Positions 1 to 33,064 of a DNA stretch of 33,064 nucleotides are shown here, piece after piece. The stretch is from a virus. Below the pieces are notes generated by a model, which did not search any database, was not told where the DNA came from, and saw only the letters and a program-made list of their open reading frames with translations. Made by a program: the position numbers and the translations under genes. Location: IMG/VR virus record IMGVR_UViG_3300030118_002532, positions 1 through 33,064 of that record. One strand, written 5' to 3'. How positions within the stretch are numbered: the stretch's first letter is position 1; each line of letters begins with the position of its first letter.

Positions 1-89
1 AGTGCCACGATAATTATCAAACTGGCAACCGTCTTCATAGGCATCTGCACTTTTGCCTCTTCTCCGATGTTTAAAGGTTTGTTACTCAT
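1..89 (-). CDS. small membrane protein, C-terminus cut by window edge
   Basis: This is the first 29 codons of a gene that runs off the left edge. It opens MSNKPLNIGEEAKVQMPMK, followed by a hydrophobic run (VASLIIIVA) that looks like the start of a transmembrane helix. The ATG lies inside ATGAGTAA, so it overlaps the stop of the preceding Cys-rich gene by 8 bases, which points to translational coupling. No clear Shine-Dalgarno precedes it. Small one-helix proteins with this type of start occur in marine phages and are of unknown function. A holin or other envelope role is possible but cannot be shown from a fragment. Confidence 0.6.
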   Translation of the reverse strand, partial: MSNKPLNIGEEAKVQMPMKTVASLIIIVA

Positions 90-243
90 TTTCGTATGTT
101 ATGTCTGTAGCGTGATCTTTTTCTTTTTTATAAGTTCTTTTGCAAGTACATTTTTCACAGGTGCATACACCGTATTCATCAGCGTGAAGATCACTATCTT
201 CACCACAATGACAAGGATGAAAACATGTCTTACATGAGACCAT
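82..243 (-). CDS. small Cys-rich, probably zinc-binding protein (53 aa)
   Basis: A 53-codon frame with eight cysteines and several histidines. CxxC at residues 4-7 and CHC at 11-13 form one cluster, and CTC at 27-29 with CTC at 32-34 form another; a charged Lys/Asp tail follows. The pattern suggests a compact zinc-binding fold, though the ligand set cannot be assigned by eye. The start ATG overlaps the stop of the upstream Trp-rich peptide (TAATG), and its own stop overlaps the next start, so the three genes look translationally coupled. It is too short to be certain, but its cysteine content is very unlike a random AT-rich frame. A regulatory or nucleic-acid-binding role is inference only. 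Confidence 0.6.
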   Translation of the reverse strand: MVSCKTCFHPCHCGEDSDLHADEYGVCTCEKCTCKRTYKKEKDHATDITYENE

Positions 244-326
244 TATCTAGTCCAAAGCCACTTTACTAATTTTTTCCAAGGCCAACAAATTATAGTCCAG
301 GCCCACCCTAATATTTTTTTAATCAT
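243..326 (-). CDS. Trp-rich micropeptide (27 aa)
   Basis: A 27-codon frame with six tryptophans (residues 8, 10, 15, 17, 23, 25) and five lysines. They are arranged in repeated W-x-W pairs and read as an amphipathic or membrane-interfacial helix. It is preceded by a strong ribosome binding site (AGAGGAG, 7 bases before the ATG). Its start overlaps the 3' end of the upstream 216-aa gene and its stop abuts the next ATG (TAATG). The good RBS and the tight coupling support it as a real gene. I do not recognise a named family. A membrane-active role is inference from composition. Confidence 0.55.
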   Translation of the reverse strand: MIKKILGWAWTIICWPWKKLVKWLWTR

Positions 327-969
327 TTTTCTTCTCCTCTATTTCGTAGAAGAATTTATCAGTATCTTCTGTTCTCCAGGCTCTACTATCTTCTACATTC
401 CATTCAGATGTCTGAACTTTCCAGTCAGGGGTGTTATCCTTTACTGTAAACGAAGGTATATCCCATATACATCTATTGTTTGGTTGTGCTGCAAAATTGC
501 CATCATCGAGAGCAATAATGTGAGCGCACTTATGTTCGTGCGGTATTTCCGAATGATCGGTGTCCAATATATTACTTTCAGGATGTGCAAAGTCAACAGT
601 AAATAAGTATTTACCGGAGTGCCATTTTTTATCTTTTCCTATGTATTTTCCTGCTTGACCGTCTAATATATCCCAACGATTAACAGCAGGATAGTAGCTA
701 AAACAATTCCAAAGCTGAAGTTCATCAAGTCGTCTTGTGGGCACTCTGGATGCATCAAATCCCTTTTGGATAAAAGCGCTAATAGGTAAGCGATAGAATA
801 TTGCACCGTTTTCCATAATAGCATGCCATAATATTGCACGACCTGTAAGAGCGCTAAGACCAAAGATAATGCAATCTTCAACTTCTCCATGATGTTTTTT
901 AAGATCATATAAATATTCTCTCCTTATTTGTGCATAAGTTGGTGGTACATTTACATTTAGATACGCCAT
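319..969 (-). CDS. conserved phage protein of unknown function (216 aa)
   Basis: A 216-aa soluble protein without signal peptide or membrane segment. It is rich in Trp, His and Asp, with a His-containing stretch (HSEIPHEHKCAHIIALDDG) around residues 138-156 and an acidic C-terminus ending EEKKND. I do not recognise catalytic motifs of a named enzyme family. Its look resembles conserved hypothetical proteins of marine phages found next to the DNA polymerase. The start is supported by GAGGAG five bases before the ATG, nine bases after the polymerase stop. Its position at the end of the replication operon suggests a role in DNA metabolism or early takeover, but that is inference from neighbours. 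Confidence 0.8.
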   Translation of the reverse strand: MAYLNVNVPPTYAQIRREYLYDLKKHHGEVEDCIIFGLSALTGRAILWHAIMENGAIFYRLPISAFIQKGFDASRVPTRRLDELQLWNCFSYYPAVNRWDILDGQAGKYIGKDKKWHSGKYLFTVDFAHPESNILDTDHSEIPHEHKCAHIIALDDGNFAAQPNNRCIWDIPSFTVKDNTPDWKVQTSEWNVEDSRAWRTEDTDKFFYEIEEKKND

Positions 970-978
970 AAAAACTCC

Positions 979-2853
979 TCATTTTACATCGCCCCAAGTT
1001 GGACCTTTCTCATAGTCCACCTTATTCTTTACTGCAAGTTTAACTGCATCTTGCATTATTGCAATAATTTTTTGAGCTTGGTGCTCAGACTGAACAGATA
1101 TATCAAGTTCATCATGCACTTGTATATGTGGTGTAATACCTTCTTCATACAAATCTAGCATGGCTTGTTTAGTCATGTCAGCCGCAGAACCCTGGATTAA
1201 TTTATTCAAAGCTTTGTATGTAAAGGCTCTTCTAATTCTATCTTCACCATACTTGCCCCTCGCTTCTTCATACGTCATGGGTGCCCTTAGTTCACCTGGA
1301 GCAAACCTAGCCTCTTCCCATTTATCAAATCTACATAGTCTACCGGCAATCGTTTGAATCTCACCATCTTTTTGAGCATCTCTCATTGTGGCATCCATAA
1401 GACCTTTTACAAAAGGGACACTGTCATGGTAGTTATTAAACAATTCGTCTGCATCTTGTTTGTTTTCTAAATCTAAAGATTGTTGAAGTTTTGCTTTACC
1501 CATACCATAAAACAAACCAAGGTTAATTGTCTTTGCTTGTTTTCTTTCTATGTTTGCAAGATTAGCAACCATTCTATGGAAATCCATTTTAGGATCTTTA
1601 TTAAATTTAGATACCATTTCTACAACAGACTCAGAATTTTTTAAGATAGGATGTTGAGCTGCATAGTGTAATACTAATCTAGGTTCTTGTTGCGAATAAT
1701 CAAAACAACCCCAATCACAATCTTGTTCAGGTATAAAAAGACCACGTACTGCAGGTCCTAACAAATTGTTTCTTGAAGGTATTTGTTGTAAGTTTGGATT
1801 AGAGTATGAGAAACGTCCGGTTACAGTACCGCCTGCATCTGATCTTAACTGATTTATGTCAGCATGAATACGTCCATTGTGTTCATGTTTTAATATTGTA
1901 TCTATAAAAGTTGTGTGTGCTTTATTCAATTCTCTTGCTTCTGCAATGTTTTTTACCACTGGATTTTCATGATTTTCTAGTGTAGCTTTTGTAAATGATG
2001 GCGCGTTACTTTTGGCAGTTCTGGAATAAGGTAGTTCAAGTTTCTCAAAAACTTTGGCGATCGATCTTGCTGCCCATATTTGTACTTCTACTCCTGTTAC
2101 TTGTTTTACTTTTGCAAGGCATTGCTCTTCTCTTTTCTCTAGCACACGTTTCAGCTGAAGCGCTTTATCAACGTCTACTCGAACGCCCTTAAATTTCATA
2201 TCTACTAACATTGGAAATAGATTTGTTTCTAAGTTAAATATTCTTTGTAGGCTTTGTTGTTTTATTTGTCCTGAAAATTTTTTAAATAATTCTAAAGTTA
2301 GTTCAGCATCTTTTTCTGCGTATGCTCCAACCATGGATGCAGGTAGTTTATACATTTCTGATTTTGCATCTATACCTTTTTTATCTGCTGCATCTTGTAA
2401 GGCTTTTTCATCTTTAACTTTACCTAACTCCAAAAAAGCTAAAGAATTCAATGAGTAATACAACCTGTTTTCATCTAGTACAGCAGCCATCATCATTGTA
2501 TCAACAATGATTCCATTTATTTTTACACCATAAGATCGTAGCCAACACACGTCGTACATTGCGTTGTGAAATATTTTAGGACATGGTAATGCACAAATAC
2601 TTTTTACCCATTTCATAACCGCTTCTTTAGCAAAGAAGTTACCTTGTTCATGACCAAAAGAATAATATCCAGACCAACCATCCACTGCAACAGCTATACC
2701 AATTATTTCACCATTACCTCTTATAGAACCAGAACCCATCTTTTTAAGATCAGGATCTTTTGTTTCTAAGTCGATAGCTATATATTTATAACTACTTAAA
2801 TCTTTGAACTCTTCTGGAGAGTTCCATATTTCTTCGTTAAATAAATTCTCCAT
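979..2853 (-). CDS. polA: DNA polymerase, family A (3'-5' exonuclease + polymerase)
   Basis: Replicative DNA polymerase of 624 aa with an N-terminal proofreading exonuclease and a C-terminal polymerase, and no 5'-3' exonuclease domain. Exo motifs: I IDLET (residues 27-31), II HNAMYD (96-101), III YAEKDAEL (178-185). Polymerase motifs: A DYSQQEPRL (385-393), B RKQAKTINLGLFYGMG (437-452), C VHDELD (579-584). In motif B the residue equivalent to E. coli Phe762 is Leu445 (codon at 1519-1521). This is the Leu762 type described for many environmental phage polymerases, which is thought to affect speed and nucleotide selectivity. The start overlaps the DUF3310 gene by 17 bases, so the two are probably coupled. 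Family assignment is secure; the biological meaning of Leu762 is inference. Confidence 0.97.
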   Translation of the reverse strand: MENLFNEEIWNSPEEFKDLSSYKYIAIDLETKDPDLKKMGSGSIRGNGEIIGIAVAVDGWSGYYSFGHEQGNFFAKEAVMKWVKSICALPCPKIFHNAMYDVCWLRSYGVKINGIIVDTMMMAAVLDENRLYYSLNSLAFLELGKVKDEKALQDAADKKGIDAKSEMYKLPASMVGAYAEKDAELTLELFKKFSGQIKQQSLQRIFNLETNLFPMLVDMKFKGVRVDVDKALQLKRVLEKREEQCLAKVKQVTGVEVQIWAARSIAKVFEKLELPYSRTAKSNAPSFTKATLENHENPVVKNIAEARELNKAHTTFIDTILKHEHNGRIHADINQLRSDAGGTVTGRFSYSNPNLQQIPSRNNLLGPAVRGLFIPEQDCDWGCFDYSQQEPRLVLHYAAQHPILKNSESVVEMVSKFNKDPKMDFHRMVANLANIERKQAKTINLGLFYGMGKAKLQQSLDLENKQDADELFNNYHDSVPFVKGLMDATMRDAQKDGEIQTIAGRLCRFDKWEEARFAPGELRAPMTYEEARGKYGEDRIRRAFTYKALNKLIQGSAADMTKQAMLDLYEEGITPHIQVHDELDISVQSEHQAQKIIAIMQDAVKLAVKNKVDYEKGPTWGDVK

Positions 2854-3058
2854 AATCTCTTTCCAGAATCATTTCTAAATAATGAATTGCTTTTTTAATG
2901 TCGTAGTGTTTACCTTTCCTAGAATGCCTACAGATATACTTAATAGCATTCCCTTCCGCAAAAAGCAATTTGTTTTGATTTATAAACTCAGCTGGCTGAA
3001 TTTTAAAATCTTGATAGTGATTTCCTTGAACTTGTTTGTCCAATGATTTATATGACAT
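2837..3058 (-). CDS. DUF3310 (SaV-like) small protein
   Basis: A 73-aa protein matching the DUF3310 pattern: a Tyr-containing N-terminus (HYQDFKIQPAEFI, residues 14-26), then a central AIKYICRHSRKGKHYDIKKA (38-57) and a helical C-terminus. The family is common in phages of many hosts and has no firmly known biochemistry; some annotations call it a nucleotide kinase-like protein. It overlaps the upstream helicase stop by 11 bases and the downstream polymerase start by 17, so it is embedded in the replication operon. That fits a role in nucleotide or DNA metabolism, but the function is not established. Confidence 0.85.
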   Translation of the reverse strand: MSYKSLDKQVQGNHYQDFKIQPAEFINQNKLLFAEGNAIKYICRHSRKGKHYDIKKAIHYLEMILERDYGEFI

Positions 3059-4592
3059 AACCCATACCCTCCTCTGATTGTAGTAAATAAAGTCTTTGTT
3101 TAGTTCTTGTTACACCAACAAAAAATAATCTGTGTTCATTATCTGGTGACTTTTCAAACTCACCTTCAATAAAATTACTTTGATATTCATCTGCACCAAA
3201 GTCTGTAAATAAAACTACGTTATCACATTCTTTTCCTTTTGATCCATGCAACGTAAGTATTTTAATATCTGCTTCTTTTAATAAATCATAATTGTTTTGT
3301 ATAAGATGTTTCATAAAAGTTTTTGTATCTTCATCAAAGTCAAGGTGTTCCCAACTACCTTCAACAAGTAAACCATGGTTTTGTTTTAATTCTTCTAAGG
3401 TTACAGAGTACACACTGTCCAAAGTTTTACCACTTGCAAACCCTCTTTTCAGATGTCCTAGTTTTACTTTTAAAAAAGAATACATAACCTTTACATCTTT
3501 GGCATCAATGCTTGCGCCATTGTTTAATCTTTTCCAAGTTGCGTAGGCTAACATAGAATTTTTATCTAGGTACTTATCACCTGCAAATTCGTATCTTAAT
3601 CCTTGCATATACAAATGGTCTCTTGCTTTCTCACAAAGTTTGTTAGTTCGGCCAAGTATCATCCATTTACCTTTTGTAAAATCTACATCTGATAGTGAAA
3701 CATTGTGATGTACTTCTCCTTCCTCGTCTCTCGGTTCCCAATTCTTTTCTCTACGTTCACCAATTCTATTTAATATATTTAAAGCCACTCGATGCACGCT
3801 CCTCGGTACTCGTCTCGACTTAACTTGTTCATCGATAACACCTTCTAGATTTATAAATGTAGATGCGTCTGCACCTTGAAAACCATAGATAGTTTGATCG
3901 TCGTCTCCAGCGATGTATGATCTTGTAGCTAGTTTCTCGAGTTCAAAGAACATATCCCATTGCAATGCGTTTAGATCCTGAGCTTCATCCAAAAACACAA
4001 CATCAAAAAAACTATCTTTATTTTTTATCTTATCGGTAAATAAACCTATCATGTCATAGAATTCTATAATGCCAGTGTCTTTTTTATACTGGGTCAGGGC
4101 CGCATCGATTTTTTCTGCGATACCAATATCAGCCCAACCTGCCATACCTTTTTGTATTGCAGCTTCGTTTATAGATATCTTTTTATTTTTAGCGTAGTCT
4201 CTTGTAGTTAGTATTGGATCTTTGAATCTAGTTTTACCTGTAATAGGATCAATACTCATTTCAGTATTTAATCTATTTGCAATTGGTTCATAAAGTTTGA
4301 ATTGATTCCATTGGCTATTACCTTTTAATAGTTTTGAATTCACATCAATGTTTAGTTCTCTTACACCTAATGCATGCATGGTTCCTATGTAACCAAGTCT
4401 TTCTTTTGGAAAGAGTTCTTCAAATCTCTCTGTTGCTTCTTCTGCCGCTGATTTACTAAAAGTAATATAGCAAATCTTTTTAGGATCAGTTTTGTTTTCT
4501 TTTATTTCTTTTGTCATATAGTGATTTAACAATCTATATGTTTTACCAGTTCCTGGTGGTCCAGGTATTACTGTTCTATCTTTCTTTTCCAT
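3048..4592 (-). CDS. UvrD/Rep-like superfamily 1 DNA helicase
   Basis: A 514-aa SF1A helicase. Walker A is GPPGTGKT (residues 11-18). Motif Ia is TFSKSAAEEA (44-53), the Walker B region is VVFLDEAQD (198-206), motif III is AGDDDQTIYGFQGAD (228-242), motif V is TLHGSKGKE (447-455) and motif VI is FVGVTRTKQRLYLL (491-504). All core ATPase and helicase motifs are intact. It is shorter than cellular UvrD/Rep (about 670-720 aa), suggesting trimmed accessory subdomains. It overlaps the primase gene by 25 bases and DUF3310 by 11, which implies coupled expression. The likely role is 3'-5' unwinding during phage replication or recombination. Confidence 0.93.
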   Translation of the reverse strand: MEKKDRTVIPGPPGTGKTYRLLNHYMTKEIKENKTDPKKICYITFSKSAAEEATERFEELFPKERLGYIGTMHALGVRELNIDVNSKLLKGNSQWNQFKLYEPIANRLNTEMSIDPITGKTRFKDPILTTRDYAKNKKISINEAAIQKGMAGWADIGIAEKIDAALTQYKKDTGIIEFYDMIGLFTDKIKNKDSFFDVVFLDEAQDLNALQWDMFFELEKLATRSYIAGDDDQTIYGFQGADASTFINLEGVIDEQVKSRRVPRSVHRVALNILNRIGERREKNWEPRDEEGEVHHNVSLSDVDFTKGKWMILGRTNKLCEKARDHLYMQGLRYEFAGDKYLDKNSMLAYATWKRLNNGASIDAKDVKVMYSFLKVKLGHLKRGFASGKTLDSVYSVTLEELKQNHGLLVEGSWEHLDFDEDTKTFMKHLIQNNYDLLKEADIKILTLHGSKGKECDNVVLFTDFGADEYQSNFIEGEFEKSPDNEHRLFFVGVTRTKQRLYLLQSEEGMGYVI

Positions 4593-6124
4593 GATGGTTC
4601 TTGACTTTCATATTTTGGTTCTAATGGTTCAACAGACATTATCTTTAACATCTTAAAACAACGAACTGTCTTACCATTTATTTTTGGATAATCCTCTGTT
4701 ACATTCAACAGAGTTTGTAATTTCTGTACCACGACATGTTTTGGATATCTTTTATCTGACCATTTATTTTTTAATAAATGTCTCCAGAAGTCTTTCATTT
4801 TAAAATAACTATGCAGGTCATCAGTATATGCTACACCTCTTTGAATATCATTTATGTCTTTACCCTTAACTTTATTTACAAAGTCTTCTAAGTATTCTCG
4901 TAATTGGTTATCTACTTTAAGGTCTTCAGTTGCTTTCATGTCTGTAGTTTGTTTTTCTTCTAAAAGTTTTATTAACATTTTACGCCATATTATTTTTGCA
5001 ATTGGCATTTGTGGTTTACCTATTTGTTCTAGACAGGCCATAGAAAATTTATCCGGATCATGAAGAACAGCAGTATCAACAATGACTGTTTCACCATCAA
5101 TATCACAGAAGAATAATGGTGGGTCTGAGTTATACTTTCTTATTTGAGATATGGTTTGTACTGGTGCATCACCATCACCTACACCAAATTTCTTTGTCAT
5201 ACATAGTTTAGCATTACAAAAAGATACCAATGGCTCATCTTTACATTTATAAAAATATTCTTTTCGTTCTAATGATTCCTGAGTCTTTACAAGTTCTGAT
5301 GCATTGATAGGTGGTTTAAAATATTTTATATTGTAATGATTCATTTTCTTTTTCCATAAATCATCTTCAGAAAATCTTTTCTTTAGATATACACCTAAAC
5401 TATACATAGTTTCATTTCTGATCCCTTCACCAACACCCTCAGATAGTAACGTAACTAAACATGGTGGCATTTCATAAAAGTCATCTTCTTCTTTTTCTTT
5501 TAATTCTAACTTTTTAAATTCATCTACTGATAAAACATTTTTATCATAATGTTTGAAAAACTTTTCAATGTCTAGCATTGCATTACCTTCACTATCAAAG
5601 GCATATCTCACAGTGTTATCTAAGTTATGGTATGGTAAATTTAAAAAACTACCAACATCACCACGTTCAATATTTATTTTTTCTTGTTTTGGAAATATCT
5701 CTGCTCTTGCATGACCAATAGCTGCTGCATATGTTTTCAATTTATCTCGCATCATAACTGCAGGGACTGGTTCTTTTGTAAATAAAAATAAATGTGCACC
5801 ACCTGACTTTGATCTAAAAACTGTAAGTGGTATTTTTTTCTTTTTTAAATCTTGTACTATTTCTTTGTGATCTAATGGATACACATCCCAATCAATACAT
5901 CCCCATATACAAGTATTATCTCTACGTATTGGAATGATACCTAGTGCAGGATCTGTACCTTTTAAATGATCCAACCACATTTTTTCTGTAGGTGGTTCTG
6001 AAATAGTTTTAGATATAGTTACGTTTTTACCTTTTGCAGATACCTCACCTGTTTTACGTGTTTCACCACGGGCTATGTCTAAGCCTTCAAATATACTTTT
6101 AAATTTTTTTAATACTTCTGTCAT
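4568..6124 (-). CDS. archaeo-eukaryotic-type primase (TOTE-like AEP domain)
   Basis: A 518-aa protein with an AEP-type catalytic core in the N-terminal half. The metal-binding motif is IDWDVYP with D78 and D80; the second motif is SKSGGAHLFLF with S107 and H111; a later conserved stretch is GSFLNLPYHN (158-167). The arrangement matches the primase domain described in TOTE conflict systems and in many phages. The C-terminal part has a Cys cluster (C294, C303, C308) that may bind metal, followed by a helical domain without a recognised helicase. It therefore acts with separate helicases, and the UvrD-like gene starts inside its 3' end. The RBS is weak (ACAGGAT directly before the ATG). The primase assignment is strong; whether it also has polymerase activity is unknown. 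Confidence 0.88.
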   Translation of the reverse strand: MTEVLKKFKSIFEGLDIARGETRKTGEVSAKGKNVTISKTISEPPTEKMWLDHLKGTDPALGIIPIRRDNTCIWGCIDWDVYPLDHKEIVQDLKKKKIPLTVFRSKSGGAHLFLFTKEPVPAVMMRDKLKTYAAAIGHARAEIFPKQEKINIERGDVGSFLNLPYHNLDNTVRYAFDSEGNAMLDIEKFFKHYDKNVLSVDEFKKLELKEKEEDDFYEMPPCLVTLLSEGVGEGIRNETMYSLGVYLKKRFSEDDLWKKKMNHYNIKYFKPPINASELVKTQESLERKEYFYKCKDEPLVSFCNAKLCMTKKFGVGDGDAPVQTISQIRKYNSDPPLFFCDIDGETVIVDTAVLHDPDKFSMACLEQIGKPQMPIAKIIWRKMLIKLLEEKQTTDMKATEDLKVDNQLREYLEDFVNKVKGKDINDIQRGVAYTDDLHSYFKMKDFWRHLLKNKWSDKRYPKHVVVQKLQTLLNVTEDYPKINGKTVRCFKMLKIMSVEPLEPKYESQEPSWKRKIEQ

Positions 6125-6142
6125 ATCCTGTCTGTCTTGACA

Positions 6143-6172
6143 TGGGCGCCTCTAGTCTCCCTTTGGCGCCCA
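6143..6172. repeat. GC-rich 8-bp inverted repeat between ssDNA-binding-like and primase genes
   Basis: TGGGCGCC at 6143-6150 and GGCGCCCA at 6165-6172 are perfect reverse complements with a 14-base loop. Each arm contains the self-complementary GGCGCC. It lies in the 57-base gap between the ssDNA-binding-like gene and the primase gene and stands out as an island of GC in AT-rich DNA. No T-run follows on either side, so it is not a standard intrinsic terminator. It could be an mRNA processing or stability hairpin, an operator, or part of a replication signal. Confidence 0.6.
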
Positions 6173-6181
6173 CTATTCACA

Positions 6182-6907
6182 CTATTTACCGGCGAATGAG
6201 TTGTGAAACTTTTTCGCTCTTTCGTAGAGTGATGAGTTATCAACCATGGCACCTCTCACGACGTTAAAGCCGTACCATTGGTTTCCTTTCCCACTGTTAA
6301 GTACAGAAGACAGGATGTATTTATGACTGTAAGTAGCAGGAGTGAAAGGACCATTTTTGCCTTCAAGTGTAATTGAAGCCATCATTGAATTCCATTTTCT
6401 ACTCACTTTACCTTGAGAAGAACTCATAGAGATTAAAGCAGGTTCCGTAATGTCACCATCTACAATCAGAACAAAATGTTGACCGACTGTGAGAATGTAG
6501 TTTCCATTATCGAGACGATCTTTTCCGCCTGGATCTTTGGTAGTCTTACTAAGAATGTCCGAACTCGCATCAAAGATGTTTTCCGGTCTACCTGAACCTG
6601 TACCAAAATCTGCCCACTCTTGATATTCAAGTTTGTAATAGCAGGGTACAACCTCTATTCCTTTTGCACCATCGTAGACTTTTTTAGTCACGGTGTTTAA
6701 AAACATACCTGGTTCTGCACCTTCAACGTAATTTTGATTACGCTTCTGAGCTTCTCCAGATCCGTTTTGTAAAAGTTTTAGAATTGGTAAAGCCAGATTT
6801 TCTGTCTTCACGTTTTCTAAACCTTGTGCTGCATCTGCTTCAAATAAAATATCTGAAGGCAGATTATCTTTTTTTATAGTCACTTGTTTCTCGTTACTAG
6901 TTTCCAT
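6182..6907 (-). CDS. putative single-stranded DNA-binding protein
   Basis: A 241-aa soluble protein. After a charged N-terminus, residues 36-44 (TENLALPIL) begin a compact domain with GAEPGMFLNTVTKKVYDGAKG and IEVVPCYYKLEYQEW, followed by a long Gly/Ser-containing region and a final domain with PATYSHKYILSS. This layout resembles a family found in marine phage replication operons that is often labelled ssDNA-binding or recombination-associated. The acidic C-terminal tail usual for SSB proteins is absent (it ends NSFAGK). It has a strong RBS (AAAGGAG) and lies two bases after the preceding gene, upstream of the primase and helicase. An ssDNA-binding role is the best fit but not proven by motif. 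Confidence 0.55.
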   Translation of the reverse strand: METSNEKQVTIKKDNLPSDILFEADAAQGLENVKTENLALPILKLLQNGSGEAQKRNQNYVEGAEPGMFLNTVTKKVYDGAKGIEVVPCYYKLEYQEWADFGTGSGRPENIFDASSDILSKTTKDPGGKDRLDNGNYILTVGQHFVLIVDGDITEPALISMSSSQGKVSRKWNSMMASITLEGKNGPFTPATYSHKYILSSVLNSGKGNQWYGFNVVRGAMVDNSSLYERAKKFHNSFAGK

Positions 6908-6908
6908 G

Positions 6909-7487
6909 TTATCTCCTTTTTATTTTTGTACTGTTACCCGAGTAGATTTTAAAAACGTCAGAAGGCATCTCAAGATTATTCTCAAGACGCTCTCTGACTA
7001 GCGCTTTCAGGGTCACAGCATGAACTGTCTCGCGCTGAATAGGTTCAAAACCTTGACCCTTCGCAAGTTCTGCATATTGCAGAGCCTTGTTATCTTCGTC
7101 CCGACCAAAGGTAACAGTGATATCATTTTTGATAATATCACCTAGGCCGTTTTCTCGAAGCCATTTAAAAGCTTTTGATCTTCTATCAAAGAAATCAGAA
7201 TCGTTCTCTCCTCTTCCTTGTGATATTGATGCATAGTAAAATGGTTTTACTTCTACTGATTCACCATCTTTAAGCTTTAATTTTGTAATATTCATTTCTT
7301 GCATCATCTTAGGTATCTCTACTTCAGATAATACTTTTGCTTTTTCTTTTAATTTTGAAATACTATTTTCTGCATTAGAAATTTCGTCTTCAATATTTTT
7401 TAATTCAATAACTTTATTAGACAGAGAAGCTGCGGCATCAATTTGATTTACAGATTCTAGTCTATCTTCTTCATAATTAATTGTCAT
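6909..7487 (-). CDS. conserved phage protein with N-terminal coiled coil (192 aa)
   Basis: A 192-aa protein. Residues about 25-65 form a predicted coiled coil rich in Glu/Lys/Ile/Ser. A small beta-like segment follows (ITKLKLKDGESVEVKPFYYASI), then a helical, charged C-terminal half ending in basic KIKRR. No catalytic motif is recognised. It is the first gene after a near-consensus promoter (7508-7536) with a good RBS (AAAGGAA), and it is directly followed by the ssDNA-binding-like gene and the primase. Co-transcription with replication genes suggests a replication accessory or recombination-partner role. That is inference. Confidence 0.78.
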   Translation of the reverse strand: MTINYEEDRLESVNQIDAAASLSNKVIELKNIEDEISNAENSISKLKEKAKVLSEVEIPKMMQEMNITKLKLKDGESVEVKPFYYASISQGRGENDSDFFDRRSKAFKWLRENGLGDIIKNDITVTFGRDEDNKALQYAELAKGQGFEPIQRETVHAVTLKALVRERLENNLEMPSDVFKIYSGNSTKIKRR

Positions 7488-7507
7488 ACAATTCCTTTCG
7501 TAAATTG

Positions 7508-7536
7508 TATATAATCCTAGACTTTTCTTTTGTCAA
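7508..7536 (-). promoter_or_regulatory. candidate sigma70 promoter for the replication operon
   Basis: On the minus strand TTGACA (7536-7531) is followed after exactly 17 bases by TATATA (7513-7508). The -35 is a perfect consensus and sits two bases beyond the stop of the 7539-7877 gene. The -10 is about 20 bases upstream of the next ATG, leaving room for the AAAGGAA ribosome binding site. It would drive the coiled-coil protein, ssDNA-binding-like, primase, helicase and polymerase genes. It is one of the strongest promoter matches in the window. Confidence 0.65.
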
Positions 7537-7538
7537 TA

Positions 7539-7877
7539 TTATTTTTTAAATAAATCTATTTCTATTGGGTAGTAAGTTTTTTCTTGTCTATCCCATTTTA
7601 AAAATTTAAACTTTCCATTTGTCATATCAGAAACAACTGCACAAATAACACCAATAGTTGCAGGGTCACCAGATAATAAAAGGTAGTCTTCAGATGTAAA
7701 GTCTTTTAGAAGCGTTCTAAGTTTCTGAATTAATGGACCAGGTGAAAGTATCATTTGAGAATACATAGGTAATAGAGTTTGAATGTCTCCATACTTTGCT
7801 GCACCCATAACATTATATTTAGGTTTACCTGTTTCTTTATCGATAGGTATCTCTTGAGTTAAATAAACTTTCGCCAT
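7539..7877 (-). CDS. conserved marine-phage protein of unknown function (112 aa)
   Basis: A 112-aa protein with a distinctive, clearly conserved-looking sequence: VYLTQEIPIDKETGKPKYN at the N-terminus, LLPMYSQMILSPGP in the middle, LLLSGDPATIGVICAVVSD (residues 66-84) and LKWDRQEKTYYPIEIDL near the end. Proteins of this type recur in marine phages next to replication genes; no biochemical function is known to me. It is the first minus-strand gene after the divergent gap at 7878-7923 and so is probably an early gene. No membrane segment or metal site is apparent. Confidence 0.8.
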   Translation of the reverse strand: MAKVYLTQEIPIDKETGKPKYNVMGAAKYGDIQTLLPMYSQMILSPGPLIQKLRTLLKDFTSEDYLLLSGDPATIGVICAVVSDMTNGKFKFLKWDRQEKTYYPIEIDLFKK

Positions 7878-7904
7878 TGACTTTCTTTTTTAGTTTTATA
7901 TACA
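7877..7904 (+). promoter_or_regulatory. candidate promoter for the plus-strand island
   Basis: TTGACT (7877-7882) is followed after 16 bases by TATACA (7899-7904), 20 bases before the sulfotransferase ATG. The -35 overlaps the start codon of the divergent gene. The match is moderate, and the very AT-rich gap makes chance matches likely. The location, where two transcription units diverge within 46 bases, is the main support. Confidence 0.4.
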
Positions 7905-7924
7905 TTTTTTTAAATAGAAAGCAA
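7895..7924 (-). promoter_or_regulatory. candidate divergent promoter for the 7539-7877 gene
   Basis: On the minus strand TTGCTT (7924-7919) precedes TATAAA (7900-7895) with an 18-base spacer, 17 bases before the ATG at 7877. It overlaps the candidate plus-strand promoter, so the two directions could compete for RNA polymerase. Support is moderate because of the base composition. Confidence 0.4.
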
Positions 7925-8721
7925 TGATTATATCACATAAGCACAAGTTAATCTTTATAAAACCTCTTAAAGTTGCAGGTACTTCTTTTGAATTAGCGTT
8001 AAGAAATTATTGTGGTCCTGATGATATAATAACTCGATGCACTCCGACAGATGAAAAAGTAAGTTTGAAAAGAAATAAAGTTCACGATCAAAATCATCAA
8101 AATGGGGCAAAGTATTTTGATCATATTGTAGGTTTAGATATTGATTATGATCATGTTAGACACATCACAAACAATGATTGCTATCAAGTTTACGACGGGT
8201 TTACCCGTGTTTATGAACCCAATAGTCAAAGATACTACAATCATATATCGGCCAGAAAAATTAAAAAAAGAATAGGTGAAGATATTTTTAATTCATACAC
8301 AAAGATATCTATTATAAGACATCCAATTGACTATGCTATATCTAGTTATTATTTTTTTAATTTAGATGCAGCTGGTGTTACTTTTAAAGATCACGCATTT
8401 AATTTACCTATCAATGAGTATGATCGGTTTTATGAGATAGATCAAAAATATATAATTGATTTTACAATTAAATATGAAAATCTAGAATCGGATATACTAA
8501 CTCTTGAAAAGAAAATACCTGGACTCAAAGGATTAAAAGACAGAATGAAAACTTTTAAATCAAAAATACGTAGGGTTAAAACAGCTAAAGATAAAACTCC
8601 CGGTATGCGCGAACGTCCAGAAACAGCTACACCCCGATTAATTAGAAACAATTTTCCAATAGCTTGTGATTTTTTAATGAGAAAATTCGATAAATACTGT
8701 GGAAAATTCAATTATAAATAG
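7924..8721 (+). CDS. sulfotransferase-like protein (PAPS-dependent type)
   Basis: A 265-aa protein with the two cofactor-binding signatures of PAPS-dependent sulfotransferases. The 5'-phosphosulfate loop is FIKPLKVAGTSFELAL (residues 11-26, with K13 and the G19-T20-S21 turn). The 3'-phosphate site is ISIIRHPIDYAISSYY (129-144, with R132 and S140/S141). A conserved-looking C-terminal segment (RNNFPIACDFLMRKFDKYCG) ends the protein. It would move a sulfuryl group from PAPS to an acceptor that cannot be told from sequence; cell-surface sugars or small metabolites are possible. It opens the three-gene plus-strand island that also holds an APS-kinase-like gene. The RBS is weak (AGAAAG before the ATG). 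The fold assignment is good; the substrate is unknown. Confidence 0.82.
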   Translation: MIISHKHKLIFIKPLKVAGTSFELALRNYCGPDDIITRCTPTDEKVSLKRNKVHDQNHQNGAKYFDHIVGLDIDYDHVRHITNNDCYQVYDGFTRVYEPNSQRYYNHISARKIKKRIGEDIFNSYTKISIIRHPIDYAISSYYFFNLDAAGVTFKDHAFNLPINEYDRFYEIDQKYIIDFTIKYENLESDILTLEKKIPGLKGLKDRMKTFKSKIRRVKTAKDKTPGMRERPETATPRLIRNNFPIACDFLMRKFDKYCGKFNYK

Positions 8722-8750
8722 TTGACAAATATCCTAACGTATCCTATTTT
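8722..8750 (+). promoter_or_regulatory. candidate sigma70 promoter for the SNF2 helicase and kinase genes
   Basis: A perfect TTGACA (8722-8727) begins immediately after the sulfotransferase stop codon and is followed after 17 bases by TATTTT (8745-8750). The arrangement copies that of the promoter at 7508-7536, where a consensus -35 also sits just past a stop codon. The -10 overlaps the left arm of an inverted repeat (8745-8771), which may be an operator. Confidence 0.55.
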
Positions 8751-8771
8751 ATACATAGAAAGTATAAAATA
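8745..8771. repeat. 10-bp perfect inverted repeat overlapping the -10 region
   Basis: TATTTTATAC (8745-8754) and GTATAAAATA (8762-8771) are perfect reverse complements separated by seven bases. The left arm coincides with the candidate -10 and the right arm ends two bases before the helicase ATG. It could be a repressor binding site, or a 5' hairpin that hides the helicase start, which lacks a clear Shine-Dalgarno. It is AT-rich, so the RNA hairpin would be weak. Confidence 0.55.
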
Positions 8772-8773
8772 TT

Positions 8774-10204
8774 ATGTTCTACAAATTTAAAACTAAGCCT
8801 TTTGCGCATCAGCTCAAAGCCTTAGAAATGTCTTGGGATAAAGAAGTATATGCGTATTTCATGGAAATGGGTACGGGTAAATCAAAGGTATTGATTGATA
8901 ATGTATCTATGCTTTATGACAAAGGCGATATAAATGGTTTGCTTTTGATTGCACCTAAAGGTGTATATAAAAACTGGTATGACTCTGAAATACCTACACA
9001 CATGGCTGACCATATTGAAAAGAAAGCAGTTCTTTGGACTGCATCACATACCAAACCAAAACTAAAAGAACTAAATACTTTGTTTGAAACAGGAACTGAT
9101 CTACATATTTTAATTATGAATGTTGAAGCGTTCTCTACTAAAAAAGGTTTAGATTTTGCTGCTAAGTTTTTAGCATCTCATAAATCTATGATCGCTATCG
9201 ATGAAGCTACAACTATAAAAAATCCATCTGCTAAAAGAACTAAAAACATTTTAAAGATCGCAAAAGATTCTAAGTACAGAAGAATACTTACAGGTTCACC
9301 TATTACAAAATCACCATTAGATTTATATTCTCAGTGTGAATTTTTAGATACAAGTCTTTTAGGTCATCATTCTTTTTATACATTTAGAGCAAGATACGCT
9401 GTAATGCGTAATATGAATTTAGGTGCTAGAACGGTTCAAGTTGTAGTTGGATATAGAAATCTTGGTGAGCTGTCCGATAAACTTAAACCTTTTTCTTACA
9501 GAGTTTTGAAAGAAGATTGTTTGGACCTACCTAAAAAAACTTGGATGAAACGTACAGTTTCTTTAACCCCTGAGCAAGAAAAAGTTTATAAAGAAATGAA
9601 ACAAACTGCATTAGCACATTTAGATGGCAAAGTTGTGACTACAAGCACAGTCTTGACACAATTAATGCGTTTACATCAAATTACTTGTGGTCATTTTGTG
9701 GCTGATGATGGGTCAACAAAAGACTTACCTTGTAGAAGAGTTGATGAACTTCTAGACATTATTGAACAGGTTGAGGGTAAGGTTGTTATTTGGGCCCAGT
9801 ATCAAAGAGATATTAACAAGATTATAAATGCAATAGCAAAAGAATATGGTGATGATAGTTATGTTGATTATTATGGATTAACACCTCAAGAAAAAAGACA
9901 AGATAATATAAAGAAGTTTCAAGAAGATGACAAGTGTAGATTTTTTATAGGTACGACACAAACCGGCGGATATGGTATCACATTAACTGCTGCAAGTACA
10001 ATGATTTATTTTTCTAATGGTTATGATTTAGAAAAGAGACAACAATCAGAAGCTCGTATAGATCGTATTGGTCAAACAAAACCAATGACATATATAGATA
10101 TTATTTCTGAAGATACAGTTGATGACAGAATAGTTTTAGCGTTACGTAAAAAGCAAAACATTGCAAGTCAGATTATGGGTGAGGAAATCAAATCTTGGAT
10201 ATAA
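8774..10204 (+). CDS. SNF2-type superfamily 2 helicase/ATPase
   Basis: A 476-aa SF2 ATPase with both RecA-like lobes. Motif Q-like KPFAHQLKAL (8-17), motif I MGTGKSK (32-38), motif II IDEAT (142-146), motif III LTGSP (172-176), motif IV VVIWAQYQRD (337-346), motif V TGGYGITLTAAS (397-408), motif VI QSEARIDRIGQ (424-434). The DEAx box and the R-I-D-R-IGQ box are typical of the SNF2 group, which often translocates on DNA without strand separation. Phages carry such proteins in replication or early regions. With the UvrD-like protein it is one of two helicases here, and no DnaB-type helicase is seen. Its 3' end overlaps the kinase-like gene by 10 bases, so the two are co-expressed. Confidence 0.93.
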   Translation: MFYKFKTKPFAHQLKALEMSWDKEVYAYFMEMGTGKSKVLIDNVSMLYDKGDINGLLLIAPKGVYKNWYDSEIPTHMADHIEKKAVLWTASHTKPKLKELNTLFETGTDLHILIMNVEAFSTKKGLDFAAKFLASHKSMIAIDEATTIKNPSAKRTKNILKIAKDSKYRRILTGSPITKSPLDLYSQCEFLDTSLLGHHSFYTFRARYAVMRNMNLGARTVQVVVGYRNLGELSDKLKPFSYRVLKEDCLDLPKKTWMKRTVSLTPEQEKVYKEMKQTALAHLDGKVVTTSTVLTQLMRLHQITCGHFVADDGSTKDLPCRRVDELLDIIEQVEGKVVIWAQYQRDINKIINAIAKEYGDDSYVDYYGLTPQEKRQDNIKKFQEDDKCRFFIGTTQTGGYGITLTAASTMIYFSNGYDLEKRQQSEARIDRIGQTKPMTYIDIISEDTVDDRIVLALRKKQNIASQIMGEEIKSWI

Positions 10205-10599
10205 AAAAAATATTAGTATTCGGACTTCCCGGTTCAGGTAAAACAACCTTTGCTAAAAAACTATCTATCAACAAAGACATTCTGTATTTTAATGGTGATG
10301 AGACTAGAAGTATTTTTCATGACTGGGACTTTTCAATCAAAGGAAGATTAAGACAAGTTAATAGAATGAAAAAACTTTGTGAGTCATCAAATAAAACATC
10401 AATTACAGATTTTGTTTGTCCTTTTGATAAATACAGAAAATATTATGATATTTTGATTTGGATGGATACGATTAAGACAGGAAGATTTGAAGATACAAAT
10501 AAAATGTTTGAAAAACCAGAACCCACAAGCTCTTTGATTCACATCAAAGACTATGATTATGAAGACGTAATAAAAGAATTACAACAACTTATCAAATAA
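10195..10599 (+). CDS. adenylylsulfate-kinase-like P-loop protein
   Basis: A 134-aa P-loop kinase. Walker A is GLPGSGKT (residues 10-17). An NGDETR motif (33-38) lies where APS kinases have a DGDNVR-type motif, DWDFSIKGRLRQVNRM (43-58) matches the FS..R...RR region, and DFVCPF (72-77) and IWMDTIKTGRFEDTN (88-102) follow. The last blocks are typical of the short APS-kinase-like proteins carried by marine phages, which are smaller than cellular CysC (about 200 aa). It starts with TTG inside the helicase gene, and GAGG ten bases upstream supports this start. Its partner could be the sulfotransferase in the same island, but the true substrate is unproven; a different phosphoryl acceptor is possible. 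Confidence 0.78.
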   Translation: MDIKKILVFGLPGSGKTTFAKKLSINKDILYFNGDETRSIFHDWDFSIKGRLRQVNRMKKLCESSNKTSITDFVCPFDKYRKYYDILIWMDTIKTGRFEDTNKMFEKPEPTSSLIHIKDYDYEDVIKELQQLIK

Positions 10600-10755
10600 A
10601 CTCATTAAAACAAAAGCTGCTGTTCCAATTAATAGTCTTTCTATTCTTACTATTTGTGCTTTTAGTTCTTTGATTTGATCAAATGTTTGTCTTTGCATTA
10701 TTCTACAAAGTTTTTCATGAGCTTCTATTTTTTCTAACGCTGATTTTCTAGGCAT
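10579..10755 (-). CDS. small XhlA/holin-like protein (58 aa)
   Basis: A 58-codon frame starting MPRKSALEKIEAHEKLCRIM. A charged helical part (residues 5-40) is followed by a hydrophobic segment (LLIGTAAFVLMSLF, 41-54) and a short positive end. This layout resembles the XhlA-type haemolysin/holin-associated family, with a cytoplasmic coiled coil and one C-terminal membrane anchor. The ATG overlaps the stop of the 1320-aa gene (ATGCCTAG), and AGAGGA seven bases upstream is a good RBS. Its 3' end overlaps the converging kinase-like gene by 21 bases. A lysis-related role fits the position at the end of the late block but is not proven. Confidence 0.65.
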   Translation of the reverse strand: MPRKSALEKIEAHEKLCRIMQRQTFDQIKELKAQIVRIERLLIGTAAFVLMSLFDKLL

Positions 10756-13700
10756 TATTAATTCCTCTAGATCTTAATCTTATTTGTTTTTCTGTAGGTG
10801 ATAGATACGCTTCTTCTGTAGGCGTTAGTCCTGAAGCCATCATCGGGTTTTGTTGTACTGGTGTTTTAAACATACCAGGAGCAGGCATTGGAGTTGGTGG
10901 TAATCCCTGTGTTGATGATTGTTGACCCATCGTATTTAATCTTGGAAGATAATCTTGTAGTTTAAGATTAAATGGTTCACTTAAACTTTGGTTTTCAAAG
11001 TCTTTAATCATCAGTTTAATTAAAGGTTCCGCTGATAGATATGGATTAGGAACACCAGACTCTTCAGCATTTCTTTCAAATCTTGCTTCAATATTTTCCG
11101 ATGGTTCAAATGGATTAAACTTACCTCTTAATAATCTTTTCAATGTTTTTTTAGATAAATTTCTTCTATCAAACACGTCTTTTAATTCTTTATCTGTTAC
11201 TCCTAAAGTCTGCGCAGCGTTTAATGCTTGCATCATGTCTCTTTGTGTTTCAAATAACTTTTGATTAGCTATAAAAAATCTTTCAATAACTTCTTGTGGA
11301 GTTTTTCTGGTGCCACTTAAAACTCCATATTTACCACCAGTAAAATTTTTTCTATCTTCAGATTGACTTTTTTGAAAAGCACCAAGATAAAAATCTAAAC
11401 CTCTTTCTGGGTTTATTTTAATTGGTCTCATTCCAAATATACCTGCAATCTCTGGTCCTATTTCATATGTAGTTGGACCTTTTCCTGGCTCACCAGTGAT
11501 GGCTTTAAATGTTCTTGTAAAAGGTTGTGTTGAAGGTAACATTGTTTTTGCTAAGTGTTGAAATATAATATTATATTTTTCCATTTCAGGTGTACTTTCA
11601 CCATATAATTGATACCCTTCTCTAGTTCTACCACCTCTTGAATAAATATCCATGAACGCTTCTGTAAAGATAGATTCAGAAATAAAAGGTGAAGCAGTTG
11701 ATGCAGCGGCATCTACAAGCCCTTTAAAGAAACCTTTTGTTAAAACTTCTTCGTCTTCTATACCTTGTTGAATATTAAATAAAACTGTTTGAAACGGTCT
11801 TGTTAACGTATCGTACACATTGTTTTTAGACCAATCTATGTAGTAAAACTCTCCTGATGTTGGATCCTTAAATACAATTTTCTGTGAATCTCTAGCCCAT
11901 GGAGCAACAAAATAATTAATTGCATCTGCTTCTTCATTTGTAACACCGAATATTTTTTTGGATCCTTCAACGATAGCGTATGGTAATGCACCTGCTGTAA
12001 AAGTCATACCTGCAAGTCTTTTCATACCAATACCTCTTGTTACTGGATTTTTTAATTCTTTTAATCCTTGTTTGTAAATACCAAACCCTGTTCTAAATAT
12101 TTCTGAAGGCCATGACATAAAATTACCAAAAGGTGATACACGCATTGATCTTACAAACTGACCTACTCTTGCATAATTAGGCACTGTATTTTTTACTATC
12201 TCTGCTACTTGTTGTTTTATATCTTGAGGAATAGGTAAACCTTTTTTTGCATAAGCATTTCTTAATCTAGCAAGTTCTACTTCAAAATTATATATCTTCC
12301 AAAAATCATCTTCTGCAACATATGCATCTTGAAAAGCTTTACCGGTTTTCTTTATACCTTTACTAACGTTTTTACCTAATGATCTTAGCATTGGAAATAA
12401 AACACTATCAGTTGCAATATTACCTTCACCAAATCTAACATCTTTCATAAGATTTCTAAGGTCACCTAATCTAACGTTTGTATTTACAATACCTAAATCT
12501 AAATACTCTCTATACTTAGCCATAGCTTCTGGTTGTCTCATACCTACTTGAACTACTTTTCTTGCATTATTCATAGCCTCTGCAACTAATTTTGGACTTG
12601 TAAGTAATGTACCATTAGCAAGAGCAAAAGCTCCCGAGCTTAAAAAGTTTCTTATATGTGTAGGTATAGATAAAACAGTTTTAGCAAACTGTGCTCCAGC
12701 TTTTGGAGTTAACAATCCATATCTATATATACCGGACAATGTTCGACCTAATGGGCCTTGACCTTTTGCTTCACCTCTTAGCCAGTTTTGCATTTGTGAT
12801 ACACTTTCAAAACCCTCTGCCACATCTTTAGATGTGTAAACATTTTCATCAGGAAAATATTTATTTAATTCCTCTGGAAGTTTTGTAACAGGAGTCTTTG
12901 GTCCAAAAGCTTCTTTAGCAGCTCTAGGTGTAGCATGAAAAAATCCTCTCATACCAAACGGTGTTTCAGGAGTAATTTTTGATTTTATTAATTTATCTGC
13001 ATCAAGCATATCTTCAAATAATTCTCCTCGTCTCGCGATTGTAGATAATCGACCCACAGCTTCATAGATTGAGTGACGAGCGTCTTCTATTTCACCGAAT
13101 AGTTCTCTAAATGCTTTACTTCCTTTACCTATAACTTCAAAACTTTTCTTACCGTCAGGTAAATTTCTTTCTAATGTTTGTGCAAACGTTTTAATATTGT
13201 ATGGAGTATCTGCACCTTTAGTTAAGTTTACATATTGAAAAGAAGGTAGTTGATCTTTTTTAGGATCCATTCTTCTAACACTATCTACAATATCATTGAC
13301 ATAACCTTCTGCAGTCGCTGGAGTTATGGGTTGACCATTTTTAGCTGCATAACGCATAAATATATTTGCAACTCTATCAACTGTATCTCTTGTTGGCTTA
13401 TACGCTTGTAAAAAACCTGCTTCTCTATTTTCAAATATTTCAAAAGTATTAGCTAAACTATCTTTTACTCTTTTACCTAAAAGACCTGAAAACGTTCCTT
13501 GTAAGCCTGGAGGTAAGTCTTGAGCTGTAGGTGAATTACTAGCTATCTTTAAAAGATCGACAAAATAATTTCTACTATTTTTTATTCCATTTAAAATAGT
13601 TTCTATCGCTTCAGGAGTTGCACCTTGTTTACTTAATGTATCTACTAATTTAAATTCTGAAACCTCGTCTAACCCTTTTGTTAAATCACCTTCAAATAAA

Positions 13701-14710
13701 AGATCATTTAATTGTTTGAATATTTGTTTTCTTTCTTCAACGTTTGCGGTGTAGAAAAACTTTTTAGTTTCTGGAAATATTTTATCTATTTCTTTATCTA
13801 TTCTTTTAACCTGTTCCATAGCAAAATTAGTATCAACCATTTTACTTGCTGACTCTTGTTCTTTTGCTAAAGCTTGTTGAATTGGTTTCATTCCTCTAAA
13901 TCTAAATGTGCCACCAAACTTATCTAAATTTCTTTCTATTGCATCATCACTATAAGCTAAGTCTTCTGCTTTTTTTGTAAGTAATTTAGAAATTCCTCTT
14001 GTTATTCCATACACAGCTGGTGTGATTAATGTAGATTCAGAACCAAATTTAAATCTATTTACTAATTTTCTTAAAGCATCTTCACTTAAATCTTCTTTTT
14101 CTCTTCTGTCTAGTTGTGTAGGGCCTGCACCAAAAGCATCTCCAATAGTTCCTAGCTTCTCGACGTCCGCTACCATTGTCTCGCCTACAGCACCACCGGC
14201 AACCACAGCTCCAAACTTTTGTCTACCTGTCAATCTATTTAATTTTTTTGCTGCGTCTGCTCCTTGCTTGACATTTTTACTAGCAACATTAAGATAGTTG
14301 CCAGCTTTTTTTGCATTAATAGCTTTTGTAGCTAGTTTAGTTGCAACCTTTGCACCTATAGTTCCAGGTATACCTATTTGAACTAGAGCTTCAGTTAATC
14401 TTCCGACAGCTCTTTCTTGTGCAACTTCTTCAAAAGGATTTATTTTATCAAAAAATTGTTCAACACTAACAGCTGTGTTTGTATCTAAACCTAAATCAAT
14501 TAGTTCTGCTCCTAAAGATACAACACCTTCAGGAACTTTTATTAATCCAGAAGCTATACCTGCAACACCTGCAGTAATAGATGATACTTCATTATTGTCT
14601 TCTGCGTCAGGTGTAAGAAAACCTTCACCTTCTTCTAGTATAAATTCTTCAGTGCTTCTATCTGATTGTGAGGACTGGTTTTGCTCCATCAATTCTCTTA
14701 ATGTTGCCAT
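10748..14710 (-). CDS. large internal virion / DNA-ejection-type protein (1320 aa)
   Basis: The largest protein in the window. An acidic N-terminal head (residues 1-40) precedes Gly/Ala/Val-rich hydrophobic stretches near residues 45-75 and 165-185, then a very long helical, Lys/Arg-rich body. Another hydrophobic patch is at MTFTAGALPYAIVEG, and the end is Pro/Met/Gln-rich with LTPTEEAYLSPTEKQIR. No lytic transglycosylase or peptidase motif is seen. It is the last large gene of the structural block, after three other internal-virion-like genes, as with the large ejection proteins of podoviruses such as T7 gp16. Hydrophobic patches in an otherwise soluble protein fit a membrane-crossing role at infection. 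Function is inferred from position, size and composition. Confidence 0.72.
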   Translation of the reverse strand: MATLRELMEQNQSSQSDRSTEEFILEEGEGFLTPDAEDNNEVSSITAGVAGIASGLIKVPEGVVSLGAELIDLGLDTNTAVSVEQFFDKINPFEEVAQERAVGRLTEALVQIGIPGTIGAKVATKLATKAINAKKAGNYLNVASKNVKQGADAAKKLNRLTGRQKFGAVVAGGAVGETMVADVEKLGTIGDAFGAGPTQLDRREKEDLSEDALRKLVNRFKFGSESTLITPAVYGITRGISKLLTKKAEDLAYSDDAIERNLDKFGGTFRFRGMKPIQQALAKEQESASKMVDTNFAMEQVKRIDKEIDKIFPETKKFFYTANVEERKQIFKQLNDLLFEGDLTKGLDEVSEFKLVDTLSKQGATPEAIETILNGIKNSRNYFVDLLKIASNSPTAQDLPPGLQGTFSGLLGKRVKDSLANTFEIFENREAGFLQAYKPTRDTVDRVANIFMRYAAKNGQPITPATAEGYVNDIVDSVRRMDPKKDQLPSFQYVNLTKGADTPYNIKTFAQTLERNLPDGKKSFEVIGKGSKAFRELFGEIEDARHSIYEAVGRLSTIARRGELFEDMLDADKLIKSKITPETPFGMRGFFHATPRAAKEAFGPKTPVTKLPEELNKYFPDENVYTSKDVAEGFESVSQMQNWLRGEAKGQGPLGRTLSGIYRYGLLTPKAGAQFAKTVLSIPTHIRNFLSSGAFALANGTLLTSPKLVAEAMNNARKVVQVGMRQPEAMAKYREYLDLGIVNTNVRLGDLRNLMKDVRFGEGNIATDSVLFPMLRSLGKNVSKGIKKTGKAFQDAYVAEDDFWKIYNFEVELARLRNAYAKKGLPIPQDIKQQVAEIVKNTVPNYARVGQFVRSMRVSPFGNFMSWPSEIFRTGFGIYKQGLKELKNPVTRGIGMKRLAGMTFTAGALPYAIVEGSKKIFGVTNEEADAINYFVAPWARDSQKIVFKDPTSGEFYYIDWSKNNVYDTLTRPFQTVLFNIQQGIEDEEVLTKGFFKGLVDAAASTASPFISESIFTEAFMDIYSRGGRTREGYQLYGESTPEMEKYNIIFQHLAKTMLPSTQPFTRTFKAITGEPGKGPTTYEIGPEIAGIFGMRPIKINPERGLDFYLGAFQKSQSEDRKNFTGGKYGVLSGTRKTPQEVIERFFIANQKLFETQRDMMQALNAAQTLGVTDKELKDVFDRRNLSKKTLKRLLRGKFNPFEPSENIEARFERNAEESGVPNPYLSAEPLIKLMIKDFENQSLSEPFNLKLQDYLPRLNTMGQQSSTQGLPPTPMPAPGMFKTPVQQNPMMASGLTPTEEAYLSPTEKQIRLRSRGINNA

Positions 14711-14718
14711 TCATCCTC

Positions 14719-15840
14719 CTAAACTATTTCATTAAATGCAGCGTCAAAAAATCTGTATTGGTTTACTCCATTTACTGTATCAACAAACATATAAACAGCT
14801 TCTTCAGGAGCCGGTATGTTGGCTTGTCTTACATCAACTGCTCTGATATCATAAAAAACACCGTCTTCTATTTCAGTGTCCATACCCATTATGTCTGCTT
14901 TTTTGAAATCTTCGGCTATACCTAAGTCTTGCATTTTTCCGCTATCTAATAATGCTTCGTGTATTTTTTTAGAACCAATTAATCTTGCATTTCTAGCGTC
15001 AGTGTCTCTTAATAATCTATTATAATTATCAATTACATCTTCATCATCTGTTGTTGGTACTTTTATTGAAGATGGATCTCTTGTTTTGTATAAATTTTCA
15101 TCAAAAGCAACTTCTTTAAAATTAGGATCTCTTGCCATTAAAATTTGCATACCTTTATTTAATTCTTTTAATTGTTGTTCACTATAGTTTGCTAAGTCTT
15201 CAGGTAAACCCATTAATCTAGCAGCTCTTGTCATGTTTTGTATTGCAGCGGTGTCTTGATCATTAGCACCCATTTCTCTTTGAGATTCATCATACGCTCT
15301 TTGTTCGTACATATCAGCTCTTTTTATTGCTCTGTTAAGCATAGCATCTTCAATACTTTGCTCTCTGTTTCTCATAGCTTGTGTTTCTCTTATTAAAGCT
15401 TCCATAGGTGCACCAGACGCTCTTGCAATATTTTGTAATAAACTGCCACTGGTTTCACTAGCTAGAGCTGGACCAAATCTACCTAAAAAATTTAAAAGTC
15501 TATTATCTTTTTGTTTAGATCTGCCTCTCATAAATTCTTCTAGCATTCTTGCATCCGCTATACCTCTCTCCATAAAAGAAGGAGCTTTTTTTGCAGGAGG
15601 CATTTCTCTTTTTGGTTTCTCTATTAGGTCACTAATTTTTATTGATTCTATTCCAGACATGTCTCTACCGCCACCAGCTCCCATACCCATTTCCATCATT
15701 CGTTGTTCCATTCCTGGAAAGAATGCATCTTTGTTTGGGTTTTCTCCTAAAATAAATTCTGGTTCAGTTCCTCTCTGGTAATTCTCCCTTTGAGTAAGGC
15801 CACCTTTTCTGAACATTGGTCTTTTTAAAATATTTTGCAT
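14719..15840 (-). CDS. putative internal virion protein (373 aa)
   Basis: A 373-aa protein starting with the basic, Gly-containing RPMFRKGGLTQRENY segment. A Met/Gly-rich region follows (residues about 42-62), then a long helical, Arg/Glu-rich middle and a beta-like C-terminus (YDIRAVDVRQANIP, then YMFVDTVNGVNQYRFFDAAF). The N-terminal RPMFRKGG-like start is one I associate with marine podovirus virion genes. It starts one base inside the 286-aa gene stop (TAATG-type coupling) and ends nine bases before the 1320-aa gene. It is probably ejected or packaged inside the capsid, but no enzymatic motif is visible. Confidence 0.65.
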   Translation of the reverse strand: MQNILKRPMFRKGGLTQRENYQRGTEPEFILGENPNKDAFFPGMEQRMMEMGMGAGGGRDMSGIESIKISDLIEKPKREMPPAKKAPSFMERGIADARMLEEFMRGRSKQKDNRLLNFLGRFGPALASETSGSLLQNIARASGAPMEALIRETQAMRNREQSIEDAMLNRAIKRADMYEQRAYDESQREMGANDQDTAAIQNMTRAARLMGLPEDLANYSEQQLKELNKGMQILMARDPNFKEVAFDENLYKTRDPSSIKVPTTDDEDVIDNYNRLLRDTDARNARLIGSKKIHEALLDSGKMQDLGIAEDFKKADIMGMDTEIEDGVFYDIRAVDVRQANIPAPEEAVYMFVDTVNGVNQYRFFDAAFNEIV

Positions 15841-16700
15841 TATCTAACTGCTCCGTAAATTCCTCCTAGAGTAGATCCTAGAGATAAAGCAGTTTGTAAA
15901 GGACTCATTTGTCCTGAAGACATTCCAGTCATAGCAGGTGATAATGGCGTAGACATACCGGATAATGAACCTAAACCAGAACCTAAATAACTTGCTCTTT
16001 CATATGGTTCATAAGCTTTTAATCTTTCTCCTTGTCTTCTTGCATCTTCACCAGCTTGTCTAAATGCAAGATCACTAGCACCAGCTGCTTGTAAACCAGC
16101 AACTGTTTGACCAGCTAATGCAGGTTGTAATGTTGCAAGTTGTGACTGTTGTCCAAATGCTTGACCTGCCGCTGCTTGCGCTTGACCAAAACCTTGACCA
16201 AGTAACTGCGCTTGTAATGCAGCTCTGTTTCTATCTGAATCTGTTTGATATTGTGCTCTTTCAACACCTTCTCTACCACCACCGAAAGCTCCTGAAGCTA
16301 CTGCTCTGTCAGCAATACCTTGCATTCCTCTTTGAGATTGTAAATCATATTCTGTAAGTGTTGTATCAATTACATCTTGTTGATACGGAGACATGAATTG
16401 TTGATAAGCTTGTGGTCCTGAAAACTGAGCAGCCTGTTGTAAGAAAGGCTCAAAAGCCATGACACCTGTACCAGCGCCAATACTTTTAACTCCACCTGTT
16501 TTAGGATCAAAAGTAATAGCACCAAGTCCAGCTTGTCTAGCTAGTTCTTGTTGTGCAGCCATAGAAAAATCAGATTGTCTCTGAACTTCTGGCGCAAACT
16601 TACTTGTATCCGTAGGTGTTTTTACTAAACTAGTAAGTCCACCTAAATAACCTTTTTGTGCTGCTTCTAAAGCAGGAGCTGTTCCAGTCATTATTGACAT
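15840..16700 (-). CDS. putative internal virion protein, Ala/Gln-rich (286 aa)
   Basis: A 286-aa protein dominated by Ala, Gln and Gly, with helical repeats such as QAQLLGQGFGQAQAAAGQAF. It has a conserved-looking core FMSPYQQDVIDTTLTEYD (residues about 103-120) followed by a GAFGGGREGVERA segment. The composition suggests long flexible helices that may insert into or line a membrane channel, as for podovirus internal core proteins. It is coupled to both neighbours by one-base start-stop overlaps, so the three are made together. The assignment rests on context and composition. Confidence 0.65.
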   Translation of the reverse strand: MSIMTGTAPALEAAQKGYLGGLTSLVKTPTDTSKFAPEVQRQSDFSMAAQQELARQAGLGAITFDPKTGGVKSIGAGTGVMAFEPFLQQAAQFSGPQAYQQFMSPYQQDVIDTTLTEYDLQSQRGMQGIADRAVASGAFGGGREGVERAQYQTDSDRNRAALQAQLLGQGFGQAQAAAGQAFGQQSQLATLQPALAGQTVAGLQAAGASDLAFRQAGEDARRQGERLKAYEPYERASYLGSGLGSLSGMSTPLSPAMTGMSSGQMSPLQTALSLGSTLGGIYGAVR

Positions 16701-17848
16701 TATACTTGTGCCTCCAAATCTTTCATCATTTTATACATCCTTTGAGCGCCTTTGTCTACGCTTCCTCCACCCGCTGCTCGCACCGCGTCAGCAGTAAACA
16801 CAAACTCGTTGTTTGATAACATCGCAGGGATATCATCAGCTTTTTCTTTGACACCAACTGGTGGTATAAAACCACCTTCTTCTCTCATATCTAATTCCAT
16901 AATACCTTTAGGATTTATATTTATATCTAATCCTTCGATACCTGCCGCCGCTTTTACTTTATCATCTGTGCCCATAGCATATTTAACCCTACCTCCATCT
17001 TCGTATCCTTGATACTCAGATAAATTTGTAGCTACAAAATCTTCTATTTCTTCATCACTATATGGGTTAACAGTTGGATCTCTTCTAAAATCTTGAGGAC
17101 CATATTCTCTTAAATATTTTTCAACGTCCTCTCCTCTTCTTTTCATAGCTTGAGCATATCTTGCATCTGGACTATTTGTATCTTTATCAGGGAAAAACTT
17201 TTCTTTAATATATGCAGCTAACATAGTTAAAGGTATTGTCTTACCAGGATCACCTAAAAATTTTCCAATGTCTCCCATTTGAAATTTTTTATCATCACCA
17301 AGGAAAAATTCTAATCCAAAATCTTTTAGAGAACCAAGACCTCTTTGTAATAAATTTTTCTTAGCAACTTCTTCAACAGCTTTTTTTCCAGCGCTTTCTA
17401 AAGCTATTTGTTCTGCAATAGCTGCATCACCTGTCATGCTTTTTACAATTTCATTTGTTCCAGGTGTTGGTCCTTTAAATATACTTGTAATTCCACTCAG
17501 GGCATCACTGCCTAAAGCTCTAGCGCCTTCTAAACCTTTTCCAAAATAATTTCCGGTCCCTGGAATCATACCAGCAACGTTTCCAAATGCGGCTGTTGCT
17601 GCAGCTTGTTTTAATGCATCGCTAATACTTCCGCGTTGATCAAACCTACCAATACCTCGCATTGCAGCTGCAATACCTGGATTGAAAGGTGCAACGAATG
17701 GAGCAGCTTTGACTGCAACATCTGCTACTTCATTAGGAATTAAATTACGAACAGTTTTTTTAAACTTTTCACCACTTTTTAATTCATTAGGTATTACATC
17801 ATCAACAATTTTATCTTTTGTTTTTTGAAACCAAGATCCTATTCCCAT
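16700..17848 (-). CDS. putative internal virion/tail protein with C-terminal conserved motif (382 aa)
   Basis: A 382-aa protein with an N-terminal basic segment (GIGSWFQKTKDK), an Ala/Gly-rich hydrophobic middle (residues about 45-110) and a YEDGGRVKYAMG segment. The C-terminal block is KADDIPAMLSNNEFVFTADAVRAAG, then RMYKMMKDLEAQV. The C-terminal LSNNEFVFTADAV type motif recurs in virion proteins of marine phages and is a useful family marker. It follows the S74 fibre gene with a 26-base gap and an AAAGG-type RBS, and heads the run of four ejection-type genes. It probably acts inside the virion; the exact role is unknown. Confidence 0.68.
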   Translation of the reverse strand: MGIGSWFQKTKDKIVDDVIPNELKSGEKFKKTVRNLIPNEVADVAVKAAPFVAPFNPGIAAAMRGIGRFDQRGSISDALKQAAATAAFGNVAGMIPGTGNYFGKGLEGARALGSDALSGITSIFKGPTPGTNEIVKSMTGDAAIAEQIALESAGKKAVEEVAKKNLLQRGLGSLKDFGLEFFLGDDKKFQMGDIGKFLGDPGKTIPLTMLAAYIKEKFFPDKDTNSPDARYAQAMKRRGEDVEKYLREYGPQDFRRDPTVNPYSDEEIEDFVATNLSEYQGYEDGGRVKYAMGTDDKVKAAAGIEGLDININPKGIMELDMREEGGFIPPVGVKEKADDIPAMLSNNEFVFTADAVRAAGGGSVDKGAQRMYKMMKDLEAQV

Positions 17849-17874
17849 TTTAATATACCTTTAGTAAAGAAAAA

Positions 17875-19914
17875 TTATGCTTTTTTAAGTTCATCTATTT
17901 CTTTTTTAAGATCTTTAATAGCTTGAACTAAAATTGGTATAAGTTTTCCTGGTGCAGCCTCTAATTTATCAGGGTTGTTTTTTAAAACTAACCGTAAACT
18001 ATCCTCTATACCATGTTTTTGTTGAACTTCGTCTAGTTCTTGTGCAATAAATCCAAATTCTTTAACGTCTTTTATAGCACCATCTCTAGTGTCCCATACA
18101 AACTTAACAGGTCTTAAATCGTTAATAACATCTAAACCTACGTTTAAATCTTCAACATCTTTTTTATCTCTAGCATCAGATAGAGAAGTAATTGATGTTT
18201 GTTGACATCTTAAAGTTGTAATATTAGGGTTTCCTAAAGTAATTTCGTTACTAATGGTATTAGAAGATTGTACAGCATTAGAACCTATAATAATATTATT
18301 GTCTCCAGTCGTTAGACCATTCCCAGCACTTCTTCCTATACAAACATTCTGTGCACCAGTTGAAATATTATTTCCAGCAGATTGTCCTATTGCTACATTA
18401 ACAATACCTTCTGCTACTGGTAATGCTGAATCACCTATCGCAACAGAACCCCAAGCATTTACAGATGAGTTCATTGCCTCATCACCAATTGCTACGTTTT
18501 GAAAACCACCGGACATATTGTTTAATGCTCGATATCCAATTGCTATGTTTTGTATTTGGTTTCCACCATTTTCTAAGGCTTCAGTACCTATTGCAATGTT
18601 GTGATCACCACCATCTCCTAGATTCATAGCTTTAGAACCTATAACAACGTTTTCTACTCCAGTCGTATTAGTTTTATGAGCTTGAAAACCTATTATGGTA
18701 TTATCATTTGTTGCATCGCTACTGAATCCAGCTTCGTAACCCATTGCTACACATCTTTGAACATTCTGACCATTTGTTACTGCCCGTGCACCCACAACCG
18801 TGTTTTGTCCAAAAACATTGTTTTGCAACACATCAGCTCCAACAATTGTGTTACTAGCACCTGCACCACTACCAGAATTTGCACCTACAATTGTAGTTCT
18901 ACTACCACTTGTTAAAGTAGCATTATTACCAGCTGCACTACCAATGACAGTGTTAAGTCCTCCAGATATGCTTCCACCAGTAAGAGCATTATTACCCATA
19001 ATAACATTGGTTGTAGCTCCTGTTGGATAATTAGCATTAAGTTTAATAGTTTGACCTGTATCAATATCTAAAGAACCTGTAAAAGGATCTTGACCTGTAT
19101 CATCTTGAAAAGTAACATTTCCAGCGCCATCAGTTTTTAAAACTTGATTAGCTGTTCCATCTGAAGTTGGAAGTGAGTACGCTCCATTTACATTAACAGT
19201 TCCTGTTGTTTGAATACCTGTATTATTTGTAGAAAGTTTTATATTTCCATCATAATATAAATCTACACCAGCTGTTCCTTCAGGAGCGTTTATTATATTT
19301 GCAGTTCCAGCAGCGTTTTGAACAACTAAATTATTTGTGTTCATTATTAAACTTCCACCGCCACTTTCTTTTATAAAAGAATGATTGCTTACGCTATCAT
19401 GATAAATTCGTAAATCTGTTCCATCGCCAAATTTTGCTTCGTCATTATCAGCAAAATTAATATTGAATCCATTAGATGCTAAATCACCACCAAGTTCTGG
19501 TGATGTATCATCTACAACAGCTGCAATCCCACCTGTAGACGCTTGGAATGTAGGTGCAAGACCTGCACCTCTTGATGTTAAAACCTGTCCTGATGTTCCT
19601 TCTGAAATTCCTGCAAACCCACCAGCGCCATCATTTACTTGTGTTTGTCCAACTGTTCCTCCAGGAGTGCCACCGCCTCCGCCGCTATTGCTCCACGATA
19701 AACCACCATTACCATCTGTTGTAAGAACTTGACCATCTGTTCCTGCACCATTTGGAAATGTTAAAGTTGTATTTGATGTAATTGTATCAGGAGCTGCAAT
19801 AGATAAATATTTTGCTTCGTTAACATTCTTACCATCTGTTAAACGAATTTCTCCTTTTTTGTCGTTAAGTCCTACTACGACCGGACCTGTGAATGCTGTG
19901 GTTTTTGTTGCCAT
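17875..19914 (-). CDS. tail fibre with YadA-like beta-roll and S74 intramolecular chaperone
   Basis: A 679-aa fibre. N-terminal virion-attachment module (FTGPVVVG at 8-15, GQVLTTDGNGGLSW at 61-74). A Gly-rich linker is followed by beta segments DGTDLRIYHDSVSNH (165-178) and VDLYYDGNIKLSTNNTGI (217-234). At least a dozen N-x-x-IG-x-x-A repeats lie across residues 303-548, typical of the left-handed beta-roll of YadA-type trimeric heads. The C-terminal domain (about 575-679) has SDARDKKD, GFIAQELDEV and LIPILVQAIKDL, the peptidase S74 / endosialidase-chaperone signature, with predicted self-cleavage at Ser579-Asp580. It should fold as a trimer, the chaperone being cut off after assembly. This is the probable main receptor-binding fibre. 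Confidence 0.9.
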   Translation of the reverse strand: MATKTTAFTGPVVVGLNDKKGEIRLTDGKNVNEAKYLSIAAPDTITSNTTLTFPNGAGTDGQVLTTDGNGGLSWSNSGGGGGTPGGTVGQTQVNDGAGGFAGISEGTSGQVLTSRGAGLAPTFQASTGGIAAVVDDTSPELGGDLASNGFNINFADNDEAKFGDGTDLRIYHDSVSNHSFIKESGGGSLIMNTNNLVVQNAAGTANIINAPEGTAGVDLYYDGNIKLSTNNTGIQTTGTVNVNGAYSLPTSDGTANQVLKTDGAGNVTFQDDTGQDPFTGSLDIDTGQTIKLNANYPTGATTNVIMGNNALTGGSISGGLNTVIGSAAGNNATLTSGSRTTIVGANSGSGAGASNTIVGADVLQNNVFGQNTVVGARAVTNGQNVQRCVAMGYEAGFSSDATNDNTIIGFQAHKTNTTGVENVVIGSKAMNLGDGGDHNIAIGTEALENGGNQIQNIAIGYRALNNMSGGFQNVAIGDEAMNSSVNAWGSVAIGDSALPVAEGIVNVAIGQSAGNNISTGAQNVCIGRSAGNGLTTGDNNIIIGSNAVQSSNTISNEITLGNPNITTLRCQQTSITSLSDARDKKDVEDLNVGLDVINDLRPVKFVWDTRDGAIKDVKEFGFIAQELDEVQQKHGIEDSLRLVLKNNPDKLEAAPGKLIPILVQAIKDLKKEIDELKKA

Positions 19915-19950
19915 AATAAAATATACTCCTATTTCAATTTTCGATCAAGT

Positions 19951-20328
19951 TTATACTGACCCCGTAGGTGTAGTTTCTTGATCTTCTCTGTTTACTTGCA
20001 TGGCGGCGATTGTACCTTGTACTCTACCGGTAGTATTTTGTGTAAATACTAATTTATCCCCACCTTCTAGCACAAGTGGTCCTGTAAGTAAATTCAAATA
20101 TTGACCTGCAGTTAAAGGGGTAGAGAACAATATTGTTGAACTCGCCACATAAGATCTTCCCGGTCCTCTATCTAGCCTAACTTCTATATTAATATCAGTA
20201 AAAGGCTCTGTATTATTTACATAAAAAGCATTGATAATTGAATGTGAATCTGTAGGGACTCCATATACTGTTTTCTCACTCGTTGTTGGAGTGAGATCAT
20301 AAATCATATTTTTAAAACTTGTTGCCAT
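19951..20328 (-). CDS. small virion structural protein (125 aa)
   Basis: A 125-aa protein, nearly all predicted beta strand (DLTPTTSEKTVYGVPTDS, INAFYVNNTEPFTDINIEV, GDKLVFTQNTTGRVQGTIA). This fits a small beta-sandwich that sits on a tail or fibre. A strong RBS (AGGAG) precedes it. It lies between the Gly/Tyr-rich gene and the large S74 fibre, suggesting a fibre connector or adaptor. No named family is recognised. Confidence 0.7.
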   Translation of the reverse strand: MATSFKNMIYDLTPTTSEKTVYGVPTDSHSIINAFYVNNTEPFTDINIEVRLDRGPGRSYVASSTILFSTPLTAGQYLNLLTGPLVLEGGDKLVFTQNTTGRVQGTIAAMQVNREDQETTPTGSV

Positions 20329-20337
20329 ATTTAACTC

Positions 20338-20958
20338 CTAATTATACCCAACCGCAATAGAATACCAGGTATTAAAATAGTTATATCCATATCCTGGCGT
20401 AGCTCCAGCTGGATAACCACCGTCTCCAAAATAAACATATGTTCTAGATATACCAGCAGGCGCATAGCCAACAAAAGCGCTATAACCACCATCTATTTTT
20501 ATTTGATATCCAAGAGAATCATATCCTGGCTCAACACTTAAACCATAACCACTACCATTTACTACTGATACTTTTGTTCCTACAGCTGGTTCTACAGGAA
20601 GCCTAACTATATAAGGGTCTGGCAAATAACCTAATTCACTAACAAGATAACCTCTATTAGCTGCCGCTATAAATGTTCCCAACGGGCTACCAAAATCCAA
20701 TTGACCTATTCTACTATAAGGCAGTCCTGCTCCTCCTGAACCTCCACCGCCAATAGTAGCTGATTCGGGGCCTGATGGTTTTGCAGGAGCATTACCTAAA
20801 AAATAAGATAATTGTTCTATTTCACTAAATATTTCACCTTGAGGTTTATATTGAGCGTTTATCTGTTGAACAATATTGTTAATTGATCTTACGATTTGTC
20901 TTTGATTGGCTACTTCATATTCGTTTGTAGGATCAGGAACTCTAGTTGTAATAGCCAT
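20338..20958 (-). CDS. putative tail/fibre protein with N-terminal helix and Gly/Tyr-rich end (206 aa)
   Basis: A 206-aa protein. An N-terminal helical stretch (NEYEVANQRQIVRSINNIVQ, residues 12-31) could trimerise or attach to the virion. A Gly/Ser linker (GGGGSGGAG, about 71-79) follows, then a Gly/Tyr/Pro-rich beta region (YGLSVEPGYDSLGYQ, GDGGYPAGATPGYGYNY) to the end. The gene starts at a TAATG overlap with the nozzle gene stop, so translation is coupled. Low-complexity Gly/Tyr ends are frequent in tip proteins that contact surfaces, but a specific role is not shown. Confidence 0.68.
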   Translation of the reverse strand: MAITTRVPDPTNEYEVANQRQIVRSINNIVQQINAQYKPQGEIFSEIEQLSYFLGNAPAKPSGPESATIGGGGSGGAGLPYSRIGQLDFGSPLGTFIAAANRGYLVSELGYLPDPYIVRLPVEPAVGTKVSVVNGSGYGLSVEPGYDSLGYQIKIDGGYSAFVGYAPAGISRTYVYFGDGGYPAGATPGYGYNYFNTWYSIAVGYN

Positions 20959-22910
20959 TATCTTCTACCATCCGGTTGTATATCAATTCTAAGTGTACCA
21001 TATCTCCAGTTTTCACCGTCTGCAAGACCAGGGTTTTCAATTTTTATACTTAAAAATCTACCTCTTGCTCTTGTATCTTTTTTATCTGTTGTTGATGTAA
21101 CATCAAAAGAACTATATGTTGATGGTGTACCAGCATCTGATGGATATCTTTTTAATGTTAATGTAACTCTAGCTGTTCCAACTAAAGTTTTAAAATCTGG
21201 TATAAATCTTCTCATTGATAAAAAGAATTCACCATCACCCATTTGAGGGTTTGATATATCAAAATCAAATGATTCAATATTAGATGTAATTCTAGTTATA
21301 CTACCATCTAAATTTTCTTGATCTACACCTTCTTCGTGTTTGTATAAAATAGTTTTGCCATATCCGTTTGGTGCTGCTGGCTCACCTATAACTTCTGGAA
21401 AATCTCCATTGGTAGCATTATCAAAACTTGTTGCAAAAGGTTTATCAAATACATTTGAATCAGCCCAAGAAGTTCTTGGTGTATTACCTGTATACCAAAC
21501 ACCTTCAGCAAAATTATATATTACATATCTATCATTATAATCAGATGATGCTGATGGGTAATCCCATCTTACTTCTGTAAATAAATTATTTACACCAGCA
21601 TAGATCTGTTGACTTTGAGTTGTATCAATATCATCATAAACATAATCTTCTACAGAACAATCTACTGTTTTGACCGATCCATCATATTTAAAAAAACCTT
21701 TATCACTCATCCAAAAAGCGACACCATCAACTTCAACAACTGCATTCTGTCCAATTAATCCACAGTTAGTACCAACTTGTTCAAAACCAAATACAAAAGG
21801 TTGTCCGATGTGTCTCATTAAATATAAAGCATTATCTGTCCAAATAAGAATTGCTTCTTTAGATTTTATGGCACCTACTATTTTTGTACCATCTTGAATT
21901 CTTTGTGAACCGGCAGAGTTACCTGCAGTAATATCGTATGTGTTTATTTGTTCTTGTGATGAAAATCTGACAAACATATCGTCTTGTGTTGATGGAACAC
22001 CAAGAGTTGTTTCTGTGCCCATGTGAATTAAATGTCTTGTTGTTGGTGATACCATACTAACTCTAGTATTTGTTGGATTCTGATCAGTTTCAAAACCTGT
22101 TGTTAATACAGACGCTCGCTGCCCGAGTGGGTTACCAGCGGCGGGATTCCATGTAAATGTTTTACCATTTAAAACCGTTGCAACTAATACCTGACCAAAG
22201 TTTGATAGTGACCATAAACCAGGAGGAGTGTTAACACCGTTTGTAGATGCAGCTTGTCCCCAGGCTTGTGAGCCATTCCAAACTCCTGTACCCCAACCAA
22301 ATTGAAATTGTTGTATTTGATTACCGACAGTTTCTAATGGAATAACAGAACAACTTCCACCAGGTCCTGCATTACCTGTAGCATTGGCAACTGGTGTAAC
22401 TGTAAATTCTGTATCTGATACAATTGTTTTTACTTCGTATAATTTATCTTCAAAATCAGAATCAGCATAACCTGTACCAACAGGTAAAGTTACGTTTTCA
22501 AACTCTACAATGTCTCCTACAGATAAACCGTTAATAGATGTTGTTGTAATAGTTACAACATTAGATCCTGAAACAGTTGTAAATGTACTATTTTTAAATT
22601 CATCAATTGTTAATGGAAAACCACTAGTTCTAAAAGGTGTAATGTCGTAAAAATTATCTTCGTAATAAATTAATAAAAACTTATCAGTTCCAATCGCTAA
22701 GTATTGATTGCCATCATTACCTCTAAATGGATGTAATTTTCTTGATACAGATGAAATACTTTCTCCGCCTTCTGCTTTCCAACCACCTACTTTTTCTGGT
22801 AATGAATATCTAAATCTAACGTTGTCACCACCCACATAACGAGCGACAGCTCCAACTTCAGAGTTTTGCTTATCGAAACCTGGTTTGATTTGCCATTTGC
22901 TAAGAGGCAC
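20958..22910 (-). CDS. tail hub/nozzle protein (P22 gp10-like packaged-DNA stabilisation type)
   Basis: A 650-aa, nearly all-beta protein with the conserved N-terminus IKPGFDKQNSEVGAVARY then GDNVRFRYSLPEKVGGW (residues 8-45), typical of a marine podovirus family grouped with P22 gp10 / tail nozzle proteins. Later segments (LIHMGTETTLGVPSTQDD, GAIKSKEAILIWTDNALYLM, VDGVAFWMSDKGFFKYDGS) read as propeller-like blades. It lies after the head-tail adaptors and before the fibres, the usual place for a protein closing the DNA exit channel. It therefore probably forms the distal tail tube or plug and the fibre platform. Family naming is by motif memory, so moderately certain. Confidence 0.8.
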   Translation of the reverse strand: MPLSKWQIKPGFDKQNSEVGAVARYVGGDNVRFRYSLPEKVGGWKAEGGESISSVSRKLHPFRGNDGNQYLAIGTDKFLLIYYEDNFYDITPFRTSGFPLTIDEFKNSTFTTVSGSNVVTITTTSINGLSVGDIVEFENVTLPVGTGYADSDFEDKLYEVKTIVSDTEFTVTPVANATGNAGPGGSCSVIPLETVGNQIQQFQFGWGTGVWNGSQAWGQAASTNGVNTPPGLWSLSNFGQVLVATVLNGKTFTWNPAAGNPLGQRASVLTTGFETDQNPTNTRVSMVSPTTRHLIHMGTETTLGVPSTQDDMFVRFSSQEQINTYDITAGNSAGSQRIQDGTKIVGAIKSKEAILIWTDNALYLMRHIGQPFVFGFEQVGTNCGLIGQNAVVEVDGVAFWMSDKGFFKYDGSVKTVDCSVEDYVYDDIDTTQSQQIYAGVNNLFTEVRWDYPSASSDYNDRYVIYNFAEGVWYTGNTPRTSWADSNVFDKPFATSFDNATNGDFPEVIGEPAAPNGYGKTILYKHEEGVDQENLDGSITRITSNIESFDFDISNPQMGDGEFFLSMRRFIPDFKTLVGTARVTLTLKRYPSDAGTPSTYSSFDVTSTTDKKDTRARGRFLSIKIENPGLADGENWRYGTLRIDIQPDGRR

Positions 22911-22920
22911 TGGTCACCTC

Positions 22921-23628
22921 CTATATGTTATCCTTGTAAGCCCAGCCTACAGTCGCGTTTACATAAACCAAAGTAAAGTTTTGATTGTCTGTTGAAACAT
23001 TTATTGATCCCGCTGAACCAGAAATATTTTCAACACCTGGATCTACTGTTAAGGCATTGACAGAATATTGTTGGCCACCATCAATAAAACTTACCTCTGA
23101 TCCAACAGATGGACCTGTCGGTAAAGTAATTGTTAGTACACCACCAGTTGTATCACAAATAATTTGATCACCATCAACTGCAGTATAAGATGAAGTTGTT
23201 GATTTATAACCTTTAGTTAAAAGACCAGAACTTACATTTGTTCCATCAGAATATAATAATGCTTTACTTCCTACTGGTAAACTTACACCAGTTCCTGAAA
23301 AAGTTTTAATAGTTAATGTATAATGTGATGTTGATCTATCTGTTGCATCTTCTACAACAAATACTCTTTCTGATGAGTCAGGCATAGTTACAACTCTATT
23401 ACCTGTTAACGTTCCCGTTAATTTAAAATATAAATTTTTACCATTTGATGTAGCACCATCAGTTAATACTAAGTTAACGTCTGCTCCACCTACAGCTAAA
23501 CTTAAATAGCCACTCGCTGCTTGTTCCAAGATTTGTAGATTCGTGTTTGTGATGTTACCCCATAAACCAGCTTTTTCACCGGTTACCATGAGTTCTAGTT
23601 TTATATCATTTGAATAACTTGATGCCAT
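22921..23628 (-). CDS. short fibre-like structural protein (235 aa)
   Basis: A 235-aa, beta-rich protein. Its N-terminus contains GEKAGLWGNITNTNLQILEQ (residues 17-36), a motif I associate with phage fibre proteins from marine phages. Repeated short strands follow (NLYFKLTGTLTGNRVVTMPD, SKALLYSDGTNVSSGLLTKG, GSEVSFIDGGQQYSVN). It is placed between the adaptor and the nozzle, so it is likely a virion-attached spike or short fibre. There is no S74 domain, so maturation differs from the large fibre. Confidence 0.75.
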   Translation of the reverse strand: MASSYSNDIKLELMVTGEKAGLWGNITNTNLQILEQAASGYLSLAVGGADVNLVLTDGATSNGKNLYFKLTGTLTGNRVVTMPDSSERVFVVEDATDRSTSHYTLTIKTFSGTGVSLPVGSKALLYSDGTNVSSGLLTKGYKSTTSSYTAVDGDQIICDTTGGVLTITLPTGPSVGSEVSFIDGGQQYSVNALTVDPGVENISGSAGSINVSTDNQNFTLVYVNATVGWAYKDNI

Positions 23629-23636
23629 ATTTTATC

Positions 23637-24323
23637 CTATTCTCCTGGAGACGGAGAGTTAATAGCGGTTCTAATTGTACCGTCCATATACTCGTCTCTT
23701 CTTCTTCTACCTTGTTGTTCTATACCATATGTAGCCATACTTCTACCATAAGATTGTTCGTATAATTGTAACATATCTGTTGGTCCTTTTAAATAACCAT
23801 AGGTTTCAGCTAAACATGCATATAATAATAAATCTGGATAATTGTTTGATACATATGTTGTAGTCGCGTCACTAGCTGTAATTGTGTCTGGTTGTTTGAC
23901 ATATGCAACGTGGCACACGTAAGCAGCATCGGGTGTCGGGGCTACAAAAATTGTAGTAGCATTTCTGTTAGAATAGTATCTTGGAATATTATTAGGCGCA
24001 GGAGATGCTGTACCTGGTGTATTGTAATATTCTTCCATAAAAGAAGTATCTCTGTATTCCAAAGCTTTTCTTACAGCTGGTGTTTCGTTTGTATCGTTAA
24101 TGTAAATGTATCTTATAAATCTTGTATTTGTTGGTGTAGCAACTTCTCTATTGTTTGGAGTTAAAGTAATTGTATCGTAGAAACGAGCATCATCTGTATC
24201 TGTTTCTCTAAATATTCTAGCTTCAGCGTTCTTTACAATAGTTGTAAGAACAGTATTACTTAATACCGTATCATCTACTTCTGTATAACTTCTGATGTCT
24301 GATTTTAATTCTCCAAAATTCAT
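23637..24323 (-). CDS. head-tail adaptor-like protein (228 aa)
   Basis: A 228-aa protein with a helical N-terminus (GELKSDIRSYTEVDDTVLSN), a central beta domain (FYDTITLTPNNREVATPT, TRFIRYIYINDTNETPAV) and a helical C-terminus with YPDLLLYACLAETYGYLKGP and a charged GRRRRDEY. The helix-beta-helix arrangement and its position between capsid and nozzle genes fit a head-tail adaptor or tail-tube A protein, like T7 gp11 in role. The fold is inferred. It starts three bases before the neighbouring gene ends its block, so coupling is tight. Confidence 0.7.
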   Translation of the reverse strand: MNFGELKSDIRSYTEVDDTVLSNTVLTTIVKNAEARIFRETDTDDARFYDTITLTPNNREVATPTNTRFIRYIYINDTNETPAVRKALEYRDTSFMEEYYNTPGTASPAPNNIPRYYSNRNATTIFVAPTPDAAYVCHVAYVKQPDTITASDATTTYVSNNYPDLLLYACLAETYGYLKGPTDMLQLYEQSYGRSMATYGIEQQGRRRRDEYMDGTIRTAINSPSPGE

Positions 24324-24325
24324 AA

Positions 24326-25123
24326 TTATGCCTTAAATACTACGGGTCCAGATGAACACTGTAAACCGCCTCCTTCTTTGGTTGTACTAGCTGTTGTTAA
24401 ATTAGTAAAGTTAAAACTGTTAAAAACTGTAATTGTAGGTGGTTCTCCAGGGTTAAAAACTGTAGTGGGATTCATAGTAATTTCAAAAGATCCAAATACT
24501 TTTGCACCATTATTGTGTGTTCCAGCTGTTGTATTTGCTGGTGTTACACCTCTAAATGGAGCTGCGGTTCCTCTCACACAACCAGTTAAATCATTACCAG
24601 CTTTACCTGTGTATTGAATTGTTTCGTTTTGAAATAATAATGTTACAGGATTTATTTTTTCAATAAATATAAATCCAGCATTTGGAAAATTACTTGCATC
24701 ATTTAAAGTTATTGTTGTAGCAATATCAGTAATTGCACCATTTAAGGTAGATTGTAATTGTATCGCTTCAACTGGTACGTTCGATACACCAGTTTTTAAT
24801 TCATCAAAAACTACAAAATCTCCTGTTTTATAACCACTGTTTGGAAAACTACATGTTATTACAGCTGATCCTGCAGTTGTAGAAAACGGATTTTCAGGAA
24901 GTATATCAAAGGTTGGTGGCTCAGTTCTATCTGGTCTAGCGTTTTGTAAACCTTGTGGGTCACCAGGAGTTGGAATTGGATCTAGTTGTGGTTGCTTAGG
25001 TTCATATTCTGAAATATGTACAAAAGCTCCATTCCATTCTCTTACCATTTCATTATATGGAAACTGCATACCCGATCTATCGGAGATTGCTAATGCGTAT
25101 CTACCTTTTGATAAATTAGTCAT
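24326..25123 (-). CDS. virion-associated protein with conserved N-terminal motif (265 aa)
   Basis: A 265-aa protein whose first 60 residues carry a distinctive conserved block (KGRYALAISDRSGMQFPYN, MVREWNGAFVHISEYEPKQP). Proline-rich and then beta-rich segments follow (TTITLNDASNFPNAGFIFIE, NETIQYTGKAGNDLTGCVRG). It lies between two adaptor-like genes, so it is probably part of the neck or connector. I have no named family for the whole protein. The beta-rich part may bind to the portal/adaptor rim or decorate the neck. Confidence 0.7.
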   Translation of the reverse strand: MTNLSKGRYALAISDRSGMQFPYNEMVREWNGAFVHISEYEPKQPQLDPIPTPGDPQGLQNARPDRTEPPTFDILPENPFSTTAGSAVITCSFPNSGYKTGDFVVFDELKTGVSNVPVEAIQLQSTLNGAITDIATTITLNDASNFPNAGFIFIEKINPVTLLFQNETIQYTGKAGNDLTGCVRGTAAPFRGVTPANTTAGTHNNGAKVFGSFEITMNPTTVFNPGEPPTITVFNSFNFTNLTTASTTKEGGGLQCSSGPVVFKA

Positions 25124-25126
25124 CTA

Positions 25127-25855
25127 TTATATCTCCGGATAATAAGTTCTAGGTGTTACAAATAAACTAGAAGAAGATCCATCATTTTGTAATGCTCTTT
25201 GTAGTTCATCTTCATATAACATTTTTAAATCTTGCACTCTTTCAGGTTTGAATTTTAGAGCTAAATAGTATGCAAGTCCTGCAGTCATACATGGTACAAA
25301 TCTATATGGCACATCCGCATCGTTTGTATATTTACCCACGTCATCAATTCTTTTAGCATAGTAATAATTAATTTTATTACCAGCTTCGTTTGGACCAGGA
25401 GTTAAGAATAAAGTTATTGTTACTCTATCAATAAATCTTTGTACAAAATATTGAGTTGGTGTTCCTTTTGCTGATTTACTTGCAAATGATTGATAAACAG
25501 ATCTGTTTACTTTTGTTAATGGAAAATCAATGTTTTCTGCATTTCTGTATGAAGCTTCTAAAACATCGTCAACTCCATAAATAGCATTTGCATCAGAAGT
25601 ACCATCAGATGTTGATCTAAACATTGTATAAACAGCTTGACCATCTACCAAGATTAAATCATTATTTGCGATTTCCCAATAATGAAGACCTCTGTTGGCC
25701 CACTCTTGAAACATGATATTCAATGATCTTCTTGCAGAGCTTAACTGTTGACCGGTTACACCAGTCATAGCTATTCTCTCATAGGATTCATGAACTATTT
25801 CATCTATCGAAAACCCTTTTTCAAAGGTTGTTGTTCCTGAAGTAGTGTTAGCCAC
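25127..25855 (-). CDS. head-tail connector/adaptor (P22 gp4-like)
   Basis: A 242-aa, mainly helical protein with FSIDEIVHESYERIAMTG (residues 15-32), then SARRSLNIMFQEWANRGLHYW (about 40-60), and a helical end YRFVPCMTAGLAYYLALKF then VQDLKMLYEDELQRAL. The SARRSLNIMFQEWANRG motif with following short beta segments is typical of adaptor proteins that plug into the portal ring in P22-like and related phages. It is the first of the connector set. The role (DNA retention, tail attachment) is inferred from family and position; the family match is by eye. Confidence 0.78.
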   Translation of the reverse strand: MANTTSGTTTFEKGFSIDEIVHESYERIAMTGVTGQQLSSARRSLNIMFQEWANRGLHYWEIANNDLILVDGQAVYTMFRSTSDGTSDANAIYGVDDVLEASYRNAENIDFPLTKVNRSVYQSFASKSAKGTPTQYFVQRFIDRVTITLFLTPGPNEAGNKINYYYAKRIDDVGKYTNDADVPYRFVPCMTAGLAYYLALKFKPERVQDLKMLYEDELQRALQNDGSSSSLFVTPRTYYPEI

Positions 25856-25864
25856 TTAGACCTC

Positions 25865-26149
25865 CTACTTATCAAATAACAGAGTCGCTGCTGCTATATT
25901 AGTAAATAAGGTTACTTCAATTCCACCAGGAAATAAAACTCCGTCTTCCGGTATGTTAAATGCAAATACATCAGTATTAGGTATGTCTATATCAAAAAGA
26001 ACTGTAGCATCAGTAGCGTCTGAAAAAGTAATTCTTCCAGCTCCACCACCATCAGAGGCAACACTTATTCCTCTAAGTCTAGTTCTTCCAGTAAATACAA
26101 CACCTGTTGCTGTTACTCGTTGGGCAAATACATCTGATTTAAAACTCAT
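25865..26149 (-). CDS. small beta-rich virion protein (94 aa)
   Basis: A 94-aa protein of predicted beta strands (SDVFAQRVTATGVVFTGRTR, GAGRITFSDATDATVLFDI, FAFNIPEDGVLFPGGIEV). It resembles the small head- or tail-decorating beta-sandwich proteins of marine phages. It sits between the lectin protein and the connector gene, with RBS AAGGAG before the ATG. A capsid-vertex or fibre-support role is possible; nothing in the sequence decides it. Confidence 0.7.
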   Translation of the reverse strand: MSFKSDVFAQRVTATGVVFTGRTRLRGISVASDGGGAGRITFSDATDATVLFDIDIPNTDVFAFNIPEDGVLFPGGIEVTLFTNIAAATLLFDK

Positions 26150-26170
26150 ATTTTTTCTCCTTCAATTTGA

Positions 26171-27379
26171 TTATGCTCCTCCAGGATTGACATTAACTGT
26201 CATACTGTAAATAATACTATCTGCAGTTCCATCATTCACTGAAAAATTAAAACTAGCGTAAGGACTACCATTTCCACCAGCATCTGTAAAAATAAAGTTA
26301 CCTGCATTAATATCAGCTGTAGTTATGTTTTGACCTAAAGTTACAGCAACGCCATCCAATGATAATGTTCCCGTACCTGGTAAAGATTCAACAGAAACAT
26401 GAACCATAGTATCACCATCTCCGTCGTTGTAATTAAAGTCACTAACATTAAATGTATAAGGACCAGTTCCTTCCGTATACGTAACTGTGCTGTTAGCTGC
26501 AGTTGGTGGTAAGTTTGCTTGTCCAGCTGAAGCATTATCTTCTCTTGGCGGTTGTGTTTTATATGGGTGTGATACAGGCAATTGGCTTTGTAAACCATAT
26601 TTATATGCTAAATAACCTTCACATTTTTGAATAAATTCTTCTGAATCTGTAAAACCATTAGTTGCACATTGAGCTAAAACACACTCTCCTACCGAACCAC
26701 CCATGTTTTTACCACCGGCTGCGGCAGTCATAAGTTCAAAACGTACACTATTACCCATATTATTAGTATAATCAGTTCTTATACCAACCTGAGTTCCATC
26801 CATTCTAATTCTAACAGTGTTATCACTACTACTTAAATCAGTAACAAGTATGTGTGGACCAGAATAAGGATTACCAGAAAAATCAATGTTGTTTCCTATA
26901 CCTAAATCATTTGAGTTAAATTTACCATCAAACTGAGTAGAGTTACTTGTTTGTACTTGTGCAATTCTACCGTCACCATCTAACATGTTCCATAGAGTGT
27001 CATTGTTTTTATCAACTGTTCCTATGTCTACTAATTGAATTATAGTCCAGTTACCATTTTTTGGTACACCAACACTAAATCTAGTAACAGAAGATAAGTT
27101 TTGACCACCTGATCCTGAGAAAGTAAGAGCAGGTACACCGTTAATACTTCCTCCAGTATTTGGGCCAGAACCAGAACCTTGAAGGTTCCATTTACCACCG
27201 GCAACTAAATTGTTCCAAGATGTAACTGCTGTTCCAGCTGTTACTATAGAAGAGGCAACATCAGCTCTCCACCATCCTTGTAAAGGAGAAAGTTCGGCTC
27301 CAAATCTTTCGTTCGTATCTGGTAACCAAAGGTTTTGTCCTACGTTTCTTATTCCAAATTGTAACTTTTTATCTATCAT
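26171..27379 (-). CDS. lectin-like plus cadherin-like host-contact protein (402 aa)
   Basis: A 402-aa protein with two parts. Residues about 30-275 read as a concanavalin-like lectin domain with GWWRADVASS (35-44), VTSWNNL (52-58) and the C-terminal EGYLAYKYGLQSQLPVSHPY (254-273), typical of phage lectin domains. Residues about 288-400 form a cadherin/Ig-like domain (LPPTAANSTVTYTEGTGPYT, DGDTMVHVSVESLPGTGTLS, NITTADINAGNFIFTDAGG), with acidic loops that may bind calcium. It follows the fibre gene at 27421-27963 in a unit with its own promoter. It is probably surface-exposed and may bind sugars on the host or particle. The domain calls are solid by pattern; binding is inference. Confidence 0.83.
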   Translation of the reverse strand: MIDKKLQFGIRNVGQNLWLPDTNERFGAELSPLQGWWRADVASSIVTAGTAVTSWNNLVAGGKWNLQGSGSGPNTGGSINGVPALTFSGSGGQNLSSVTRFSVGVPKNGNWTIIQLVDIGTVDKNNDTLWNMLDGDGRIAQVQTSNSTQFDGKFNSNDLGIGNNIDFSGNPYSGPHILVTDLSSSDNTVRIRMDGTQVGIRTDYTNNMGNSVRFELMTAAAGGKNMGGSVGECVLAQCATNGFTDSEEFIQKCEGYLAYKYGLQSQLPVSHPYKTQPPREDNASAGQANLPPTAANSTVTYTEGTGPYTFNVSDFNYNDGDGDTMVHVSVESLPGTGTLSLDGVAVTLGQNITTADINAGNFIFTDAGGNGSPYASFNFSVNDGTADSIIYSMTVNVNPGGA

Positions 27380-27420
27380 AATTTATTCTCCTTAATTTAT
27401 TAGTTAATTATTGTTTAAGA

Positions 27421-27963
27421 TTATTGATAATCTTTACCAATGTTTGCTAATAAATTAGTTCCATCATTATAGACAGTTACAACATCAATGTCGCCTGCTG
27501 ATAATGAAAGATCAGGGAATCCACCTGGAAAAATACAACCAGTAAACGCACCTGTACGTCCACCTGTTCCATCTTGAGTTATTGTGATAACTAAGTTTCC
27601 ACCTGTTGGAAAGTTAGTAATATTGAAAGTTGCGTTGTCTGCTAGCGTAACTGCAAACTGACTTCCTGTTGAATAGTCTACTTCAATCGTTGCTGCAGAT
27701 GGTAATGTTACAACTGGATCTTCAGGGTCAATATCTCCAAAACTTAAAGCTCCTGCTCCGTTAGTAACTAACGCTTGACCTGCAGTACCGTCTAAAGCAG
27801 GTAATGTAAAGCTTACGTCAGCAGCTGTTGCTGTCGATGCTTTTAAAGAAACTAATTTTCCGTTAGTAGAGTTAAGTAATTTAAACTCTCCATCAGTTCC
27901 TTGTGACGTAGTTGTTTGTTCTTTTCCAGCTATTACTGGTCCTGTAAATGTAGTTCTTGCCAT
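27421..27963 (-). CDS. short fibre/spike protein sharing the N-module of the large fibre (180 aa)
   Basis: A 180-aa beta-rich protein. The N-terminus matches that of the 679-aa fibre in order and spacing: FTGPVIAG (6-13), GEFKLL, SFTLPALDG then GQALVTNGAGALSFGD (62-77). A short beta tip follows (ATFNITNFPTGGNLVITITQ, VVTVYNDGTNLLANIG). The shared N-module probably attaches both to the same virion site, with different tips. It has a strong RBS (GGAGG) and its own candidate promoter (28047-28075). It is the first gene of the lectin cassette. Confidence 0.78.
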   Translation of the reverse strand: MARTTFTGPVIAGKEQTTTSQGTDGEFKLLNSTNGKLVSLKASTATAADVSFTLPALDGTAGQALVTNGAGALSFGDIDPEDPVVTLPSAATIEVDYSTGSQFAVTLADNATFNITNFPTGGNLVITITQDGTGGRTGAFTGCIFPGGFPDLSLSAGDIDVVTVYNDGTNLLANIGKDYQ

Positions 27964-27984
27964 AATTTTATCCTCCTAGTTTTT

Positions 27985-28025
27985 AAACACAGTCTCTAGG
28001 CCGTCGACTATACGCGTCTGTGTTT
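27985..28025 (-). promoter_or_regulatory. stem-loop in the leader of the fibre/lectin transcript
   Basis: AAACACAG (27985-27992) and CTGTGTTT (28018-28025) pair over 8 bases with a 25-base, GC-rich loop. It lies between the candidate promoter and the RBS of the fibre gene, so it would form near the 5' end of this mRNA. There is no T-run after it in the minus direction that would make a good terminator. A leader stability or regulator-binding site is possible. Confidence 0.45.
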
Positions 28026-28046
28026 TTATAAATGTATAGTGTGATT

Positions 28047-28075
28047 TTTATACAACAGTTTTAAGTAGAGTGCAA
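28047..28075 (-). promoter_or_regulatory. candidate sigma70 promoter for the fibre/lectin cassette
   Basis: On the minus strand TTGCAC (28075-28070) precedes TATAAA (28052-28047) with exactly 17 bases between. It lies in the longest intergenic gap (27964-28122), which otherwise holds a leader stem-loop and two weak short hairpins. Transcription would start near 28040 and read into the fibre and lectin genes. Confidence 0.5.
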
Positions 28076-28122
28076 GAGATCCCGTAGTGTGGATTGGATT
28101 TTTCCAACGATGTAGCTTTTTA

Positions 28123-28332
28123 TTAAGTAGCTACTGAAACTTGTGGAGCCGAACCTTCAACTGTGTTCTGTTTGTGGGCAATCGCTGCTTCTTCTAGCTT
28201 GATCTTTGTGATGATCTCTCTAACTTTGTCATCAATTCTGACCATTTCAAGAGTGTATCTGTCCTCAGCCAGAAACTCCTGTTCCCACTTCAACTCCAAG
28301 GACCTTTTTTGTTTGTATAGGTCTTGTATCAT
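28123..28332 (-). CDS. small helical protein of unknown function (69 aa), start chosen at internal ATG
   Basis: A 69-aa charged, helical protein (MIQDLYKQKRSLELKWEQEF then DRYTLEMVRIDDKVREIITK), probably a coiled coil. A longer frame starts at 28347, but the sequence GAGGAGG (28339-28345) sits just inside that extension and exactly six bases before the ATG at 28332, so I choose 28332. It overlaps the upstream 86-aa gene by 68 bases in another frame, an unusually long overlap here. The function is unknown; a small virion or assembly role is possible. Confidence 0.65.
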   Translation of the reverse strand: MIQDLYKQKRSLELKWEQEFLAEDRYTLEMVRIDDKVREIITKIKLEEAAIAHKQNTVEGSAPQVSVAT

Positions 28333-28525
28333 TGATAACCTCCTCATAGGTTATTCTGTATTTGTTGGAATCAAATGTATTATCTCCAACATGTTCCCAT
28401 TTTATATCATTTACTCCTAGTTTGTCAACTATAGCTTGTTCAAGGGAAATAGCGTTATCTTCTGATAACACGTCAAATTTTGCATAATAATCGTACGCAT
28501 TTATAGTCACGAGGAACTTTTTCAT
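28265..28525 (-). CDS. small protein of unknown function (86 aa)
   Basis: An 86-aa frame with mixed beta/alpha pattern: KKFLVTINAYDYYAKFDVLS, then AISLEQAIVDKLGVNDIKW and a Gly-rich end. The start lies three bases after the stop of the 68-aa gene and lacks a clear RBS, so it depends on coupling. The first half has a believable amphipathic pattern; the second half shares its DNA with the next gene. Either both are real or this gene is shorter than drawn. The function is unknown. Confidence 0.55.
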   Translation of the reverse strand: MKKFLVTINAYDYYAKFDVLSEDNAISLEQAIVDKLGVNDIKWEHVGDNTFDSNKYRITYEEVINDTRPIQTKKVLGVEVGTGVSG

Positions 28526-28528
28526 AGA

Positions 28529-28735
28529 TTAATAGTTCGATATCTCTTCTTTTTTCGTCTTTAAAAATTCTAATTTTGTTTTTGCTAAAGCTACTTTAGT
28601 ATCATTTGAGCTTTTTTCAATTATCTTTTCATTTCTTTTTATACCTTCTTCAATTCTTTCTAAACATCTTTCTTTATTGGGTGGTCTCCAATTAGGATCT
28701 TCAGTTAATATTTTTAAACGTTTATATACACCCAT
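28529..28735 (-). CDS. small helical protein of unknown function (68 aa)
   Basis: A 68-aa charged, Lys/Glu-rich protein with a short N-terminal region (MGVYKRLKILTEDPNWRPPN) and a long helix (ERIEEGIKRNEKIIEKS then ALAKTKLEFLKTKKEEI) that looks like a coiled coil. It is the first gene after the capsid gene and the hairpin at 28751-28773. It has no recognised family and could be an assembly accessory or early-late switch protein. The RBS is weak. Confidence 0.6.
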   Translation of the reverse strand: MGVYKRLKILTEDPNWRPPNKERCLERIEEGIKRNEKIIEKSSNDTKVALAKTKLEFLKTKKEEISNY

Positions 28736-28750
28736 AGTAGTTTTCTTTAG

Positions 28751-28773
28751 TGAGGGGCGAAGATCGCCCCTCA
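28751..28773 (-). terminator. strong hairpin after the major capsid gene (terminator or mRNA 3' stabiliser)
   Basis: TGAGGGGCGA (28751-28760) and TCGCCCCTCA (28764-28773) form a perfect 10-bp stem with a three-base loop, 12 bases past the capsid stop. It is very stable for this AT-rich genome. The bases after it on the minus strand (CTAAAGAAAACT) are not a T-run, so it is at most a weak terminator. More likely it raises the level of capsid mRNA by partial termination or protection from 3' decay. Confidence 0.6.
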
Positions 28774-28784
28774 GAATTTAGCTA

Positions 28785-29711
28785 TTACGCTCCAGCAGAA
28801 GCATACATACCTCTTGGATCAGAGAATCCAAAAGAGTATCTTTCTCTTGCTTTGTATCTAACGTTACCAGTGTCAAAGTCACCTTCCATTGAAGTTTTGA
28901 TTGGTGATCTGTTGAACATCTTCATACCATTAGGTACATCAGTTTTGATATAGAACGCATCTGTATCAGTTAAGTAATGGTTAATTACATAACCTTGAGG
29001 TACCATTCCTCTAGATACGATTGCATTAATATCGTTATCTGCTGTTCCCGTTCTACCTTTTGATTCCATTAGTCTCTCTGCTGTAAACTGCTGGTTAGGG
29101 TGAATGATTAATTTCATTCCTCTAGCAGCGATTTTTAGACCTCTTTCATCAGTGAAAGCAGAAATATCGATTAGAGATTGCTCTAATGATGTTTCGTTAA
29201 GGTCAGCAGGAGTTTGCAATTGGTTAGAGAACGTTCCAGCTAATGTAGGGTGGTTCACAATTGCTCCACCTGCATTATTACCGAAAAGTGATACTCCGTC
29301 ACCACCTGCAAAGTTTCCATCGAAACCATTGTTTAGGACGTTAGCCGCTTTAACTTGTTTAGTATTAGCCATAGATCTAGCTAATGCTTTTGTATATCTA
29401 GACGCAAGTCTGTCATACAAGTTGTCTTCAATTGCTTCTTCAGTAATTGAAAACGCTAAAGCGATTGTTTCGTGCGTATAACGAGAAGTGAAAGTCTCTT
29501 GAGCATCATCGAATGATACACCTTGACCTTCAGCTTTAACTTGTGCGTTACCGAATCCAGATAACATTACTTCCTCTTCGAAAGCTCTGTCTGAAGTTTC
29601 GATATCGTAAATCTCAGCGTGTTCGTTCTCGTAGTTTTTGTATTCCAAGCCGAATAGTGCATTCAGACCTGGCTCTAGTTCTTTAACTAGTTGTGATCGT
29701 GATATTGCCAT
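28785..29711 (-). CDS. major capsid protein
   Basis: A 308-aa protein with the composition and layout of an HK97-fold major capsid protein. It has an N-terminal helix (AISRSQLVKELEPGLNALFG), then ETFTSRYTHETIALAFSITE (residues about 72-91) and a central spine region with NTKQVKAANVLNNGFDG. A P-domain-like segment (RGLKIAARGMKLIIHPNQQF) and a C-terminal MKMFNRSPIKTSMEGDF then RYKARERYSFGFSDPRG complete it. It follows scaffold and decoration genes and precedes connectors, the standard place. It is presumably the most abundant virion protein; a strong hairpin follows its gene. No N-terminal prohead cleavage site is evident by eye. Confidence 0.9.
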   Translation of the reverse strand: MAISRSQLVKELEPGLNALFGLEYKNYENEHAEIYDIETSDRAFEEEVMLSGFGNAQVKAEGQGVSFDDAQETFTSRYTHETIALAFSITEEAIEDNLYDRLASRYTKALARSMANTKQVKAANVLNNGFDGNFAGGDGVSLFGNNAGGAIVNHPTLAGTFSNQLQTPADLNETSLEQSLIDISAFTDERGLKIAARGMKLIIHPNQQFTAERLMESKGRTGTADNDINAIVSRGMVPQGYVINHYLTDTDAFYIKTDVPNGMKMFNRSPIKTSMEGDFDTGNVRYKARERYSFGFSDPRGMYASAGA

Positions 29712-29735
29712 AGTATTTTATCTCCTATTCCTAGC

Positions 29736-30389
29736 TTAGTTTATGTACAAGTTACTTGCAGAGTTAACTACAACGACCATGTTTGCACCAGCTGCTGTAA
29801 TGTCTTTGTTCTCAGGCGCACCAGCGACTCTGACAACTTTCCACATTTTTGTAGTAGCTGAACCACCGGCAACATTTAAAAGTACAGTCGATTGACCGTC
29901 TTTGTTGTCAGTAGCTGTAAACGATGTTACGTTAAAGCTTTTTCCGTTGTTACTTGTTGGGCAAGCAGCATCTGTTTTAATCATGTATTCTTGAATTGGA
30001 TCGTCATTCACGAATGCTTGACCGTTGCTGTTACCTGTATTGAAGTCAGTTCCAAAGATTGTCCCTGCATCCACTGAATTTGCAAATCTTGGTTTGCTTG
30101 TAGAGCTATCAACGTAAAAAATTCCGTTGAATACACCTACTAACAATGTGTCAGCTCCGTTATCGTAAGCTGCACCACCATTAGCTGCATCATCTGTAGT
30201 TGCGAAACTAGCATCTTGTAAAAAACCTTCAGCTCCGCCTGCACCTTGCAGTGAAACTGGATTATTTTTGTAGATACCTACACCTAAACCTGACTCGACT
30301 AGGTATTCAGATTGACCGCCGATTGAAGGTGTATTCCCCAATCTTTCGATCATCTTTAAACCAAAGCCTGTTGTTGAGCTATTAGCCAT
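29736..30389 (-). CDS. probable capsid decoration/head protein (217 aa)
   Basis: A 217-aa Gly/Ala/Asn-rich, beta-type protein directly before the capsid gene. Segments such as GVFNGIFYVDSSTSKPRF, SFNVTSFTATDNKDGQSTVL and KMWKVVRVAGAPENKDI fit a small beta-barrel that coats the capsid. A candidate promoter and a UUCG-loop hairpin precede it, with a good RBS (AAGGAG), so it may be highly expressed with the capsid protein. No enzymatic motif is seen. Confidence 0.7.
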   Translation of the reverse strand: MANSSTTGFGLKMIERLGNTPSIGGQSEYLVESGLGVGIYKNNPVSLQGAGGAEGFLQDASFATTDDAANGGAAYDNGADTLLVGVFNGIFYVDSSTSKPRFANSVDAGTIFGTDFNTGNSNGQAFVNDDPIQEYMIKTDAACPTSNNGKSFNVTSFTATDNKDGQSTVLLNVAGGSATTKMWKVVRVAGAPENKDITAAGANMVVVVNSASNLYIN

Positions 30390-30406
30390 AGTTGTTTCTC
30401 CTTAAT

Positions 30407-30433
30407 GTGCCTGTCCCGAAGGACCTCCAGCAC
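30407..30433 (-). promoter_or_regulatory. 5' leader stem-loop with UUCG tetraloop
   Basis: On the minus strand a GTCC/GGAC stem is capped by TTCG, with an outer GTGC/GCAC pairing and a small internal bulge. It begins about where transcripts from the candidate promoter at 30441-30469 would start, and ends just before the AAGGAG ribosome binding site. A stable hairpin at the extreme 5' end commonly protects mRNA from decay. Expression enhancement of the decoration/capsid genes is inference. Confidence 0.5.
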
Positions 30434-30440
30434 GGGTTTT

Positions 30441-30469
30441 ATTTTAATTTAGCGGGTAGGAATTGTTAA
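30441..30469 (-). promoter_or_regulatory. candidate sigma70 promoter for decoration and capsid genes
   Basis: On the minus strand TTAACA (30469-30464) precedes TAAAAT (30446-30441) with a 17-base spacer; each hexamer has five of six consensus bases. It starts in the gap just after the stop at 30474. It would give a separate transcript for the decoration and capsid genes, which need the highest expression. Confidence 0.55.
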
Positions 30470-30473
30470 AAAA

Positions 30474-30935
30474 TTAACGTTTCTTTGTACCACCAAAAGT
30501 TACACGCGTTTGTCGATCAGCATTGATCGGCATACTAGGATGTTGTTCCCTCATAAGATCGTTGTCTATTGCTTCGTTTCTCTCCTGAGTTTGTTTTCTA
30601 AAGTACTCAGTTCGAGATTGTGCGATCTCTTCCGGTATCCTTGCCAACACAAGGCCACCAACTCCAATCACTCCTGCGTATTTTCCTTCCTTCATAGTAG
30701 GGTAAATTTCATCTGGATATTCATCAGCTCTCACTAATTCATAACCTGATCTTAATTTACCAGACATGTTTTTAGTATCGTCAAATCCTAAAACCTCTGT
30801 CCGTAGCCATCTATGTTTGAAACCCTTTGGCGCAGGTGGTGCATCTAAAGATGATGGGGGAGCCCATGTCGTAGGTCTAACCTCTTTAGCCCTAGACTGG
30901 CTTGCACGAGTGGTTTTTTTAGTTTCTTTTGTCAT
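30474..30935 (-). CDS. conserved virion-associated protein (153 aa)
   Basis: A 153-aa protein with a basic, disordered N-terminus (TKETKKTTRASQSRAKEVRP). A conserved-looking core follows: PKGFKHRWLRTEVLGFDDTK, then SGYELVRADEYPDEIYPTMK and GVIGVGGLVLARIPEEIAQ. The C-terminal tail is charged. It lies between scaffold and capsid genes, as in other marine podoviruses, and may be a minor head or scaffold-associated protein. No catalytic motif is visible. The start follows the scaffold stop by three bases. Confidence 0.72.
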   Translation of the reverse strand: MTKETKKTTRASQSRAKEVRPTTWAPPSSLDAPPAPKGFKHRWLRTEVLGFDDTKNMSGKLRSGYELVRADEYPDEIYPTMKEGKYAGVIGVGGLVLARIPEEIAQSRTEYFRKQTQERNEAIDNDLMREQHPSMPINADRQTRVTFGGTKKR

Positions 30936-30938
30936 ATG

Positions 30939-31892
30939 CTATACCTCCTTCGTGATTTTTAACTGTTTCGCATATTCTTCCAGTGGCACACCTAATTTTT
31001 TAGCGATTGCTACCTGTGAAGGTGTGAGAGACACAGTTTTGCGACCTGGTTTGACAGAACGTCTAGCCGAAGCTACAGTTCGTACAGGTTTGGTCGTTTC
31101 CCTTTCCTCATTTGTATCAAATTTGTGAGGGAATTCAAGTCTTATTCTTTTGTCAACTTCTGCGTAATATTCGTCAGTAGCTGGATCAAAACCTTCATCG
31201 TCCACTAGTTTTTTGTGTATATCAAAAGCAGTGTAAGTCATTGCAGTATCTTTACCAAACCACTTATTATTTTCAGCCCAATCCTGTGCTTTTGGATCAG
31301 GTTCTCTAGTTGGTTCAGTTTTTCTAGATGGTGTAATGTTTACAGGTCTGTCTAAAAGCTCGGCTTTAGATGTTGTGTTTTTCTGCTCTTCTAATCTTGC
31401 TTCCTCGTAACCAAGTCTAGCAATTTCTTTTTGAGCAGTAACTTCAGCTTCTAAATCTCCAGCTTCTCTGGCAGCTGCTAATGTTGCATAAGTAGCTTTA
31501 AGATTAGATTTAATTTTTTCTTCTCTATCTTTTAAACCACTTGTTTCTAGTTGAGAGTATTTTTTCTTAAGACTATCAGAAGTTGCTTTAATTGATCGTG
31601 CATACTCTAAAGCTTCTTCTTTTTGTCTTTCAGCTTCTCTCATTTTTGTAGTAAGTTTATCAATTCTTCTTTTGACTCTCTTACTATATGATTCTAATTC
31701 TTCATCTTTCTCTTGCCCTTCTTCTACAGGCTTTTCTTTCGCTGGTTCAACAGATGTTTCTACCTGTTCAACTTTTACTTCTTTCTCTTCTTTTGCTTGT
31801 TGTTCTTCTGGCACATCAACATCTACATCAGGTCCTGATGTATCAATGTCTACCATAGGAACATCTTTTTTTTCTTCGTTGTCTATTGGCAT
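30939..31892 (-). CDS. capsid scaffold-like protein (317 aa)
   Basis: A 317-aa acidic/coiled-coil protein. Residues 1-65 are very acidic with Asp/Glu/Val repeats; 65-175 are a long heptad-rich coiled coil (KRVKRRIDKLTTKMREAER and following). A conserved patch AQDWAENNKWFGKDTAMTY lies near 208-226, and the tail is basic (ARRSVKPGRKTVSLTPSQVA). This acid-coil-basic layout just upstream of the capsid gene is characteristic of phage scaffolding proteins; the basic end would bind the inside of the capsid protein. The RBS is AGGAGG-type. Assignment is by architecture and position. Confidence 0.8.
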   Translation of the reverse strand: MPIDNEEKKDVPMVDIDTSGPDVDVDVPEEQQAKEEKEVKVEQVETSVEPAKEKPVEEGQEKDEELESYSKRVKRRIDKLTTKMREAERQKEEALEYARSIKATSDSLKKKYSQLETSGLKDREEKIKSNLKATYATLAAAREAGDLEAEVTAQKEIARLGYEEARLEEQKNTTSKAELLDRPVNITPSRKTEPTREPDPKAQDWAENNKWFGKDTAMTYTAFDIHKKLVDDEGFDPATDEYYAEVDKRIRLEFPHKFDTNEERETTKPVRTVASARRSVKPGRKTVSLTPSQVAIAKKLGVPLEEYAKQLKITKEV

Positions 31893-31909
31893 AGTTTCCT
31901 CCTATGTGC

Positions 31910-32371
31910 TTAAATGTAATGCAACATAAATTCTGGGTCAGCAACAGTCCCCAAAACTTCGTCGTCGTTAAGAATACGGACTTCTCCGCCTTCTATTGGT
32001 AATCGTGATCCAGCGTACCTTGCAAAGATCACCCAATCTTTTTCTTTACACCATGCGCCTTCAGGAAATTTTTCTTTATCCTTATATGCGTCTGGTCCTA
32101 TTTTTAAAACATAACCGCAGTTAGTTGCAATCCTTGCTTTATCTAAAGATTCTTGTGAAAATATTAAACCACCTTTTGTTTTTTCTTTTGGTGTAAAAGG
32201 TAAAACTAAAAGTCTCCAACCAGAAGGTTCTGGTAGGTTGTCTATTACTTTGTCAACGTTTGTTTCGTCGACTCTTTTTAATTTCTCTTCTTTATCTTGC
32301 TCTTTATATTTTTCTTCAAGAGCCATTTTTATCTTCGGGCTTTCCGAAGTCGATAACGTTTCCTTGCTCAT
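31910..32371 (-). CDS. groES: phage GroES-like co-chaperonin
   Basis: A 153-aa protein with an N-terminal charged helical extension (residues 1-45) and a GroES domain. The domain has GWRLLVLPFTPKEKTKGGLI (51-70, containing the mobile-loop KGGLI), CGYVLKIGPDA (84-94), KDWVIFARYAGSRLPIEGG (110-128) and VRILNDDEVLGTV. The family forms a seven-membered lid on GroEL, and phage versions such as T4 gp31 help fold capsid proteins. The chosen start has a strong RBS (GGAG seven bases before ATG) but overlaps the upstream gene by 56 bases; the ATG at 32326 would reduce this to 11. Its place before scaffold and capsid genes supports a capsid-folding role. Confidence 0.85.
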   Translation of the reverse strand: MSKETLSTSESPKIKMALEEKYKEQDKEEKLKRVDETNVDKVIDNLPEPSGWRLLVLPFTPKEKTKGGLIFSQESLDKARIATNCGYVLKIGPDAYKDKEKFPEGAWCKEKDWVIFARYAGSRLPIEGGEVRILNDDEVLGTVADPEFMLHYI

Positions 32372-32564
32372 TTTTTTGCTCCTTTTCTTCTAGCAGGTTA
32401 GAGATTTCCTGTTGTATTATTTGTAAAGCGTGTGCTTTCCCAAGCAGATACTTGTATTTTTCCATATTGTCAACCGATCCAGATGTATAAGTTTCTTGAA
32501 TCTGATTGATCCCTTCTTTCAACAATCGTTGAATTTTGTAAACAATAGTTATTGGGTCCATCAT
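32316..32564 (-). CDS. conserved small phage protein (82 aa)
   Basis: An 82-aa mostly helical protein starting MMDPITIVYKIQRLLKEGIN, with a Tyr/Leu-rich middle (MEKYKYLLGKAHALQIIQQE) and an acidic tail. It resembles small conserved proteins found upstream of capsid genes in marine phages; the function is unknown. The start ATG is within ATGA of the upstream gene stop, a four-base overlap, implying coupling. It also overlaps the GroES gene by 56 bases if that gene begins at 32371. Confidence 0.72.
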   Translation of the reverse strand: MMDPITIVYKIQRLLKEGINQIQETYTSGSVDNMEKYKYLLGKAHALQIIQQEISNLLEEKEQKNEQGNVIDFGKPEDKNGS

Positions 32565-32761
32565 ATTTTAAAAGATTGTAACTCGTTTAGTTTTTCTTGT
32601 GCGTCAGCTATTTTTTGTAATTGTTTATCAACCTCATCAATATGTTGAGGATGTTCTCCAATACCTACAGAATTTTCTAAATAGATTTTTATTGTAGCGT
32701 CTGCTTCAGCTATTTGTGCGTTATATCTTGCTTCAAGCGCGTCTATTATTGCTCTTTTCAC
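32561..32761 (-). CDS. small helical protein with GTG start (66 aa)
   Basis: A 66-aa acidic helical protein (AIIDALEARYNAQIAEADAT, then IDEVDKQLQKIADAQEKLNE), likely a coiled coil. It begins with GTG, and AAAGGAG six bases upstream strongly supports that start. It overlaps the Lys-rich small gene upstream by 29 bases in another frame and ends in an ATGA overlap with the next gene. A head-assembly accessory role is possible; no known family is identified. Confidence 0.7.
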   Translation of the reverse strand: MKRAIIDALEARYNAQIAEADATIKIYLENSVGIGEHPQHIDEVDKQLQKIADAQEKLNELQSFKI

Positions 32762-32864
32762 CTATAACTCCTTTTAATGTTTTAGCTTGTTTAGCATGTG
32801 ATTTAGAAGCTTTTTTCAAAGCTTTAATTACTTTTTTTACTTTTGCTTTTTTTGCTTTTGTCAT
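32733..32864 (-). CDS. small Lys-rich basic protein (43 aa)
   Basis: A 43-aa protein with about a third Lys (TKAKKAKVKKVIKALKKAS then HAKQAKTLKGVIGEK). A longer reading frame starts at 32915, but its first 17 codons lie within the upstream DUF6321-like gene, so I choose the ATG at 32864, one base after that gene's stop (TAAAATG). It resembles short KKASK-HA-QAKTLK proteins of marine phages. A nucleic-acid-binding role is inferred from charge only. Confidence 0.65.
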   Translation of the reverse strand: MTKAKKAKVKKVIKALKKASKSHAKQAKTLKGVIGEKSNNRRA

Positions 32865-32865
32865 T

Positions 32866-33064
32866 TTAACATTTCCATCTTCTTCGTGCCTGACGGATTC
32901 GTGAGTTAGGATCATTTCTAGTTTTGGCTGATGCTCTTTTGAGTTGCCCCAGTGAACGTGCGCAGTATGATTTTCTACGTTTTGCAGCTTTTGATCCCGG
33001 CTTCACTTTACCAGTCACGGCTGTTTTTAATTTTGAACCGGGATTTAATCTTCTATAGGCTTTG
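32866..33064 (-). CDS. DUF6321-like conserved phage protein, N-terminus cut by window edge
   Basis: The last 65 codons of a basic protein entering from the right edge. It reads LNPGSKLKTAVTGKVKPGSK, then AAKRRKSYCARSLGQLKRA and DPNSRIRQARRRWKC. This pattern is the one I recall as DUF6321, a very common family in marine and other phages. It is Arg/Lys-rich with two conserved-looking Cys and a terminal RRRWKC. The usual place is near the head-gene block, and its function is unknown. The name is by memory; the conserved pattern itself is clear. Confidence 0.8.
   Translation of the reverse strand, partial: KAYRRLNPGSKLKTAVTGKVKPGSKAAKRRKSYCARSLGQLKRASAKTRNDPNSRIRQARRRWKC

Follow-up and report, generated by a model that had tools for sequence, protein, structure and literature searches.

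The virus record IMGVR_UViG_3300030118_002532 (33,064 bases; the whole stretch is hereafter the window, and is probably an incomplete fragment) carries a conserved set of replication genes that we take, with moderate confidence, to be a self-contained phage replication module in which a UvrD-like helicase would serve at the fork instead of a DnaB or gp4 ring. The analysis yielded gene identities and motifs, a conserved cassette, a primase and helicase that strictly co-occur, and no ring helicase detectable in relatives; that the fork is opened by the SF1 protein we infer, with 3'-to-5' movement taken from the precedent of UvrD, PcrA and Rep. In the arrangement proposed, the AEP-PriCT-winged-helix primase would lay primers and may help in origin recognition; the product of the next gene, the UvrD-like SF1A helicase, would unwind the fork, taking over the task of such a ring; PolA, bearing Leu762, would replicate both strands, possibly assisted by strand displacement; the OB-fold protein gp34 would cover single-stranded DNA; and the SNF2 motor would remove or remodel protein on duplex DNA, acting as a roadblock remover.

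Table 1. Features of the replication module in the window, numbered from its first base
Feature	Position	Strand	Basis or remark
Pam3 gp32-like protein, cassette-conserved, function not assigned	7539..7877	-	PF23992 2.2e-29
Pam3 gp33-like protein, cassette-conserved, function not assigned	6909..7487	-	PF23984 5.1e-30
Pam3 gp34-like protein, predicted OB-fold ssDNA-binding	6182..6907	-	PF23977 1.6e-56
AEP primase, 518 aa	4568..6124	-	AEP domain, PriCT-like Cys region, C-terminal winged helix
AEP catalytic domain, residues 1-207	5504..6124	-	VIA match to CAPP 7nqf, invariant residues
AEP catalytic residue D78	5891-5893	-	
AEP catalytic residue D80	5885-5887	-	
AEP catalytic residue H111	5792-5794	-	
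PriCT-1-like region	5195..5464	-	Invariant C222, C294, C303, C308; candidate Zn or Fe-S ligands
Predicted winged-helix domain, residues 403-500	4625..4918	-	VIA matches
UvrD/PcrA/Rep-like SF1A helicase, 514 aa	3048..4592	-	PF00580 5.4e-31
DUF3310 protein, between helicase and PolA	2837..3058	-	PF11753 8.2e-10
Family A DNA polymerase (DNA_pol_A and 3'-5' exonuclease)	979..2853	-	Pfam
PolA Leu at the 762 position (residue 445)	1519-1521	-	
SNF2-type SF2 ATPase, divergently transcribed	8774..10204	+	PF00176 2.9e-24

Successive genes of the window overlap on the same strand, primase and helicase by 25 bases, helicase and DUF3310 by 11, and DUF3310 and PolA by 17. Upstream of the primase lie members of the gp34, gp33 and gp32 families (6182-7877), followed by the divergent SNF2 gene (8774-10204, +). 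A sequence-only reading of this DNA had named an AEP primase with D78, D80 and H111 at 4568-6124, accompanied by a UvrD-like SF1 helicase, a PolA and an opposite-strand SNF2 ATPase; coordinates, strand and residues proved correct, and the four proteins were recovered as matches to AEP-TOTE, PF00580, DNA_pol_A and PF00176, respectively.

The primase ORF matched the Pfam domain AEP-TOTE (PF22548; 1.2e-13, 51.6 bits against a cut-off of 27) and phrog_21866, 'primase' (6.6e-87), and contains CIDWD at residue 76 and SGGAHL at residue 107. D78, D80 and H111 are invariant in an alignment of 11 divergent phage primases, in which the window sequence shares 23-39% identity with the rest, and also in 46 close relatives; invariance at such low identity places the assignment far from chance. 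With the hhDhD and sxH catalytic motifs and the AEP fold of the superfamily all present, the ORF is, by sequence and model, an AEP primase predicted to synthesize primers. A profile of the family found, among PDB entries, the primase-polymerase domain of Marinitoga CAPP (2.7e-15). Structure prediction, which the sequence-only reading had proposed, gave an AlphaFold model (pLDDT 85.9, pTM 0.62) in which residues 1-207 adopt the AEP fold and align with CAPP 7nqf (VIA Z 20.5, 2.5 A over 186 residues; Foldseek 1.9e-10), CAPP primase-polymerases being the nearest solved structures to this domain. The window primase did not reach the NCBIfam model PrimPol_Msp (26.4 bits against a cut-off of 200). 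CAPP (PDB 7nqd, 7nqe, 7nqf and 7p9j) shares not only this fold but a Cys-containing, PriCT-like C-terminal region, whereas the window primase has no CRISPR genes and no TPR domain, bears an extra winged helix, and lies in a phage replication context. The earlier label 'TOTE-like' holds for the Pfam domain but is a domain name only: the gene belongs to a phage replication operon that relatives share, not to a defence island, and a TOTE conflict system was rejected.

Beyond the AEP domain, the Pfam match to PriCT-1 is marginal in the window (0.033) and significant in several relatives. The cysteines C222, C294, C303 and C308, invariant in both alignments (11 and 46 sequences), probably form a metal site. 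A PriL-like Fe-S domain composed of these residues was considered and rejected, PriL being absent from the fold searches and Pfam favouring PriCT-1, for which a relationship to PriL has itself been suggested (PMC5862659). Residues 403-500 aligned by VIA with 5vfx (Z about 8, near the level that unrelated folds can reach) and with SCCmec Cch 5dgk (Z 7.2), matches suggestive of a winged helix; in primases of other mobile elements such a domain is thought to bind the origin (PMC5862659).

The solved proteins nearest to the product of 3048-4592 are UvrD and PcrA, and its UvrD-type motifs include GDDDQTIYGFQGAD. By sequence it is a UvrD/Rep/PcrA-type SF1A helicase, expected from its relatives to unwind 3' to 5'. 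Translocation in the UvrD family runs 3' to 5', whereas DnaB and T7 gp4 travel the other way. Placed at a fork, such an enzyme would run along the leading-strand template, like CMG in eukaryotes (PMC12593628).

Primase and helicase are distributed together. Among 50,697 phage records the primase occurs in 24, exactly the 24 with strong matches to the window helicase (the top 23 records, at E <= 2e-27, and Kokobel2, where the end of the record splits the helicase gene). The two genes lie on one strand and less than 1 kb apart in 82 of 85 loci, and primase, UvrD, PolA, SNF2 and gp34 were found together in all 24 loci having enough flank. A UvrD domain is present in 86/86 of the records described below and gp34 in 36/36 of those inspected for it, with SNF2 in 33/36; the SNF2 gene occupies the strand opposite the primase in 35 of 41 loci. 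The primases of R5C and DMU1, used as queries, retrieved only one and three loci, respectively. Several named phages already bear annotations for primase, helicase and PolA. In Kokobel2 (L003) the helicase gene, at 45031-45880 and 12-632, is cut by the start of the linear record, which accounts for its absence from the annotation.

No DnaB_C match was found in the 33-kb window, but the window is a fragment whose own silence proves little, and the absence of DnaB was therefore tested in relatives. The set of 86 records, related and not independent, comprises the window, 75 IMG/VR contigs that may be incomplete and ten named phages deposited complete (DSL-LC04, 023Pt_psg01, Kokobel2, ct3Et533, HTVC027P, HTVC023P, R5C, DMU1, Pan1 and VLCpiS6a), all ten of which carry the replication module; the window virus has an 87%-identical relative, the L012 contig. 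Searched over whole records, DnaB_C exceeded its cut-off in none of the 86, while all four positive controls (T7 gp4, HTVC019P, HMO-2011 and P22) were recovered; the sole sub-threshold match (G021:43251-43409, E 0.005, 11 bits) was judged to be P-loop noise. Profiles for AAA_25 (RecA-fold helicases), IstB/DnaC and D5_N, run on subsets of 21 to 27 module records, gave nothing above cut-off, the weaker AAA_25 matches falling mostly on P-loops of UvrD or SNF2 genes. Neither a DnaB or T7-type gene nor a D5 or DnaC-like gene was thus detectable in the relatives searched, in keeping with the earlier reading that no DnaB or T7-type primase-helicase was visible; a DnaB hidden elsewhere is rejected for the relatives. 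Because the window is a fragment, the rest of this virus's own genome could hold a gene of the DnaB or gp4 type, but with no DnaB above cut-off in 85 related records, ten of them deposited complete, we regard that as extremely improbable.

Another source of a ring would be the host, whose DnaB, brought by a phage loader, could unwind phage DNA while the UvrD-like protein served as an accessory. Some phages, lambda and P2 among them, use host DnaB. Host dnaG and Pol III genes also rise during infection by HTVC027P (PMC12753301). Against this, no IstB/DnaC-type loader scored above cut-off in 21 module records (weak partial matches being confined to R5C, Pan1 and 023Pt_psg01), and phages that encode their own primase and polymerase normally bring a helicase as well (PMC5862659). 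We rank this explanation third, as rather improbable.

The main rival dispenses with a fork helicase altogether: PolA with Leu762 would open the fork by strand displacement, leaving the UvrD-like protein an accessory in recombination, repair or primer clearance. The O-helix of the window PolA reads RKQAKTINLGLFYG, with Leu at position 762, and this residue recurs in 58 of 60 module loci, as the rival would have it; the exceptions, R5C (L007) and Pan1 (L009), have Phe762, an additional gene of the UvrD type and genes annotated as clamp or clamp loader, and carry the module in a more elaborate form. On their own, UvrD-type helicases have poor processivity, and they are usually employed in repair or rolling-circle replication, which counts against a fork role, as does the arrangement in the Acinetobacter and Klebsiella relatives, where the helicase adjoins PolA several kb away from the primase. 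Keown 2022 observed strand displacement in vitro by 2 of 5 primer-extending Leu762 and 5 of 15 Phe762 viral PolAs, and proposed it for SNF2-carrying phages, although the activity was clearest in two Phe762 enzymes and at high enzyme concentration (PMC9069017). For an accessory, moreover, the UvrD-like protein is strongly retained, being present in every record and tracking the primase exactly. It is this strict retention that leads us to favour the UvrD-like protein as fork helicase over its rivals, and to consider polymerase-driven opening possible but on the whole unlikely.

The cassette also appears to supply a single-stranded DNA-binding protein. The gp34 model (pLDDT 89.7, pTM 0.81) drew no significant Foldseek match, RPA ranking first; VIA-align placed the phiC31 RDF at Z 8.6 and the RB69 and T4 gp32 cores at 6.4 and 6.2 over about 155 residues, and listed BRCA2, RPA and bacterial SSBs as well, all but the phiC31 RDF scoring below 8, a level that on its own is weak evidence. 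Since the list is consistently filled with ssDNA-binding OB folds, and given the replication context, gp34 is likely an OB-fold SSB, its binding of ssDNA being predicted from the model. Its relatives (PF23977) occur in 492 of the 50,697 phage records, those entries seen being mostly annotated as hypothetical, and are not exclusive to the module: of three such records inspected, two have Pol III-type polymerases, and in all three gp34 is preceded by two small genes and a helicase (or an unnamed gene as large as one). Acidic tails, for example ...DAEEF, ...ADNF and ...KKTPF, close the sequences of relatives from phages of E. coli, Xanthomonas and Pseudomonas. In ct3Et533 (L004) a gp34 homologue lies at 13704-14597 on the plus strand, overlapping a minus-strand hypothetical gene of the record's annotation (13914-14663) that is probably a misannotation.

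The C-terminal ends of gp34 and the primase have a feature in common. In 100 dereplicated primase-gp34 pairs, compared with 848 other ORFs from the same loci, the last residue is aromatic in 68 gp34 and 59 primase sequences, against 6% of the background ORFs and 0-7% in the other five module proteins; proline followed by an aromatic end (-PF type) terminates 44 gp34 and 35 primase sequences and none of the 848. In both tails the last residue is far better conserved than the preceding 15. Tails of one kind (-PF, -SF, -IV or -EF) are often borne by both proteins of a genome among loci L001-L316, as with ENIV and QDIV in HTVC027P or EAVF and KEVF in L081. Bacterial and phage SSBs bind partners by such acidic tails, and in T7 the acidic C-terminal tails of gp4 and gp2.5 contact the polymerase gp5, docking helicase-primase and SSB upon it (PMC12593628, PMC5686142). 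By likeness to that system, the ends suggest that primase and gp34 dock on a partner through their tails and that this partner may be shared, a contact that, like all others within the module, we infer. A tree-based test of tail co-change was negative (1 shared branch against 0.56 expected, p = 0.44), and joint docking is accordingly only suggested. In the window's own clade the acidic tail of gp34 has been lost and the primase end of the window is no longer aromatic, so that the tail reading does not apply directly to its proteins. The broadest proposal, that the 3'-to-5' UvrD-like SF1A protein is the true fork helicase of a widespread phage replisome and that matching -PF-type tails of primase and gp34 engage one shared site on the polymerase or the helicase, replacing the gp4/gp2.5 tail coupling of T7, is put forward tentatively and with low confidence.

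The sequence-only reading had further regarded this replisome as unusual in that its primase and helicase are separate chains belonging to different superfamilies. The description is accurate, but the arrangement is a normal one, found in DnaG/DnaB and in HSV UL52/UL5. UL5 is of the 5'-to-3' type; it is T7 that differs from the module, its ring helicase being fused to a DnaG-like primase. In the herpesvirus UL5-UL52-UL8 complex an AEP-type primase and an SF1 helicase work together as separate chains (PMC12695949), whereas the window helicase resembles UvrD/PcrA and its pairing with the primase is a proposed one. Nor is the module itself rare. Nasko 2018, in the portion of the text available (PMC6302109), describes virioplankton contigs of the Leu762 Group II PolA with neighbouring UvrD-like (68%) and SNF2-like helicase genes, the PolA group accounting, in one estuarine sample, for 16.4% of reads on PolA contigs. 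That portion reports no ring helicase for the group; it classes helicases and RNRs, does not name the AEP primase or the gp32-gp33-gp34 cassette, and deals with contigs that are not complete genomes. Pelagiphages of the HTVC023P type (HTVC027P, HTVC023P and 023Pt_psg01) have the same order as the window, gp32-gp33-gp34-primase-UvrD-DUF3310-PolA with SNF2 on the opposite strand (PMC9599517), but their primases are only 23-38% identical to that of the window and their gp34 keeps the C-terminal tail that the window protein lacks. With these precedents, together with Keown 2022, the module must be considered already known. What we did not find in the open-licence literature searched is the test for DnaB in complete genomes, the finding that primase and helicase co-occur exactly, the assignment of gp34 as an SSB, and the shared tails.

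Should the UvrD-like protein prove to be the fork helicase, phage genomes of 40-80 kb would be replicated without a ring helicase, against the replisome rule. Marine viruses commonly carry the module, which occurs also in phages of cultured SAR11, Acinetobacter, Klebsiella and Dinoroseobacter, and because its phages have cultured hosts the question is open to experiment. As a probable SSB, gp34 would give a function to the whole of its widely distributed family.

Several other genes of the window deserve mention. A conserved 216-aa protein following PolA (319-969) has no Pfam or NCBIfam match; it is called PurM in pelagiphage annotation and 'ferredoxin' in PHROGs, and both names look doubtful. 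Between gp32 and SNF2, an ORF at 7924-8721 (+) is a possible sulfotransferase (PF03567, E 0.0014, below cut-off). A 1320-aa protein without a PHROG match (10748-14710) may be a large internal virion protein, and a GroES-like co-chaperonin (31910-32371) lies near the capsid genes, as in HTVC023P-type pelagiphages.
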